Origin: Lactiplantibacillus xiangfangensis
GTDB taxonomy: Bacteria > Bacillota > Bacilli > Lactobacillales > Lactobacillaceae
Direction: 5' to 3'
Assembly: GCF_001438845.1 (NCBI RefSeq)
Contig: NZ_JQCL01000103.1
Span: 1 to 64,000, forward strand
DNA: 64,000 nt
Shown here: piece by piece, positions 1 through 64,000 of the stretch
Layout of the letters: every line of letters begins with the position of its first letter
Position numbering within the stretch: the first letter of the stretch is position 1
Notes under the pieces: model-generated
The model's database searches: none
What the model was told of the DNA's origin: nothing
What the model saw: only the letters and a program-made list of their open reading frames with translations
Position numbers and translations under genes: made by a program

Positions 1-75
1 AGAGACCCTACACATTTGATTTGTCGAAACTTTGTTCAGTTTTCAAAGGTCTAATTTGTTAAGCTTATTAGCTCA
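1..75 (-). other. 5' leader of an rRNA operon (16S gene just outside the window)
   Basis: Read on the minus strand, positions 60 to 1 carry the motif CTTTGAAAACTGAACAAAG, the BoxA/BoxB-like antitermination leader typical of Firmicutes rRNA operons, ending at the window edge. Together with the three strong promoters upstream this implies a 16S rRNA gene starting shortly beyond position 1 and read leftward. The 16S sequence itself is not in the window, so this is inference from the leader and promoters. Confidence 0.75.
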
Positions 76-88
76 ACACAACTGTTTT

Positions 89-117
89 ATAATACCATCT
101 CAAGAATATCATGTCAA
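89..117 (-). promoter_or_regulatory. rrn promoter, proximal
   Basis: Minus strand: -35 TTGACA at 112-117, a 17-bp spacer, -10 TATTAT at 89-94. An A-rich GAAAAAGTTG block sits directly upstream, as in rRNA promoters with UP-like elements, and is shared with the middle promoter at 226-254. It is the promoter closest to the 16S gene. Confidence 0.85.
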
Positions 118-225
118 CAACTTTTTCAAGAAGCTGAATATCTATGCAAGTGATGAAAAAGCAATCATTTTCGTGATTACCTAGCTGTCTTGAAATCACC
201 TAAGTGGTTCGCAACAACAAGATAT

Positions 226-254
226 ATCTTAGCATGACGTTTAAATCATGTCAA
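226..254 (-). promoter_or_regulatory. rrn promoter, middle
   Basis: Minus strand: -35 TTGACA at 249-254, 17-bp spacer, -10 TAAGAT at 226-231, followed by TATCTTGT, which is nearly the same initial transcribed sequence as in the distal promoter. The upstream GAAAAAGTTGTTGACATGAT block is repeated at the proximal promoter. Confidence 0.85.
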
Positions 255-364
255 CAACTTTTTCAATCGAATTGAATATTTATTCATAAGCATTCAATTC
301 GTTTTTGATGATACTAACCGTTGCTGGCAAGCTGTTTAACAGCTCTCTCACAGCGACAAGATAC

Positions 365-393
365 ATCTTATCAAGTATTAGTATGCAGGTCAA
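365..393 (-). promoter_or_regulatory. rrn promoter, distal
   Basis: Minus strand: -35 TTGACC at 388-393, 17-bp spacer, -10 TAAGAT at 365-370, followed by GTATCTTGTCGC, close to the downstream sequence of the middle promoter. It lies 14 bases beyond the stop codon of the gene ending at 407, so read-through from that gene could also enter the rRNA operon. Confidence 0.75.
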
Positions 394-406
394 GGATAAA
401 TTTCAA

Positions 407-790
407 TTATTTCGAAAAATCTTCTAACGGTGAAGTTTGGCCGACGTTCACACTCTCGAATAAGCTGTGTAACTGGTTAGCCGGTACAAACGCTAACCCG
501 CGTTTCTCAAACAACGCTTGTACCCGTTCATCAATTGCCAAGTGGTCAAACACAAACACTGATACCTTTTCACCACCGACTTCTGCAATGATTGAATCGT
601 AAAGCCTCAACTGATCAACATCAATGCCAATCGTATGCCGTAGTTCCCATAAAACTGAGGCCAAGGGTGTCTGTTGCTCCAATACATCCAAATAGTAAAA
701 GTAATACTTGCCCTGCGCATTCCGTCCCACTAGGAAACTAGTCCCGTGTGAATCATTTTTTATAATCGTACCAGCGACATGTTTCTTCAC
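407..790 (-). CDS. Small Nudix-fold-like protein, function unknown
   Basis: Protein of 127 residues. The pattern of strands, the segment ASVLWELRHTIGI (about residues 44-56) and the following LYDSI/VFVFD strands resemble a Nudix fold whose box has lost its glutamates: ELRHTIGI stands where REEtG would be expected. I therefore expect a non-catalytic or divergent Nudix-like domain. It overlaps the preceding S1-domain gene by four bases (ATGA), so the two are co-translated and probably linked in function. The Nudix relation is inferred from the pattern only; the protein could be an unrelated small alpha/beta fold. Confidence 0.7.
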   Translation of the reverse strand: MKKHVAGTIIKNDSHGTSFLVGRNAQGKYYFYYLDVLEQQTPLASVLWELRHTIGIDVDQLRLYDSIIAEVGGEKVSVFVFDHLAIDERVQALFEKRGLAFVPANQLHSLFESVNVGQTSPLEDFSK

Positions 791-1194
791 AGCGTTCGTT
801 CCTCCGCATTTAATCGATTCAAAGAGTCCTTAGTCCAACGATCCAACCGGTTCGCAATTGGTTCAAACCCTGCGTGCACGTGCCGATTAGTCCAAAAGTG
901 CTTATGCCGAAACGTCTTATAAATCTCTAGGTCACTAACCGTTGGCTGTGGCTGACTTTCGACGCATCGCAGCGACAAACTGATTTTTCCCGTATACTCA
1001 TCGATGTCTAAAACGACCACGTCAACCGTCTGTCCGACTTTAAGGTAGTCCGTAATACTCTTAACGTACCCTTCATGACACTCCGAAATATGAATGAGTC
1101 CCTGATGTTCGCTGTCTAAGGTGACAAACGCCCCATAGGGTTGAATGCCAGTCACTCGTCCGTGGACCTGCATGCCAATTCGATAATTACTCAT
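787..1194 (-). CDS. S1 domain RNA-binding protein (YugI/CvfD-type)
   Basis: 135 residues. An S1 OB-fold domain fills residues 1-70: GMQVHGRVTGIQPYGAFVTL, then GLIHISE and SLSLR, the usual S1 signature. A short polar C-terminal region follows. Such single-S1 proteins (general stress protein 13, YugI, CvfD) bind RNA or ribosomes and act in post-transcriptional control. The start at 1194 is chosen because AAGGAGC lies just upstream; the longer reading frame beginning at 1218 would put that ribosome-binding site inside the gene. It is the first gene of a two-gene operon with the Nudix-like protein. Confidence 0.88.
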   Translation of the reverse strand: MSNYRIGMQVHGRVTGIQPYGAFVTLDSEHQGLIHISECHEGYVKSITDYLKVGQTVDVVVLDIDEYTGKISLSLRCVESQPQPTVSDLEIYKTFRHKHFWTNRHVHAGFEPIANRLDRWTKDSLNRLNAEERTL

Positions 1195-1286
1195 AACTGC
1201 TCCTTTCCACCACCCCACCGGGCTAGCTCAATAATTGCTAATAATTATAACCTGAAATGACCAGATTTCAAAATTTCAATCAAAAA

Positions 1287-1308
1287 AGAACCCGCCTAAG
1301 CAGATTCT
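1287..1308 (-). terminator. Terminator of cyclophilin gene
   Basis: Minus strand hairpin AGAATCTGC-TTAG-GCGGGTTCT (nine pairs with G-U pairs) followed by six T, just past the stop codon of the cyclophilin gene. Confidence 0.75.
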
Positions 1309-1321
1309 TCTATATAAAGTC

Positions 1322-1927
1322 TTAATCTTCAACTGCAATTGTTTCAATCACAACATCTTTAACCGGTTTGTCTTGCATCCCCGTCTTAGTTGTTGCAATC
1401 TTGTCGACAACGTCCATGCCATCAGTAACGGCACCAAAAACAGTGTGCCGAAAATCAAGCCATGGCGTCCCACCATTACCGTAAGCCGTCACGATTTCTT
1501 CTGGATAACCGGCTTGCTTCATTTGATCAGCCATTCCAGCATCTAATTGTGGCTTTTGAACAATAAAGAACTGGCTACCATTCGTATTAGGACCAGCGTT
1601 GGCCATTGAAAGGGCCCCACGCAAGTTGAAGACATCTTTTGAAAATTCGTCTTCGAATGGTTTGCCCCAAATACTTTCGCCACCCATACCAGTACCAGTA
1701 GGATCGCCACCTTGGATCATGAAATCAGACATTACTCGGTGGAAAATGATGCCATCGTAGTAGCCTTTCTTTGCTAACCCAACGAAGTTCTCAACACTTT
1801 TAGGTGCTTGTTCAGGGAACAACTGAACATGGATGTCACCAAAATTGGTTTTGATCGTTGCCTTTGGTCCTTTAACCTTTGATAAATCTAATTGTGGATA
1901 TGCCACAAGATCACCCGTTTTCTTCAT
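1322..1927 (-). CDS. Cyclophilin-type peptidyl-prolyl cis-trans isomerase
   Basis: 201 residues with a single cyclophilin domain: [19 protein letters not shown] (about residues 62-80), GSQFFI and [14 protein letters not shown] are the catalytic and peptide-binding segments. It catalyses proline isomerisation in protein folding; no signal peptide, so cytosolic. The start is uncertain. The ATG at 1927 has no good ribosome-binding site and a TATTAT box lies only 11 bases before it; a GTG at 1906, preceded by GGGTGAT, would give the more usual N-terminus beginning at Ala-Tyr-Pro-Gln-Leu. The gene is divergent from the DedA gene and has its own terminator. Confidence 0.95.
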
Positions 1928-2072
1928 AGAATAACTCGATAATACAAGAGAATGCCCCTAAATACCAGCAATTTGTTAGGTTTTAGTTGTGATTCAGTAT
2001 CAACCATAGTATTAAACGTGATTTTCTGGTATCCTGTATCAGAACAATTTCACAGTACTATTGGAGGTAGCT

Positions 2073-2729
2073 ATGAGTTTTCTAATTGATTTCGTGTTGC
2101 ACATTGACCAACACTTAGTCACCATTGTTAATAGTTTCGGCATCTGGACCTACTTGATCCTCTTTGCCATCATTTTCGTTGAAACCGGGGCAGTCATCCT
2201 ACCATTTTTACCAGGTGACTCATTACTCTTCGCGGCCTGCGCCTTAGCCGCGAACCCAACTTACGGTTTACACATCTGGTCATTCGTTATTCTGTTCTTA
2301 GTAGCAGCGCTTGCCGGTGACTCGTTAAACTTTTTAATTGGGCACTCACTTGGTGAACGACTGACCCAGACATCCTGGTTCGGAAAGCTCATCAACCAAA
2401 AGCAGTTAGCAAAATCTGAAAAATTCTTTAAAAAGCACGGTGGCATTACCGTCACCATCGCTCGGTTTATGCCCATCATTCGGACGTTCGTTCCGTTCGT
2501 TGCGGCTAGTAGCAAAATGGAATACCAAAAATTCATCCGTTACAACGTTACTGGCTGTGTACTTTGGGTCACTTTATGTTGTGGAGGCGGCTACTTTTTT
2601 GGCAACATTCCGTTCGTCAAAGAACACTTCTCAATGGTCGTTATCGGAATCATTCTTGTTTCCCTAATTCCAGCGGTCTTCTCCGCACTTAAAGCCCGTT
2701 TCGGCAAAACACCCGCCGGCGAAGAATAA
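2073..2729 (+). CDS. DedA family (SNARE-associated) membrane protein
   Basis: 218 residues with about five hydrophobic segments. The ETGAVILPFLPGDSLLF motif near residues 37-53, GDSLNFLIGHSLG, and RFMPIIRTFVPFVAA are hallmarks of the DedA family, of which several members move undecaprenyl phosphate or phospholipids across the membrane. The start at 2073 follows GGAGG by a good spacing; the ORF can be read from a TTG at 2061 but that would include the ribosome-binding site. Monocistronic, ending in a strong bidirectional terminator. Confidence 0.93.
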   Translation: MSFLIDFVLHIDQHLVTIVNSFGIWTYLILFAIIFVETGAVILPFLPGDSLLFAACALAANPTYGLHIWSFVILFLVAALAGDSLNFLIGHSLGERLTQTSWFGKLINQKQLAKSEKFFKKHGGITVTIARFMPIIRTFVPFVAASSKMEYQKFIRYNVTGCVLWVTLCCGGGYFFGNIPFVKEHFSMVVIGIILVSLIPAVFSALKARFGKTPAGEE

Positions 2730-2732
2730 GCC

Positions 2733-2788
2733 CTATAAACTAAAAGTGCCACACCAATTCAAAATGGTGTGGCACTTTTAGTTTATAG
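2733..2788. terminator. Bidirectional terminator between DedA and DUF1461 genes
   Basis: A 24-bp perfect inverted repeat (2733-2756 with 2765-2788, eight-base loop) between convergent genes. The stop codon of the minus-strand gene (2783-2785) lies inside the stem. Confidence 0.9.
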
Positions 2789-3421
2789 ATTTTTAAGCGC
2801 CTGTTTTCCTACTGATAAGTAGAACGCAAACGCCCACTCGATAATGACAAATGCTAAGACAAAGCACTGTAAGAAGAAGGTGTCTGGTAAGACCAAGATG
2901 ATCCGGTCATACAACGGGTCAAACAGCCAGTCCGAGTTTCGAAACAGCACTTCGTGAAAAAACACGAAGAACTGGTCAAAATTCACCGCCATAATCGCGG
3001 CGACTAGCGGTGGCACCCACAGCGCTCCCTGCATCGGTAGTACTAATCGCCATAACTGTTGCCGGCGCTTTAATTGCCGCCAAAAATAGAACACGACCAC
3101 GCTTGTCACGATGAACACCACGTTATTCAGCATAAACAGTGCCTTAACGTCAGCAAAATGACGCAACGCTCCCACTGAATCCGTAAAATCATTCATGGCA
3201 AGTCGTGACGTCCACGGAAAGTTCAAATACGCCAATAATTGATAATAGTTCGTCATCAAGCGCCCCAGTGACAAGTTCACCGTTGGTCCCAATTTCTGGG
3301 TCAGCGCGTTAATCCAGTATAACCAGGTCGCGTTAATCGTTAAAATGATGGTCCCGCTGACTAGCCACAAGTACAGACTAATCCACTGACCCCAATTTTT
3401 TAGCCTATTTAGCCACACCAT
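2783..3421 (-). CDS. TIGR01906/DUF1461 family integral membrane protein
   Basis: 212 residues with about five membrane segments (near residues 12-35, 95-115, 125-148, 180-205). Length, topology and position directly behind a TIGR01457 HAD phosphatase and YutD fit the DUF1461 membrane family of lactobacilli and streptococci, whose function is unknown. The start overlaps the end of the HAD gene by 17 bases, indicating translational coupling; last gene of the operon that begins at 6255 or 6929. Confidence 0.85.
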   Translation of the reverse strand: MVWLNRLKNWGQWISLYLWLVSGTIILTINATWLYWINALTQKLGPTVNLSLGRLMTNYYQLLAYLNFPWTSRLAMNDFTDSVGALRHFADVKALFMLNNVVFIVTSVVVFYFWRQLKRRQQLWRLVLPMQGALWVPPLVAAIMAVNFDQFFVFFHEVLFRNSDWLFDPLYDRIILVLPDTFFLQCFVLAFVIIEWAFAFYLSVGKQALKNL

Positions 3422-4196
3422 TATCTAAGTCCCATTCGTCTAACGAGTTGATTTCGTTAGTTGGTTTGATTGTCTGTTGCGCAACTAGTTCTGGTGTTGA
3501 TACCCCGGTATAAACTAGTAACGAGTCCATTTCAAAGTTGATTGCCGCTGAAATATCCGTCATGTAGTTATCGCCGACCATCACACAGTCACTTTTATCT
3601 AACCCAATCCGGTCAATCGCTTTTTGCATGATGATCGTTTCGGGTTTGCCGACGTAGGTTGCCTTTTGTTGCGTGGCCCGTTCGACCATGGCAATGACAG
3701 ATCCTGCGCCAGGAACGAGTCCCCGTTCGTTAGGTAAATTCGTGTCGGCGTTAGTCCCAATAAACTTAGCGCCCCGTTTAATAGCTAACGTCGCCATTTC
3801 AAACTTGTGGTAAGTCGCATCGTAGTCTAAGCCAACAATGACAAATCGAGGGTCGTGTTCATTGAATTTGAAGCCTTTTTCAAGCATCGCACCCTTTAAC
3901 CCGAGTTCCCCAATCACGTACATCGTCTTTTCGCCGTCGCCGGCTAAATCATTAACGTAGTCAGCCGTCGCCAAAGCCGCGGTATACACGTTAGCTGGGC
4001 TAACATGGATATCGTGGTTATTAGCTAAATTTTCTGCAACGTCTTCAGGTGATTTGGTCGTGTTGTTCGTCACGAGTAAGAAATCAGTCTGACTGGCTTG
4101 TAACCGTTCAATAAAGCGTTTAGCTGCCGGAATTCGTTCACGTCCCCGGTAAACCGTTCCATCTAAATCAATTAAATATCCCTTGTACTTACTCAC
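3405..4196 (-). CDS. HAD-superfamily sugar phosphatase (TIGR01457, NagD/AraL-like)
   Basis: 263 residues. HAD motif I DLDGTVYRG at about residues 10-18, motif II TNNTT, and the late motif GDNYMTDI place it in the NagD-type IIA HAD phosphatases, which remove phosphate from small sugar phosphates. The C2-type cap lies in the middle. It starts with GTG preceded by AGAGAGG. The gene is between yutD and the DUF1461 membrane gene, an arrangement common in lactobacilli. Confidence 0.92.
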   Translation of the reverse strand: MSKYKGYLIDLDGTVYRGRERIPAAKRFIERLQASQTDFLLVTNNTTKSPEDVAENLANNHDIHVSPANVYTAALATADYVNDLAGDGEKTMYVIGELGLKGAMLEKGFKFNEHDPRFVIVGLDYDATYHKFEMATLAIKRGAKFIGTNADTNLPNERGLVPGAGSVIAMVERATQQKATYVGKPETIIMQKAIDRIGLDKSDCVMVGDNYMTDISAAINFEMDSLLVYTGVSTPELVAQQTIKPTNEINSLDEWDLDNGVAK

Positions 4197-4211
4197 TAAA
4201 AATACCTCTCT

Positions 4212-4853
4212 CTACTTCTGTCGAATTGTAAAATGCCGCTTGCCGCTAGATTGCTTGGTAGTCCGAGCCTTATGCCCATCTCCAGCCACCACTTTAGCGG
4301 GCGTTCGTTTCTTTTCAGTAAACGGTGCGGCCTTTTGCTTGGTCGTAAACGACTTCGACTTCCGTCGCTGCTTGTTACGACTACTCGTTCGGTTACTTCG
4401 CCCACGAGTTTGGTTATTGCTATTATTACCACTACCGCCGCGTTTGCTCCGGCGTTCATCCTTACGGGGATGACTGCTACGCTTTGGTTTGATGACGCGT
4501 TCATTTTTCAAGATGAAATAGGCGCACCCAAAATTACAATACTCGTACAAGTAATCCTGAACGGCACCAATCGTCTGCGCACGCTGCACATCCTTCATGT
4601 CATCGCGGAAAAATCCCTTTAATCGTAACTGTTCAAAGCCCCAGTCGCCGACAATGTAATCGTACTTGTTTAAAATCGGACTAAACCGTTCCACAAACTT
4701 GTCCAAGTCAAATCCTTCTCGATACTCGTAAACGATCTCGAAAGGATGCTTATTGACTTCAATGTGGGTCTTGTCGGTCCGTAAACCGTGGTATAGACTC
4801 TTTCGCCGCTCAGCCTGCTGTTCAGCAAGTTCGTCAATATGATCGCGATTCAC
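4212..4853 (-). CDS. yutD: YutD family protein with basic C-terminal tail
   Basis: 213 residues. The first about 120 form a YutD/DUF1027 domain (EVNKHPFEIVYEYREGFDLDKFVERF, YIVGDWGFEQLRLKGFF pattern). The remaining about 90 residues are rich in Lys, Arg, Ser and Asn with RSKRGG- and SRNKQRR-like runs, looking disordered and nucleic-acid binding. The start is a GTG behind AGGTGGTGT. The family's role is unknown; the context is a phosphatase operon. The tail is longer than in short YutD proteins. Confidence 0.85.
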   Translation of the reverse strand: MNRDHIDELAEQQAERRKSLYHGLRTDKTHIEVNKHPFEIVYEYREGFDLDKFVERFSPILNKYDYIVGDWGFEQLRLKGFFRDDMKDVQRAQTIGAVQDYLYEYCNFGCAYFILKNERVIKPKRSSHPRKDERRSKRGGSGNNSNNQTRGRSNRTSSRNKQRRKSKSFTTKQKAAPFTEKKRTPAKVVAGDGHKARTTKQSSGKRHFTIRQK

Positions 4854-4869
4854 ACGGACACCACCTTTC

Positions 4870-6255
4870 TTATGATAGTGGCCATCGTGCGGCTATGTAG
4901 TCGCCGACGACCGTTCGTAAAAGTTGCTTAAATAATATGTCTGTTTGACCACTGATGTTAATGGTCGGGAAAAACGGGATGAATAAGTGGTGATCAAGCA
5001 TAGCGATCTGGTAGGTCTTTTTAAAATCTACTAGTTCATCATTGACGAGCAACTGATGCCGGTCCGCTTGCCACTTCAATCCCTGATACTGAATATAACC
5101 GAAGACTTGGCCCCGAAAGCCCATGCCTCGAATTTGAAACTTATTTAAAAATGGCCGCACCAGTTCCATCTCGTAGACGAGTCGCCATAAATCTTGACCC
5201 GTCAACGTGACCCGAATCACGTGCATGGCGTGCGGCAACATTGTATGCAAATCATTGCGGTTGACCGGGCCCGCGGGCAAGTCCCGCATAAACAGGCCGC
5301 CATTGAGCATCCCTAAGTCAGTGCCCGCGTAACTTGTAATTGCGGCTAATCCTAAGGCCGTTAACTGACTGGAATGGTGCCAATGGGGATTAAGTTGCTC
5401 CGGTGACTTCGCAATCACCCGTTCAGATAACAACCGTTCCCCCTGACGTTGCCAACCCGCAATTTCAGCTTGGTCCGCTGGTAATTCAGGTAACGATGCG
5501 GTTGCAAACGTCTCAGCTGTTCCCGCCGTGACGTGGTGTTGCGCATCAATCACCAAGTGAATTTTTCCAACGTACTCACCGTATTTACCGGCTGCGGCCA
5601 ACAAAACGCCATGATCATCTTCACCGTTGACCAGTAAATGGTGCGTGTGACTGCCGATAATCACGTCGATTGATGGAAAATGTTTAGCTAACCAGCGATC
5701 TTCGTTGATTCCCAAGTGAGATAACAACACTAACACGTCGTACTGACCGGCGTAGCGTTGCAATAATTCCGGCAAACACGCTTTAACGCTTTGCGGTGTC
5801 CACCCGTTTAACGGATACGTCAGTGTAAATGGTGCCGTGAACGCCAATAATAGAATTCGCGTGTGCGCCTTGGTCGTGATAATTTTTCCTGGCAACGCCC
5901 AGTCAGGTTGTGCGCCCGTCTGGGTATCCGTCAAGTTATTCAAAATCACGTCAAAATTAGCTTTTTGATACAGCTGATTCAGCTCTTCATGCGTTAACCC
6001 GAGCCCCTCGTTGTTACCAATCGTCACGGCATCGTAACCAATTTGATTTAACAACGTGACGTTGGCCCGACCACGTGTCGCTTCCGATAACGGATGCGCA
6101 CGGTCAACCGCGTCACCAAGATCGACGGTAACCACCGTTTGACCTGCTTGGCGTTGTTGTTCCTGTTGCGCTAACAAAAAACGCCGAATCCGCGGCCAAT
6201 TTTCAAAGTGCGAATGGATATCATTCGTATGCAAAATGGTAATGTCTTCCGCCAT
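4870..6255 (-). CDS. Bifunctional metallophosphatase/5'-nucleotidase (YunD type)
   Basis: 461 residues. The N-terminal calcineurin-like domain has TNDIHSHFENW (near residue 10), DLGDAVD, GNNEG, SHLG and GSHTHH, the metal-binding motifs of 5'-nucleotidase-type enzymes; the C-terminal half matches the substrate-binding 5'-nucleotidase domain. No signal peptide, so cytosolic, unlike exported 5'-nucleotidases. The ATG at 6255 is preferred because GAGGGG lies just before it; an upstream in-frame GTG at 6270 would overlap that site. Likely co-transcribed with yutD downstream. Confidence 0.92.
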   Translation of the reverse strand: MAEDITILHTNDIHSHFENWPRIRRFLLAQQEQQRQAGQTVVTVDLGDAVDRAHPLSEATRGRANVTLLNQIGYDAVTIGNNEGLGLTHEELNQLYQKANFDVILNNLTDTQTGAQPDWALPGKIITTKAHTRILLLAFTAPFTLTYPLNGWTPQSVKACLPELLQRYAGQYDVLVLLSHLGINEDRWLAKHFPSIDVIIGSHTHHLLVNGEDDHGVLLAAAGKYGEYVGKIHLVIDAQHHVTAGTAETFATASLPELPADQAEIAGWQRQGERLLSERVIAKSPEQLNPHWHHSSQLTALGLAAITSYAGTDLGMLNGGLFMRDLPAGPVNRNDLHTMLPHAMHVIRVTLTGQDLWRLVYEMELVRPFLNKFQIRGMGFRGQVFGYIQYQGLKWQADRHQLLVNDELVDFKKTYQIAMLDHHLFIPFFPTINISGQTDILFKQLLRTVVGDYIAARWPLS

Positions 6256-6320
6256 GTTGTCGCCCCTCACTGATTATCTTCGTTAATCCTAAAGCATTCG
6301 ACGAGGCCGGTCAAGCGTCC

Positions 6321-6929
6321 CTATTGACGTTTGGCAAAATCGACGGCCTTTCCATTAACCATCTGTTCGATCTCATCCAATGAAAACGGTGCACCAAACG
6401 GTACCGGATGGTCTAAGTAATCCGTTTCTGGGGTATCGACCCCGACGTTGATGTTTTCCTTCACGTTGACCGCGTAATGGTGAATATGCCCGTGCAAGTT
6501 AATGATCTGCTTCACGATGCCCATCATCATTGGATAATGGGTCATGTAGTACTGCCGGTGATCGTACTTGATCAAGACCCCCACGTCATGAAATTCAAAC
6601 TTAGGGTGCCCATTTAATTGGGGGTCATGCGCGGCTAAATACTTAAAGAAGGCGCGTGAATCATGGTTACCCTTAATAAAGATGATTTTACCGTGCAGTT
6701 GCGAAAGAATCGCCAGTACCCGTTCGTAGGATAGCTTCGCTGGCCTCGTAAAGTAAAGCGCAACGTCGCCAAGGTGATAGACCGTATCCTGATCAGTCAC
6801 CCGGGCATTCCAATGGTCAATAATCGTTTGATTCATCGTTTCAACGTCCGGAAACGGTCGGGGCGCAAAGTCATTATCACCCAGTAAATCAGCGTGGTAA
6901 AAATGCGTGTCAGAAGTAAAATATTGCAT
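6321..6929 (-). CDS. Metallophosphoesterase
   Basis: 202 residues, calcineurin-like phosphoesterase. TSDTHFYHADLL (residues 5-16), HLGDVAL, KGNHDSR and LHGHIHHY are the conserved metal ligands, in the form found in the small phosphoesterase family that resembles T4-like enzymes. Substrate unknown. It sits 65 bases upstream of the YunD-type nucleotidase and may share its transcript. Confidence 0.9.
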   Translation of the reverse strand: MQYFTSDTHFYHADLLGDNDFAPRPFPDVETMNQTIIDHWNARVTDQDTVYHLGDVALYFTRPAKLSYERVLAILSQLHGKIIFIKGNHDSRAFFKYLAAHDPQLNGHPKFEFHDVGVLIKYDHRQYYMTHYPMMMGIVKQIINLHGHIHHYAVNVKENINVGVDTPETDYLDHPVPFGAPFSLDEIEQMVNGKAVDFAKRQ

Positions 6930-7049
6930 GATTCAACCTCGATTATCTAAATTCAAGCTACCTATAATTGTACCGCTTGCGCGTTAAAAAGGCACCGTCA
7001 AGTGTCGCAACGTGGGGTGTTCATGTTCAAAGCCTTCTGAGAAACCAAA

Positions 7050-7089
7050 AAATGGTGTTCAGAAAGTCTGCACTTTCGAAACACCATTT
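7050..7089 (-). terminator. Terminator of amino-acid permease gene
   Basis: Minus strand stem AAATGGTGTTTCGAAAGT pairing with ACTTTCTGAACACCATTT (one or two mismatches, four-base loop), followed by TTTTTTGG, 18 bases past the permease stop codon. Confidence 0.88.
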
Positions 7090-7106
7090 CAAACATCGTT
7101 TAAATG

Positions 7107-8507
7107 TTAGTCGTTTTCTTTAACTTCTTCAGTTTGGTTATGCATCCGTTCACCCATCAACTTGATGACGTATAACGCCGCAATCCAAATGAGCGAGGCA
7201 ATTAACGCAATCAACGTTTCTGACTTGAAGCACAGTACCACGGCAATAAAGCCGAGAAAGGCCAAAATAAAGTAATCTGACAACGGGTAAAGTGGCATCT
7301 TGAACTTGGTCATCACCTGATTGCCAACTTTTTTCCGGTACTTGATGTGCGCGAGGACAATTGCACCCCAAATAAAGATAAAACAAGTGGTTGAAACACT
7401 AGCAATTAGTGAGAACACTTGCCCAGGCATCAACAAGTTCAAGATCACTGATAGCCCAATGACAAGCGTTGAAAACCACAGCGCGTTGCGTGGTACTTGG
7501 CGATTGGATAAAGTCCCCATTCGTTTAGCGAACCGGCTCTTACCGTCGTAGTTCAATGAGAACAACATCCGACCGGTACTGAACAACGCACTATTACAGC
7601 TGGAAGCCGCCGCAGTCAAGACCACAAAGTTGATGATGGCTGCCGCTGAGCGAATCCCTAAGTTCGTAAAGACTTGTACGAACGGACTGTGCGCGGCTGA
7701 AAAGTACTGCCAAGGGTACATCGCCATTAAGAAGAATAACGAGCCCACGTAGAATAAAATGATTCGCAGTGGGATATCGTTAATGGCCTTAGGAATAACG
7801 GTCTTAGGGTCCGCCGTTTCAGAAGCGGTCATCCCAACCATTTCAATCCCAATAAAACTGAACAAAACCATTTGGAAAGATAAGAACAGGCCCTTGAAGC
7901 CGTGGGGCATAAAGCCACCATAATTAACTAAGTTTCCTAAACCGGCGTGGCCAACTGGTGTTTTCACACTGAACAGGACCATACCGATACCAACCGCAAT
8001 TAACGCAATAATGGCCGCAATCTTAATAATTGCAAACCAGAACTCGGTTTCCCCAAACGCTGAGACGTTAATTGAATTCAAACCTAACAGTAAAATCAAA
8101 ATGACTAAACCGGGTAACCATTGTGGTAACTTTGGCCACCAAAACTGCATATACTCTCCGGCAGCGGTGATTTCGGCCATCGCAATGGTAATCCAGCAGA
8201 CCCAATAGGTCCAACCAGCAACAAAACCAGTTCGTTCGCCCAAATATTGTTTGATAAAGTCAATGTACGAATGCGTACTTAGATCAGATAATAATAACTC
8301 TCCGAGTGCCCGCATTAGCAAAAAGCAGACCAACCCGGTCACCAAATACGCAATCAAGATGGACGGACCAGCTAAGTGAATGGATTGACCGGCACCTAAA
8401 AATAACCCAGTCCCGATCGTACCGCCAATGGCAATTAACTGCACATGGCGGCTCTTTAGACCCCGAGAAAGTTTTTCATTCTCAGGTTGTGGATTTTCTT
8501 TGTTCAT
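7107..8507 (-). CDS. Amino-acid permease (APC superfamily, AAT family)
   Basis: 466 residues, 12 predicted membrane segments. The N-terminal RGLKSRHVQLIAIGGTIGTGLFLGAG is the AAT-family signature (helix 1 unwound region), and ASETADPKTVIPKAI follows helix 6. It imports an amino acid with protons; the exact substrate cannot be told from sequence. The start at 8507 follows AAGGGGAG; the frame is open upstream to 8609 but that region contains the promoter. Monocistronic with its own promoter and terminator. Confidence 0.95.
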   Translation of the reverse strand: MNKENPQPENEKLSRGLKSRHVQLIAIGGTIGTGLFLGAGQSIHLAGPSILIAYLVTGLVCFLLMRALGELLLSDLSTHSYIDFIKQYLGERTGFVAGWTYWVCWITIAMAEITAAGEYMQFWWPKLPQWLPGLVILILLLGLNSINVSAFGETEFWFAIIKIAAIIALIAVGIGMVLFSVKTPVGHAGLGNLVNYGGFMPHGFKGLFLSFQMVLFSFIGIEMVGMTASETADPKTVIPKAINDIPLRIILFYVGSLFFLMAMYPWQYFSAAHSPFVQVFTNLGIRSAAAIINFVVLTAAASSCNSALFSTGRMLFSLNYDGKSRFAKRMGTLSNRQVPRNALWFSTLVIGLSVILNLLMPGQVFSLIASVSTTCFIFIWGAIVLAHIKYRKKVGNQVMTKFKMPLYPLSDYFILAFLGFIAVVLCFKSETLIALIASLIWIAALYVIKLMGERMHNQTEEVKEND

Positions 8508-8529
8508 ATCAGCACTCCCCTTAAACCGT

Positions 8530-8558
8530 ATTATACCGGGGATAATTATTGTGTTCAA
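8530..8558 (-). promoter_or_regulatory. Promoter of amino-acid permease gene
   Basis: Minus strand -35 TTGAAC (8553-8558), 17-bp spacer, perfect -10 TATAAT (8530-8535), 22 bases before the ATG at 8507. A palindromic cre-like sequence (CGTAAGCGTTTACC, 8630-8643) lies about 70 bases further upstream. Otherwise 8508-8762 holds nothing coding. Confidence 0.85.
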
Positions 8559-8762
8559 AAGGCTACGCTCATGGATTCTTGAATATCGGTCTAGTCCAAA
8601 TAAGACCACCTAAGTAAACCGGTTGTCCCCGTAAGCGTTTACCTATGGACTTATAACAAGGTTTTGCCCACTCAACCAGACACTCAACTTACTAACCCGT
8701 CTACATGAATCAAGTGAATCAATCACACACATAGATGAATAACTTTCACTCAGCGTTCAAAA

Positions 8763-8805
8763 AACACGTGTTGTGCAACGGCTTATTCGTCTCACAACAC
8801 GTGTT
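8763..8805 (-). terminator. Terminator of ackA
   Basis: 13-bp perfect stem AACACGTGTTGTG (8763-8775) with its complement at 8793-8805, followed on the minus strand by TTTTTT. An outer repeat AGATGAATAA/TTATTCATCT extends the structure. Confidence 0.88.
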
Positions 8806-8821
8806 CACTTATTCATCTCAT

Positions 8822-10015
8822 CTAACTTTTACGGCCAACGCGTTCAACGTCACGGGCAATCATCAGCTCTTCGTTGGTCGGAATCAAGACGACCCGGACT
8901 TTTGCCTCCGGCGTACTCAGATCCCGTTCTACCCCACTGACTTGATTACGGCGGGGATCGATTTGAACCCCAAAGTAAGCTAGCTTATCCGCAATCCGTT
9001 GCCGCATTCTGGCATCCCGTTCACCAATGCCAGCCGTAATAACCAGTGCGTCGGCGCCTTGCATTTCTGCCATGTAAGCCCCAACGTACTTAACGATTCG
9101 GTTAACAAAGATGTCAATGGCTAGTCGAGCCTGCTCATCGTCATCGTAACGGTCCTCTAACTCTTTCATGTCAGCGGACCCCGCAATTCCGAGCAACCCC
9201 GACTGCGTATTCAATATTTTTAACATCTCATCGGGATCGTGAATGTCTAACTTCTTCATCAAAAACGCCACTAGGGACGCATCGACATCCCCGGCACGCG
9301 TCGCCATTGTAATGCCGGCTAGCGGTGTGAAACCCATCGAGGTATCAACGCTCTTCCCGTTTTGAATCGCCGTAATTGAACTTCCCGCACCAAGGTGTAA
9401 GGTAATCAACTTTAAGTCATCAAGCGGCCGTCCTAGTAACTTGGCCGCCCGTCCAGCGACGTAACGGTGACTGGTCCCGTGGGCGCCGAACTTGCGGGCC
9501 CCGTACTTTTGATAGTAGTCGTACGGCAAGGAATAGAGGTAATTAACCGGTGGCATACTCGTATGAAAGGCGGTATCAAAAACCGCGACGGCGGGTACGT
9601 TAGGCAAAACCTTTTTAAGGGCCCGAATACCAACCGCATTGGCCGGATTATGCAGTGGCGCGTATTCCGCCAACTGTTCAATTTCAGTCAAGACTTGATC
9701 CGTGATCAAAACGGAGTCATGAAAAATCTCACCACCAGCGACGACGCGGTGTCCCACACCGGTAATCTCATCATAGTGCGCAATAATGTGCAATTTGATA
9801 AGCTCATCGAGAATGATATTCACTGCCGTTAAATGGTTGGGCACCGCTTCAGTTTCCTGATACTCGTGGTCCAACCCGTAACGAATGTTAATTGGCGACG
9901 TTTCAAACCCAATGCGTTCCACCGCACCGCTTGCAATCACCCGTTCCTGTGGCATTTCAAACAATTTAAACTTTAATGTTGAACTGCCAGCGTTAATGGC
10001 AATTGTTTTCCCCAT
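8822..10015 (-). CDS. ackA: Acetate kinase
   Basis: 397 residues, full length for the family. NAGSSTLKFKLF at residues 7-18, GHRVVAGGEIFHDS, HNPANAVGIRA, FDTAFHTSMPP, GAHGTSHRYVAGR, HLGAGSSITAI and TAGIGERDA are the acetokinase phosphate- and nucleotide-binding motifs. It converts acetyl phosphate and ADP to acetate and ATP, the energy-yielding step of the phosphoketolase route. It lies 12 bases behind the YtxK-type methyltransferase and downstream of the comG operon, a conserved order in Lactobacillales. Confidence 0.98.
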   Translation of the reverse strand: MGKTIAINAGSSTLKFKLFEMPQERVIASGAVERIGFETSPINIRYGLDHEYQETEAVPNHLTAVNIILDELIKLHIIAHYDEITGVGHRVVAGGEIFHDSVLITDQVLTEIEQLAEYAPLHNPANAVGIRALKKVLPNVPAVAVFDTAFHTSMPPVNYLYSLPYDYYQKYGARKFGAHGTSHRYVAGRAAKLLGRPLDDLKLITLHLGAGSSITAIQNGKSVDTSMGFTPLAGITMATRAGDVDASLVAFLMKKLDIHDPDEMLKILNTQSGLLGIAGSADMKELEDRYDDDEQARLAIDIFVNRIVKYVGAYMAEMQGADALVITAGIGERDARMRQRIADKLAYFGVQIDPRRNQVSGVERDLSTPEAKVRVVLIPTNEELMIARDVERVGRKS

Positions 10016-10027
10016 ATCGGCTCACTC

Positions 10028-11047
10028 CTAGCGAATAATATTTTGGCCGACCCATTCATCGATCTGCGCCGTAAAGGCTTCAAACGCCCGGGTATCTTCA
10101 AAGGATGGAAATTCCCCTAACAAGACTTTACCAGCCTGTTGTGCTTTGTCACCATGCTTTTGTAAGACGACGACCGATTTACGGGATTTATCGTCCAAAA
10201 ACAGGTTCTTCGGCAAGTTTAACAAGCCTTGCAAGTATGCGGCCGAACTCATCCATTTCAATAAGCCCTGTGACGCTCGTGATTGAAAAATGTTGGTTGG
10301 AACCAAAAAGACACCCCAGCCTCCTGGAAGGAGGTGTGCCATCGCCTGTTCCATCATCAAATGATGAACGTAGGAATGACCATTAGTGGCGCTCGTCTTA
10401 AAATTCTTGACCCGTTCGTCCAGTGGGTAGTAACCGACTGGCAAGTCACCAATCGCAACCATCGTCTTTGGCATCAACAGTGGATCAAGCGCGTCTTGGT
10501 GAAATAACTCAACTGGCGACTGCTGTAAATCCATGCTCATCGCTGCAATCGCTAGCTGATTATCATCATTATCCACACCGTAGCCATGAATCGCACTTGA
10601 CCGTTCCGGTTGCAGTTGGTTGATGACTGTCGTCAACAGGTTCCCCGTTCCAACGGCAATGTCCAAAATGGAAAGTTCAGTGTTATTCCCCACTAACTTA
10701 GCAATCAAGTACGCCGTGAGTAACCCAATGGAATCTGGCGTCATTTGGTGGTTCGGGTCCACCCGGTCATTATGAATCGCTTTGAGTAACGCTAATTGAA
10801 TCGCTCGCCGAATCGTTTCCGCATCGAACGACTGCAAATTAACCGATTGATAGAGCTTCTGTAACGCATCAACTTGTTGTTCGTCAGGCTTACCGTCTTC
10901 AACGTGCACCGAGTGGCTCAATAAATTATCGCCAGTTTCGATCAACGCATCGACATAGGAAACCGTCAATTGTTGCATTAAAATTGTCACTGATTGGTCT
11001 AAGACTTTAAAAAGCGTCTCAGTTTCTGCTTGTGCCAGGATGCTCAC
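10028..11047 (-). CDS. Class I SAM-dependent methyltransferase, YtxK family
   Basis: 339 residues. SAM-binding motif I ILDIAVGTGNLL at about residues 127-138, followed by YGVDNDDNQLAIA. Where DNA adenine methylases carry NPPY, this protein has GDLPVGYYP, as in the YtxK family encoded between comG and ackA. It looks related to type I restriction M subunits but stands alone without specificity or restriction genes. Substrate unknown. About 90 bases separate it from comGG, so it may belong to the same transcript. Confidence 0.9.
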   Translation of the reverse strand: MSILAQAETETLFKVLDQSVTILMQQLTVSYVDALIETGDNLLSHSVHVEDGKPDEQQVDALQKLYQSVNLQSFDAETIRRAIQLALLKAIHNDRVDPNHQMTPDSIGLLTAYLIAKLVGNNTELSILDIAVGTGNLLTTVINQLQPERSSAIHGYGVDNDDNQLAIAAMSMDLQQSPVELFHQDALDPLLMPKTMVAIGDLPVGYYPLDERVKNFKTSATNGHSYVHHLMMEQAMAHLLPGGWGVFLVPTNIFQSRASQGLLKWMSSAAYLQGLLNLPKNLFLDDKSRKSVVVLQKHGDKAQQAGKVLLGEFPSFEDTRAFEAFTAQIDEWVGQNIIR

Positions 11048-11136
11048 CTCTTCAAAAAAACTTAAATCCTGTTACATCTTAACGATTTTAAAAGGTGAGT
11101 TCAAGCACTCCGACCGACCAGCGCCTTAAAACTTAG

Positions 11137-11391
11137 TCATTTTTCATCCAACGGACTGCGTTGTTGCAGACTTGGGCGCCCTTCAGTAGCGGCCGATTGC
11201 AATTTTGAATCCGGCGTTGGTCGACTAGTCACTGCATCAACCGTCTGTTCAGGGTGTTCAAACGCGACGATAATTAGTTGATACATCGTTTGCCGCTCGC
11301 AAAAATTAGCATACCGCTGCATCTCAAACGCGGTCCCAATCATTAACAAACTAATTACTGATAGCAGGATGATCCCCGATTGCCGTTTCAT
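11137..11391 (-). CDS. comGG: Competence pseudopilin-like protein ComGG
   Basis: 84 residues with one N-terminal membrane segment (residues 6-24) and a hydrophilic rest; no clear prepilin cleavage motif, as usual for ComGG of lactobacilli. Assigned by position as last gene of the com operon and by size. The start follows GGAGGGTG and overlaps comGF by 41 bases. Sequence of this gene diverges quickly, so the name rests on synteny. Confidence 0.7.
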   Translation of the reverse strand: MKRQSGIILLSVISLLMIGTAFEMQRYANFCERQTMYQLIIVAFEHPEQTVDAVTSRPTPDSKLQSAATEGRPSLQQRSPLDEK

Positions 11392-11839
11392 CCGTCACCC
11401 TCCCCTCATCAGGTATCAATAGCTTGGCCGTATACGTTTCGCCACGCGTCGTTGTCACGGTCATCACGTGATCGAGGCCAAAATGAAATTGCCGGACATG
11501 CCGCATCATAACAATCATACCGCCATGTTTAGACTCTAGCCTTAATAAGCCTGATTTCACACTAAAAACCAGGTAATAATATTTTCCACCAGACTTTTGC
11601 GCAACCAACCCTACCCGTCGCGATGTATGAACGTCAGTCACCGCAAAATGATGGTCCGGGTTTTCCAGTTCGCGTAACATCAAATACCAGTCGACCGTTG
11701 GCAGATCCATTTGGGGGCGCCGTAACAAGTTCGTTCGTCCCTGATAAAAGAATGAACCGACAATTAGCAGCGTACTCAGCGCAATCACCACTTCAATCAG
11801 GGTAAAGCCCTTACGCCTACTCATTAGTTTGAACGGCAT
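11351..11839 (-). CDS. comGF: Competence pseudopilin ComGF
   Basis: 162 residues. RRKG|FTLIEVVIALSTLLIVG gives a type IV prepilin site and helix at about residues 8-28. The rest resembles ComGF minor pseudopilins (DVHTSRRVGLV, YYYLVFSVKSGLLRLE). Two starts are possible, ATG at 11839 and ATG at 11824; neither has an ideal ribosome-binding site, and translation is probably coupled to comGE, which it overlaps. Confidence 0.85.
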   Translation of the reverse strand: MPFKLMSRRKGFTLIEVVIALSTLLIVGSFFYQGRTNLLRRPQMDLPTVDWYLMLRELENPDHHFAVTDVHTSRRVGLVAQKSGGKYYYLVFSVKSGLLRLESKHGGMIVMMRHVRQFHFGLDHVMTVTTTRGETYTAKLLIPDEGRVTDETAIGDHPAISN

Positions 11840-12011
11840 GCGCCTCTTCGTAACGTTGCCGGGCCACTTGAACCGTCGTTAACATCTGGCGTTCGCGTCG
11901 TTGCATCATAATCTCCATCCCTTCAAAGCCAATCAGTCCCATAAATAGCAGTCCTAATGCCACTACCGTTTCAAGTAGAATAAAACCCTTGTGCGTCTTT
12001 GACCGTCGCAA
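11817..12011 (-). CDS. comGE: Competence pseudopilin ComGE
   Basis: 64 residues beginning at a TTG codon behind GGGGGG. THKG|FILLETVVALGLLFMGLIG is a prepilin cleavage site followed by the N-terminal helix; little remains beyond it, so the protein is short. Overlaps comGD by 41 bases and comGF by 23. Minor pseudopilin by position. Confidence 0.8.
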   Translation of the reverse strand: MRRSKTHKGFILLETVVALGLLFMGLIGFEGMEIMMQRRERQMLTTVQVARQRYEEAHAVQTNE

Positions 12012-12459
12012 CCCGGTACGCCCCCCATCCCATTAACGCGTTAAATTTTTGTTTTTCTCCCGGATGTAGCGTCGACTTAAAAATCACAACGGCTAGTTGC
12101 GGGTGCCCGTTCTTTTGAATCTGAATATCCTTATGAGTTTTGATTCGCATCGTATTCGGTAATTTTAAGACTCCCAACGATCCAAAGCTGTCGTCGGCAT
12201 TCATAGCATTAAAGCTCACTTCCCGCTTCTCCGCTGAGAAAGCCACTAGTCGCCGCTGCCCCGTCGTACTCGCTATCAAAACGTTTTGTTGCCATAATGT
12301 ATCCAACCGTTGCCAAAAGGCCGTTTCATCGTTCAACTGACGCTGCCGGGTGGGAAACCGTTCGATGCTAATCAATAAGAGGGTCCCAATTAAACCTAAA
12401 ACGACCACCGTTTCCGCCAACGTGAAACCCGGCCGGTTACTTTTTAACACTCGTCGCAT
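11971..12459 (-). CDS. comGD: Competence pseudopilin ComGD
   Basis: 162 residues. NRPG|FTLAETVVVLGLIGTLLLI at about residues 8-28 is the prepilin peptidase site and transmembrane helix; the following domain (FWQRLDTLWQQNVLIAS, KREVSFN) matches ComGD/GspH-type minor pseudopilins. Overlaps comGC by 23 bases. Confidence 0.88.
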   Translation of the reverse strand: MRRVLKSNRPGFTLAETVVVLGLIGTLLLISIERFPTRQRQLNDETAFWQRLDTLWQQNVLIASTTGQRRLVAFSAEKREVSFNAMNADDSFGSLGVLKLPNTMRIKTHKDIQIQKNGHPQLAVVIFKSTLHPGEKQKFNALMGWGAYRVATVKDAQGFYST

Positions 12460-12775
12460 GGTTAGGTTCTTTATTCATCTTTTGCGCCCGGTTAAACTGA
12501 TCATCGTTAAGATACTGATCATTATGCAAATCTTCTAGCGTGACGTTTTCGATGGCTTGGCCCTTATCGTTCGCATACATCTCAGCCTGATTATTCACGA
12601 CCTGTTCCAACGCTGCGTCCGAGCGTTTAGCCGCGGTTTCGCGTTGCGCATTTAAGTTTGGAATCACGATAAGCATCAGTAACGCAATGATGGCAAGCAC
12701 AATGACCATTTCTAACAACGTGAACCCTTTTTGGGGTGCCGCCGTTTTCTTCAGGAATCGTTTTAATCGCTTCAT
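12437..12775 (-). CDS. comGC: Major competence pseudopilin ComGC
   Basis: 112 residues. PQKG|FTLLEMVIVLAIIALLMLIVIP at about residues 14-38: classic prepilin site, Glu5, and helix of the major pseudopilin, followed by a helical body. The start at 12775 has GGGGGAG upstream and overlaps the comGB stop as ATGA; the frame stays open to 12877 but without a plausible start. Needs the ComC prepilin peptidase, not encoded here. Confidence 0.93.
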   Translation of the reverse strand: MKRLKRFLKKTAAPQKGFTLLEMVIVLAIIALLMLIVIPNLNAQRETAAKRSDAALEQVVNNQAEMYANDKGQAIENVTLEDLHNDQYLNDDQFNRAQKMNKEPNHATSVKK

Positions 12776-13818
12776 TTTAAAATCTCCCCCATTGAACGAT
12801 ACATCGGTAACAAAATATTGAGATAGGTGCCAATAATTACTAATGCAATTACTAAAAACATGGCTGGTTGAATCCAACTGATCAACCGGTTCAGTTTACG
12901 AATCAGCCGTTCATACTGAACAGTCGCGAAGTAGATGAGTTCTTGGCTTAACTGTTCAGTCGGACTTTCCTTGCTAATTAGTAAAGCCAGTTCATTCGGT
13001 AATAAGACATCTTGACGAATCGTTGTGCCTAAGGACTGCCCGGCTAACAAAGCTTGCTCAATAAACTCGCCCTGCTGTTTTAATAAAGATTCCGGCTTAA
13101 AGCGGTGACTCACTTCGCAAATCGCCCGGATACCTAAGCCCCCCGCTAGTAACATCCCCGCATTAAGCGTCAGGTAATAACCGGTATACGTTCGTACGAG
13201 TGGCCCCACTAATGGCCAGCGCGCTAACCAGCGGTACCGCGTGCGTACGGGCAAGCGTTTTAACTGAATGGCCGTAATGAGAATCGCCATGACCACCACC
13301 GTGATGGCGCTCCCCATAATTAATTGCCAGCTAATCGCTTGTGCCGGCGCACTCGTAATGGCCCCGAAATTTGGCAAGATCGCCGTCTTGACCATCACTA
13401 ACGTCCCAATCAACAGTCCCAACAGCAAACACGGGTACTGCAGCAGTCGCCGAATCTGTTGCGCCTGATTGACCTTGGTTCGCATCAGTTGTCCGGCCTG
13501 AACCAACGTCGTGGCTAATTCGCCGTGCATTTCCGCAATCAATAGTTGATAATACAGGTCTACCGAGATGAAGGGTGCCAGCGCCGCGGCTAAGCTATCG
13601 CCCGCCGCTAACGACCCCAAGACTGGTTTTAACGGTTTAAACGCGGGCCCTTGCACATCAACGATGAATTGCATCGCCGTCCGCAACGCAAAACCGTTTT
13701 GTAATAAATCGGCTAAGGTTTCAAATAACGTCGCCTGTACCGCTGGCTTAAGGCGATTATGCTTCTTTAAGCTGATTGGCCGTCTCCAAATCGAGCCGGC
13801 CCAACGTACATTGTTCAT
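12772..13818 (-). CDS. comGB: Competence pilus assembly protein ComGB (type II secretion F domain)
   Basis: 348 residues with two GspF-like domains (about residues 25-150 and 215-340) and three membrane segments (near 137-155, 170-190, 320-345). LADLLQNGFALRTAM and LISKESPTEQLSQEL fit the family. The inner-membrane platform of the DNA-uptake pilus. The ATG at 13818 behind GGGGGC lies 62 bases inside comGA; no other usual start codon occurs before the conserved region. Confidence 0.92.
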   Translation of the reverse strand: MNNVRWAGSIWRRPISLKKHNRLKPAVQATLFETLADLLQNGFALRTAMQFIVDVQGPAFKPLKPVLGSLAAGDSLAAALAPFISVDLYYQLLIAEMHGELATTLVQAGQLMRTKVNQAQQIRRLLQYPCLLLGLLIGTLVMVKTAILPNFGAITSAPAQAISWQLIMGSAITVVVMAILITAIQLKRLPVRTRYRWLARWPLVGPLVRTYTGYYLTLNAGMLLAGGLGIRAICEVSHRFKPESLLKQQGEFIEQALLAGQSLGTTIRQDVLLPNELALLISKESPTEQLSQELIYFATVQYERLIRKLNRLISWIQPAMFLVIALVIIGTYLNILLPMYRSMGEILK

Positions 13819-14734
13819 CGATTAATTGCCCCCACGTGGTCGTTGTCCGCCTGCCCGCCGCTTCAACCAATTGACTCGTTTCAGTGACAATATCAAATAA
13901 CGTTGCCAAGCTGCCATCCGTCAGTGGCACTAACCGCTGATACGTTGCTGCCGTCAGGGCTTGTCGCAAGGCGGCGGGCGCTACACCCAATTGCGCTAAC
14001 CGGGCCGCAATTCCGTACACGCCCCGCGCGTGGATCGTGCTCAACACCAAATGCCCGCTAAGCGCTGCTTGAATGGCAATCTGGGCCGTTTCGCCATCCC
14101 GAATCTCACCAATGATAAAAACGTCGGGATGGTGCCGCAACCCTACTTTTAACAGCTCTGGGTAGGCCATCTTGGCGGTTGGATTAACTTGCAACTGTAA
14201 GAACGCCGGCTCATAAATTTCGACGGGGTCTTCAATCGTCATCACCATCTTGGTCGCCCGCAGTTCTTGCACCAAGTCATACATGGTCGACGTCTTCCCC
14301 GACCCCATCGGCCCCGAAAACAAAATCAGGCCCGAACGATGCATCAACGCCACCAGTTGGTCACGCTGGTCTGGAATCAAGTATTGAAACGTGGCGTCCG
14401 CCATTTCGTACAAGATTCGGACAACTAAAGACTCCCGGTCCATAAAATCACCCACAGTCGAAATACGCAGGTTCAGTGGTTGTTGATCCACCGTTAGCGT
14501 CATTGCACCTAGCTGCGGTCGCCGATGGTCACTAATGGCCATGTTGCTTTGGTACTTAACGTGGTTGATCAATTGCTGAGCCACGTCAGCCTTGACGCGC
14601 ATCAGCGGTCGCAATTGCCCGGCCGCTTGGAGTAACACTTGATATCCGGAAGACACTGGTAGCCAGTAAACATCGCTTGCTCGTTGTGCCGTAGCCGCCT
14701 GAATGATTCGTTTCAACTGTTGCTCAATTGACAT
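13757..14734 (-). CDS. comGA: Competence traffic ATPase ComGA
   Basis: 325 residues of the GspE/PilT family. Walker A GPMGSGKTS near residues 139-147, Asp box, Walker B FIIGEIRDGETAQIA, then LSTIHARG. Powers pseudopilus assembly for DNA uptake from the cytoplasmic face. First gene of the operon; AAGGGGC precedes the ATG. The region before it has a T-tract and CGAAAA (minus strand) resembling loosely a competence sigma-factor box, see findings. Confidence 0.96.
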   Translation of the reverse strand: MSIEQQLKRIIQAATAQRASDVYWLPVSSGYQVLLQAAGQLRPLMRVKADVAQQLINHVKYQSNMAISDHRRPQLGAMTLTVDQQPLNLRISTVGDFMDRESLVVRILYEMADATFQYLIPDQRDQLVALMHRSGLILFSGPMGSGKTSTMYDLVQELRATKMVMTIEDPVEIYEPAFLQLQVNPTAKMAYPELLKVGLRHHPDVFIIGEIRDGETAQIAIQAALSGHLVLSTIHARGVYGIAARLAQLGVAPAALRQALTAATYQRLVPLTDGSLATLFDIVTETSQLVEAAGRRTTTTWGQLIDEQCTLGRLDLETANQLKEA

Positions 14735-14794
14735 TTTTCACGCCCCTTTCACTTTCTAGTTGCGCAAAGTTCCCAAATTTTCGACGAAAAAAAA

Positions 14795-14819
14795 CGTGCC
14801 AATCTTCAAGATTGACACG
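14795..14819 (-). terminator. Terminator of rbsK
   Basis: Minus strand CGTGTCAATCTT-G-AAGATTGGCACG followed by eight T, directly after the ribokinase gene. The T-run ends about 50 bases before comGA, so comGA is separately transcribed. Confidence 0.92.
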
Positions 14820-14842
14820 CTCACTGTAAGTCATACTTTAAT

Positions 14843-15763
14843 TTAAATACGTTCCGCTGCTTCAATTTCGGCCTTAGTCGGAATTGACGGCTGTGCTCCT
14901 AAGCGTTGAACTGCCAACGAAGAAGCCCGGTTTGCTAACCGCACCGCTTCGCTCAAGTTACTAAAATCTGCTCTCAAGACGGCACTTAATGCGCCGATAA
15001 AAGTATCGCCCGCCGCCGTGGTATCCACCGCATGAACTTTGTAAGCCGGGACAAAGCCATGGTCCGTACCGCGCATCCAAAAGGCGCCCTTACTGCCGAC
15101 CGTAATAATGACGTTTTCAACGCCTAACGCCTGCAGTTTTTCTGCCCCTTTGATCATTGAATACTCGTCAGTCACGTGCACACCCGTCAACGTTTCAGTT
15201 TCCGTCTCGTTGGGGACAATCAGGTCCGTCACTGCTAATAAGTCCGTTGGTACGGCCTTCGTTGCGGGTGCCGGGTTTAGAATCGTCCGTTTTTTTGCAG
15301 CCCGTGCAATCTCAAACCCGCGAACGATCGCGTCCAAAGGCGTTTCAAACTGCGCAATCAAAAAGTCACTGTCGACAATGGCTTCCTTGGCGGCTTCAAC
15401 GTCCGTTGGTGTGACTTGTTGGTTCGTGCCACCGTCAATCAAGATTCGGTTTTCACTACTGCTATCCAGCAAGATAAAAGCTGACCCGGTGTTCGCCGCA
15501 TCGCTGTGCAAGACGTAACGGTCATCGACGCCGCTGTCCGTCAGCTGGTGTACCATAAACGTGCCTTCCTGGTCCTGCCCCACTTTGCCAATAAAAGTGG
15601 TTTGTGCGCCAGAGCGCGCGGCGGCAATTGCCTGATTGGCACCCTTGCCACCGCCAGCAATACTTTTTCCCGTTAATGGTAATGTTTCGCCCGGCTTAGG
15701 GAAACGTTTGAAACGCAAGATGGTATCCACATTCAAACTACCCAGTACGGTTACTTTATTCAT
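14843..15763 (-). CDS. rbsK: Ribokinase
   Basis: 306 residues of the PfkB family. GSLNVDTILRFKRFPKPGETL (residues 7-27), GGKGANQAIAAARSG, NPAPA, PNETE, and the C-terminal VDTTAAGDTFIGALS with catalytic Asp are the ribokinase signature motifs. Phosphorylates ribose to ribose-5-phosphate. The start at 15763 follows AGGGAC; the frame extends to 15826 without support. Alone here, without the usual rbsD/rbsR neighbours, so its supply of ribose comes from a nucleoside or a transporter encoded elsewhere. Confidence 0.94.
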   Translation of the reverse strand: MNKVTVLGSLNVDTILRFKRFPKPGETLPLTGKSIAGGGKGANQAIAAARSGAQTTFIGKVGQDQEGTFMVHQLTDSGVDDRYVLHSDAANTGSAFILLDSSSENRILIDGGTNQQVTPTDVEAAKEAIVDSDFLIAQFETPLDAIVRGFEIARAAKKRTILNPAPATKAVPTDLLAVTDLIVPNETETETLTGVHVTDEYSMIKGAEKLQALGVENVIITVGSKGAFWMRGTDHGFVPAYKVHAVDTTAAGDTFIGALSAVLRADFSNLSEAVRLANRASSLAVQRLGAQPSIPTKAEIEAAERI

Positions 15764-15856
15764 ATTTTTTCGTCCCTTCAGCGTTCTAACTGGTCTCATT
15801 TTAGCAAACCAATGGACGCTGTGCACCCATTTTAGGGTGAATTATAATTAATATTT

Positions 15857-15983
15857 TAAGAGTGCGCCAAAAGGTGGTAAGTTTGTGAGCATTAATGTGG
15901 TAGTAGTGATTATTCCCGGGTTTGGAATAGTCGCTACTACCATGTTAAGCGGAGCAAACTACCTTTTGGTGCACGTTTCGACC
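15857..15983 (-). repeat. Intergenic palindromic repeat, family 1, copy A
   Basis: About 125 bp that fold into one long imperfect hairpin: outer arms GTGCACCAAAAGGTAGTTTG and its near-complement ending CCTTTTGGCGCAC, inner arms TTAACATGGTAGTAG and CTACTACCACATTAA, tip near CCCGGG. The conserved edge GGTCGAAACGTGC starts a few bases after the yebC terminator. Two related copies occur at 25371-25494 and 30686-30736, also directly behind terminators. No gene is visible between 15764 and 16062. Confidence 0.85.
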
Positions 15984-15993
15984 ATAATAAAAA

Positions 15994-16036
15994 AAATAGT
16001 CATTCAGAAATATTGAACATTTCTGAATGACTATTT
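15994..16036 (-). terminator. Terminator of yebC-family gene
   Basis: Perfect 18-bp stem AAATAGTCATTCAGAAAT (15994-16011) with 16019-16036, seven-base loop, followed on the minus strand by a run of T. Confidence 0.92.
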
Positions 16037-16062
16037 AACGTTATTGCAAACGTCTTATATGC

Positions 16063-16797
16063 TTAGTCTTCGTCTGGGAAGTTAGCGGCTTCGTATACTT
16101 CTGATACGTCGTCGTTGTCTTCTAGTTCGTCAATCATATGACGTAACTTTTCAACTTTATCTTCCGGAACATCGGTTAAGTTTTCAGGGATCATGGTTAA
16201 TTCAGCCGTTTCCAACTTGTAACCCTTTTCCTCTAAAGCATCCCGAACTTCAGCCAATTGCTTAGCGTCGGTGTAAATTTCAAATGCTTCGTCGCTAGAC
16301 TGTAAGTCATCGCCACCGGCATCTAAAACGTCCATTAACATCGTGTCTTCATCCGTGTCTAATTCTTCACGGCTGATCACGATGTAACCCTTACGCTCGA
16401 ACATGTAGCTAACCGCACCCGTTGCAGCTAACGCACCACCATGGTGAGTAAATGCTGAACGAACGGCAGCAGCAGTCCGGTTCTTGTTGTCAGTCAATGC
16501 GTGAACCAGAACGGCGATACCACCAGGGCCGTAGCCTTCGTAGGTAACTTCTTCGTAGTTTTCCGCACCGGAGCCACTACCTTTATCAACCGCCCGTTTA
16601 ATATTGTCCTTAGGCATGTTGGCAGCTTTAGCCTTATCCATTACTAACCGCAGTCCTGCGTTAGAATCTGGATCAGGACCCCCGGCTTTAACAGCCATAT
16701 ATAGTTCACGAGAGATTTTTTGGAAAATCTTCCCACGTTTAGCATCTTGAGCGTTTTTACGCCCTTGAATGTTATGCCACTTTGAATGTCCTGACAT
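16063..16797 (-). CDS. YebC/PmpR family DNA-binding regulator or ribosome-rescue factor
   Basis: 244 residues. [28 protein letters not shown] at the N-terminus, followed by [12 protein letters not shown] and [12 protein letters not shown], is the invariant YebC signature. YebC proteins were described as transcription regulators and more recently as translation factors helping at proline stretches; the sequence does not tell which. GAAGGAG precedes the start. Monocistronic. Confidence 0.95.
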
Positions 16798-17024
16798 GTG
16801 TGACTCCTTCTTTCTTAAATTAATATCGATTTATGTTTAAACATACGCATAGTATAATAACAAAAAAATCAAGCGATTTCAAGGTCTAGACCCGGGGCAC
16901 TTGCTTTAATTGTGATCTAAGTTAGACTCGCTTTTGACGACTTCTTTTAGCTAGGTTAATCGGACGTTCTAAGCCAAGTCGGTAGCTACATTATTAAAAC
17001 TAACTTTTGCCTCAGAAAATTAAG

Positions 17025-17216
17025 CTAAAAGCCCATTTCTACTGCTACATAATACTCACCGGAGTTCTTCAGATCTTCTGCCATCCCGATACCAATACGA
17101 GATGCTGATATATTTGTTACATCATACCAATGGGCGTCTGATTTAAACCCTAAAATAATATCTGCCGCTGGGTCTGTACTATATGCACTTACCAAGGTTA
17201 TAATGCCACGAAGCAG
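17025..17216 (-). pseudogene. C-terminal fragment of a CAP/SCP-domain protein
   Basis: An open frame of 63 codons on the minus strand without start codon, ending at TAG 17025-17027. The translation contains ADIILGFKSDAHWYDV, ASRIGIGMAED and EYYVAVEMGF, matching the second half of CAP (SCP/PR1) domains: SxAHxxxml, the VGIG motif, then a Y-V-x-F strand. It stops where an IS982-like transposase remnant begins (about 17203). With the signal-peptide fragment at 17742-17948 it likely formed one secreted CAP protein. 16798-17024 holds nothing recognisable. Confidence 0.7.
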
Positions 17217-17641
17217 TTACATTATTACGGCTTCAAGCTGCATGCCGTAATGAGTAATGATGGTTATTTCACTGACTGGGAATTAACGCCAGCCTCAGTG
17301 CCCTCGAGTTATTACGAGGGGCACCAGCCAAGTACGTCTTAGCTGACAGCGGATACTTGTCGACCACAGCAACAGCGTTTACGACAAGAATTTGGTATTC
17401 ATCTTTGGCTTCCATTACGAAAAAACGTGCGTCGTAATGGACAAGTCAATTCATCACTTTTGAAGAATCAACGACGTCATATCGAGACTCAATTCAATAA
17501 TTTGAGTACCGTGGGACACTTTGAGTACCCAGTACAATGAGCGGACTAGGTAACCGACTATCGACACTGTTTCTCTGGAATATTATCCATGTGCATCAAC
17601 AATTAAAGCACGGCCTTAGTGGACTCAAGATTAAGGATTGA
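17203..17641 (+). mobile_element. Degenerate IS982-like transposase remnant
   Basis: Plus-strand reading in shifting frames gives LHYYGFKLHAVMSNDGYFTDWELTPASV (17214-17300 region), then VLADSGYLSTTA, then a frame with QQRLRQEFGIHLWLPLRKN and NQRRHIETQFNNLS, then LWNIIHVHQQLKHGLSGLKIKD up to a TGA at 17639-17641. The order YGFKLH-LTP-DSGY-RRxIETxF fits IS982-family DDE transposases. The N-terminal half is missing, and at least two frameshifts and an internal stop make it inactive. Clear terminal repeats were not found. Confidence 0.7.
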
Positions 17642-17741
17642 AAAATATTACGGAACTAGCACAACGCGTTAGTACTACAAATACTTCTGGTCATGCTGAC
17701 TCACGTCTTCTTTTTATAGTTAGCCAATTTATGCTTGTACT

Positions 17742-17948
17742 TTAACACCAAGTGCTTGGCATTTCCTTTGAACACGTAAGTTCACCCTTTGGGACCCGTG
17801 GGATAGAAACCTTCACCTTAGTAATCTTATTCCGCTTATAAGCAGAACTGGCCATTGCCGTTGCGTTCGTCGGTTGAGTCAAAACACTACCACCCAACAC
17901 GGTGACTGCTACTAGGGCTGCCGCTATGAACTTTGTGGATTTCTTCAT
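17742..17948 (-). pseudogene. N-terminal fragment of a secreted protein (signal peptide)
   Basis: 68 codons from an ATG at 17948 behind GCGGGGAAAA. KKSTKFIAAALVAVTVLGGSVL followed by THNAT-like and AMAS residues is a Sec signal peptide; the mature part is only about 35 residues and ends TWC. The frame ends about 100 bases before the IS982-like remnant, beyond which a CAP-domain C-terminus lies in the same orientation, so I read both as halves of one interrupted gene. It might alternatively be an intact tiny secreted peptide. Confidence 0.55.
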
Positions 17949-17963
17949 AATCATTTTCCCCGC

Positions 17964-18078
17964 CTACTTAAAGTAATCCCGCATCATCATCTGAACACTT
18001 CCAATTTTACGCAGTTGCTTTTTAGTCATTAGTTTAAAACCTTTTTCACTAACTTTTTTTGGCTTAATCCATTCATTT
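17964..18078 (-). pseudogene. Possible short peptide gene remnant
   Basis: Upstream of the secreted-protein fragment, GAGGAGG (18090-18096) is followed by ATG at 18074-18076 whose own frame stops after 15 codons. The neighbouring frame reads EWIKPKKVSEKGFKLMTKKQ then LRKIGSVQMMMRDYFK up to TAG at 17964. A one-base change would join start and frame into a peptide of about 38 residues. Weak; no family recognised. Confidence 0.25.
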
Positions 18079-18221
18079 ACTATATATTTCCTCCTCTTTT
18101 TCAGGAATCTATGTAAATTTTGCTATGATACAATGATTCACTTAAGTTACTATGATCACTCATATTTCATTTAAATAATATTTTTAGGCTTTTAATAAGC
18201 TATCACAGCTTTAACAGATAA

Positions 18222-18337
18222 TTAAAAGCTGGGAAGAAAAGTGAGTAACACTGCAACGATACTTGCCGCTAAACGGCACCGGCTGGACCGCCTACTGCTA
18301 TTCCGACCAATGCCCCCAAAGCAATGGCCTTTACTAA
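18222..18337 (-). pseudogene. Glycine-zipper peptide remnant
   Basis: Minus strand frame reads LVKAIALGALVGIAVGG then PAGAV and a stop (TAG, 18269-18271); after a one-base shift it continues LAASIVAVLLTFLPSF to TAA at 18222. Repeated GxxxG spacing in a hydrophobic peptide is seen in two-peptide bacteriocins and in glycine-zipper membrane proteins. No start, leader or immunity gene is visible. From 18338 to 18679 I see only AT-rich sequence. Confidence 0.3.
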
Positions 18338-18679
18338 CTGTGGTTATCATTAAAAACTGAACGCTATTGCTAATATAATAAACATTGAACCTGTACATCA
18401 GCCGCACAATTAGAGTGGTGTACATTATTTCAAATACCTTGAAAGCAACACTGTTAACCTGTAAAATGTCTTGGTATAAGAGAGTTTTGACGAAATCAAT
18501 TTGGATTCTTAGGCAAATAATAATTAGTTATATGAATTAATATCAAGAGCTGAATTTCTTTGAATCCCAGTAAGTGGATTCCAAACACCTATTCACCAAA
18601 AGTTGTTACGAGTGTTCATGATGATTGCAAATTCTTTTATAGAATTTAGAATTTTGCTTGCCTGAGGAGATGACAACAA

Positions 18680-19216
18680 GTGATACTTACACTTTTTGTA
18701 ATTACATTCTTGGCTTTGTCTTTTTTAGCAATATCTCTATTTTTAAAAATAAGAAGCTTTACCATGAAAGATGAAACGCATTTTTTCGGAATATACATGA
18801 AAAAAAGTCTAGATAAAAAGAGTCAAGTAAAAATTCGAACGAAACTAATACAAGATTTTGCTAATGGTTCACGCCGTAATAAAGTCCTGTGTTTGATAGA
18901 GCTTATTATCATTATTATTTGCTATGGCGGAGGCATAGTATTACTTTTAATCAATTTATTCTTTCATCTTGACCGGATATGGCTAGTGATTTGTATCGGT
19001 GTACTCATTACTTTCTTGCCATTCGCAATACTATTACAATCTCAATTATATTCTTTCTGGAAATCACAGCCTATTTGGAAAGAACAACCAGTAGATAAGC
19101 AACAATTCCTGTTACCTAATCAAATGGACCATAAGCGAATACAAAGATACTGGCTTCAATTGACTTTTATTCTTTATATTCTTGCCTTTTTAGTCTTTTA
19201 TTTTCTTCTTCATTGA
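18680..19216 (+). CDS. Hypothetical integral membrane protein
   Basis: 178 residues starting at GTG behind GAGGAG. About four membrane segments: residues 1-22, 70-93, 97-120 and 156-178, with a basic loop between the first two (KKSLDKKSQVKIRTKL). I do not recognise the family. It is clearly richer in A and T than the neighbouring housekeeping genes, stands on the opposite strand, and lies between insertion-sequence remnants, so it was probably acquired. No neighbouring gene suggests its role. Confidence 0.65.
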   Translation: MILTLFVITFLALSFLAISLFLKIRSFTMKDETHFFGIYMKKSLDKKSQVKIRTKLIQDFANGSRRNKVLCLIELIIIIICYGGGIVLLLINLFFHLDRIWLVICIGVLITFLPFAILLQSQLYSFWKSQPIWKEQPVDKQQFLLPNQMDHKRIQRYWLQLTFILYILAFLVFYFLLH

Positions 19217-19344
19217 TAAAAAAGCTCTTTGTAAGAACTATAGAATCGCTTTGTATACCTAACAAGCACGAAGGTAACTTATTTTAATGCATTCTCAACT
19301 TTCCAAAGCATTACTGAAATTTATCATATTGTTATATATAAAAA

Positions 19345-19841
19345 AACGACTCTGGGACAAAAGCCCTAGAATCTGAATAAGTAAGTGGTGTCAATTGCCG
19401 GTCTGTGGCGATTGACACCACTTTTCTTTGGCCCTAGGTCCGGTTGTTTAACAATTTTAGATAATTTTGATAGATTTTCAGCCATTAAAGCTATTCCCAT
19501 CTCGTTGTTGGTGGCTGTTAGACCACAGACTGAGAAGCGTTTGACCTTCAAGTAAGTCTTTAGGTCAGCAAAAATTGGTTCAATTTAGTCTTGCGTCGAA
19601 CATACAAATCATAACCGATTTTACTGGTCAGTTGTTCTTTAGACTTGTTCTTAAAGTATAGCCAATTATAATTAACACCTATTTAGCGGTGATTACCTTT
19701 CTTTGTCGTGGCAAGTGCTTCTCGTCTAGGATCCTCAAAGTATTCGACAGTACGGTAGATCCTGAACTGTTTTTCATAGCCATAGCGATCATGACGTGTA
19801 CTGTAATTGTGAAAAGCAAAAGTAATACCATCCAGATCTGT
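19345..19841 (-). mobile_element. IS1182-like transposase remnant (C-terminal part)
   Basis: Minus-strand translation gives FAFHNYSTRHDRYGYEKQF, DPRREALATTKKGNHR, a stop, then IGVNYNWLYFKNKSKEQL, then after a frameshift EPIFADLKTYLKVKRFSVCG and ALMAENLSKL up to about 19369. The ExxFxxLK-RFSVxG-N-ALMAxNL pattern is the C-terminus of IS1182-family transposases. The bases beyond the end, ACTCTGGGACAAAAG (about 19349-19363), look like the typical terminal repeat. One internal stop and one frameshift: inactive, with the N-terminal half missing. Confidence 0.75.
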
Positions 19842-20031
19842 GTATCAGACCTTTAGCTGGTGGCGGCCGAGTTATCGGTCACTATTGACTTTTTAGTAAA
19901 TAACCGCCAAATTTCACTCGATAAATTTGATCATAAGCCAAACCATACGCGTGCACAGAAAGATTCGATTCAGTCTATCGATTTTGAAAAAAAATTTAAT
20001 CGTATTGCAAAAACATACGATCTGGATGAGT
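19841..20031 (+). pseudogene. Fragment of an XRE-family (Cro/CI-like) repressor
   Basis: Plus strand reads VSDL, a TAG stop, then LVAAELSVTIDFLVNN and, further on, FDHKPNHTRAQKDS and FEKKFNRIAKTYDLDE to TAA (20029-20031). The first part matches the end of an HTH_3 domain (helix 5: xxIAxxLxVSxDxLL). The front of the helix-turn-helix is absent, replaced by the IS1182 remnant. Broken phage- or plasmid-type repressor. Bases 20032-20115 hold only a weak hairpin. Confidence 0.5.
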
Positions 20032-20115
20032 AACAACAAAATGAACTGAGCAATGACGGAATTCAATGTTTGAATGATTATTTCTTCTTTGAATCACTCA
20101 AATAGGTGTAGGACA

Positions 20116-20862
20116 TTACTCGTCCTCGATTGAGATGCTATCTGCATCTTGATGATTTTTATTTTTTTCATTGCCAAACTTATAAGCTAGTCCAACGCTA
20201 TCCACAACTTCTTGTATATATTGTTTACCAGACTTTTTATCAGTAATCAGAAGTGTCCAGGTAGTACGTAATTCACCACCTTCGATATATTTATGCAAAT
20301 AATCTTCAGTTATTCGTTTACCTTTGTGGCCAGTAGCGATTCGGACAGAATTACTATTTCGGTTTATACCGTTTACGTGAAACCGCGATGTGAAATCTTT
20401 TTTTGAATCTATATCAACGCCGCCACGCTTTAACTGAGTATAGTCTTTGAAATAGCTGTCTTGCCGTAGTCCGTTGAACCCGGCATAATCTGAAACAGCA
20501 GAAACATCGGATCTTACTGAATTGACTTGATAATCGAAATCATCCGTTCTGGTACTAGCTTTGATTGTCAGAGTTACTGTGGATGGTGCGGTGAACATCC
20601 AATCATTGGCATATTGCTTTGCTATTCCGTATTCTGTGAATATTGTGATTCCTCCGCCGTCGTAGGAAAAACGATGACGTGCCTTTAGTGTCTTGAATCG
20701 ATGTTTCAATTTTGTATCTCTAATTGCCACCGTTGCTTGATCAGCTATTAAAGCAGTATTATTTTTCTGTGCTTTAAAGAAGATCTTAGGCTTGCAGCCG
20801 GTCAAAATTGAAACGGTTGTAAACCCAGATACTACAAAGAGTGCCATAGTCATTTTTTTCAT
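20116..20862 (-). CDS. Putative lipoprotein, function unknown
   Basis: 248 residues. N-terminus MKKMTMALFVVSGFTTVSIL then TGC: a lipoprotein signal peptide with lipobox cysteine at residue 23. The mature part is rich in strands and charged residues (YDGGGITIFTEYGIAKQYAN, TVTLTIKAST, SKKDFTSRFHVNG) and ends in an acidic tail; no family recognised. GGGGGGAG precedes the ATG. Alone between mobile-element remnants, so likely accessory. An extracellular substrate-binding or surface role is only a guess. Confidence 0.75.
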   Translation of the reverse strand: MKKMTMALFVVSGFTTVSILTGCKPKIFFKAQKNNTALIADQATVAIRDTKLKHRFKTLKARHRFSYDGGGITIFTEYGIAKQYANDWMFTAPSTVTLTIKASTRTDDFDYQVNSVRSDVSAVSDYAGFNGLRQDSYFKDYTQLKRGGVDIDSKKDFTSRFHVNGINRNSNSVRIATGHKGKRITEDYLHKYIEGGELRTTWTLLITDKKSGKQYIQEVVDSVGLAYKFGNEKNKNHQDADSISIEDE

Positions 20863-20925
20863 GGATTCTCCCCCCTCGTATTATATAAATATCCTAATGT
20901 ATTATTCACTGTTTCTATTTTCCCT

Positions 20926-21186
20926 GTTGGACACCACATGATAATCTCTAATCGTCATTGGCTTTGGTCAACTGGTATAGATTTGTTTCCCCTGTAGTTT
21001 AACTACTTTTTTAGACTGCCGCCCAAGACAATCATCTGAATCACGAACCCACATGCTGTGTCAATCATGCTTTTCAACCAGTTTTAGTAGAGACTGGGCA
21101 GCTTTGAAATCTTATGATCTATGAACACTTATTCTGCAAGGATGTGCGTAGTGATTGTAATTAGGGATTATCATGTGGTGTCCAAC
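20926..21186. repeat. 21-bp perfect inverted repeats flanking noncoding DNA beside an IS110 gene
   Basis: GTTGGACACCACATGATAATC at 20926-20946 is repeated in exact reverse complement at 21166-21186. The 219 bases between contain no ORF but a small hairpin (GTAGTTTAACTAC) before a T-run. The right copy is 38 bases upstream of an IS110-type transposase start. This could be the noncoding left end of the IS110 element, where bridge RNA is encoded in that family, or a separate MITE-like element. Confidence 0.7.
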
Positions 21187-21224
21187 TTAAGACCAGACAA
21201 TAATTATGACAGGAGGCCATCCTA

Positions 21225-21441
21225 ATGAAACTACTTGTCGGTATTGACGTTAGCTCCAAGGAACTTGAAGTTGCTATGATAACTTCTGAAAGTCCTGATA
21301 CTATCTTTCGTGACACTTTTTCTAACGATTTAGAAGGTGCCACTGGTATTAAAGCCATTATCTTAACCTTGAATGAACAATATTCATTCGACAAGTTGGT
21401 TATCGGTATGGAATCGACTTCAATCTATAGTTTTCATCCAA
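21225..21441 (+). mobile_element. IS110-family transposase, N-terminal fragment
   Basis: About 72 codons from ATG 21225 with AGGAGG upstream. GIDVSSKELEVAMI at residues 6-19 and VIGMESTSIYSFHP near the end are the first parts of the RuvC-like DEDD domain of IS110 recombinases (first Asp and the E-T/S motif). Full proteins have about 400 residues; this one ends abruptly at 21441, where a palindrome TAAAGTGTCAT/ATGACACTTTA begins. Inactive as a recombinase. Confidence 0.85.
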
Positions 21442-21443
21442 CC

Positions 21444-21487
21444 TAAAGTGTCATCAAAACCATTTTTTCGACTCTAATGACACTTTA
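21444..21487. repeat. Inverted repeat at the IS110 breakpoint
   Basis: TAAAGTGTCAT (21444-21454) and ATGACACTTTA (21477-21487) with 22 bases between. It begins exactly where similarity to the IS110 transposase ends. It may be a pair of fused ends of another insertion sequence or simply a hairpin; I cannot decide. Confidence 0.5.
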
Positions 21488-21554
21488 ACAAAGCATTTTT
21501 TCAGACCAGTAAATCTATTGTATTAGTTTTGTAAACATTTATCAGACTATAAAA

Positions 21555-21590
21555 AATCGCAGAACCAGCTAAATAACCGGTTCTGCGATT
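21555..21590 (-). terminator. Terminator of the DsrE-gene operon
   Basis: AATCGCAGAACC (21555-21566) pairs perfectly with 21579-21590, followed on the minus strand by TTTTTT; lies just past the DsrE-like gene. Confidence 0.9.
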
Positions 21591-21604
21591 CACTTTTATT
21601 TATA

Positions 21605-21925
21605 TTACGGTTTTAAATAAGCGTAGCCCTGCTCCTGTAACTCAACTAGCCGCACTACTCCCGCCGGTACCACAATTACACCCGTTGGCAAATCCGCCGC
21701 AGTCAGCTGATGGCTCCGCATCGCGTTTTGACAGGCGTCCACTTCAACCTGAGGTAGCTCAGTCAACAAAACATCCCACGCCCCCGTTGTTAACGTCGTA
21801 ATGGCGGGACCATTCACCACGATCACCACGGTACCAGTAGACCGCAACGCCAAAAAATTACGGCTATTACCGATTGCCATGGCCACCTTTTGCGGTTCAT
21901 CCACGTGAATGACAACATTACTCAT
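21605..21925 (-). CDS. DsrE family protein
   Basis: 106 residues. VVIHVDEPQKVAMAIGNSRNFLA, VVIVVNGPAITTL, VEVDACQNAMRSHQL and VVPAGVVRLVELQEQGYAYLKP follow the DsrE/DsrF fold: N-terminal strand, central Cys in the xxxACxNAM motif, and the final G-xxx-L-xxxG-YxY-xKP ending. Members carry sulfur or have unknown roles. The start at 21925 follows GGGGAGCGG. It overlaps the upstream sugar-isomerase-like gene by eight bases, so both are co-expressed. Confidence 0.88.
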   Translation of the reverse strand: MSNVVIHVDEPQKVAMAIGNSRNFLALRSTGTVVIVVNGPAITTLTTGAWDVLLTELPQVEVDACQNAMRSHQLTAADLPTGVIVVPAGVVRLVELQEQGYAYLKP

Positions 21926-22784
21926 GCGACCGCTCCCCTTCAATCACACGGGTCTCCATATCACGTAAGTAGTGATAACTGCTGAGCATATTCGCACAAG
22001 TCGCGTCCGTCTCGTCAGGAACCTCATAAATCATCGTTGCGTGTGGATTTAACACTGGTAATACCCGCTGCCAGTCAATCAAGCCCCGGCCTAAAGGTAA
22101 ACTGTCGTGTTGCTGACCAAGTGAATCCACCAAGTGATAATGCTGAATCAATGGCACCAACCGTTTTAACGCTAGCATCGTGAGTTCCATGTCGCCATGT
22201 AGCCCAATAAAGACGTGACTCAAATCGCAAACTAATGGGAGGTGGTGTTGGATCAACTGTTCATCCAACTGCGGGTCACCGTACATGAAACTGGGTGTAA
22301 TCCCATTTTCAATCATTACGTGCCCATTCGCCTGCCGCACAAGTTCATCTAAACGACTCAGGACAACCGTCCGGGCTTCCGTAACTGATGGGTACTGATC
22401 TATCAATTCAGTCCCGCCATAGCCCCCGTGTACCAAAATTTTAACCTCTAAATCATTCGCCAAGTCTAATAATTGGTCGGTAGAAGCATGTAAAAATTGA
22501 TAAGCTTCTGGCTGTCGCTTAGGATCAAGTAATTGGTCCAAGTGGGTCCCCTGATAACTCATCGGGTGGTGTACGACTACCTTCTTCGTCACGTTCATCA
22601 AAACAAATTTCACAGCTGCTTTCAACGCCTTAAACCGTTCAGGTTGAAAATCCGCCGAACTGGTGAAAAACTCAAACACCTCCGGACGGTACTGTAATCG
22701 ATTCATTAACTGTGCCGGCTGTGCGGACGCCTTCAACCCCAGCTGAACTTTTCCGGGGCGCGTCGGTAATACTAATTTCGCCAT
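21918..22784 (-). CDS. Sugar phosphate isomerase/epimerase family (TIM barrel)
   Basis: 288 residues of the xylose-isomerase-like TIM-barrel / AP endonuclease 2 family: VVHHPMSYQG, ILVHGGYGG, VMIENGIT, LVCDLSHVFIGLHGD and YHLVDSLGQQHDSLPLGRGLIDW provide the His, Glu and Asp metal ligands at the usual places. Substrate unknown. It is the first gene of a pair with DsrE-like protein. Separated from ccpA by a strong terminator. Confidence 0.88.
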   Translation of the reverse strand: MAKLVLPTRPGKVQLGLKASAQPAQLMNRLQYRPEVFEFFTSSADFQPERFKALKAAVKFVLMNVTKKVVVHHPMSYQGTHLDQLLDPKRQPEAYQFLHASTDQLLDLANDLEVKILVHGGYGGTELIDQYPSVTEARTVVLSRLDELVRQANGHVMIENGITPSFMYGDPQLDEQLIQHHLPLVCDLSHVFIGLHGDMELTMLALKRLVPLIQHYHLVDSLGQQHDSLPLGRGLIDWQRVLPVLNPHATMIYEVPDETDATCANMLSSYHYLRDMETRVIEGERSHE

Positions 22785-22821
22785 CTAAGCCATCCTCTCT
22801 ATGGTCGCTGAACAAAAAAAA

Positions 22822-22845
22822 GGTTCAGAACCGAAGTTCTAAACC
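22822..22845 (-). terminator. Terminator of ccpA
   Basis: Minus strand GGTTTAGAAC-TTCG-GTTCTGAACC followed by eight T; a UUCG tetraloop hairpin 63 bases beyond the ccpA stop codon. Confidence 0.93.
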
Positions 22846-22907
22846 TAGTATAACGCTAAGTTGCGACTCACCGCCGTGAAGTCGGCCAACCTACCGTCAT
22901 GATTCAA

Positions 22908-23918
22908 TTATTCTGCGGTCTTAGTTGAAGCACGGCGCACAATTCCGTATGGTAACGTAACCGTCTTTTCGTCTAATTCCTTATCGTTCATCAACTTAGT
23001 TAACATCCGCATCGCTACGGCACCAATATCATAAAGTGGTTGTGTAATGGATGTGATGGCTGGGCGAGTAATCTGGGTCACGATCGTGTTGTTACTTGTA
23101 ATAACTTCCAAGTCGTTAGGCACGTCGATACCAGATTCCATGCTAGCATTAATGATTCCGGCAGCCATTTCGTCGTCACCAACGAATACTGCGGTAGCAC
23201 CACTGTCCGCAATGACGGGTTGTAACTTGATCCCAGCATCGTATGAATAGCCCGCTTCATAAACCAATGAGTCATCATAAGGTAATTTAGCTTTGTTCAA
23301 AGCCCGCTTATAACCCTTCAACCGGTATTCAGCATTGATTGATTGACTCAATGACCCTAAGGCCAACGCAATCTTCTTGTGACCACGTTTGATCAAGTTT
23401 GTCACTGCTTCTTCAACTGCGGCGGCGTAATCAATGTTGACACTTGGCGTATCACCTTCAGGATCAACCGTACCAGCTAAAACAACTGGTGCTTTAGCGC
23501 GTTTGAATTCGGCCCGTAGCTTATCGTCGATGTGGTTACCCATGAAGATCACCCCATCAACTTGCTTGGCCATCAAGGTGTTTAACACGTTGACTTCTTG
23601 TTCGCCGGCATCGTCGGAGTTGGTCAAAATGATGTTGTATTTATACATCATCGCAATGTCATCAATCCCACGTGCTAATGAAGCAAAGTAAATATTCGTT
23701 ACGTCGGGAATAATTACCCCAACCGTCGTTGAACGTTTACTTGCAAGGCCCCGAGCAACCGCGTTTGGCCGGTAGTCTAAACGTTCGATAACCGCCAAAA
23801 CCTTTTTCCGAGTGGCTGGTTTAACGTTAGGGTTCCCATTGACTACTCGTGAAACCGTTGCCATTGAGACGGCGGCTTCCCGTGCAACGTCATAAATCGT
23901 TACTGTCTGTTTTTCCAT
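22908..23918 (-). CDS. ccpA: Catabolite control protein A
   Basis: 336 residues, LacI family. Helix-turn-helix VTIYDVAREAAVSMATVSRVVNG at residues 6-28, hinge KVLAVIERLDYRPNAVARGLAS, then a periplasmic-binding-like core with GVIIPDVTNIYFA and VDGVIFMGNHI. Together with HPr-Ser-P it binds cre sites to repress or activate carbon genes. Divergent from pepQ, as in many lactobacilli. Its promoter spacer contains a cre-like sequence, pointing to autoregulation. Confidence 0.98.
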   Translation of the reverse strand: MEKQTVTIYDVAREAAVSMATVSRVVNGNPNVKPATRKKVLAVIERLDYRPNAVARGLASKRSTTVGVIIPDVTNIYFASLARGIDDIAMMYKYNIILTNSDDAGEQEVNVLNTLMAKQVDGVIFMGNHIDDKLRAEFKRAKAPVVLAGTVDPEGDTPSVNIDYAAAVEEAVTNLIKRGHKKIALALGSLSQSINAEYRLKGYKRALNKAKLPYDDSLVYEAGYSYDAGIKLQPVIADSGATAVFVGDDEMAAGIINASMESGIDVPNDLEVITSNNTIVTQITRPAITSITQPLYDIGAVAMRMLTKLMNDKELDEKTVTLPYGIVRRASTKTAE

Positions 23919-23943
23919 ATAAAATAGCCCTTTCTTAGCTGAT

Positions 23944-23972
23944 ATGATATGTTTTCATTCGTTTTCATGCAA
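23944..23972 (-). promoter_or_regulatory. ccpA promoter with cre-like sequence in the spacer
   Basis: Minus strand -35 TTGCAT (23967-23972), 17-bp spacer, -10 TATCAT (23944-23949). The spacer and -35 contain TGAAAACGAATGAAAACA, close to a cre box though not a full match, so CcpA bound there would block the polymerase. Confidence 0.7.
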
Positions 23973-24023
23973 CATCAACCAATATAGCAAAATAATGGTC
24001 TTGATGCAACTTAAGATACTAAT

Positions 24024-24037
24024 TGAAATCGCTTTCA
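24024..24037. promoter_or_regulatory. cre site between ccpA and pepQ
   Basis: TGAAATCGCTTTCA fits the catabolite-responsive-element consensus TGWNANCGNTNWCA at every position. It lies 55 bases upstream of the ccpA -35 box and about 150 upstream of pepQ, where CcpA could control either gene. Confidence 0.85.
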
Positions 24038-24185
24038 TGAAAATAATACCTTACTTGTTTTCAAAAATCAAGATTTTACAACGAAGATAATATTATTTTC
24101 AGCTCATTATTCTCAGCTTTTTTTAAGAAACAGCGCTATACTTGATTATATTAACCAATTAACTAAATTTTGAGGAGTGATTGAA

Positions 24186-25295
24186 GTGGCAGATTACACC
24201 AAGCTGCAACAAGTTCGTCAATGGACTGTGGATAACCACGTCGACGTAACTTACGTCAGCAATTTTCACACGATTTCCTATTTAACCGGATTTGAGAGCA
24301 ACCCGTACGAACGGACCCTCGCATTATTTATTTTTGCGGATTCGGAACCGTTCCTGTTTGCCCCCGCCCTAGAAGTTGAAGCCATCAAAGAAATGGGCTG
24401 GCCTTATAAAGTCTTCGGCTACCTTGACCACGAAGATCCTTACGCTTTAATTGCGGACCATATTCACGACCAGTTAACTGATCCTAAAGTCTGGGCCTTA
24501 GAAGAAGGCAATTTGACCTTAGACCGTTTTACGGCCTTGAAGGGCCAATTCCCAGCTGCACACTTTGATAAGGACCTTTCTCCTTACATTCAACAACTAC
24601 GCTTAGTTAAAACGCCCGACGAATTGAAATTACTCAACGTCGCCGGCGAATGGGCCGACTTTGCATTTGAACACGGCTTCGCTGCGGTGAAGGCTGGTCG
24701 GACGGAACAACAAATTGCCGCCGAACTTCAATACGCCTTAATGCAAAAAGGGATCATGGAAATGAGCTTTGGGACCTTGGTACAAGCTGGCGAACACGCC
24801 GCTAATCCACATGGTGCCACTAATGAAACTCAAGTTAAACCTAATGAATTAGTATTATTCGACCTCGGTGTCATGTACAAGGGTTACGCCTCTGACGCTT
24901 CTCGGACCGTTGCTTACGGTCAACCAACTGACAAACAAAAAGAAATTTACGACGTTTGTCTTGAAGCCCAATTAACAGCTCAATCCGCTGTTAAACCAGG
25001 CATGGCTGCCGAAGACGTCGACAAGCTTGCACGTGACGTCATTACCAAAGCCGGCTACGGCGAATACTTCATTCACCGCTTAGGTCACGGAATTGGTCAA
25101 ACGGACCATGAATTCCCATCCATTATGGCTGGCAACCACATGTCATTAGTTGAAGGCATGTGCTTCTCCATCGAACCCGGGATTTACATTCCAGGGGTCG
25201 CCGGTGTCCGGATCGAAGACTGCGGGGTCGTTACTAAGGAAGGCTTCAAGCCATTCACCCACACTTCCAAGGATCTTAAAATTTTAGACCTTTAA
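24186..25295 (+). CDS. pepQ: Xaa-Pro dipeptidase PepQ
   Basis: 369 residues of the M24B family. An N-terminal creatinase-like domain (residues 1-130) is followed by the pita-bread catalytic domain: ELVLFDLGVMYKGYASDASRTVAYG provides two Asp, HRLGHGIGQTDHE the His, SIEPGIYIPGVAGVRIEDCGVV two Glu. Splits X-Pro dipeptides in the cytoplasm. The GTG start at 24186 is eight bases past TGAGGAG. Divergent from ccpA over a cre-containing region. Confidence 0.96.
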   Translation: MADYTKLQQVRQWTVDNHVDVTYVSNFHTISYLTGFESNPYERTLALFIFADSEPFLFAPALEVEAIKEMGWPYKVFGYLDHEDPYALIADHIHDQLTDPKVWALEEGNLTLDRFTALKGQFPAAHFDKDLSPYIQQLRLVKTPDELKLLNVAGEWADFAFEHGFAAVKAGRTEQQIAAELQYALMQKGIMEMSFGTLVQAGEHAANPHGATNETQVKPNELVLFDLGVMYKGYASDASRTVAYGQPTDKQKEIYDVCLEAQLTAQSAVKPGMAAEDVDKLARDVITKAGYGEYFIHRLGHGIGQTDHEFPSIMAGNHMSLVEGMCFSIEPGIYIPGVAGVRIEDCGVVTKEGFKPFTHTSKDLKILDL

Positions 25296-25323
25296 TTTCA
25301 AAAAAAACATGAACTCAAACACG

Positions 25324-25357
25324 AAAAGCCGCTCAGAAATATTTCTGAACGGCTTTT
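25324..25357 (+). terminator. Terminator of pepQ
   Basis: AAAAGCCGCTCAGAAAT (25324-25340) pairs with ATTTCTGAACGGCTTTT (25341-25357), followed by TTC; 17 pairs with one mismatch and no separate loop, 28 bases after pepQ. Confidence 0.88.
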
Positions 25358-25370
25358 TTCTATTGGTTAC

Positions 25371-25494
25371 GGTCGAAACGTGCACCAAAAGGCAATTTGC
25401 TCCGCTTAACTCAGCGTCAGCGACCATTCCAAGCCCAGGAATAATCACTGACCACGTTAATGCTCACAACCTACCCGCCCTTTGTCACACGCTT
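25371..25494 (+). repeat. Intergenic palindromic repeat, family 1, copy B
   Basis: Starts GGTCGAAACGTGCACCAAAA as copy A does, passes ATTTGCTCCGCTTAAC, CATTCCAAGCCCAGGAATAATCACT and TTAATGCTCACAA, and ends near CACACGCTT. Same order and spacing as copy A read on the minus strand, with many changes in both arms. It starts 13 bases after the pepQ terminator and runs into the stop codon of the aldo-keto reductase (25493-25495). Confidence 0.85.
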
Positions 25495-26446
25495 ATGGTA
25501 AGTCGTTCCCCGCAGCAAAGTAAACGTCGTACCACTCCTGCTTCGTCAAATCGACGGCGGTACCCGCAATACTTTCTTGCAAGTGTTGTGGATTCATTGA
25601 GCCTAAAATAACCTGCATGTGTGCCGGGTGCCGTACGATCCAGGCCGTTGCGATGGCGTTCTTCGTCACGTGGTACTTATCCGCAAGTTCTTGCAGTTCA
25701 GCATTTAACTCTGGAAACTTTGGGTTATCAATAAAGGTGCCCGCAAACATCCCGTACTGGTAAGGTGACCAAGCTTGAATCGTCATGTGATGCAACCGTG
25801 AATATTCAATAATTTCGCCATCATGATCGATACTTGGCGTATCTTGCATGTTCGTGTGTAAGCCAAACTGGATTGGCCCCGTGTGCATGACGCCAAATTG
25901 CAGTTGATTGATCATGAGCTTTTGGCTTAACGCGGATTGAACCAGTTCCACCTGCATCGGATTAAAGTTGGAAACGCCAAAGTGGCGAACTTTACCGGCG
26001 GCTTGGAGTTCATCAAAAGCGGCCGCGACCTCTTCTGGTTCCATCAACGCGTCTGGACGGTGCAGTAGGAATGAATCTAAGTAATCGATTTGCATCCGCT
26101 GTAAAATACCATCGACGGTTTCAATCAAGTGTTGCTTAGAGAAATCGTAACGTTGACCAAATACCAGCTCACCACGACTCCTCTTAGGGTCTAAAACGAT
26201 CCCACCCTTTGATTGAATAAAGAAGTCATCCCGCTTCAAGCCGGACTTCTTAAGGGCTTGGCCAAAAATCTTTTCGGATTCACCGTTACCATAAATATCG
26301 GCGCCATCAATAAAATTAACACCCTGGTCATGGACCGTGTTCAAAATATTGGCCGCCTGATCAGTATCTAGCCGCACCATCCGCATAATACCTAAAGCAA
26401 CGGCTGAGACTTTTTGATTAGTTGCACCTAATCTCACTTGTTTCAT
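25493..26446 (-). CDS. Aldo/keto reductase
   Basis: 317 residues. GVNFIDGADIYGNGESEKIFG carries Asp and the catalytic Tyr, IQSKGG the Lys, LLHRPDAL the His; VRHFGVSNFNPMQVEL and ATAWIVRHPAHMQVILGSMNP line the NADP site. It fits the YdhF-type group. Reduces an unknown carbonyl. GGGGG precedes the ATG. Its promoter has the spacing and dyad of a MerR-regulated promoter (26524-26554). The stop codon is overlapped by an intergenic repeat. Confidence 0.93.
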   Translation of the reverse strand: MKQVRLGATNQKVSAVALGIMRMVRLDTDQAANILNTVHDQGVNFIDGADIYGNGESEKIFGQALKKSGLKRDDFFIQSKGGIVLDPKRSRGELVFGQRYDFSKQHLIETVDGILQRMQIDYLDSFLLHRPDALMEPEEVAAAFDELQAAGKVRHFGVSNFNPMQVELVQSALSQKLMINQLQFGVMHTGPIQFGLHTNMQDTPSIDHDGEIIEYSRLHHMTIQAWSPYQYGMFAGTFIDNPKFPELNAELQELADKYHVTKNAIATAWIVRHPAHMQVILGSMNPQHLQESIAGTAVDLTKQEWYDVYFAAGNDLP

Positions 26447-26523
26447 TCTGTGAAACCCCCTTATTTATCAGAAATCAGCGTCCTGAATTAACGTTAAACG
26501 CTAGGAATTCCGTTATCAGCTCA

Positions 26524-26554
26524 AGGATAGTTCTTAGAGCCGACTCTAAGTCAA
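26524..26554 (-). promoter_or_regulatory. MerR-type promoter of the aldo/keto reductase gene
   Basis: Minus strand -35 TTGACT (26549-26554), -10 TATCCT (26524-26529) and a 19-bp spacer with the dyad CTTAGAG-TCGG-CTCTAAG, exactly the overlong, palindromic spacer typical of MerR-family activators. It lies about 78 bases before the ATG. No merR gene is in the window; the regulator must be encoded elsewhere. The rest of 26447-26750 holds nothing recognised. Confidence 0.8.
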
Positions 26555-26750
26555 GGAAAATGCCGCTTTTTATAAAAACTAGTCAAGTTCGTGTAGCGTC
26601 ATAACTAGCTGCGAGTCATCACTCCCCCACCACCAGTCATCGCCGCTTTAAGCTTAATCTCAAGTTGACAAGTTGGAATCGCTTACGTATAGTTGAAGCA
26701 CCTTGGCCTAGCAGTCATGGCAGTAACTAAGAAAGTGACGCGATTACACG

Positions 26751-27821
26751 ATGAATGATATCAGACATCGAGTTAGGTTCAATCGGGGGATTGTCGTGGC
26801 ACTATTAATTTTATTATATGTATTCGCAAAAATGCCGTTAATGACCTTGGCCAGTGTTGGCCTTGCCGGTGGGCTCATCGTCCGAACCTGGCTAACCAGT
26901 TCACGACGGCGCGTTAAGTTGGGGCTAAGCGCGGCTTACCTGGGGGTCATGGTTTTTCAATTAGTATTTAACGCCGTAGTGCTATTTCCGATGCGGGGAT
27001 GGACAGCACTCTATTACCCAACTAAGCTGGTGGCATTAGCGTTATTACTGTTACCACTATATGTGGAGCGGTTTGTCCTTGTTCAGCATCAAGATGACTT
27101 CTACATGCCATCAGCCGCGGATGCGAGTGCCATTAGCTTTGCGGAGTTGCGCCGTAACCGGGAACGGGTCCGACAAAGTATGCAACAAATGACCAAAATG
27201 ACCCAAAGTATGTCCGTCAAACATTTAAAAACGGTTTTAAGTGACTTGCCACGGCACAGTGCGACCCGGTATATCAACCGTGGCACGTTGACACCGGCGT
27301 ACTTTGACGATGCAACGGCCACGTTGGCTGATGAAGCCGTCTACTTAGTCGTCTCTAACACTGGTAGTCCCGCAAGTGAGATTATCTCGGCGTTTACGCA
27401 AAAGCAATACAATCACGTGTCGTTAGCTTTTGATCACGACCTAGCAACGATTATTAGCTATAACGGCGGCGATAACGTCTACCCACCAGGGATGAACGCT
27501 GAAAACTTGGAATTCTTTCATCAAAAACCAGACGCATCGGTCTTAGTTTATCGCTTACCAGTTGCGCGGCAGCAAAAACAACTCATGATTGACAAGATTG
27601 CAGAAATCAACCGTGAGGGGAGCGCTTATAACATGGTCGGGCTAGTCGCTAAACACTCCTACCGACCCAATATTATGTTCTGCTCACAGTTTGTCTACAC
27701 GATGCTCCAATTAGCTGGGGTCGCCTATTTTAAAAAATCACCCGGCGAAGTCCGGCCGACAGACTTTATTGAACTCGATTACTATAAAAAGGTTCAATTT
27801 GACTATGAGATTACGTTCTAA
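26751..27821 (+). CDS. Membrane-anchored YiiX-like permuted papain-fold hydrolase
   Basis: 356 residues. Three hydrophobic segments near residues 14-45, 60-82 and 88-104, then a linker, then from about residue 200 a domain with VVSNTGSPASEIISAFTQ, YNHVSLAFD (likely catalytic His), AYNMVGLVAKH and FCSQFVYTML (likely catalytic Cys): the order His-before-Cys of YaeF/YiiX-type permuted papain-like enzymes. These act on lipids or amides; substrate here unknown. The ATG lacks a good ribosome-binding site; a GTG at 26796 behind GGGGG is an alternative start. Confidence 0.82.
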   Translation: MNDIRHRVRFNRGIVVALLILLYVFAKMPLMTLASVGLAGGLIVRTWLTSSRRRVKLGLSAAYLGVMVFQLVFNAVVLFPMRGWTALYYPTKLVALALLLLPLYVERFVLVQHQDDFYMPSAADASAISFAELRRNRERVRQSMQQMTKMTQSMSVKHLKTVLSDLPRHSATRYINRGTLTPAYFDDATATLADEAVYLVVSNTGSPASEIISAFTQKQYNHVSLAFDHDLATIISYNGGDNVYPPGMNAENLEFFHQKPDASVLVYRLPVARQQKQLMIDKIAEINREGSAYNMVGLVAKHSYRPNIMFCSQFVYTMLQLAGVAYFKKSPGEVRPTDFIELDYYKKVQFDYEITF

Positions 27822-27913
27822 CTCATGATTAATTGTAATTTAAAAGTTGAAAAGTCTAAAACTGCTATCAACACTGTATCAGTAGCCATAGTTATTCCTA
27901 AATTATCCGCTCC

Positions 27914-28074
27914 GTCGGGTAGTCCTGGTGTGCTATGGGGGGCGCTCGCAGCCAAAATACGGTCTGCTCCCTCAATTCAAAGCCGATACCCCACGTCTTT
28001 GAATCGCCCCGCAAGATTGGCAGATAAGAAACTTCTGCCAATCTTGCCGACACAGCACACCAAGACTACCCGAC
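27914..28074. repeat. Intergenic palindromic element, family 2, full copy
   Basis: Outer arms GTCGGGTAGTCCTGGTGTGCT (27914-27934) and 28054-28074 pair with one mismatch. Inside are two further hairpins: ATTCAAAG with CTTTGAAT (27975-27982, 27997-28004) and GCAAGATTGGCAGA with TCTGCCAATCTTGC (28011-28024, 28034-28047). No ORF of note. A decayed piece of the left end is at 40441-40473. Could be a nonautonomous mobile element or a structured RNA. Confidence 0.8.
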
Positions 28075-28105
28075 TGCGCTCAAAACAGATTAACATAATC
28101 GGAGA

Positions 28106-28278
28106 TTGTCACTGATGATATCGGTCGTGAAGGTGGCTTTTGACCGGTGATTTTTCCGGTCTTAGGCCACGGACGGTCCGGGACAATTGCGTATTTTGCA
28201 ATCGTTCCGGGCGAGGGGCTAGACCGCTCCCCAGGCTAGCCCCGGTCCCACAACCGCATGTCATCAGTGGCAACCGGA
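28106..28278. repeat. Intergenic palindromic element, family 3, full copy
   Basis: Outer arms TTGTCACTGATGATATCGG (from 28106) and CCGCATGTCATCAGTGGCAA (to 28273) pair imperfectly over about 24 bases; inside are GACCGGTGATTTTTCCGGTC, GGACAATTGC/GCAATCGTTCC and GGGGCTAG/CTAGCCCC hairpins. GC-rich compared with its surroundings. A shorter, internally deleted copy lies at 47145-47184. Together with family 2 it fills the 27822-28343 gap. Confidence 0.8.
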
Positions 28279-28368
28279 CTCACTCATAAGTAGTTAATTT
28301 ATATTAGTCTAAATATTGATACAACGGTAATCAACCTCTAAATTTAACTTTCAATCTTTAGTTGTAAC

Positions 28369-28400
28369 AAAAAAGACTGGGCAAACACCCAGTCTTTTTT
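28369..28400 (-). terminator. Terminator of the YtxGH-like operon
   Basis: AAAAAAGACTGGG (28369-28381) with CCCAGTCTTTTTT (28388-28400), six-base loop; a perfect stem next to the stop codon at 28408. Confidence 0.93.
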
Positions 28401-28407
28401 GTCGAAC

Positions 28408-28926
28408 TTATTTAGCAGGTTTGTCATCGTCTGCCGCACTAGCTGCTTCACTGTTCGCTTCACTAGTGGCTTCGTCTGCTTCTTTTTCTTCTGCACTCGT
28501 TGGTGTTTCAGTGGCCTTTTCAACTTCTGCATCACCAAAAGCAGCCGCACTATCAATGACAATGTCATCGTCGTCGCCCTGGTCATCTTCAACCTTGGCC
28601 AATTCAGACCGCAAACTGTCCGTTGCTTGGTCTAAGCTAGAACTGAAGCTACCACCGTCAGTTTCTTTAGCGGCTTGGTATTGATCAGCAAAGTCGCCGA
28701 CCTTTTCCTTAGCGTCTTCGAAGTGCTTGCTAGCTTCAACTTTAAAGTCTTCCGCAGCATCATTGGCGTAAAAAGCGTAGTCGATCGCACGGTCTTTAAA
28801 ATCAGCTAACCCTTGTTGGGCCTTTGCTTTCAATTCAGCCTTTTTTTCAGCATCCATCTTGTTAGCGATGGTCGCAATCACTGCGCCACCAACTGCTAAA
28901 CCAAATAAGAATCCTTTTTTCGACAT
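28408..28926 (-). CDS. YtxH-like small stress protein
   Basis: 172 residues. A glycine-rich hydrophobic N-terminus (KKGFLFGLAVGGAVIATI, residues 3-20) followed by a charged helical region and a very acidic, Ala/Glu/Ser-rich tail after about residue 110. This is the YtxH/gas-vesicle-like layout of cell-envelope stress proteins. The start at 28926 has GAGGAG upstream; the ORF reads back to 29016 inside the previous gene. Follows the DUF948 gene by one base. Confidence 0.85.
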   Translation of the reverse strand: MSKKGFLFGLAVGGAVIATIANKMDAEKKAELKAKAQQGLADFKDRAIDYAFYANDAAEDFKVEASKHFEDAKEKVGDFADQYQAAKETDGGSFSSSLDQATDSLRSELAKVEDDQGDDDDIVIDSAAAFGDAEVEKATETPTSAEEKEADEATSEANSEAASAADDDKPAK

Positions 28927-28927
28927 A

Positions 28928-29356
28928 TTAAGACTCCTCACTATCATTATTATCGTTATTCTTGGAACGACGATTCCGGTAGACATCGAAGGCGGCCTTA
29001 CCAACCTTGCTTGCACTCGCGAACTTACTGCGTTTTTCGTTCGTCTTGCCCAACTTAGACGTCAATTCCCGGGTTGCCGTGTTCAAATCAGAAACACTTT
29101 GACCTAAATCGCCCATCGCCTGAAATGCAGGATCAATGGTTGCGACCTTTCCGTTCACGTCCTTCAATAACTCGTTTGCATTGGACATGATTTGTTCACT
29201 TTGGTGTGATAAAGCATCAACGTCGTCCGTAATCGCATTCAAGCTTCGGTTGACTTCCCCCATGGTTTTTGTAATCCGCATTAGGAAAATCCCGATGAAG
29301 ATAACTAAGAGCAAAAACGCAATGGCGGCAATGATCCCCGCAATATGTGTAATCAT
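28928..29356 (-). CDS. DUF948 (YtxG-like) membrane protein
   Basis: 142 residues. One N-terminal membrane helix (residues 5-28), then a long helical stretch with MGEVNRSLNAITDDVDALSHQSEQI and heptad-like spacing, typical of DUF948/YtxG proteins. The ATG follows GAAGGAGG. In Bacilli ytxG-ytxH form a stress operon; the same pair is here. Confidence 0.88.
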   Translation of the reverse strand: MITHIAGIIAAIAFLLLVIFIGIFLMRITKTMGEVNRSLNAITDDVDALSHQSEQIMSNANELLKDVNGKVATIDPAFQAMGDLGQSVSDLNTATRELTSKLGKTNEKRSKFASASKVGKAAFDVYRNRRSKNNDNNDSEES

Positions 29357-29412
29357 TAAAAAATTCCTCCTTCAACTGCCTTTAACATTAGAACAAGCAT
29401 AGCATTGTCTCA

Positions 29413-29442
29413 ATTATACTGCAATTAAAAAAGTGCTTACAA
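29413..29442 (-). promoter_or_regulatory. Promoter of the YtxGH-like operon
   Basis: Minus strand -10 TATAAT (29413-29418), 18-bp spacer, -35 TTGTAA (29437-29442), about 56 bases before the ATG. The rest of 29357-29649 shows nothing recognisable. Confidence 0.7.
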
Positions 29443-29649
29443 CCACGTGAGAAGCGTGTTTGTACCGAGTTTGCTTACTCACGATCCGTTGATCGATTTG
29501 AATGTGGCGTTAACCGTGTCCTATCAGTACAATTATTTTTAAATTAATAATTTCGCCAGAAAAATGGTGCTAGGCTAATCGATTATCCCTCCAAATATGA
29601 TTGTTAGTTGACTGTTCATTAGCCTGCTCATAAATTCCGCCAAGTAAAT

Positions 29650-29678
29650 TTGGTTAGACCGCCAAAGTCTGCTAAACT
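29650..29678 (+). promoter_or_regulatory. Promoter of mscS-like gene
   Basis: -35 TTGGTT (29650-29655), 17-bp spacer, -10 TAAACT (29673-29678), 33 bases before the ATG at 29712. Confidence 0.65.
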
Positions 29679-29711
29679 TATGAACAGACAATTTATTTTG
29701 AAGGTGAATAC

Positions 29712-30593
29712 ATGTTTTCTCCAGTTGCACTGACCATCGAAACGCCAACCAAGCAAGTCTCCGTCTGGGTCAAGCTTGCCCAGAAGATTGACTGGCAACA
29801 GATCATCATTAACATCGGTGGTAAAATTATTGAAATTATTTTATTCGTACTACTATTTTGGGTGATCGACCGCTTAGGTAAGCGGCTCGTCCACCACCTC
29901 TTTTTATCTAACGCCAGCACTAGTGATACGGCCAATAACCGGATTTCCACTATTTTCACGCTGACGCTCAACATTTACCACTACATCATTATGTTCTTCG
30001 GAATCTACGCCGTTCTGTCCGTTTTGGGCGTTCCCGTTGGCACCCTAATTGCCTCCGCCGGAATCTTTAGTGTGGCGTTAGGATTAGGTGCCCAAGGATT
30101 TGTGAGTGATATCGTCACCGGGTTCTTTATTTTACTAGAAGACCAGATCGACGTTGGTGATTCAGTCAAAATCGAGACGATTGAAGGAACGGTCACGGCA
30201 ATCGGACTCCGGACCACCCAAGTAACGAGTCCGGATGGGACGTTAAACTTCATCCCCAACCGGAAAATTCTCATCATTAGCAATCAGTCCCGTAACGATA
30301 TGCGCGTCCTAATTGACCTCTACATCGAACCGCATACCGCCATTAAAACGTTAACGGATGCCGTTCAGTCGACAAATGCGACGCTAGTGCCCCAGTACCC
30401 CGATATTATCGGTGAACCGGATATCCAGGGTGTGACTACGCAAAGTGATGGCACCCTCGTCTTTCGCGTTCAGTTCTACGTCAAAAACGGGATGCAATAT
30501 ACGATTCAACGGGACTTCTTAGCCGCTTACCTCGCAGCTGCCAAGGCGGCCGGAATCAACTTACCCTCACCCCGATTAAACTTGAATCACTAA
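29712..30593 (+). CDS. Mechanosensitive ion channel, MscS family
   Basis: 293 residues. Three membrane helices (about residues 33-55, 82-105, 108-130); the third, pore-lining one has IASAGIFSVALGLGAQGFVSDIVTGFFILLEDQ, the MscS pattern of small Gly/Ala residues. Then a beta domain with VGDSVKIETIEGTVTAIGLRTTQV and FIPNRKI. Releases solutes on osmotic downshock. GAAGGTG precedes the start. Followed by its own terminator. Confidence 0.95.
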   Translation: MFSPVALTIETPTKQVSVWVKLAQKIDWQQIIINIGGKIIEIILFVLLFWVIDRLGKRLVHHLFLSNASTSDTANNRISTIFTLTLNIYHYIIMFFGIYAVLSVLGVPVGTLIASAGIFSVALGLGAQGFVSDIVTGFFILLEDQIDVGDSVKIETIEGTVTAIGLRTTQVTSPDGTLNFIPNRKILIISNQSRNDMRVLIDLYIEPHTAIKTLTDAVQSTNATLVPQYPDIIGEPDIQGVTTQSDGTLVFRVQFYVKNGMQYTIQRDFLAAYLAAAKAAGINLPSPRLNLNH

Positions 30594-30638
30594 TATTTAA
30601 TGCTTTGATTGCTAACAAATAAATTTTAACCATCACTC

Positions 30639-30674
30639 AAAAAGCCGTCCAGAATATTTTCTGAACGGCTTTTT
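30639..30674 (+). terminator. Terminator of mscS-like gene
   Basis: AAAAAGCCGTCCAGAA (30639-30654) with TTCTGAACGGCTTTTT (30659-30674), one mismatch, ending in T-run. Closely similar to the pepQ terminator at 25324-25357. Confidence 0.88.
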
Positions 30675-30685
30675 GCTATTATCAT

Positions 30686-30736
30686 GGTTGAAACGTGCGG
30701 TAAAAGGCAGTTTGTTCCGCCTTTTATTACACTCTT
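30686..30736 (+). repeat. Intergenic palindromic repeat, family 1, deleted copy C
   Basis: GGTTGAAACGTGCGGTAAAAGGCAG then TTTGTTCCGC is the left edge seen in copies A and B; it jumps directly to CCTTTTATTACACTCTT, the far right edge (CCTTTTGGCGCACTCTT in copy A). The hairpin interior of about 70 bases is gone. It overlaps the last codons and stop of dapL (30727-30729). Confidence 0.8.
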
Positions 30737-31881
30737 AAGCTGTTGCGGTGCGTCAAGTATCCCGTCATCGCGTCAACCCCGCTCATGATTGCATCGGTGT
30801 GCGGTACCATGCTTTCGGAGTGTAACGAGTAAGGACTATCGACACCCAACCAGAACATGGTGCCAGGGATTTGATGGATTAAGAACCCGAAGTCTTCCCC
30901 AGTCATTGCCGGCTGCGTTTCGATGAAGTTAACGTCGTCAGCAGTTTGCATGTAATCCATGAAATCCGCCGTAATGGCATCGTTATTCTCAACCGGGTAG
31001 TAACCACCCTGGTTAAGCTTCAAATCGATGTTGCAATCATAGGCCAGTGCGACCCCTTCAGTAATCGTGCGCACCCGTTTTTGGATGTGCTCATTCATTT
31101 CCTGAGTCAGCGCCCGAATAGTCCCGTCAATTTGGGCTTCGCCTGCAATGACGTTTCCAATCGTCCCAGCCGTAAAGTGACCTAACGTAACGACCCCACT
31201 CTGAATTGGATCAACGTTTCTGGACACAATGGTCTGCAACTGTTGAACCAAGGCAGCCCCGGCAACGACCATGTCGTTTGCCTGGTGCGGGTACGCCGCG
31301 TGACCACTCTTACCATTTAAATGGGCGTGAATTTCACAGGTCCCAGCAAACAGCGTGCCCATCCGACACCCAATCGCCCCAGTTGGCAGATTAGGATTAT
31401 CATGAAAGGCAAAAATCTCGTCCGGCATCCAGTCAGCGTCCAACGCGCCGCTTTCATAAAGGCGTTTGCCCCCCGAAGCATTCTCTTCGGCGGGTTGGAA
31501 CATAAAGATCATGTCCGTTGTTGGTTGATGTTCTGCAAAGTAGCTCAGAATACCTAGCGCAACCGACATGTGAATGTCGTGACCACACGCGTGCATCTTG
31601 CCCGGATGGGTGGACGTAAACGGCAAACCAGTCTTTTCTGTCACTGGTAAACCGTCAATGTCGGTCCGGTAACCAATCCGGTAGTCATGCTTGATTCCGC
31701 TGACCTTGACTAAGATCGCCGTATCAAGTGACGGGATCTTCTTGATGGTCAAATAGTCTTGCGGCATTTTCGCAATGATCGATAACAAGTACGCCTGCGT
31801 CTCGTGTTCTTCCAAACCAAGTTCGGGAATCTGATGTAGATGTTGATAAATCGGAATTAATTCAGTTTCCCGTAATGCCAT
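30727..31881 (-). CDS. dapL: N-acetyldiaminopimelate deacetylase
   Basis: 384 residues of the M20D amidohydrolase family. HQIPELGLEEHETQAYL, MHACGHDIHMSVALG, FMFQPAEENASGGKRLYESG, and PAMTGEDFGFL provide metal ligands and the general base. Removes acetate from N-acetyl-LL-diaminopimelate in the acetylase variant of lysine synthesis. Assigned to dapL rather than to another M20 enzyme because it follows dapH by 16 bases, as ykuQ-ykuR in Bacillus. Confidence 0.94.
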   Translation of the reverse strand: MALRETELIPIYQHLHQIPELGLEEHETQAYLLSIIAKMPQDYLTIKKIPSLDTAILVKVSGIKHDYRIGYRTDIDGLPVTEKTGLPFTSTHPGKMHACGHDIHMSVALGILSYFAEHQPTTDMIFMFQPAEENASGGKRLYESGALDADWMPDEIFAFHDNPNLPTGAIGCRMGTLFAGTCEIHAHLNGKSGHAAYPHQANDMVVAGAALVQQLQTIVSRNVDPIQSGVVTLGHFTAGTIGNVIAGEAQIDGTIRALTQEMNEHIQKRVRTITEGVALAYDCNIDLKLNQGGYYPVENNDAITADFMDYMQTADDVNFIETQPAMTGEDFGFLIHQIPGTMFWLGVDSPYSLHSESMVPHTDAIMSGVDAMTGYLTHRNSLRV

Positions 31882-31897
31882 ATCTATCCCTCCACGT

Positions 31898-32608
31898 TTA
31901 AAGATTCCGTAATTCGCTCATTAATTCAGTCTTGCTCTTCGTTTTATCATCAATGTCTTTTAACTTACGTGCGGGTACGCCACCCACAACGGTATTAGGT
32001 TCAACGTCACTGATAACAATGGCACCAGCCGCAACAACGGCCCCTTTACCAACGTGCACGCCTTCCAATACGGCTGCGTTTGCACCGATTAAGACGTCAT
32101 CGTCGATTTGGACTGGTTTAGCCGAAGGTGGTTCCACCACGCCGGCTAACACAGTGCCGGCACCAATGTGACAATTCTTGCCAACAATGGCACGGCCACC
32201 TAAGATTGCGCCCATATCGATCATCGAACCAGCACCGATTTCGGCACCGATATTAATAACAGCGCCCATCATGACAACGGCATTGTCGCCAATTAAAACT
32301 TGGTCACGAATAATCGCACCGGGTTCGATCCGGGCGTTGTATTGCTTTAAGTCCGCCATTGGAACGGCTGAGTTACGCGCGTCATTTTCTAATTCATAAT
32401 CTTCGATGTGGTCAGCGTTAGCCTTTAAAAACGGTTCAACGTCGGCCCAATCACCGAATAATACACCTGCGTTACCACTGAAAAAGGTTTTAATGCCAGC
32501 TGGAACATCCAGTTGATCGAGTTGACCCTTCACATAAACTTTAACGGGTGTTTTTTTCTTGGCACTGCCAATGTAGTTAATAATTGATTGTGCATCTAAT
32601 TTTGCCAT
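31898..32608 (-). CDS. dapH: Tetrahydrodipicolinate N-acetyltransferase
   Basis: 236 residues. After an N-terminal domain (residues 1-85), hexapeptide repeats form a left-handed beta helix: [64 protein letters not shown]. This acetyl-CoA-dependent enzyme starts the acetylated route from tetrahydrodipicolinate to diaminopimelate. The ATG at 32608 follows GGAGGG. Operon with dapL and the upstream CBS protein. Confidence 0.96.
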
Positions 32609-32627
32609 CGGAGACCCTCCATAATTT

Positions 32628-33119
32628 TCATTTTGACTTTTCGCTAGTGGAAAAATCCTTTTCAATCATATCATATTGTTTCCCAATTTCATGGGTTAAA
32701 AAGTTAAAACTCTTCATGTATTCGCGCCGGGTCACGATTCCCTGGAACAGGCCATCGTTGTCAACGACCGGAACAAACGGATTATCGATCATCAGGTGTA
32801 GCGTTGACTCAACATCATCGACGTTGGGCACCGTCTTAACCTGCGTTTCCATCACATCACTGACCCGCTTTTCCATTAAAACTTCAACATTTAGCTGGTC
32901 AAACCCTAACATCTGTTCCGTAATCAGCGGTAGCGAGATCAACCCTTCAAAGTGGCCCGCATGGTCAAGGACCGGAATCTTCGAATACTTGATCTTCGTT
33001 AACACCAAAAACGCGTGGTAAAGATTATTATCAGTTTGGACATTCGCAACAATGTCAGCCGGAATCAGGTAATGGTCAGCATTGCGTGACAATAAGTCCG
33101 CAACTGGTTGGATTAACAT
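32628..33119 (-). CDS. cbpB: Cyclic-di-AMP-binding CBS protein (CbpB/DarB-like)
   Basis: 163 residues with two CBS motifs: residues about 15-75 ([27 protein letters not shown]) and about 90-150 ([26 protein letters not shown]). Size and position ahead of dapH-dapL match Listeria CbpB and Bacillus DarB (YkuL), which bind c-di-AMP and, when free, stimulate RelA and pyruvate carboxylase. AAGGGGTG precedes the ATG; 19 bases separate it from dapH. Confidence 0.88.
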
Positions 33120-33211
33120 TTAGACACCCCTTCTCGTCACTGCATCACAGTCCTATTTTACCCGAAAATGGACTCGATTTGAGGAGGAATCCCCGAATTT
33201 TTATTAATCTT

Positions 33212-33730
33212 TTAATGGCTAAAGTGGAATTTCAATTCAGGGACGGCGTGTTGCTGCCGATCGTAGTATTGAACATCCACCGCGTCGGCACTCGTCGTTA
33301 CGATGGCGTACGTCCCACCGATGCGAGTAAACTCACCCCGGGGAAAACTAATACTGCCGGGATTAAGCATCAAAATCCCATCATGTCGTTCAACACCTAA
33401 TTGATGCGTGTGTCCAAAGAAGGCCAGCTGTGCGTGATTGGCTTGCGCGTTCGCCAACAAGTGGTCCAGTCCCATATTGACCCCGACTAAGTGTCCGTGG
33501 GTCATGTAGACTGGCACGTCCTTGATGGTTGGGTGCACAGCTTCGGGTAATTGACCATCAAAGTCCATATTGCCCCGCACCACGTACATCTTGTCAAAAA
33601 CGGCGTCATCGTGCTGTAGCTCCGAATCACCGCAATGGAAAAAGGCGTCGACCTTGCCTTCATAATGGGCTAATAGTTGAACCAAAATATCGCGATCGCC
33701 ATGGCTATCGCTAACTACTAAACATTGCAT
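33212..33730 (-). CDS. Metallophosphoesterase, YfcE/YsnB family
   Basis: 172 residues. VSDSHGDRDIL (residues 6-16), FHCGDSEL, VRGNMDF, THGH and FFGHTHQLG are the complete metal-ligand set of small calcineurin-like phosphodiesterases. Acts on an unknown phosphodiester. The ATG at 33730 overlaps the stop codon of the XTP pyrophosphatase gene, as with rph-ysnA-ysnB type clusters. Confidence 0.93.
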   Translation of the reverse strand: MQCLVVSDSHGDRDILVQLLAHYEGKVDAFFHCGDSELQHDDAVFDKMYVVRGNMDFDGQLPEAVHPTIKDVPVYMTHGHLVGVNMGLDHLLANAQANHAQLAFFGHTHQLGVERHDGILMLNPGSISFPRGEFTRIGGTYAIVTTSADAVDVQYYDRQQHAVPELKFHFSH

Positions 33731-34335
33731 TATTGCACCCACCATTCATCAAATTTTTTCATCAATTTACGCAACGCGTCCCCGCGGTGACTGATGGCAT
33801 TTTTTTGTTCTGGCGTCAGCTCCGCCAATGACTTCTGGTACTGTTCCGACCAGAACAGCGGATCATAACCAAACCCGTTGTCACCCCTAGGCGCAATTAA
33901 AATGCGCCCATGCAGCTCACCATTAACAACCAACTTAGCGCCATCCGGCTTAATCGCAACCAGCGTGGTGTGAAAGGTCGCCGTCCGCTTTTCTTCTGGG
34001 ACCCCACCTAAATTGGCTAGCAGTTTAGCGTTGTTAGCGGCATCGTTATGATCACCCGCATACCGGGCTGAAAAGACGCCGGGATCACCGTGTAACGCAT
34101 CGACCATCAACCCGGAATCATCCGCAATCGCTGGTAACCCGGTTGCATCGACCACTGTCTGGGCTTTCTTGGTCGCATTCTCTTCAAACGTGATTCCATT
34201 TTCCTTAATTTCTGGAATATTAGGAAAATCAGCTAACGTCTTAATCGTAATCGCATACTTTTCAAACATCGCCCCAAATTCCCGCGCTTTGTTGGGATTA
34301 TTCGTTGCGACAATCAATGTTTGTGGTTTAGTCAT
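33730..34335 (-). CDS. XTP/dITP (non-canonical purine NTP) pyrophosphatase
   Basis: 201 residues of the Ham1/RdgB family. VATNNPNKAREF at residues 8-19, TFEENATKKAQTV, ADDSGLMVDAL, PGVFSARYAGDHNDAANN and FGYDPLFW are signature motifs. Cleans the nucleotide pool of dITP and XTP. The ATG at 34335 with GGGAGTG upstream is preferred over GTG 34344. Overlaps racemase and phosphoesterase genes. Confidence 0.96.
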   Translation of the reverse strand: MTKPQTLIVATNNPNKAREFGAMFEKYAITIKTLADFPNIPEIKENGITFEENATKKAQTVVDATGLPAIADDSGLMVDALHGDPGVFSARYAGDHNDAANNAKLLANLGGVPEEKRTATFHTTLVAIKPDGAKLVVNGELHGRILIAPRGDNGFGYDPLFWSEQYQKSLAELTPEQKNAISHRGDALRKLMKKFDEWWVQ

Positions 34336-35149
34336 TTTTTTCACTCCCTAAATCAATGTGGGTTGCTTTGAAATTCGGTAATTCCAACCAGTCGGCTGCA
34401 ATGGCTGTAAACTGCTCTGGCGACCCCGTCGTAAAGTACTCGTCCGGATACGTCTTCTTCGCATCAGTATTAGTTAGACCTAAGTATGTTAACACTGAGG
34501 ACACGTCGTTAACCGTCTCCGCACCGGAGTCAATCAACGTCACCCCGGGGCCCATTACGTTTTGAATCAACGGCCGCAGCAGCGGGTAGTGCGTGCATCC
34601 CAATACCATCGTATCGATCGATTGGGACTTGAAATCTTTGAGTGTCGCTGCAACGACCCGCTTAGCGACTGCTGAGCGGTACTCATTCGACTCAACTAGG
34701 GGCACAAACTTAGGACACGCCTTCGAAATTACGTCCACAGACGGATCTTGCTGTAAAATTGCATCGTGATAAGCCTTACTTTTAATGGTCCCTTCAGTGG
34801 CAATGACACCGATTCGATGGCTTTTAGACGCCTTAATGGCTGCTCGTGAACCGGGTCCAATCACCCCAATAACGGGAATTGATAGTTTAGCTTTCAAATC
34901 AGGTAACGCAGCAGCCGTCGCGGTATTACATGCGATCACTAACATTTTGATGTTTTTACGCAACAAAAAGTTAGCCATCTGCCAAGAAAACTCACGCACC
35001 TGTTCCGTTGGTCGTGGGCCGTACGGTAAGCGGGCTTGGTCACCCACAAAGTACACCGTCTCCCGGGGAAGTTGTTTTAAGGCCTGCTTAACGACCGTTA
35101 GTCCGCCAACTCCCGAATCCATGAAGCCAATTGCACGTTCATCTGACAT
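34328..35149 (-). CDS. murI: Glutamate racemase
   Basis: 273 residues. GFMDSGVGGLTVVKQ near residues 8-22; catalytic cysteines in VIACNTATAAALP and VLGCTHYPLLRP. Supplies D-glutamate for peptidoglycan. The ATG at 35149 follows GGAG; the ORF could begin at a TTG six bases earlier. First gene of the murI-XTPase-phosphoesterase operon; divergent from the YslB gene. Confidence 0.97.
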   Translation of the reverse strand: MSDERAIGFMDSGVGGLTVVKQALKQLPRETVYFVGDQARLPYGPRPTEQVREFSWQMANFLLRKNIKMLVIACNTATAAALPDLKAKLSIPVIGVIGPGSRAAIKASKSHRIGVIATEGTIKSKAYHDAILQQDPSVDVISKACPKFVPLVESNEYRSAVAKRVVAATLKDFKSQSIDTMVLGCTHYPLLRPLIQNVMGPGVTLIDSGAETVNDVSSVLTYLGLTNTDAKKTYPDEYFTTGSPEQFTAIAADWLELPNFKATHIDLGSEKND

Positions 35150-35349
35150 ATTCAAAATCTCCGTTCGCTGAATTCTGAAACTACATTATGTTCTTTTTTG
35201 AAAGTGATTTCAAGCCGAACCAATTGCCTCAAATTCGTAAAGTTTCTGTCGATAACTTTAAAAATTCCCGCATTTCACCGGAAACAAGGTATAATATCTA
35301 TTATAAAGTGGTAACCGTACCACGATTTTTTGCATGGAAAGGAACTATC

Positions 35350-35871
35350 ATGACGAACGCCTTTTATTCTCAATTTGCGGGCAACTCGATCAAGACCTCC
35401 ATTTTAAGCGTGGAGATCTTGCGCGATGCCTTATTACCAAACTTACTTGGAGACGAAAGCAGTGGGATTCTTTACTGGGCTGGTAAAGACTTGGCGCGCC
35501 AATTTCCAACCAGTTCAACTGAAGACCTGATTGCGTTCTTCGAACAAGCCGGCTGGGGACACTTGGTACTCGTAAAAGCGACGAACGATCTCATCACCTA
35601 TGACTTAGTTGGTGAACCGGTCGCTCGGCGTAGTGCAACCATTAAAAATCCCGATTTCATGCTTGAGACCGGATTTTTAGCCGAACAAGCTGTTCAACAT
35701 TCTGGTTGCATTAGCGAAGCCAAAATTATCTTTCAAAATCGGATGCGGTTACGCATCGCCGTTACCGTTGACCATCAACAACCAATCAGCAATCACGATC
35801 CTGAAACACCGATTGAGATTGTGCATCCTAGAGTAGAAGACCCAGAAACTGACGACACACCTGAATCTTAA
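35350..35871 (+). CDS. YslB/DUF2507 family protein
   Basis: 173 residues. ILYWAGKDLARQFP (about 39-52), FFEQAGWGHLVLVK and FLAEQAVQHSGCISEAKI form the DUF2507 V4R-like domain, of unknown function; the last 30 residues are acidic and disordered-looking. The ATG at 35350 follows GAAAGGAAC; the frame is open upstream to 35188 but that part contains a TATAAT box (35290-35295). Confidence 0.9.
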   Translation: MTNAFYSQFAGNSIKTSILSVEILRDALLPNLLGDESSGILYWAGKDLARQFPTSSTEDLIAFFEQAGWGHLVLVKATNDLITYDLVGEPVARRSATIKNPDFMLETGFLAEQAVQHSGCISEAKIIFQNRMRLRIAVTVDHQQPISNHDPETPIEIVHPRVEDPETDDTPES

Positions 35872-35900
35872 AAAAGACGACCATTACTGGCCGTCTTTTT
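35871..35900. terminator. Bidirectional terminator between YslB and trxA
   Basis: AAAAAGACGACCA (35871-35883) with TGGCCGTCTTTTT (35888-35900), one mismatch; lies between convergent genes with A- and T-runs on both sides. Confidence 0.9.
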
Positions 35901-35927
35901 TTGATTCCTACAAATCACGCAAGATCT

Positions 35928-36242
35928 TTAAAGGTACTGATCAAGCTTCTGTTTAATTTGTTCTTTTGAGTGGTAGCCGACAAGGGTGTCCACAACTTCG
36001 CCGTCCTTCTTTACTAGCAAGGTTGGAATACTCATAATACCAAAGCTGCTGGCCGTTTCGGGGTTCGCATCCACATCCATTTTGTTGAAGGTGACCTTGT
36101 CACCCATTTCATCAGCTAATTGTTCAACGACTGGTGATTGCATCCGACAAGGACCACACCAAGTTGCCCAGAAGTCAGTTAACGTGACGCCCGTGGCAGT
36201 ATCCGTTGTAAAAGTTTTATCCGTAGTTGCTGCGACCATTTC
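35928..36242 (-). CDS. trxA: Thioredoxin
   Basis: 104 residues with WATWCGPCRMQSPV active site (residues about 25-38), KMDVDANPETASSFGIMSIPTLL with the cis-proline, and the last helix. Keeps cytosolic thiols reduced. The ATG at 36242 follows TTAGGAGG; the frame reads back to 36308 without support. 111 bases behind mutS2, probably the same transcript or its own promoter. Confidence 0.98.
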   Translation of the reverse strand, partial: EMVAATTDKTFTTDTATGVTLTDFWATWCGPCRMQSPVVEQLADEMGDKVTFNKMDVDANPETASSFGIMSIPTLLVKKDGEVVDTLVGYHSKEQIKQKLDQYL

Positions 36243-36353
36243 AATCGGCCTCCTAAATAAGATTCTGTTACTATAAGTAAGTATAACCAGTTCATGCACC
36301 GAACACAACTAATTCGTTCAAAACGAACGGTTGACTGGATTCGACTTACTAGC

Positions 36354-38720
36354 CTATTTAAATTGCACTTCGGTTGCCCCGTTGCCACCATGGTTCGGTG
36401 CGGCAAAGTGGAACGACTTCACTTGACGATTGGTCTTCAAGTAGTCCGTAATCCCTTCGCGCAATGCACCGGTTCCCTTACCATGAACAATCGTCACGGA
36501 AGGATAGCCTGCTAAGAGGGCCGCGTCAATGTAGCGGTCAACTTGGGTCATCGCGTCTTCATAACGAACGCCCCGCAAATCTAAGTTCGGTGAAACGTGA
36601 CTCGCATTGGCACTTCGAACGACAGCGCGAGCTTGTTTAGGTTCCGCTTCCGGTTTGACGCGTTCCATATCGCCATCGGAAATCTTCATCTTCAAAATCC
36701 CAAGTTGGACTTCCCAAGTATGCTGACCCATTTTTTGTACCAGCACACCCCGTTGGCCGTAAGACTTAACTAGAACATCGTCGCCTTCATGGAAATCTTG
36801 TTGGGCCTTGGCCCGTCGTAAGATGCGGTTCTTCTTCAGCTTAGGCTGTTGTTCCAGGGCATTCAAAGCCCCCTTCGCGTCAATCAGTTCATTTTCCTTA
36901 ACGACACTGTGACCACTTGCCAATTGTTTCTTGCGCAGGTCACTAATAATCGCATCGGCTTTCGTCTTACTCTTCTCAACGATGTCATTGGCTTGAACCT
37001 TGGCATCCTCGATCAACTGATCTTTACGTTGTTGATAAGCGTTGTATTCGCTCTTCAATTCACGATGGAGCTTATCCGAATCCGCTAGTTCTTCCTTCAA
37101 GTAAACTTGTTCGTCTTCAACTTGTTTACGCTTAGCGACCAAGTCAGCAATCATCGCGTTTAAGTCCTGACTGTCTGAATCGGTCAGCGAACGAGCCTGG
37201 TCCACGATGCTACGCGGAATACCAAGCCGTTGCGCAATGTCTAGCGCGTTACTACGCCCAGGAATCCCGACTAACAGTTTATACGTCGGCTTCAGCGTCT
37301 CTTCATCGAATTCCATGCTGGCATTGACCGTATCGGCCCGGTTGAACCCGTACGCTTTTAATTCAGGGTAGTGGGTCGTTGCAACGACTTGCGTCCCCTT
37401 TGCGCCAATCGCATCCAAGATGGCAATCGCTAAGGCAGCCCCTTCTTGTGGATCGGTCCCCGCACCTAATTCATCGACTAGGACTAGGCTACGTTGGTCG
37501 ATCTGCTTTAAGAAGCTTTCAATGTTCTCCATGTGTGACGAGAAGGTACTGAGGTTTTGTTCAATCGATTGTTCATCACCGATATCGGCAAAAATTTCGT
37601 TATAAATCCCGATTCGACTACCTTCGTCGACCGGGATAAATAAACCGGATTGGCCCATCAGTTGTAACAACCCTAACGTCTTTAAGGTAATGGTTTTCCC
37701 ACCAGTGTTAGGCCCGGTAATGACGATGGCTTGGTAGTCGGTCCCTAACGTAATATCGTTAGCAACGACTTTTTTGGCATCAATTAACGGGTGCCGCGCC
37801 TGTCGTAGGTAGACTTGGTTATCCGCCGAGAGTTGAGGCTCAGTCGCACGCATATCATGGGCGTAGCGCGCCTTCGCATTAATAAAATCAAAGTGGCCCA
37901 AGATAGCGGCGTTTTGGAGGATTTCATCTTGATAAGGTGAAATCAAGTTCGACAATTCCTCTAAAATCCGTTGTTCTTCTTGTTTTTCGGCAACCTGATT
38001 TTGACGTAACCGGTCATTTAACGCCATGACCGCCTGTGGTTCGATGAACAGGGTCTGACCACTGGCACTTTGGTCGTGGACGATGCCACCGAAGCGGGAG
38101 CGATTTTCAGCCTTGACCGGAATAACGTACCGGTCATTTCTAATCGTAATAATTGGATCACTCAAATACTTAGAATCACGACCACGGGTGTAATGCTCCA
38201 TCTTACTGCGGATTTCACCCTCGGTACGGCTGATATTACTACGGATACTACTCAACTGTGGTGAAGCGTCATCCGTAATATGCCCGTCACCCTCAATGGC
38301 CGTAGCGAGGCGTTTCGTCACTTCAGGCAACGTAACAAGTTCCTGAACCTCATCAAATAGGTGCCGAATTTCATTTTCAGGCGCATCTTCTAACAGGTCA
38401 TCAAAGAACCGGGTGATTGCGCGGGTCGTCTTTAAGACGCGGCCCACCTGCCCCAGTTCACTCCCATTTAAAGTTGCTCCAATCGCTAACCGCTTCATGT
38501 GCGGTGCGATGTCTGCGAGACGCGCAATCGGAATACCACCCTTTAACCGGTAAACTTCCGCCCCGTCATTCGTTTCATCTAGCGCTAGTTGGATTGCCGC
38601 TTGGTCACTTTGCGGCTGCAACGCGTTTAACTCTTTTTGCCCGGCTGCCGAAACTAAGTACGGTGCCAGTTGTTGTTTAATTTGTTGATACTCTAATGTT
38701 TTTAATACTTTAGGATTCAC
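36354..38720 (-). CDS. mutS2: MutS2 (Smr-domain ATPase/endonuclease)
   Basis: 788 residues. Core domains, then Walker A GPNTGGKTITLKTLGL around residue 334, LVLVDELGAGTDPQEGAALA, TTHYPELKAY, a coiled-coil (EDEQVYLKEELADSDKLHRE), a KOW-like stretch and a C-terminal Smr domain with LDLRGVRYEDA and HGKGTGALR. In Bacteria MutS2 suppresses recombination and, by newer work, splits collided ribosomes. GTG start behind CGGGGG. Confidence 0.97.
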   Translation of the reverse strand: MNPKVLKTLEYQQIKQQLAPYLVSAAGQKELNALQPQSDQAAIQLALDETNDGAEVYRLKGGIPIARLADIAPHMKRLAIGATLNGSELGQVGRVLKTTRAITRFFDDLLEDAPENEIRHLFDEVQELVTLPEVTKRLATAIEGDGHITDDASPQLSSIRSNISRTEGEIRSKMEHYTRGRDSKYLSDPIITIRNDRYVIPVKAENRSRFGGIVHDQSASGQTLFIEPQAVMALNDRLRQNQVAEKQEEQRILEELSNLISPYQDEILQNAAILGHFDFINAKARYAHDMRATEPQLSADNQVYLRQARHPLIDAKKVVANDITLGTDYQAIVITGPNTGGKTITLKTLGLLQLMGQSGLFIPVDEGSRIGIYNEIFADIGDEQSIEQNLSTFSSHMENIESFLKQIDQRSLVLVDELGAGTDPQEGAALAIAILDAIGAKGTQVVATTHYPELKAYGFNRADTVNASMEFDEETLKPTYKLLVGIPGRSNALDIAQRLGIPRSIVDQARSLTDSDSQDLNAMIADLVAKRKQVEDEQVYLKEELADSDKLHRELKSEYNAYQQRKDQLIEDAKVQANDIVEKSKTKADAIISDLRKKQLASGHSVVKENELIDAKGALNALEQQPKLKKNRILRRAKAQQDFHEGDDVLVKSYGQRGVLVQKMGQHTWEVQLGILKMKISDGDMERVKPEAEPKQARAVVRSANASHVSPNLDLRGVRYEDAMTQVDRYIDAALLAGYPSVTIVHGKGTGALREGITDYLKTNRQVKSFHFAAPNHGGNGATEVQFK

Positions 38721-38772
38721 TTATAACTTACCCCCGAAGCTCTGAGTCGGTAACGAAGGTTGCAAAAAAATA

Positions 38773-38800
38773 GATGATGCAGTTAGTTGTTAGCATCATC
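38773..38800 (-). terminator. Terminator of zapA
   Basis: GATGATGC (38793-38800 read on minus) pairs with GCATCATC (38773-38780), followed by TATTTTTTT. The stem includes the zapA stop codon at 38783-38785. Confidence 0.75.
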
Positions 38801-39034
38801 CGTTTGCATCTTCAATAACTCTGCTTGTTTGTCCACCTGATCTGAGATCGCGTTAAAGGCGAGTAACGTCGCCACTTCTTGATCTGAGAGGTCGGGTGCT
38901 AATTTTTTTAATTGTTCGATTTGTTCATTCATCATCCGCGTCACCGTTTGCATGTGCCGATCAGATGCCGTTCCGATGATCGTGTACGCATGACCATCAA
39001 TTTCTGCTTTAAAGCGTCGTTTGTTCGCAGTCAT
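38783..39034 (-). CDS. zapA: Cell division protein ZapA
   Basis: 83 residues. RRFKAEIDGHAYTIIGTASDRHMQTVTRMMNEQI followed by a helix with heptad leucines (LKKLAPDLSDQEVATLLAFNAISD) matches ZapA, which bundles FtsZ filaments. Starts at ATG 39034 or, two codons earlier, ATG 39040; AAGGAAG supports either. Upstream of mutS2 as in Bacillus. Confidence 0.92.
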   Translation of the reverse strand: MTANKRRFKAEIDGHAYTIIGTASDRHMQTVTRMMNEQIEQLKKLAPDLSDQEVATLLAFNAISDQVDKQAELLKMQTDDANN

Positions 39035-39132
39035 CAACATCCGCTTCCTTTCCAATAACATCTAATATTTTAGCATGATACGGGCGTTTATGCGAACCGT
39101 AGCCCCATCAGCCGCGGCCCTACTCCCGACAA

Positions 39133-39162
39133 AAAGGAGCCTGGGAAATCCCAGACTCCTTT
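39133..39162 (-). terminator. Terminator of the ireB-ruvX-DUF1292 operon
   Basis: AAAGGAGCCTGGGA (39133-39146) with TCCCAGACTCCTTT (39149-39162), then T-run on the minus strand. Confidence 0.9.
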
Positions 39163-39230
39163 CAACGACTCACCACGCCATTATCACTATGGTCATTCCG
39201 TCTAATCACGTGTCGAGTTCTGGTCAAAAC

Positions 39231-39524
39231 TTACTGCATGCCACCGTCATCAGCTAAGAAGGTGTTCAGTACTTGTTCAACCATATCCCATTCTTCATCG
39301 GATTCAATCAATTGTAGTTCCCCGTTGTCTCCATCTTCAGGATCGAAGATGTAGGCTTGGATATCCACTTCGTCGTCCGCAGCCGCATCGGCCGGGTACA
39401 ATAGAATGTATGAATGACCGAAGTCTTCCGAATCAAATGTGAATAAAATATTGAATAAAGTTTCGTTGCCTTCGTCATCAACTAATGTGATCACATCGTT
39501 GTCTTTGCTTTGGTTTTGGCTCAT
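39231..39524 (-). CDS. DUF1292 (YrzB) family protein
   Basis: 97 residues, very acidic. ITLVDDEGNETLFNILFTFDSEDFGHSYILLYP (residues 12-44) is the DUF1292 signature. Unknown function; the order ireB-ruvX-yrzB is conserved across Firmicutes, and co-expression with ruvX is near certain because only 12 bases separate them. Confidence 0.93.
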   Translation of the reverse strand: MSQNQSKDNDVITLVDDEGNETLFNILFTFDSEDFGHSYILLYPADAAADDEVDIQAYIFDPEDGDNGELQLIESDEEWDMVEQVLNTFLADDGGMQ

Positions 39525-39536
39525 GTTAGTTCCTCG

Positions 39537-39971
39537 CTATTCTTGTGTGAGTTTACCATGGCGATCTAAGTAGTTTTGCAAGATCAAACCTGCCGCTAAC
39601 TTATCGATCACCTTTTTGCGCTTCTTACGTGAAACGTTGGCTTCTTCCACCAACATCCGATCGGCTTCCACCGTCGTTAAGCGCTCGTCTTCGAAATCCA
39701 CTGGTAAATGGAATCGCGCTGTTAATAGGTCGCCATAATGCTTAGAAGCCTCGGCCCGTGGTCCCAACGAGTTGTTCATGTTCTTCGGCAACCCGAGCAC
39801 AAACCCTTTTGTTTCGTGCTCTTTGACTAATTCTGCAATTCGGTCAATCCCGAATTCTTCCTCGTCTTCGTTAATCCGAACAATTTCAACACTCTGTGCA
39901 GTCCAACCGAAAATATCACTAACGGCCACACCCACTGTTCTGGAACCAACATCTAAACCCATTAACTTCAT
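39537..39971 (-). CDS. ruvX: Holliday-junction resolvase-like / pre-16S rRNA nuclease RuvX (YqgF)
   Basis: 144 residues, RNase H-like fold: [15 protein letters not shown] at residues 5-19, [20 protein letters not shown] and [17 protein letters not shown] provide the acidic residues. YqgF matures 16S rRNA ends in Escherichia coli and resembles RuvC. Overlaps ireB by four bases. Confidence 0.96.
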
Positions 39972-40237
39972 GCATTAACATCCTTATCTGCCTTCAAGTA
40001 GGACTTGACCAGCTCTTCGATAATTTCATCGCGTTGATGCTTACGAATTAAATTCCGAGCATCATTTAAACGCGGGATATACGCCGGATCCCCAGATAGC
40101 AAGTAACCTACAATCTGGTTGATCGGGTTATAACCCTTTTCTTGTAACGCTTCATAAACTGTCGTTAACGTGTCATGGACATCCTTAACGTTATCATTAT
40201 CGAAGTCAAAGTACATTGTTTTGTCTAATGAACTCAT
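39968..40237 (-). CDS. ireB: IreB family regulatory phosphoprotein
   Basis: 89 residues. [13 protein letters not shown] at the start, [37 protein letters not shown] and [16 protein letters not shown] are the UPF0297 signature. In Enterococcus IreB is a target of the Ser/Thr kinase IreK in cephalosporin tolerance. The ATG at 40237 follows GGGAGGTG. First gene of the operon. Confidence 0.96.
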
Positions 40238-40440
40238 ATAAAGCACCTCCCGCTAGTTTCCGCTTCTAATCTATTCTACTAAATGGCCTTGTGAAGTACA
40301 ATCAATCCATTCTGATGTAACACATTCGTAATAAAGCAATTAGTTAATCCCTAGCCATACCGGACTTGTAACCGCACTCACTTAGACCCAACTTTCACCG
40401 CCAAAAAACTTTTTCAGTGGCGTTTTCAATTAAAACAGCT

Positions 40441-40473
40441 TCATCGGGTAGCCTTGATGTACTAAGGGGGACG
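40441..40473 (+). repeat. Intergenic element family 2, decayed end fragment
   Basis: TCATCGGGTAGCCTTGATGT then ACTAAGGGGGACG matches the left end of the element at 27914 in 25 of 32 positions, mostly by transitions. The interior and right arm are missing. The gap 40238-40528 contains nothing else recognised. Confidence 0.6.
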
Positions 40474-40528
40474 GTCTGGAGGCTCAAATCCAAATTTCAG
40501 CTTTCAATTCTTATTGGAAGATCAAAAA

Positions 40529-40560
40529 AAGTGTCTCTCAAAAAATCTCGAGAGACACTT
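40529..40560 (-). terminator. Terminator of alaS
   Basis: AAGTGTCTCTC (40529-40539) with GAGAGACACTT (40550-40560), perfect, followed by seven T on the minus strand. Confidence 0.93.
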
Positions 40561-40596
40561 ACTAGCACTAGTCAGACTAAGTGCCGTTTAATTCTT

Positions 40597-43239
40597 TTAT
40601 TGTTCACTCAACCAATCGTGTGCAGCCTTTAAAGCAGCTGGTAATCCAGCAGGGTTCTTCCCACCGGCTTGAGCTAAGGTTGGGCGACCACCACCGCCAC
40701 CACCAACTTTAGGGGCAATTGCTTTGATTAAGTCACCAGCTTTAATGCCAGCTTTGACCTTTTCATCACTAACGGCAACTAATAAGTTAACCTTATCGCC
40801 AATGGCCGTTCCTAAGACTAGGACGTCGGAGTACTGTTTAGCTTTCCAAGTATCCCCAAATTGACGCAATTGGTCCATCCCGGACACTTCAACTTGTTGG
40901 GCAATCAAGGTTGTCCCGTTGACCGTATCGACTTGATCAAAGACCGCGCCAGCCTGTTGTTTAGCTAAACGGCCTTCCAACTTGGCACTCTTCTGTTGTT
41001 CAGCTTTCAAATCAGCTTGTAACTGGCTGACCCGGGTTACAACGTCGGTCAACTTCGGTGCTTTAACTTGAACCGCAAGTTGTTTCAATTGTTGTTCTTC
41101 ACTAGCCAACAGTTCGAAGGCTTCCTTCGAGGTAACGGCTTCGACCCGTCGAACCCCGGCACCGACACCGGCTTCAGAAACAATCTTGAATAAACCTAAT
41201 TCACTACTGTTCTTAACGTGGGTCCCACCATCAAATTCAATTGAGTAGTCGCCGATTGAAACGACCCGTACAATTTTACCGTACTTCTGGGTAAAGACGG
41301 CAATGGCGCCCATCTTATGACCAGTTTCTTGGTCCGTTTGAATTGCTGAGACGGGAAGAGCTGCCCAAATCTTATCGTTAACGATTTGTTCAACCTTGGC
41401 TAATTCTTCAGCCGTCACTTGACCAAAGTGGGTAAAGTCAAACCGCAAGTAGTCGGGTTCAACGAGTGAGCCGGCCTGTTGCGTATGTTCGCCCAAGACG
41501 TCGCGTAATGCTTGATCCAACAAGTGGGTCGCCGTATGGTTCTTTTCAACTTTCGCATGGAAAGCTAAGTCGACGTTCAAGGTGTAAGTGGCATCCTTGT
41601 GCATCGGTTTTAAAACTTCAACCGTGTGCAAATGTTGCTTATTAGGCGCATTTTGTACGTCAGTCACCTTGGCAACCGTTTCACCGTTGGCATCTAAAAT
41701 CACACCGCGGTCAGCAACCTGACCACCCATTTCAGCGTAGAACGGGGTCTTACTGAAAATCATCTCAGCCGTTCCACTTTCAACGTCGTCGACCAACTTT
41801 TCATCAACGATAATGTCGTTAAGAACGCCTTGAACATCTGTCAATTCATCGTAACCAACGTATTCACTAGGGGTCTTGATATCGATCAATAGGCTCCGTT
41901 GCACACCCATAGACTTGGCGTTGCTCCGCGCGTTGCGGGCCCGATCACGTTGGGCCTTCATTTCAACTTCAAAACCAGCTTCGTCAACTTGTAAGTTTTC
42001 GTCGCCCGCGTATTCCTTAGTCAGTTCAAATGGGAAACCGTACGTATCATACAACTTGAACGCAGCGGCACCAGACAAGGTATCATTGCCAGCTTGCTTG
42101 GTTTCCGCAATCAAGTTGTTCAACAGGTTAAGCCCATCGTTTAACGTTTCGTTAAAGCGACTTTCTTCAGAAGCCACAATTTTTTCAATGTAGCTGGCGT
42201 TCTTCAACACGTCAGGATAGTGTGATTGCATAATTTCGCCGACAATTGGCACGAGCTTATCCAAGAAGGCTTCCTTGAGGCCTAATTTTTGGCCGTGCAA
42301 AATTGCACGCCGAATTAAACGCCGGATAACGTAGCCCCGACCTTCGTTTGAAGGTAAGGCGCCGTCAGAAATCGCAAACGTAATTGCGCGCGCATGGTCC
42401 GCAATCACTTTAAACGACACGTCGTCCTGCTTGTTATCACCGTAATGCTTGCCAGCACTGAGTTCTTCAGTCTTCCGAATGATTGGCAGGAATAAGTCGG
42501 TTTCAAAGTTCGTTGGGGCGTTTTGGAAAATTGAAACGACCCGTTCGAGGCCCATCCCCGTATCAATGTTTTTACGTGGCAACGGTTCGTAAGTATTTTC
42601 TGGCGTGTGGTTAAATTGTGAGAACACGATGTTCCAAACTTCAAGGTAGCGTTCGTTTTCGCCGCCAGGATAGTTTTCGGGATCATCATCATCCAAATTA
42701 TTGAAGGCTTCACCACGATCATAGAAAATTTCAGAATCGGGGCCGGATGGGCCTTGGCCGATATCCCAGAAGTTATCTTCCACTTTGACGATGTGGTCGG
42801 GTTTAACACCGGCTGCTTCCCAGAACTTAGCCGCGTCTTCGTCCTTGGGATAGACCGTCATATAAAGCTTTTCAGGATCCCATCCAAACCACTTAGGAGA
42901 CGTTAAAAGTTCCCACGCCCACGTGATGGCTTCTTTTTTAAAGTAATCACCTACAGAGAAGTTCCCTAACATTTCAAATAACGTGTGGTGTCGCGCGGTC
43001 CGACCGACGTTTTCAATATCGTTAGTCCGAATACTCTTTTGTGAACTCGTCATTCGGGGATTATCGGGAACAACGGACCCATCAAAATACTTCTTCATTG
43101 TGGCAACCCCGGAGTTGATCCAAAGTAACGTTGGGTCATCTACAGGAACTAGTGACGCACTTGGCACGATCGTATGACCTTTTTCGTGGAAAAAGTCCAA
43201 GTACATTTGCCGAATTTCACTACTGCTTAACTTCTTCAT
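40597..43239 (-). CDS. alaS: Alanyl-tRNA synthetase
   Basis: 880 residues. Class II core (SSSEIRQMYLDFFHEKGHTIVPSASLVP, MLGNFSVGDYFKKEAI, RGYVIRRLIRRA), editing domain with NHTATHLLDQALR and FDGGTHVKNSSELG, and C-Ala domain ending with GGGGGGRPTLAQAGG. The ATG at 43239 is chosen because it begins the conserved N-terminus; the frame reads back into the T-box leader. Controlled by that T-box (43275-43481). Confidence 0.98.
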   Translation of the reverse strand: MKKLSSSEIRQMYLDFFHEKGHTIVPSASLVPVDDPTLLWINSGVATMKKYFDGSVVPDNPRMTSSQKSIRTNDIENVGRTARHHTLFEMLGNFSVGDYFKKEAITWAWELLTSPKWFGWDPEKLYMTVYPKDEDAAKFWEAAGVKPDHIVKVEDNFWDIGQGPSGPDSEIFYDRGEAFNNLDDDDPENYPGGENERYLEVWNIVFSQFNHTPENTYEPLPRKNIDTGMGLERVVSIFQNAPTNFETDLFLPIIRKTEELSAGKHYGDNKQDDVSFKVIADHARAITFAISDGALPSNEGRGYVIRRLIRRAILHGQKLGLKEAFLDKLVPIVGEIMQSHYPDVLKNASYIEKIVASEESRFNETLNDGLNLLNNLIAETKQAGNDTLSGAAAFKLYDTYGFPFELTKEYAGDENLQVDEAGFEVEMKAQRDRARNARSNAKSMGVQRSLLIDIKTPSEYVGYDELTDVQGVLNDIIVDEKLVDDVESGTAEMIFSKTPFYAEMGGQVADRGVILDANGETVAKVTDVQNAPNKQHLHTVEVLKPMHKDATYTLNVDLAFHAKVEKNHTATHLLDQALRDVLGEHTQQAGSLVEPDYLRFDFTHFGQVTAEELAKVEQIVNDKIWAALPVSAIQTDQETGHKMGAIAVFTQKYGKIVRVVSIGDYSIEFDGGTHVKNSSELGLFKIVSEAGVGAGVRRVEAVTSKEAFELLASEEQQLKQLAVQVKAPKLTDVVTRVSQLQADLKAEQQKSAKLEGRLAKQQAGAVFDQVDTVNGTTLIAQQVEVSGMDQLRQFGDTWKAKQYSDVLVLGTAIGDKVNLLVAVSDEKVKAGIKAGDLIKAIAPKVGGGGGGRPTLAQAGGKNPAGLPAALKAAHDWLSEQ

Positions 43240-43274
43240 ATCAATTTGGCACCCTTTCTGGTTTATGTCTAGGC

Positions 43275-43481
43275 AAAAAAACACCGTTGCTAGCAAAGAC
43301 GCTGTTAACGCGGTACCACTTTGCTTGCAACGATGTATTCGTTTACCTCTTAAGCTCATTAACGCTGAGAAACGGACTAGTTGACTAGTCATTGATCACA
43401 GGTAGCATCTAACTCACACCGCACTTTTTTCAGCAACCAAAGCGTTTCTAAACCGACGTGGGAGTTAAATATGTCCTTACT
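43275..43481 (-). ncRNA. T-box riboswitch of alaS
   Basis: Minus strand AAAGTGGTACCGCG at 43309-43322 is the T-box antiterminator sequence. The terminator pairs CGTTGCAAGCAAAG (43319-43332) with 43285-43298 and is followed by seven T. A stem I-like region pairs TTTAACTCCCAC with GTGTGAGTTAGA, below which GCT (43404-43406), an alanine codon followed by A, is the likely specifier. Uncharged tRNA-Ala would favour read-through into alaS. Confidence 0.92.
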
Positions 43482-43487
43482 CTCAAA

Positions 43488-43516
43488 AGTATAAAAGTCT
43501 TCCGCGTTGTTGTCAA
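43488..43516 (-). promoter_or_regulatory. Promoter of alaS T-box leader
   Basis: Minus strand -35 TTGACA (43511-43516), 17-bp spacer, -10 TATACT (43488-43493), between cshB and the T-box. Confidence 0.9.
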
Positions 43517-43530
43517 TCCTGACTATGCAA

Positions 43531-44874
43531 CTAAGACTTCCGATCTTTTCGAGCTTGTCGCATCGAAGCGCGTTGTTCAATCCGGCGATCCATGCGCGCC
43601 TTGTCACTGATCTTTTTCCGAATACGACGCTTGTAACCCGGTTTGATCTTCTTCTTGGATTTCTTCACGAAACCAATCAACGTTGTGTCCAGCTTTTCTT
43701 GCTTAGGCCCACGGTTAGCCCGGCGGTTCCGGTCGTATGAATCTACGATTTCTCCGTCACGAATGGCTTTAGGCTTAAACTTGATGCCCATCGCTTCAAC
43801 CGCGCTGACTTTGTCTTCTTCACCAGGACTATATAACGTGATAGCCGTTCCCGCCATCCCGTTTCGGCCCGTCCGGCCAACCCGGTGAATGAAGAATTCA
43901 AGGTCGTTTGGAATGTCATCGTTAATAACGTGCGAAACCCCTTCGATATCGATCCCACGCGCTGCTAAGTCGGTGGCGACAACGAATTGATACTTCAGTT
44001 GTTGAACGTCCCGCATTACACGTTTCCGCTCACGGGGCTTAATGTCTCCGTGAATCATGGCGACCGTTAAGCCTTGTTTCCGCAGATAATGGGTCAATTC
44101 TTGAACCCGTTCCTTGGTGTTGGCAAAAATTAGAACCAGGTAAGGTTCCCCAATTGTGAGTAACTGGTAAATAATACTGTTTTTGTCATGACTCTTAGTT
44201 GGTAACAACCAGTTATCAATGGTTGGACTAATCACTGATTCTACTGGAATCTCTTCCATAACTGGGTTATTCATGTACTTCTTCAAGAACGGGGTTAATT
44301 TTTGTGGCATCGTTGCGGAGAAGACCAGCATCTGTAAATCAGCCGGCATCCGACCAGCAATTTGGTCAACAACGTTTAAGAACCCTAAGTCCAACGTCAT
44401 GTCCGCTTCGTCCACGACTAGTTGACCCGCAGTATGCACGTCCAACGCTTGTGAGCGCATTAAATCTAAAATCCGACCCGGTGTCCCAATAATTAGTTGG
44501 GGTTGGTGCCGGTTTAACTTATCAATTTGGTCCTGTTTGTCAGTCCCACCCACGTACAGTCCAATGTGTAACGCCTTAGGACTGTGTTGGATCAGCTGCT
44601 TGGCTGCCGCCTGAATCTGATAGGCGAGTTCCCGACTAGGGGTCGTAATCACGGCTTGAACCCGGCGTTCATCCGGGTTCAACTGATTGATCATCGGCAA
44701 CAAAAAGGTATGGGTCTTCCCACTCCCAGTTGCGGATTGACCAATCACACTGCGGCCGTCAGCAATTACTGGAATCAATTTTTCTTGCACCTTGGTAGGT
44801 TTGCGGAAATTGATCTCCGTTAATGCTTGCATTAAAAACGGCTGCAATTTAAAATCTTCAAAACTTGCGGTCAT
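43531..44874 (-). CDS. cshB: DEAD-box RNA helicase, CshB type
   Basis: 447 residues. Q-motif region FLMQALTEINFRKPTKVQEK, Walker A SATGSGKTHTFLLP, motif II DEAD (VVDEADMTLDLG), motif III FSATMPQ, motif VI HRVGRTGRNG. C-terminal tail after residue 380 is strongly basic (KKSKKKIKPGYKRRIRKK). Unwinds RNA in ribosome assembly or cold adaptation. Gene spacing of two bases to nrnA indicates co-transcription. Confidence 0.95.
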   Translation of the reverse strand: MTASFEDFKLQPFLMQALTEINFRKPTKVQEKLIPVIADGRSVIGQSATGSGKTHTFLLPMINQLNPDERRVQAVITTPSRELAYQIQAAAKQLIQHSPKALHIGLYVGGTDKQDQIDKLNRHQPQLIIGTPGRILDLMRSQALDVHTAGQLVVDEADMTLDLGFLNVVDQIAGRMPADLQMLVFSATMPQKLTPFLKKYMNNPVMEEIPVESVISPTIDNWLLPTKSHDKNSIIYQLLTIGEPYLVLIFANTKERVQELTHYLRKQGLTVAMIHGDIKPRERKRVMRDVQQLKYQFVVATDLAARGIDIEGVSHVINDDIPNDLEFFIHRVGRTGRNGMAGTAITLYSPGEEDKVSAVEAMGIKFKPKAIRDGEIVDSYDRNRRANRGPKQEKLDTTLIGFVKKSKKKIKPGYKRRIRKKISDKARMDRRIEQRASMRQARKDRKS

Positions 44875-44876
44875 AC

Positions 44877-45833
44877 TTAAACCTCTTTCTCATAATGACT
44901 GGCAACTTGGTCCAGTTCACGGACGACGGTCTCAATCTCTTGCTGGTCGGCAGCCTTAGCACCACTGGCTAGGGCGTGGCCACCACCGCCATGATTTTTG
45001 GCCAATTCATTGATTGCGGGACCCTTGGAACGTAACCGAATCCGGAAGTCGCCTTCCTTTTGTTGCACAAAGATTGCCCAACACTGGACCGTGTCAATTC
45101 GACCAGGTAATGGGACGACCCCGGCCGTGCTGGCATCGCCAATTTCAAATGAATCCATCAAATCGTTCGTTAAAATAACGTAAGCTGCCCCAGAATCTAG
45201 CTGGGTTAAATGTTCATAAACATAAGCTGATAACCGGGCTACTGGTAACGTAATCGTATCTTCAATCCGGTTAACGGCGGTGGCGTCCGCTCCCGCTTCC
45301 ATCAAAGCTGCGGCAGCGCGCATCGTGCTAGGTTGCGTGGCGGGGTACAGGAAGCGTCCCGTATCACCAACGATCCCAGCGTATAGCAACCGGGCCGCTT
45401 CGGCCGTTAACTTCAACTCAGACCCCACTTCCGCGTACCAGTTATAAATCATTTCACTGGTACTAGAAGCATCAACGTCTACCCACTGAACATCACCAAA
45501 AGCATCGTCGTTGGGATGGTGGTCGATTTTAATCATCGTACTGCCCTTTTGGTAAAATTCGCCATCAACCCGGGGCTGATTAGCCGTATCCAAAATCATG
45601 ACGAGGGCGTCTTTGTAATCTTCTTCCGTGACAGTATCCATTTGACCGAGCCAGTCAAAACCATGGTACTGTTTGCCGGGCGTTAAAACTTTCTTATCAG
45701 GGAAACTCGTTTTAATAATGTCCGCCAAGCCAAGCTGACTCCCGATTGCATCCGGGTCTGGGCGTTGGTGACGGTGAATAATAATTGTTTTTGCTTGTTT
45801 AATTAAAGTTAAGATTTCTGTCTGGACGGTCAT
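44877..45833 (-). CDS. nrnA: Bifunctional oligoribonuclease/PAP phosphatase NrnA
   Basis: 318 residues of the DHH/DHHA1 family. HRHQRPDPDAIGSQLG at about 22-37, ILDTA, KIDHHPNDDAFGD (DHH motif) and C-terminal NHGGGGHALASGA. Degrades nanoRNA and pAp. The ATG at 45833 follows GAAGGATC; open frame continues to 45881 without support. Confidence 0.95.
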   Translation of the reverse strand: MTVQTEILTLIKQAKTIIIHRHQRPDPDAIGSQLGLADIIKTSFPDKKVLTPGKQYHGFDWLGQMDTVTEEDYKDALVMILDTANQPRVDGEFYQKGSTMIKIDHHPNDDAFGDVQWVDVDASSTSEMIYNWYAEVGSELKLTAEAARLLYAGIVGDTGRFLYPATQPSTMRAAAALMEAGADATAVNRIEDTITLPVARLSAYVYEHLTQLDSGAAYVILTNDLMDSFEIGDASTAGVVPLPGRIDTVQCWAIFVQQKEGDFRIRLRSKGPAINELAKNHGGGGHALASGAKAADQQEIETVVRELDQVASHYEKEV

Positions 45834-45923
45834 AATGATCCTTCCCATTTCTGAATTTACTGGTGGCTGAAAAACTGTCACAGTACTCCAGTATACCGAA
45901 CAATACCATTTTCGCCAAATGAA

Positions 45924-47060
45924 TTAGTTTTCATTCGGATAAAGCGGCAAGGTTAAATTTTCAAACGCGAGCGGCGCAAGACCAGTCAGGGTAATTCCCA
46001 GTAAACGGATTCCCGTATCAAAATGGTCGTCAACAACTTCGTCAAAAATCTCTTCAGCGTACCGATCAAAGACGACCGGATCATTGGGCAGAAACTCCCC
46101 AAACGTGCGCCGCTTGGTAATCGTGACAAAATCCCCATAACGCAACTTCAAGACGAGCGTCTTCCCGTGTCGTTGGTGCGACACCATCGTTTCAGAAACC
46201 ATCTTGGCCAGTTCTTGTAGGTGTTCGTTGACCTCGACCTGTGTCGTTAAGAACGGGCCAAAAGTCCGTTCCTTGCCGATTGACTTTCGTTCACGCTGGT
46301 ACTCTACGGGACGGTCATCGCTCCCCCGCACCCGGCGGTAGAGAATATAGCCCAGCTTACCAAAGTTTTTAATGAGGTCCAACTCCGACTGATTAAATAA
46401 GTCCTGCCCCGTTTTAATACCTAAATCATGCATCTTCGGGACCGTCTTCTTGCCGACCCCACGAAATTTTTCAATGGGTTCACGCAGTAAAAATGGTTCC
46501 GCATCCTGAGGTAACACAATCGTGACCCCGGCCGGTTTCCGGTAATCAGACGCTAACTTAGCAATAAACTTGTTATAGGAAATCCCCGTCGAACAAGTCA
46601 AATTCGTCTGTTTCCAAATCTCTTGTTGGAGCTCGTGGGCCAACTGAACCGCACTGTGAATGTGTTTCTTATTATGAGTCACGTCGAGATAGGCTTCATC
46701 AAAGGCAATCGGTTCAATCATATCGGTGTATTCATGAAAGATCCGGTGAATCTGAGCAGACACTTCGCGGTACAAAGGAAAATTGGGCGTTTTAAAGACG
46801 GCCTTAGGGCAAAGCTCGAGGGCTTTGGCAGCCGGCATCGCCGAATGGACCCCGTACTGCCGCGCCACGTAATTGGCCGTCGTCACGACGCCGCGGCCAC
46901 CGGTTTGACGGGGATCATGGGCAATGACGAGCGGTTGTGTCTTGTACGCTGGGTGCTCACGTTCTTCAATTGACGCATAGAACGCATCCATATCGACGTG
47001 CACAATTTTACGACTCGCATCAATCCGAATCGGTGCTTCAATAATCGACTGGGCCACCAT
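45924..47060 (-). CDS. dinB: DNA polymerase IV
   Basis: 378 residues, Y-family. [17 protein letters not shown] at about 20-36, [27 protein letters not shown] with catalytic acids, [20 protein letters not shown], then the little-finger domain. Translesion synthesis opposite damaged bases. The ATG at 47060 follows AAGGAGGGG; open upstream to 47165 without a site. Confidence 0.96.
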
Positions 47061-47144
47061 AATCCCCTCCTTGTAACATTCATTATACACGAACATACGT
47101 TTCTTTTGGTAGAGAAACCTCTTTAACTTACTAGTTGTTTTTCT

Positions 47145-47184
47145 GATTTTAGGCCACGACCGCATGCCATCAGTGGCAACCGGA
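47145..47184 (+). repeat. Intergenic element family 3, internally deleted copy
   Basis: GATTTTAGGCCACG then ACCGCATGCCATCAGTGGCAACCGGA: two segments that are about 80 bases apart in the element at 28106-28278 (28162-28171 and 28253-28278) are joined directly here. Lies between dinB and yajC. Confidence 0.75.
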
Positions 47185-47217
47185 GTTAACTAGTTATCCC
47201 AATTCAAGCACAAAAAA

Positions 47218-47246
47218 TGAGACTTAAGAATTAACTTAAGTCCCAC
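47218..47246 (-). terminator. Terminator of yajC
   Basis: Minus strand GTGGGACTTAAG pairs with CTTAAGTCTCA around a six-base loop, then TTTTTTG. Confidence 0.85.
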
Positions 47247-47279
47247 TTTAACGTTTGTTTTACTTAATCAACCTAACAA

Positions 47280-47675
47280 CTATTTTGATTCAGGATCGTC
47301 AGCTTGGCTGTCAGCACTTTCGGCAGCGGTGCTTTCACTGCTAGCCGCACTGCTTTCAGCTGAAGTTGCATCTGATTTGGCTGCGATGTGTGACGTGCCT
47401 TCATCAGCAGGTGCAATCTTAGCAATGGCATTTAAATCAAAAACAAGAAAAATCCCATCACAATCAAGGGTAACCGTCTTGTCGGCTTCGTTGACTTCAT
47501 CAACGACACCGTGCAAACGGCCAATGGTAGTAACCTTATCACCGCGTTTAATCTTGCTTAACATACTTTGATGTTTTTGTTGTTGTTTTCTCTGCGGACG
47601 GATCATGAAGAAGTATAAGAACGCGAACATGACCACGATAAACAGAATTGATGTTAATGAACCAGCATTTGGCAT
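47280..47675 (-). CDS. yajC: Preprotein translocase subunit YajC
   Basis: 131 residues. One membrane helix (SILFIVVMFAFLYFFMIRPQRKQQQ, residues 8-32) followed by the KRGDKVTTIGRLHGVVDEVNEADKTVTLD domain, then an Ala/Ser/Glu/Asp-rich tail. Accessory to SecDF. Tgt lies 75 bases upstream, the usual order queA-tgt-yajC. Confidence 0.95.
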   Translation of the reverse strand: MPNAGSLTSILFIVVMFAFLYFFMIRPQRKQQQKHQSMLSKIKRGDKVTTIGRLHGVVDEVNEADKTVTLDCDGIFLVFDLNAIAKIAPADEGTSHIAAKSDATSAESSAASSESTAAESADSQADDPESK

Positions 47676-47750
47676 TTTTAAAATCGCTCCTAATCTATTT
47701 GTTTGACTATCTTTAACTTTAACAAATTACACCTTAAATTACTAGTATAC

Positions 47751-48932
<1,182 letters not shown>

Positions 48933-48984
48933 TCATAGCACGAAACGCCAGCGCTAACCAGCGCGGCCACGACTTGAAAACACC

Positions 48985-49019
48985 AAGAGCCCGAGACGCA
49001 ATTACCGCCTCAGGCCCTT
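48985..49019 (-). terminator. Weak terminator or hairpin between queA and tgt
   Basis: AAGGGCCTGAGGCG pairs with CGTCTCGGGCTCTT on the minus strand with two mismatches; the following TTGGTGTTTT is a poor T-run, so partial read-through into tgt is likely. Confidence 0.5.
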
Positions 49020-49038
49020 CACTTTCACTACTTCGTGA

Positions 49039-50073
49039 CTAATGAATGAACATTGCATCCCCAAAACTGAAGAAACGGTACCGTTCATCAATCGCGTGTT
49101 GATAAGCATTTAAAATCATGTCACGCCCCGTAAAGGCAGCGACTAGCATCACCAGCGTTGATTTTGGCAAATGGAAGTTCGTGATGAACGCGTCAACCAC
49201 TTTCCACTGGTAGCCGGGCTTAATGAAGATGTCCGTCCAACCAGAATCTGGCTTGATTTCACCATTAAACTTCGTTCCAACCGTTTCCAACGTCCGAATT
49301 GACGTCGTCCCAGTGGCGATAATACGACCACCGTTTTGGCGAACTTCGTTTAACGTCTTAGCGGCGTCTTCATCCAACCGATAAAATTCACTGTGCATCT
49401 TATGGTCTTCAATGTTATCTTCTTCGACTGGTCTAAAGGTCCCTAAGCCCACGTGCAAGGTCAGGTAAACCAACTTGACCCCTTTATCTTGGACTTTTTG
49501 CAATAGGTCCTTCGTCCAATGTAACCCCGCCGTTGGGGCCGCCGCCGAGCCATTTTCCTTGGCGTAAACGGTCTGGTAACGATCCGGGTCATCGAGTTTT
49601 TCTTTAATGTATGGTGGTAACGGCGTTTCGCCTAAGCTTTCCAAAATTTCCATAAAAATCCCGTCGTAATGGAACTCAATCATTCGAATCCCATCTTCTT
49701 TCTCGGCGGTCACCGTTGCGGTCAACTTCCCGTCACCAAAAGAAATCACGGTTCCAACGTGCGCACGCTTTGCAGGTTTCATCAGGGTTTCCCACTCGTC
49801 ACCCTCGGTATTATGCAGTAATAATACTTCAGCGTGCCCACCAGTTTCGGGCTTGACCCCGTATAACCGGGCTGGCATCACCCGCGAATTGTTCATGACA
49901 ACCGCGTCACCGGGATTTAGTTGGTCAATAATGTCGTAGAAGTGTTTGTCTTGCATGACGCCCGTTTTACGGTCAAGTTCAAGTAAACGTGAAGTATCAC
50001 GTTGCTTGATGGGTGTCTGGGCAATTAATTCATGTGGTAAATCATAGTCAAAATCTTCAAGTGTTAAGCTCAT
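49039..50073 (-). CDS. queA: S-adenosylmethionine:tRNA ribosyltransferase-isomerase
   Basis: 344 residues. [24 protein letters not shown] at the start, [35 protein letters not shown] and [16 protein letters not shown] are QueA signatures. Converts tRNA preQ1 to epoxyqueuosine. 17 bases behind ruvB. Confidence 0.98.
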
Positions 50074-50090
50074 ATTGCAACCCCTTATCT

Positions 50091-51101
50091 TTAATCGTTG
50101 GTTGGGTATGGTACCCCTAAGTGTTGGTAGCCTTTGATCGTGACGACCCGGCCCCGCTGTGTTCGTTTCAAAAAGCCAATCTGTAACAGGTACGGCTCGA
50201 CCACTTCCGCAATCGTATCTGTCTCTTCGCCAATGTTCGCCGCAATCGTGGCTAGCCCGACCGGACCGCCATCGTAATATTCGATCATCGTTCGTAGTAA
50301 CTTGTTATCCGTTTCGTTCAACCCGTCTTGGTCAACCCGTAAATAGGTCAACGAACGGCTCACAATGGTCTCATCGATAGCGTCCTGGTCCGCAACTTCC
50401 GCAAAATCCCGGATACGCTTGAACAACCGGTTCGCAATCCGCGGCGTTCCCCGTGAACGGCGCCCAATTTCATGGGCCCCCGACGGCTTGATACTCGTTT
50501 GAAAAATATCCGCCGTTCGCTTCACGATGTCTTCCAAGTCAGGAATCGCGTAGTATTCCATGTGTTCAACGATCCCAAACCGATCCCGCAACGGTGCTGA
50601 TAGCATGCCGGCTCGCGTCGTCGCCCCAATCAGGGTAAACGGCGGTAACGGGAAGTGGACTGGATGGGCAGTTGGGCCCTGTCCGACCACGATATCGACG
50701 TAAAAGTCTTCCATCGCAGAATAAAGCATTTCTTCAACGATCTTTGGTAGCCGATGAATTTCATCAATAAATAAGATATCACCAGGTTCCAATTCATTCA
50801 AGAGTGCGACTAAATCCCCTGGCTTTTCAATGGCCGGACCACTCGTCGTTCGAATGTGCACCTGCATCTCGTTAGCAATCACCATCGCCAGCGTCGTTTT
50901 CCCTAACCCGGGTGGGCCGAATAACAGCACGTGGTCCAGTGATTCTTGACGCTTGCGTGCGGCTTCAATGTAAACACTTAATTCATGTTTGACCTGATCT
51001 TGACCGATGTATTGGGCTAACGTTTGCGGACGCAACGACTTTTCAAGCGAAGCTTCGGCATCGTCAGTCTTATCGCCAGATAAAATCTTGTCTTCGTCCA
51101 T
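50091..51101 (-). CDS. ruvB: Holliday junction branch-migration ATPase RuvB
   Basis: 336 residues. [19 protein letters not shown], Walker [15 protein letters not shown], Walker [15 protein letters not shown], sensor [19 protein letters not shown], arginine finger [12 protein letters not shown] and winged-helix C-terminus. ATG at 51101 with GGGGGAA upstream (a TTG one codon before is less likely). Coupled with ruvA. Confidence 0.98.
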
Positions 51102-51115
51102 CAATGATTCCCCCT

Positions 51116-51724
51116 TTACTTGGTCAATAACCGTAACCCTTCACTGAGTAAGTCGTTCGTATCAACTTGCTTACTCTGGCTATAAGTTTCTAATGACTTG
51201 GTCACTTTTTTTACTTCACGTTGCGAGTAGCCTAGCGCAGCTAAAGCTGCCAACGCATCCGCTAACGCACCGTCGACTTCTGGCGTCGTGACATCTAACT
51301 CTGTTTGACCAGTGACGTCAACGTTTAAGTCGTTTAATTTACCCTTCAAATCTAAAACAATCTGTTGCGCCGTCTTCTTACCGACCCCTGGGAAGCTGGT
51401 CAAATACGTCGCGTTTTCCTGATTAATCGCTTGAATTAGCCCGGAATGGTCGTTGTTGGCTAAAATCGCTAGCGCGGATTTCGGCCCGATTCCAGAAACG
51501 TTGAGTAGCTTTTCAAACAGCGCCTTTTCATCGGCGTCGTAAAAGCCAAACAGGCTCATCCCGTTATCACTAACGGCTTGGTGAATATACATCTTGACTT
51601 GCGCGTCACCAACTTGGTAACGATACGGATTGGCCGTTAAGACTTTATAACCGATACCGCTCACTTCGATCACCACGAAGCTAGGCGTAACATCAGTAAT
51701 TTGGCCGAGAAAGTATTCATACAC
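51116..51724 (-). CDS. ruvA: Holliday junction DNA helicase subunit RuvA
   Basis: 202 residues. N-terminal OB fold ([28 protein letters not shown]), helix-hairpin-helix segments with [16 protein letters not shown] and [20 protein letters not shown], and a small C-terminal domain ([17 protein letters not shown]) that contacts RuvB. AAAGGAG precedes the ATG. Confidence 0.98.
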
Positions 51725-51887
51725 GACTTAAAAACTCCTTTAATAAAAACGTATGTTTGCTTGCTAAATTGTACCACATTTCTAGAGACGCTTTGGCTCA
51801 CCGCCTCCAGAAAATCCGTTTTTTGCGCAAATCCTTGCCGGGCACGTCTGAAACGTGCTATGCTCAGTGTTCAGGAGGCCTTTATAT

Positions 51888-52403
51888 ATGGAAATTAAGC
51901 CCTTTACCGCCGTCTTACCAACCGACGCGGGACTCACAAAATTAACCACTAACAATTCAAGCTGGACGTCCGCGGACACCCACGTTCAACCCGGGACGAG
52001 CTATTATTGGTACGAACTGACCCAAAATGGGATTCATCAGTGGCGACTCATCGCCAGCTGGCCCGAACAAGTCAGTGTCACCACCATGCTTCCTGGTGGG
52101 ATCAACACGGTGCTCTACCCTAAGCATCCAGTCATTGAGATGTTGATCGACGACTGGGTTGGTCACTTCCCAAAAGCGTACGAATTTACGGATGAATACA
52201 ACGTCACCCACCGCTTATGGCAAATTACCGAAGCGGAAGTCAACGCTGACATTACGGAAGCCATGGCAGAAATCACGCCACGTAAAACCTGGCTAACCAC
52301 AACCAGCACCCCACTTGTCATGCTTGTAGCTGACAGTGAATGGACTAAGTTCAAGACGCAACCACGGGTACCAGACCATTTGATTCAGAAAATTAACGCC
52401 TAA
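51888..52403 (+). CDS. Short DUF1015-like protein, function unknown
   Basis: 171 residues starting at ATG behind AGGAGG. IKPFTAVLPTDAGLTKL at the start resembles DUF1015 N-termini (xIxPFxAxxP), and EFTDEYNVTHRLWQITE resembles the FTDxxGVxHRLWxI stretch. DUF1015 proteins have about 400 residues with an ADGHHR motif; here the position is occupied by TTTSTPLVML, so the expected active region is missing. Divergent from ruvA, convergent with the YfhO gene. The similarity is by eye only. Confidence 0.7.
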   Translation: MEIKPFTAVLPTDAGLTKLTTNNSSWTSADTHVQPGTSYYWYELTQNGIHQWRLIASWPEQVSVTTMLPGGINTVLYPKHPVIEMLIDDWVGHFPKAYEFTDEYNVTHRLWQITEAEVNADITEAMAEITPRKTWLTTTSTPLVMLVADSEWTKFKTQPRVPDHLIQKINA

Positions 52404-52410
52404 TTTAAAT

Positions 52411-52472
52411 CCCCATACTTAGCTTTCGTGCCTAGAATGTCGCAACATTCTGGTTAGAAGCTAAGTATGGGG
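52411..52472. terminator. Bidirectional terminator between DUF1015-like and YfhO genes
   Basis: CCCCATACTTAGCT (52411-52424) with 52459-52472, and an inner hairpin AGAATGT/ACATTCT (52434-52440, 52445-52451). Long perfect outer stem between convergent genes. Confidence 0.88.
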
Positions 52473-52548
52473 ATTTTTAATTATTCAAACGTATCGTATT
52501 TATCAGAATTTCATTTGGAACTAACGATTGCTCCACAATTAACCAGCA

Positions 52549-55500
52549 TCAGCCGTCATGGCGGTCATTTCCCAATCCACGGTACCAGCACCAACCTTGC
52601 CAACCAGCAAGTCCTAATACGATGAGCCCGCAAATCACGTTCAACCAACGCCCTAGTGTCAATCCCGGCGTCTGATAGGTTAACTTGATCGTGTGGTGCC
52701 CCGAACTTAGCTGCGCCCCCACGAAGGCTAAGTTGACAATTTGCGTCTTAACGGGCTTGCCGTCAACTTGTAGCTGCCACCCAGTGGAATACGGAATCGA
52801 CGTCGTTAGGACACTGGCCTTCGTTGTCCGCGTCTTTCCCGTCACTTGGTTATTCGTCACCTTTAGGCCTTGCAACCCTTGTTGTTGAAGTCGGTGCGTT
52901 TGTTGCGCGTACGCCTTTCCAAATGGCACCGCAATTAACTTGGCGGACTTAAAGTGCATGCCGCGAATACTTGTAAAGTTCAACACGATCGTTTTCCGTG
53001 CCGAGTGGCTATTGCCAAGGTTAATCACCGCCTTAGTCCGCGGTTCGTAATCCGACATGTTTGTCGTTCCGAGCTGGTTAAAGCTGACCAAGTTATCCAC
53101 CGTCTGAGCATTTAGCGAATACCCGCTGGCACTCAGGTTACCCTTCAATCCGTCGCGAATATCGTCTAAATAGTCGACCTTCGTATACGGTCGGTCCGTA
53201 AAGACGTTGGTGTTTTGACTGGTCTTTAGCTCATTTTTAATGGATGACCGGTCATAGGTGATGCCATCTAGGACCAAGTACATTTCAGTATTCCGGTACC
53301 GTTTTGGGTGCTTAATGGTGAGCTGATAAGGAACCTGGTGCCCCTGCACATCACTAATCATCGACTTTAAGCCATTGGCGTTGGTTTCCGCGTTTTTCGC
53401 TAACCACTGTTGATTTTCTTGAATCAGATTCAGCAGTCGTTGACTAGGATTGGTCATCCCGGTTGCGGGTGTCAAACTAACCCGCTGTTTATCCGTCAAC
53501 GTGACCGTTTTGTCTGGTAATTTACTCAAAAGATTATTGGACGTTCCAGTACTGTGTTGATTTCGATAAATAATGACTTTATCCGTACTATCCAACACCG
53601 TCGTGTCGTCGGCCTGAACCGTATAGGCCACTTCCTGCCCGGTCTTTTTAGGCGCGACCGTTTTAACGCCGCTTGCGGAACCAGACGTCACGGCGCCTTG
53701 TAACAACGCTTGTTCTTTATCGACCGCACTCAGCTGGTTAAACTTCGTTGCGTTCAACCGTTGCGTTTGCGTGTAAGCCAGTGGTAACGCGTTAGTCGAC
53801 TTGAGCAGCACCGTCCCGGTATGGTTACTCAACCCGTAAATAAACTGGTCCGGATAAATTTTGGGGTCCCCGGCCTTCGTTTTCACGACTTGGTATCCCG
53901 CTGGTAACGATTGTCCTTTCAACTGGTCTTCCCTGGCAAACATGTACTGGACTCCAAGTAAGTTATTGAAAGTCGTCCGCCCGTTTAAAGTTCCAAGGGG
54001 CGAATTCATGGCGTATTCCGAATTGCCTAACGTCTGACTTAACTGGCCAACGTAGGAATTTTGCACGGAAAAATACGAGCCGACAGTGTGGGTGCCTAAG
54101 ACCATCGGCACGTCGCTTTCAGCGGAACGCATCGTGTAGTAGTTCGGCACGAGGGCCGTCCGGTAAAACTGCCCACTTTTTGGCAACCCGGTTTGCGCCC
54201 CATCAACGTAACCCTTCACCCACTTCATTGCGGTTCCCTGGCGAATCTGTTCCGTACTGTTGGAATTGGTATTCGTACTTAACCAGCCGAGTCCGTTGTT
54301 CGCCAAGTTCAGCGTGACCACCCCTAGTAGCAACACGTTAAACTGGCGGGAAGTCAGCTTCAGGCTGCGTTTTGCCAACAGCAGCCCGACTAACGCCAAT
54401 AAAATCAAGTAAGTCGCAATGTCGTGCTTACGAATATTGAGATAAAAGCCGTTGATGAGCCAAATTAAGATGAGCCAACCGAAACTAACGCCCGCGATCC
54501 ATTTCAAATCCCCCGCCGTTAATTCCGCTAAATGGTCAACTAGCACCATCGTGGCGTAAGCAAATACTAAGGTCGCCATCAATAACCACCGATTTGACGG
54601 TGTCGAAAAGACGTTGAAGACGGCGGCAAAACTCGGCATTAAGATACCAATCATCATGGCAATCAAAACCCAGTTTAAGACCCAGTACCGCTTAAAGTGG
54701 CGTAACGTATAAATCATGCCAATAAAGCTAATCCCACTCAGACCAAGCGTGATCCAATACTGCACGCTACCACCATTAGTTAACAACCGGTTAGGCAAGT
54801 TCACGTAGTAGTTGATTGGATAAGTCAGCAAGCCGTTGGCAAAGTTAAAGCTTGCCCGGGTGGCGTGCAACATGGCCAGTAAAGTTGGCACTAGGATAAT
54901 CCCGGCCATTCCAACACCAAGCAGCACCGCAACCGCTAAGCGCCAAAGGAGTTGTAAAAATGAACGCATCTTAGCGCCCTCGCGTTTCCGTGCCCAAAAT
55001 CGGACTAACGCGTAAATCAAACTTCCAAGGGCCAGCAAGTAGGCAAAGTAAAAGTTACTCATGATAACAACTGCCGTAATGATGCTTAGTGGCACCCAAC
55101 TGTGCCCACGTAGGACCCGTTCAATCGCCCAACAGAGCAATGGGAACCAAATCATCGGTAATAAGAAGAACGGGTGGTGCATCCCAACATAAAACGTGTA
55201 CGCCGTAAACGTGTAGGTTAAGCTCCCAATCAGCTGGCTAAACCGGCCAAATTTAAACTGGTGGCTAAAGGCTAAGAACGCCAGCCCGACAAAATAAAGG
55301 CGCAGTAAAATCAACGCCTGGTAACCCCACTCCAAGTGTGCACGCGGAATGAAGGCAACTAAGTAGTTAAACGGATCACCTACTACGTAGTAGGCAAACG
55401 TTGTCAGCTGGTCCGCACCTAAGCCGAGGTTCCAAGACCAGCTAAACAGGCCCTGACCCCCACCACGCAATATTTCTTGGAAGGTTAATAGGATTGGAAA

Positions 55501-55635
55501 GTGTTGCGCGATCCCATCGACTTCCCAAATGAGCGTGCGTCCCGCCAAAAACAGTCCGCTATAGCTGATTGCCGCAATGAGGACAAACATTAAACTATAC
55601 CAGACCGCTAACGGTATTTTACGTCCTTTAATCAA
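52549..55635 (-). CDS. YfhO family membrane protein
   Basis: 1028 residues with about 12 membrane helices in the first 470 and one near the C-terminus, and a large extracytoplasmic part from about 470 to 990. GLFLAGRTLIWEVDGIAQHFPILLTF and FSWSWNLGLGADQLTTFAYYVVGDPFN mark the YfhO family, GT-C-like glycosyltransferases that decorate lipoteichoic acid or similar polymers. Monocistronic, on the same strand as mutSL. Confidence 0.92.
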   Translation of the reverse strand: MIKGRKIPLAVWYSLMFVLIAAISYSGLFLAGRTLIWEVDGIAQHFPILLTFQEILRGGGQGLFSWSWNLGLGADQLTTFAYYVVGDPFNYLVAFIPRAHLEWGYQALILLRLYFVGLAFLAFSHQFKFGRFSQLIGSLTYTFTAYTFYVGMHHPFFLLPMIWFPLLCWAIERVLRGHSWVPLSIITAVVIMSNFYFAYLLALGSLIYALVRFWARKREGAKMRSFLQLLWRLAVAVLLGVGMAGIILVPTLLAMLHATRASFNFANGLLTYPINYYVNLPNRLLTNGGSVQYWITLGLSGISFIGMIYTLRHFKRYWVLNWVLIAMMIGILMPSFAAVFNVFSTPSNRWLLMATLVFAYATMVLVDHLAELTAGDLKWIAGVSFGWLILIWLINGFYLNIRKHDIATYLILLALVGLLLAKRSLKLTSRQFNVLLLGVVTLNLANNGLGWLSTNTNSNSTEQIRQGTAMKWVKGYVDGAQTGLPKSGQFYRTALVPNYYTMRSAESDVPMVLGTHTVGSYFSVQNSYVGQLSQTLGNSEYAMNSPLGTLNGRTTFNNLLGVQYMFAREDQLKGQSLPAGYQVVKTKAGDPKIYPDQFIYGLSNHTGTVLLKSTNALPLAYTQTQRLNATKFNQLSAVDKEQALLQGAVTSGSASGVKTVAPKKTGQEVAYTVQADDTTVLDSTDKVIIYRNQHSTGTSNNLLSKLPDKTVTLTDKQRVSLTPATGMTNPSQRLLNLIQENQQWLAKNAETNANGLKSMISDVQGHQVPYQLTIKHPKRYRNTEMYLVLDGITYDRSSIKNELKTSQNTNVFTDRPYTKVDYLDDIRDGLKGNLSASGYSLNAQTVDNLVSFNQLGTTNMSDYEPRTKAVINLGNSHSARKTIVLNFTSIRGMHFKSAKLIAVPFGKAYAQQTHRLQQQGLQGLKVTNNQVTGKTRTTKASVLTTSIPYSTGWQLQVDGKPVKTQIVNLAFVGAQLSSGHHTIKLTYQTPGLTLGRWLNVICGLIVLGLAGWQGWCWYRGLGNDRHDG

Positions 55636-55805
55636 AGATTTATTCCCCTTTTTCCTAAATTAATGCCAATTATGTAACCCCATATAAGACCTAACCTAAA
55701 ACAATGGTCTCATTTTACCATTAATCTCTAAAAAGTCCGTCCGCTTCACCGAAATCTTAATGAATTAGCAACTTAGGACACAAACCATCCATCCCAACTA
55801 AAAAA

Positions 55806-55837
55806 GTTCCCCACATCCAAAATTTCATGTGGAGAAC
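55806..55837 (-). terminator. Terminator of mutSL
   Basis: GTTCCCCACAT (55806-55816) with ATGTGGAGAAC (55827-55837), one mismatch, followed on the minus strand by TTTTTT. Confidence 0.88.
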
Positions 55838-55917
55838 GTTTTAACAATATCAAGTCAAAATCTTAACTCATAGTCATTAAATCAACACCGACCGGAATAG
55901 ATTAAGCGACTGATTTT

Positions 55918-57972
55918 TTAGCCATGAAGTGGTGATTCGTGGCTATCTTGAATCCTTTTGAACATCCGCTCCATGTCAGAATTAGTGAAATGAACCGTTA
56001 CCGGCCGCCCATGAGGACAATTAAACGGGTTCTCGCAAGTTGGGAGTTTTTTCAGCAATGCCCGCGCCTGCTGGTCATCCAAATGGTGGTTCGCCTTGAT
56101 GGCCCGCTTACACGACATCATGATGGCTGACTTTTCACGAAATTGCGCGACGGTCAAATGGCCATCTTGCAAACACCAATCAACCATTTCCTTAATCGTA
56201 TCCTCTTCTTGCCCCGCTTTAAACCAGGTCGGGTGCGAATGGACAATAAAGCTATTACCGCCAAACGGCTCGAGGTAAAGTCCCAGTTCCGCTAATAACG
56301 GCAACTTTTCCTTAATCTTTAAAACGTCACTGGTCGGATAATCTAAAATAATTGGTACTAGCAAGTTTTGTTGATCAGCGCTAACCTCACCAATGGCTTG
56401 CCGGTAATATTCGTAGTTAATCCGTTCCTGTGCGGCGTGTTGATCCAAGATATACATGCCATCATCAGACTCAGCCAACAAATAAGTGCCGTGCATCTGT
56501 CCCAAGTAACGTAACTGTGGAAACCGCTCAGCGTCGGGCGCTTCACTCGTTGCCGTTCTCGCCGGGTCAGCGACTTCCGACACGGCCGAAGCCGGCTGTC
56601 CAAATGGTAACGCCGGCGTTTCACTTTGATACTTTTGATCAAAATCTGTCACGGCACTTGTCTGTAACTCGTGTCGATCACTAATCATAATGGGCCGTGG
56701 CGCCGCACTGTTAGCGGATTCAGCAGCCAGACGTTCCGACGGCGTGTCTGTCGCTGGTGCCTGACTTACAGGCACACTACTAGTAGCTGGCTGAGCGGTA
56801 TCACTTGCCGGACTAGTCGCTGGTTCAGCGACCGCCACTAACGACGCCGCAAAGCTTTCCGCTGCTTGCGGACTCATACTGGCAACGTGGTACTGCGATG
56901 ACGCAGCGTTTAGATCCATCGCCAACTGGTCCGTGCTCAGTCGTTCCCGCCGGTGGCTCCCTAAATTGGTAAGGGCTGATGGAATCAAGTTCACATCCGC
57001 CAACCGCGCCGTAATTGTTGTGCTGATTAACTTAGCTAAGGCGGGCTCCTTGCTTAACCGGACTTCCTGCTTAGTGGGATGCACGTTAACATCCACTAGC
57101 AACGGGTCCATCCGTAAGTCAATAACGGCAATCGGATAACGCCCCACCATCAGTTTGGACCCGTAACCTTGAATAACCGCTTTAGTCAGTTGCTGGTTTT
57201 TGATGGCCCGTCCATTAATCAATATCGTAATGTATTGCCGACTGGAACGAGTCAAGGCGGGTAGCGCCACGTACCCTTTCAGTTGAAAATCATCGTCGTT
57301 TCCCGCGATTGCCACCATTTTCCGGGCATTCGCTACCCCGTAAATACCGGCAATCACCCGTTGTAAGTCACCACGTCCCGCCGTTTTTAATAATTCCTTG
57401 GAATTATGAACGAGCCGAAACGCTACTTTAGGGTAGCTCAGCGCTAGGCGGTTTACCACGTCAACAATGTTGGCTAGTTCTGTTTGGGGTGACTTCAAGT
57501 ATTTTAACCGTGCGGGTGTATTGAAAAACAAATCGGTGACGGTGATATCCGTCCCTTGACGCAGTGGCGCTGGCGCTTGGTGTAATAACTTGCCACCACG
57601 GTAGTGAATACTCGTCCCACTCGTGCCTGTACTGGTCGCCATAACGACGTCAGCAACTGACGCAATACTAGGTAATGCTTCACCACGAAAGCCTAGCGAA
57701 CGTACCTGAAACAAGTCTTTTCGTGAGGTGATTTTACTCGTGGCGTGCCGTTTAAAGGCCGTTAATACGTCTTCGTCAGCAATCCCGTCACCATCGTCAA
57801 TCACCCGAATGGACTGGACCCCGGATGCCAAGATAAGCACGTCAACTTGACTAGCGTGCGCATCCACCGCGTTTTCAACTAATTCTTTGACGACCGAGGC
57901 GGGCCGTTCCACAACTTCGCCCGCAGCGATTTGATCCGCTAACACGGTATCCAATTCATGAATTTTTCCCAT
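55918..57972 (-). CDS. mutL: DNA mismatch repair protein MutL
   Basis: 684 residues. GHKL ATPase: [44 protein letters not shown] long Ala/Ser/Thr/Pro linker (about 345-470) leads to the dimerisation domain with the endonuclease motif [12 protein letters not shown] and CPHGRP, so this is an endonuclease-type MutL, as expected where MutH is absent. ATG 57972 is preferred over ATG 57978. Confidence 0.97.
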
Positions 57973-57996
57973 AACCATCGGCCTTTCTATCTAAAT

Positions 57997-60657
57997 TTAT
58001 TTACTCAACTTCTGTTGCCACTTATAGAGTTGATTCATCACATCCATCGGTGTCATCGCCATCAGATTCAAGTTTTTCAATTGTTGTAAAACCTTTTCGT
58101 CCTTAGCATTCGTGACAGTCGGTTCACTGAATAATGAGAGCTGCTCATCCGCTTCAGCCACTTCTTCCGGCTGGGCTTCAGCGCTTGCACTAACTTCTGA
58201 TGCGACAGGGCTGACCTGCGTATCGGGTACGGGCGCCGCACTTGCCGCTAAGGAATCGGCCGTCGTGGACACCGCACTCGTCTGACTTTCGAGACTCGTT
58301 AAAATCGTATTCGCCCGTTTCAACAAAGCATCCGGCATCCCGGCCAACTTAGCCACGTGGACCCCGTACGACTTATCGGCAGCCCCCGGTTCAACTTTGT
58401 GTAAAAAGACTAACTCCCCGTTTTGTTCAGTGGCCCCAACGTGAACGTTGCGTAACCCTTTTAATTCTTGATCCAAAACCGTTAATTCATGATAATGGGT
58501 CGAAAATAACGTCTTTGCGTGGATATTGTTATGCACAAATTCAATAATTGCTTGTGCCAACGCCATCCCATCGTAGGTCGCGGTCCCCCGACCAATTTCG
58601 TCAAACAGGACCAAACTGTTAGCCGTCGCATGTTGCAAGGCGTTGTTGGCTTCCTGCATCTCGACCATGAACGTACTTTGGCCCGAGATTAAGTCATCCG
58701 TCGCACCAATGCGTGTAAAGATTTGGTCAAAAATTGGGAGTTGCGCTGACTTAGCTGGAACAAAACACCCAATCTGCGCCATGATGACCGTTAAAGCCAA
58801 CTGCCGCATGTAGGTACTCTTCCCGGACATGTTGGGTCCCGTAATCAGCAACACCGTTTCGTCCGGGGTCATCTTAACGTCGTTAGGGACGTAGCTCTGA
58901 TTCCCCATCACCTTTTCAACGACTGGGTGACGGCCCTCTTCGATTTTCAAGTCGTGTGACTTGGTTAAGGTTGGCCGGACAAAGTGATAATCCTCACTGA
59001 CAACGGCGAAACTTTGTAAAACATCAATCGCCGCGACCGCCTTAGCTAACGTTTGAAGCCGCTTAATGGCACCCTTAACGGTTTCGCGCACCTTCGTGAA
59101 GAGTTGGTACTCTAACTGAGTAGAATGGCTCTCAGCCTCTAATATCAAGGCCTCGTGTTCCTTCAATTCAGGTGTGCTAAACCGTTCCGCGTTGGTCAAC
59201 GTCTGTTTCCGTTCATAACGATCACTTGGGAGCTGTGCCAAGTTCGCTTTGGTGACTTCGATGTAATACCCAAAAACACGGTTAAATCCGATTTTTAAGT
59301 TCTTGATCCCGGTCACTTGGCGTTCCTTAGCTTCTAATTCCGCAATCCACTTTTTTCCATTATTCATGGCATCGCGATACTTGTCTAATTGCGGATCATA
59401 GCCATCCTTGATGACTCCGCCATCCGTAACTGACAACGGCGCTTCTTCCACGATAGCTTGATCAATCAGGTCGGCCACGTCTTCAACGGGGTCCAGTTGG
59501 CTCACTTCCGCGTCAAAAACTTTTGCATCCAACTCTGATAAGATATAGCGAATCTTTGGAACCTGTCGTAACGACGTTTTTAATTGGATCAAGTCCCGAC
59601 CATTCACGCTGCCAAAAGCAACTCGGCCTGCGAGGCGTTCCAAGTCGTAAACCTTCACTAATTCTTCCTGCAAATTATTGCGTTCAAAATAGTGGTCTAA
59701 CAGTGCGGCCACCTTGTTTTGACGCGTTTCAATGTCCTTCTTCACAATCAACGGGCGGTCCAACCACTGTTTGAGTAGTCGGCCCCCCATTGCCGTCTTA
59801 GTTTCGTCGAGTAACCACAGTAACGTCCCCTGTTTCTTACCCGTCCGAATCGACTTCATTAACTCCAAGTTATATTTAGAGTTGTGATCCAACTTCAAAA
59901 AATACGACGGTTCATAAGCGACCGCTTTTTGTAAGTGGGCCAGACTCCGCTTCTGTGTCACTGTGATGTACATTAATAGGTGCTCAACGACCTGCTTTTC
60001 AAGATCAACCGTCAAATCCTGCGTCAGGTAACTCAGCGCCGATTGTGGCGTGACTTGGTTCTGTTCAGAAATCAAGATGCCAAGCGTCTTGATCTGCTTG
60101 CGCAAGTCACCGGATACCGAATCATCAACGACGATTTCCTTCGTTTGTAAGCTGGTCAGTTCGTTAATTAACGCATCGTCAGTCGTCAGTAAACTCGTCT
60201 TCAATTCACCGGTCGATAGGTCGGCGTACGCAAAGCCCATTTGCTGGCCCACTTGAATCAAGGCCGTCAAATAGTTATTCGACTTTGCCTGTTCAGCGCC
60301 ACGTTCTAGCGTGGTCCCGGGCGTCACCAATTGGATGACTTCGCGTTTAACCATGCCCTTAGCAAGCTTAGGATCTTCCATTTGCTCACAGATAGCGACT
60401 TTGTAGCCCTTATCAACTAAAATATCGATATAATTTTGAACGGCACGGTGTGGCACGCCGCACATTGGAATTGGATTGGCCGCCGAATGGTTCCGCGTCG
60501 TTAAGGTCAACTCAAGTAACTGAGCCCCTTTAATGGCGTCATCAAAAAACATCTCGTAAAAGTCACCGAGTCGATAAAACAAAAACGCATCGGGATATTG
60601 ATCTTTCACGGCAAAATATTGACGCATCATTGGGGTATCTTTAGTTTTCTGTGGCAC
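57997..60657 (-). CDS. mutS: DNA mismatch recognition protein MutS
   Basis: 886 residues. Mismatch-reading [11 protein letters not shown] near residue 32, connector and lever domains, Walker [16 protein letters not shown], then [16 protein letters not shown] and STHYHEL; a variable Ala/Ser/Glu-rich stretch near 800-845 precedes the C-terminal helix. Scans DNA for mispairs and recruits MutL. Operon with mutL, 18 bases apart. Confidence 0.98.
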
Positions 60658-60685
60658 GAATCGTTCCTACTTTCTATTTCTAACT

Positions 60686-61492
60686 TTAATCATCAAAATA
60701 CGGGTGATCTGGATTAATCAAGACCCGTTGAATTTTCTTTGCGTGACCGTTCTTTTCATCCAGGTCAATCACACAACCGGATAAAACGGCCGGACTGTCT
60801 TCTTGGACGTTAAACCGGGTCGGCATTTGTTCCAAGAACCGTTGGATGACATTTTCACGCGTCATCCCCAAGATGCCATTATAAGGGCCCGTAAAGCCGA
60901 CGTCACTTAAAAAGGCCGTCCCTTCTGGTAAGACCCGCTCGTCACTAGTTTGAACGTGGGTATGCGTCCCAATCACCGCACTAACCTGGCCGTCTAAATA
61001 CCACGCCATGGCTTCCTTTTCACTAGTCGTTTCGGCATGGAAATCAACGAAAATGTTCGGCGTCGTCTCCCGCAGTTCTTCAACGAGCGGTTGAACCGTC
61101 GTGAACGGATCCGCTAAGTTTTGACCCATAAAGACGTTACCTTGCAAATTGATCACGGCTAATTTCGCCGTATTGACGTTAACGATCGTGTAGCCCTTAC
61201 CCGGCGTCGTCGCAATTGGAAAGTTGAGTGGGCGCACCAACTTCTTGGCATCCCCAATGAAATCAAAAATTTCATTGTTATCCCAAGTATGGTTTCCCAT
61301 CGTAATCACATCCGCTCCGGCACTCAAAAAATCTTTGTAGACTTGTTGACTAATTCCGCGACCACGAGTGGCATTTTCACCATTTACAATCGTCACTTGC
61401 GGTTTGTAACGCCGCTTTAACTTTGGTAAGTACGTGGCAATCGCGTCCTGCCCAACTTGACCCATGACATCGCCGACAAATAAAATTCGCAT
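60686..61492 (-). CDS. ymdB: YmdB-type metallophosphoesterase (TIGR00282)
   Basis: 268 residues. FVGDVMGQVGQDAIATYLP at residues 4-22, NGENATRGRG, MGNHTWDNNEI, FHAETTSEKEAMAWYLDG and GTHTHVQTSDERVLP bind two metals. A 2',3'-cyclic nucleotide phosphodiesterase in Bacillus, where it influences biofilm and motility. Between mutS and the XRE gene; near rny as in Bacillus. Confidence 0.96.
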   Translation of the reverse strand: MRILFVGDVMGQVGQDAIATYLPKLKRRYKPQVTIVNGENATRGRGISQQVYKDFLSAGADVITMGNHTWDNNEIFDFIGDAKKLVRPLNFPIATTPGKGYTIVNVNTAKLAVINLQGNVFMGQNLADPFTTVQPLVEELRETTPNIFVDFHAETTSEKEAMAWYLDGQVSAVIGTHTHVQTSDERVLPEGTAFLSDVGFTGPYNGILGMTRENVIQRFLEQMPTRFNVQEDSPAVLSGCVIDLDEKNGHAKKIQRVLINPDHPYFDD

Positions 61493-61594
61493 ATGTTCTC
61501 CCTTGTTTTAACGTTATATTCACCATTTTAGCATTAATCGGTTAGAAAAGTGGGGCGACATTTTCCAACAATCACTTTAATCACGCTGAATAAA

Positions 61595-61634
61595 AAATGC
61601 TGTCTGGATTGGTCATCGCCACCCAGCAGCATTT
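61595..61634 (-). terminator. Terminator of the XRE-family gene
   Basis: AAATGCTGTCTGG (61595-61607) with CCCAGCAGCATTT (61622-61634), one mismatch, then T-run on the minus strand. Confidence 0.85.
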
Positions 61635-61648
61635 CATTTAGTTTCTCA

Positions 61649-62251
61649 TCATTTTTCAGTCCGGGTAATTCCCCATACCGTCAATCCCGCCACGCCGACG
61701 ACAATTAAGGACCCCGCAGCCCACCTAAAAACTGGTTTTAAAGTGCTAACTAACCCGATTCCGAGGATAAAACCAAATAGCAACGCCCCGTACAGGTTAA
61801 ACCAACGATGCCGTTCACGAAAGAGTGGCCGGTTATCCAGCCCTAAGTAGCGATTAAATTTGATTAAGTAATTGAGCGCCAATAACCCGACCAGAAAAAT
61901 GAAGCTAACCACTGGATTCATTAAATGCAACTTAGGCACTAAAAAGTTAACCGCGACTAATCCGATATAGCCTATCGCAAGCGCCCGTAGCGCTAACTGG
62001 ACGGGCCGAATTTGCTGCCGAACATCTTGACGCCTTAAGTAGTCCGTCATCCCACTGTCTTCTCGTAACAACGTATCTAGCGACAACTCATAAAAATCAC
62101 TCAACCGTAATAAGCTATCAATATCTGGATAACTATTCTCAGTTTCCCAACTAGAAATTGTTTGGCGGGAAACGTGTAGTTGTTCCGCGACGGCTTTTTG
62201 CGTCAAATGTTTCGCCAGCCGCGCCTGTTTTAATCGCTCACCGAACCGCAT
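61649..62251 (-). CDS. XRE-family transcription regulator with membrane domain
   Basis: 200 residues. N-terminal helix-turn-helix RLKQARLAKHLTQKAVAEQLHVSRQTISSWETENSYPDIDSLLRLSDFY (residues 6-54), then three to four membrane helices (near 90-108, 113-131, 152-170, 176-195). DNA-binding proteins of this kind sense membrane conditions or a cognate membrane partner. ATG at 62251 follows GAGAGGG. Between rny and ymdB with its own terminator; an extra gene in this otherwise conserved order. Confidence 0.88.
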   Translation of the reverse strand: MRFGERLKQARLAKHLTQKAVAEQLHVSRQTISSWETENSYPDIDSLLRLSDFYELSLDTLLREDSGMTDYLRRQDVRQQIRPVQLALRALAIGYIGLVAVNFLVPKLHLMNPVVSFIFLVGLLALNYLIKFNRYLGLDNRPLFRERHRWFNLYGALLFGFILGIGLVSTLKPVFRWAAGSLIVVGVAGLTVWGITRTEK

Positions 62252-62414
62252 CGCTATCACCCTCTCTTTGAATACTATGATTATAAGACGGTGACTCTCC
62301 TAAACCTAGCTTAGAATCTTGGCACGTTGACTTAACGGTGTTTCACGGCACTGATCACGTTGGTTAGTTAGTCTTTATTCCACTAAATCATCAGCAATTT
62401 AATGATCACAAAAA

Positions 62415-62440
62415 AAGCCCGAGACCCAGGTCTCAGACTT
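62415..62440 (-). terminator. Terminator of rny
   Basis: AAGTCTGAGACC-TG-GGTCTCGGGCTT on the minus strand followed by TTTTTT. Confidence 0.92.
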
Positions 62441-62449
62441 GTTTTCTGT

Positions 62450-64000
62450 TTATTTAGCGTAGTCAACTGCTCGAACTTCCCGAATAACGGTAACTTTAAT
62501 GTGTCCGGGATATTCAAGTTCATTTTCAATTTGCTTTTTGATATCGTGTGCCAAAACGGTTGCTTGTAAATCAGTAATCTCGTTTGGCTTAACGATAACC
62601 CGAATTTCACGACCCGCTTGGATGGCGTAGCTCTTCTTGACACCCGTTTCATCATTCGCAATCGCTTCAAGTTTTTCAAGTCGGTGGATATAATTCTCCA
62701 ACGATTCGCTCCGAGCTCCTGGTCGGGCAGCTGAAATCGAATCAGCCGTAGCAACCAGAACAGCAATAATCGATTTTGCCTCGACATCCCCATGATGGGA
62801 CGCGATCGTATTGATTACAACTGGATTTTCTTTGTACTTCGTTGTTAATTCCACGCCAATTTCAACGTGTGATCCCTCGACCTCATGATCGACGGCCTTA
62901 CCAATATCGTGTAATAATCCTGCGCGTTTCGCGAGTGTAACATCTTCACCAAGTTCGGCGGCCAAAACGCCCGTCAACTTCGCAACTTCAATTGAGTGAT
63001 TTAAAACATTTTGACCATAACTGGTCCGATAATTCAACCGACCGATTAACTTGATCAAGTCAGGATGCATCCCGTGCAATCCTAAATCGAAGACAGCTTG
63101 TTCACCGGTCTCACGGATTTTTTCGTCCATCTCTTTACGTGCTTTTTCAACCATTTCTTCAATCCGAGCTGGATGAATCCGCCCATCTTGAATAAGTTTT
63201 TCAAGCGCGATCTTTGCGATTTCACGACGAATCGGATCAAAACCACTGAGAACAACCGCTTCAGGAGTATCATCAATAATTAAATCAATCCCCGTCAACG
63301 TTTCTAACGTTCTGATGTTTCGACCTTCACGTCCAATAATCCGGCCTTTCATATCGTCATTTGGTAACGAAACCACTGAAACGGTGGTTTCTGAAACCAT
63401 ATCGGCCGCACTCTGTTGAATCGCCTGGACAATTAAGTTTTTGGCTTCTTTTTCAGACTGCGCTTTCACTTCGTCCGTATTTTCTTTAATCATTACGGCC
63501 CGTTCATGCGTTAATTGATCCCGCGTTTGGGTTAAGATCTGGTCACGTGCTTGGTCTTGCGACAATGCTGCGACCTTTTCTAACTCAGCTTGACGTTGCG
63601 TGATTAGTGAAGCTGCACTTTGTTGCTGTTGTTCAACGCGTTTCTGTTCGTTGGCAATCTTATCTTCCTTCTTGCCTAGCGCATCCTCGCGTTTTTCAAA
63701 AGTATTTTCTTTATGATCCAAAGTCTCTTCGCGCTGAAGCAAGCGATCCTCTTGCTTTTGTACCTCATTGCGTCGTTGCTTTAATTCATTTTCAACTTCA
63801 GTCCGGTAACGATGACTCTCCTCTTTTGCTTCGAGGACTTTTTCTTTCTTTTGAGTCTCCGCTGACCGTTTGGCCTCAGAAATAATACCTTCGGCGGTGT
63901 TCTTGGCTACGTTCAATTCTTTTTCGTGGATATTCTTACGAACATAGTAACCAATCCCATAACCGACAACAATTGCGATGACTGCGAGGATTATACCGAA
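62450..64000 (-). CDS. rny: Ribonuclease Y (N-terminal few residues outside window)
   Basis: 516 residues visible; the frame runs off the right edge with [20 protein letters not shown], the membrane anchor, so only the first few residues are missing. Then a long coiled-coil (about 25-190), a KH domain ([27 protein letters not shown]), and an HD domain with [21 protein letters not shown]. Initiates mRNA decay at the membrane. Ends with its own terminator. Confidence 0.98.

Follow-up and report, generated by a model that had tools for sequence, protein, structure and literature searches.

A miniature element of Lactobacillaceae that very probably moves with an IS1182-family transposase and exchanges host terminators for its own

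Introduction

Why should one long palindrome recur between the genes of a Lactiplantibacillus genome, each time close behind a terminator? The question is raised by a window of 64,000 nucleotides from Lactiplantibacillus xiangfangensis (NCBI RefSeq assembly GCF_001438845.1, contig NZ_JQCL01000103.1, positions 1 to 64,000 of the forward strand), in which a first-pass annotation had described a recurrent palindromic element of about 125 bp behind the genes yebC, pepQ and mscS. Its position and structure had been taken to suggest either a mobile non-autonomous element that targets terminator hairpins, or a structured RNA or attenuator element located between genes. Here we argue that the repeat very probably represents a family of MITEs that is moved by an IS1182-family transposase, and that would exchange the terminators of the host for a terminator of its own.

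Insertion into hairpins has a precedent in the same transposase family. The staphylococcal elements IS1272 and TnSha1 are described as inserting into the stems of hairpins, several of which are confirmed terminators (Furi et al. 2016, PMC4923244). According to that account their insertion goes along with a blunt, partial deletion of the stem-loop, leaves no target duplication and occurs in both orientations; no primary sequence specificity is apparent, and one target can be used repeatedly (PMC4923244).

Three copies in the window

Copies A and B are homologues, which bears out the recurrence of the palindrome for these two: they align over 131 nt at 81% identity (BLAST, E 7.9e-29), run in opposite orientation and fold into hairpins of about 125 nt each, at -70.1 kcal/mol for copy A (z -12.2 against shuffles) and -55.2 kcal/mol for copy B (z -6.6). 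The full two-tier hairpin that had been attributed to all three copies is present in A and B but not in copy C, where the top of the hairpin is missing. Copy C does share the common edges reported for the element (GGTTGAAACGTG..AAAAGGC / CACTCTT); because it retains these edges while the hairpin top is gone, copy C is, on its sequence, an internal-deletion derivative, and it still scores 31.2 bits in the covariance model used below.

Each copy combines a terminator hairpin (T) with the long palindromic hairpin (L). The L hairpin of copy A (126 nt; 15858..15983, minus strand) has the right end GCGCACTCTT and the left end GGTCGAAACGTG and scores 137.7 bits, and its T hairpin lies behind yebC at 15994..16036 (minus strand; AAATAGTCATTCAGAAAT..ATTTCTGAATGACTATTT). 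On the plus strand, the T hairpin of copy B (25324..25359, repeat D1) stands behind pepQ and is followed by L at 25371..25494 (114.1 bits); that of copy C (30640..30674, plus strand, likewise repeat D1) stands behind the MscS-type gene and is followed by the tip-deleted L at 30686..30736 (plus strand; GGTTGAAACGTG..AAAAGGC..CCTTTTATTACACTCTT). The left inverted repeat of the unit, described below, is decayed in B and C and not recognisable in A. Pfam places copy A between YebC and a PfkB kinase, copy B between a Creatinase_N/M24 peptidase and an aldo/keto reductase, and copy C between an MscS-type channel and an M20 peptidase. At their right ends both B and C reach into the stop codon of a convergent gene on the minus strand: copy B overlaps that of the aldo/keto reductase (ORF 25493-26446) at 25493-25495, and the end of copy C (30727-30736) contains that of the M20 peptidase (ORF 30727-31881). 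That L begins shortly behind a terminator holds for A, B and C, with a spacing of 10-11 nt; the hairpin in question is, however, that of the element and not that of the host. The notion of an element lying behind an intact host terminator is contradicted, the host hairpin having been replaced and another one brought in.

Copy number and distribution

The possibility that the genome holds only three unrelated hairpins is ruled out by a BLAST search with copy A, which finds at least 40 places in the source genome (G000), drawn from 70 candidates. The same query matches 17 of 41 genomes, all of them Lactiplantibacillus. An exact core pattern recovers at least 113 stretches, and the named records among the matches listed include Lactiplantibacillus, Levilactobacillus, Pediococcus ethanolidurans and Lapidilactobacillus achengensis. 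Matches to the covariance model occur in 28 of 60 genomes, comprising 21/21 Lactiplantibacillus, 7/16 from other genera of the Lactobacillaceae and 0/23 from outside the family; the match counts reach at least 54 in G000 and at least 57 in the sister species (G004), with at most 58 candidates scored, and fall to one each in the Lactiplantibacillus genomes G005, G016 and G019. Since 10 of 11 full copies across ten loci also give a second, weaker match on the opposite strand, the model may count one palindrome on both strands, and we therefore take copy number from BLAST and use the model for presence and absence only. A phage origin was dismissed, there being no match in phages and none for the core pattern in viral contigs.

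Two occurrences outside this pattern may be mentioned. L matches (74% over 118 nt) lie on the Pediococcus damnosus plasmids NZ_CP012271.1, NZ_CP012277.1 and NZ_CP012289.1, a possible route between genera. One exact core match stands in a metagenome-assembled record labelled Proteiniphilum (L109), a contig that is perhaps mis-binned.

The whole unit and its ends

The complete unit exceeds the 125 bp of the palindrome: at about 170-210 bp it consists, in this order, of a left inverted repeat, T, a linker of about 11 nt, L and a right inverted repeat. The terminal inverted repeats have the form GAG-NN-TGGGACAAAA, with GAGTYTGGGACAAAA on the left and, as the reverse complement, GAGAGTGGGACAAAA on the right. 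An alignment of 30 copies from the source genome with their flanks reveals a common form of the terminator in most copies, namely AGTNTGGGACAAAACTCAAAAAGCC-CAGAAA..TTTCTG-GGCTTTTCCTATTATTAT followed by GGTCGAAACGTG. A hairpin of at least 8 pairs occupies the place of T in 26/30 of these copies by script count, the strict form CAGAA..TTTC[TC]G is found in 15/30, and the left repeat TGGGACAAAA, with up to two mismatches, lies within 110 nt before L in 18/30. Copies with perfect ends are present in other species, for example G015, G018, G020, G009 and G011. Perfect ends also characterise a type-2 subtype in G000 and G004, in which T is made from the inverted repeat itself (GAGTTTGGGACAAAACCCAAACTC-TTTTTTG); its copies in G000 (L377:15262-15381 and L391:19184-19305) look younger, the left repeat being intact in the L377 copy, and further type-2 copies exist in G015, G018 and G020.

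We considered whether T is merely the native terminator that serves as a landmark, and dropped this idea: the left repeat precedes T in those 18 copies and the empty alleles discussed below contain different hairpins, which together show that T travels with L. T-like hairpins without L nearby do exist (8 of 12 found in 461 kb of G000), so the apex CAGAAAT..ATTTCTG is not exclusive to the element.

A parent-like IS1182-family element

An IS with matching ends, which the first-pass annotation had proposed to look for, was found in related species. Inverted pairs of the end motif with a spacing of 1.83 kb were found at one place in G008 and at two in G020, and GAGTNTGGGACAAAA is present at both ends of this IS as well as on the MITEs of G015, G018, G020 and others. 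Between the end pairs in G020 lies a single gene of 572 aa, whose product is assigned to the IS1182 family transposases (NCBIfam, 314 bits against a cut-off of 270); a homologue in G002 reaches 334 bits against the same cut-off, and the Pfam domains are DUF772 and DDE_Tnp_1. The left end of the IS includes a T-like terminator hairpin within the repeat (TTCTGAGAAAT..ATTTCTCAGAA). The internal sequence of L is absent from the IS found.

The window itself contains a decayed right end of the putative parent (19348..19845, minus strand; GACTCTGGGACAAAA..) with a transposase fragment interrupted by stops. This remnant is 91.8% identical to the G008 IS over 499 nt, lies about 3.4 kb from copy A and is the sole match to the transposase in G000 at E 1e-20; a further fragment was found in C94. 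An intact transposase is present in G020. In the draft assembly of G000 only fragments and no intact cognate transposase were found, and in that of G004 none at the thresholds used; IS copies may have been lost at contig ends of these drafts. A MITE whose mobility lies in the past would, moreover, not need an intact transposase in its own genome. Other genomes, such as G005, encode IS1182 transposases with other ends, so the numbers of transposases and of MITEs do not run parallel.

Empty and filled sites

The sites were compared between G000 and G004, which are about 92% identical at the DNA level. The two overlapping directions of comparison gave 25 and 27 comparable copies, from 60 and 86 queries that often represented the same copy twice; the element was in the same orientation at 15 and 16 sites, inverted in place at 2 and 2, and without a model hit at 8 and 9. 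Twelve of the 17 no-hit rows are empty sites. The other five were left out: two are internal deletions of the element (B/L195 and L270:17742), in two the other genome has no more than a T-like hairpin (L005:2895 and L269) and one contains another insert (L254).

At all 12 empty sites the empty allele, read by eye, has a terminator-type hairpin that is gone from the filled allele. The arrangement is clearest at the UDG site, where the empty allele reads AATGGCTA-cap-TAGCCATT and the filled allele AATGGCTA[element]TAGCCATT, and at L293:16074, with the filled allele AAAACGACTA[element]TAGTC..; at both, the lower arms of the empty hairpin are the flanks of the element. For the type-2 copy in L377, AAGAG-cap-CTCTTTTT in the empty allele compares with AGGG[element]TCTCTTTTT in the filled one. 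Full copies of the IS behave alike: two of the three IS sites looked at in G002 have an empty allele in G001 (the third, L415, lacks an orthologous stretch in the fetched G001 DNA), and in both cases the target is the stem of a hairpin, with the junctions AAAATGAC[IS]GTC-TTTT and AAAAA[IS]TTTTT. The alleles thus indicate that the polymorphic sites are native terminator-type hairpins, that a filled site lacks this hairpin, wholly or in its upper part, and that the flanks of the element are the lower stem arms or only A- and T-tracts.

Eight allele pairs (six MITE and two IS sites) were subjected to a junction analysis, which is without a shuffled control of its own. In seven of the eight the two junctions lie opposite each other in the stem to within 0-3 positions, the eighth being eroded on the right; all eight have lost 24-52 nt and none contains the target duplication that the first-pass annotation had suggested looking for. 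Symmetry of the stem arms is clear by eye at just 3 of the 12 empty MITE sites; L012 and L029 fit the picture of opposite junctions with short arms, and at the remaining sites the junctions are at or near the base of the hairpin or eroded. A left inverted repeat is not recognisable in at least four of the filled alleles (A, L259, L403 and L407). In 48 of 79 copies with both ends (at most 3 mismatches in total), the ten flanking bases are complementary between left and right at 4.60 positions, compared to 3.62 +- 0.19 for shuffled pairings (0/2000). The UDG site is filled in G004, G020 and G010, in the latter two in the other orientation, and hence one and the same terminator can be hit repeatedly. 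At L008 and L009, corresponding to L232 and L231 in G004, the element is inverted at the same site between the sister species, which reflects either inversion or independent insertion.

Structure and position of the L hairpin

Covariation in the stems, another feature that had been singled out for checking, is extensive. The alignment comprises 71 of 72 references, 70 of them distinct (L021 was left out as copy B again), and supports a hairpin of 43 pairs in which 97.0% of cells are paired and 27 pairs have changed on both sides. Two-sided changes amount to 155 cells, compared to 34.5 +- 4.8 in shuffles, of which 0/500 reach the observed value, and to at most 30 in slid structures. The internal loop GAGCA/GCGGA is near-invariant in the 71 copies, and U-G occupies two of the pairs, in 67 and in 59 of the 70 distinct rows. 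In 139 of 141 distinct full type-1 copies the better fold is that of the strand read from L to T. A strand-specific wobble signal of 858 to 99 by cells shrinks, by columns, to a G-T over C-A excess of 21:11 that is not significant (p = 0.11), and the case for an RNA is therefore not rested on it.

The element also has a preferred placement with respect to genes, here defined as simple long ORFs. Among 173 site-deduplicated copies, in which orthologous sites of G000 and G004 are both included and are not independent, convergent genes flank 81; the arrangement is codirectional in 57 with L first and in 26 with T first (p 0.0009), and divergent in 9; in G000 alone the L-first to T-first ratio is 17:4 (p 0.007). 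In 138/173 copies the gene next to L is oriented so as to read into it, its stop codon lying at a median distance of 7 nt from L (n = 138), and the median distance from the left repeat to the stop codon on the T side is 23 nt (n = 64). A known Rfam family was rejected as the identity of the element: no family reaches its gathering score within the window, and the matches at copy A are all sub-threshold.

Mechanism and alternative explanations

Ends that match an IS, 12 empty sites and, in the clearest cases, flanks made of stem arms support the reading as non-autonomous mobile DNA directed at terminator hairpins. None of the conditions under which the first-pass annotation would have given up its reading (just three copies, stems without covariation, a lack of empty sites) holds. 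A transposase supplied in trans would take the folded stem of a terminator, extruded or single-stranded, as its duplex target and would join the ends of the element bluntly across both stem arms, so that the cap would be discarded. T, whose stem has an A-tract before it and a T-tract behind, appears from its sequence to take over the role of the lost terminator in both directions, and it is presumably because of this bidirectional replacement that the MITE is tolerated. Transcripts of the gene next to L would usually include L as their 3' UTR, ahead of T, and L would be kept as a folded structure with its near-invariant internal loop.

Could the order of events have been the reverse, with no terminator replaced and the empty alleles gaining new ones after loss of the element? 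Such a course draws on the reach of the outgroups, which give polarity at yebC and were looked at for UDG and L012, the other sites being compared between G000 and G004 alone. It is nevertheless very unlikely, given that the element core is present within 400 nt behind yebC in just 1 of 21 Lactiplantibacillus genomes, the source genome, with a hairpin-like stretch discernible by eye in each of the other 20, and that at UDG and L293 a loss would need to rebuild a perfect hairpin from the flanks of the element. A large number of short intergenic palindromes would also be expected of REP/BIME-like repeats mobilised by a Y1 (RAYT) transposase. We regard this identity as hardly credible and rejected it: the source genome has no Y1_Tnp match, unless the gene falls into an assembly gap, while 5 of 14 control genomes do, and the ends of the element correspond to those of a DDE transposon.

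The conservation of L is more difficult to interpret. One reading, unlikely but deserving of some weight, is that the host has selected L together with T as a module of structured RNA in 3' UTRs or attenuators, mobility being secondary or ancient. Such a module would explain the covariation, the invariant loop, the better folding of the L-to-T strand and the bias of genes reading into L; yet sister species with about 92% DNA identity differ at 12 compared sites and carry the element inverted at 2, the mobile element already accounts for ends and targets, and the supporting counts include orthologous copies that are not independent. A serious rival for the covariation itself, to which we would concede somewhat less than an even chance, is an effect at the level of DNA, whereby hairpin-templated correction keeps the arms of the palindrome complementary without selection on an RNA. 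The length and near-perfect symmetry of the palindromes, three tip deletions of a kind seen in palindromes (copy C, the pepQ site of G004 and the G000 allele of L270:17742) and the lack of a significant G-T versus C-A bias by column are in keeping with it; the non-complementary internal loop has, on the other hand, been conserved instead of corrected away, and two pairs persist as U-G in most rows. For the structured RNA that the first-pass annotation had offered as its other option the covariation is very strong, but an arm-to-arm correction of the DNA could yield it too. Within the preferred reading of a terminator-exchanging MITE, we take selection to act on the structure of L, perhaps within the 3' UTR, where an RNA role is plausible. 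That L is a conserved RNA cargo, with GAGCA/GCGGA as a module recognised by a protein or the ribosome and placed behind dozens of stop codons by a terminator-swapping transposon, is a speculation that we consider improbable; if true, it would amount to a shared 3' UTR element spread over many genes in several genera of Lactobacillaceae.

Relation to known elements

With IS1272, as described, the element and its parent-like IS share the stem target, the blunt partial deletion, the lack of a target duplication and the use of both orientations (PMC4923244). IS1272 is an autonomous IS and TnSha1 a transposon with fabI as cargo, whereas the present element is a non-coding miniature in dozens of copies, equipped with a terminator of its own and with a second, conserved hairpin. 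Like the bacterial MITEs covered by a review (PMC10969869) it is short, non-coding, multicopy, bounded by inverted repeats and related to an IS; unlike those described there, it shows no target duplication at the junctions examined and would take over the function of its target instead of only interrupting it. IS1182 is not mentioned in the text of that review. The same source lists SPRITE, RUP and BOX as intergenic repeats of pneumococci and names SPRITE terminator-like (PMC10969869). These three differ from the element in their host and are set apart from it by description, not by sequence.

The partner IS of RUP is an IS630-type element, unlike that of the repeat studied here. ERIC of enterobacteria is an imperfect intergenic palindrome of about 127 bp, close to the length of L; compared by description only, it differs in its hosts from the element, which measures about 170-210 bp with its terminator and has IS1182-type ends. 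Bacterial group IIC introns are retroelements that also target intrinsic terminators, inserting behind the stem-loop, and in the window no Rfam family reaches the gathering score. The open PMC literature contains, among the matches listed, no account of this repeat or of an IS1182-derived MITE. Already known, then, are the target mode of the IS1182 family, MITEs as such and terminator-like repeats (SPRITE); new is the combination, in several genera, of a multicopy MITE that takes over the place of host terminators and brings along a replacement as well as a second, conserved hairpin.

The hairpin-removing target mode of one staphylococcal IS would thus be at work in another bacterial family and in a miniature element, the terminators of ordinary genes in these bacteria being exchanged repeatedly. 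Dozens of copies per genome provide many natural junctions for the study of a DDE transposase acting on a folded-strand target, and the element, as mobile DNA equipped with a terminator and possibly also with an RNA module, lends itself to testing.

Other repeats in the window

Another dispersed repeat (CCACRACCGCATGYCATCAGTGGCAACCGGA and longer) occurs at 28248-28278 and 47154-47184 of the window; it is present in G000 and G004, and recurs in the flank of L023 and at L117/L291 of G004 near the L254 site. It looks like a separate repeat family. A pair of 27-nt inverted repeats (96%) with 207 nt between them, at 20926-20952 and 21160-21186, is possibly another small inverted-repeat element.
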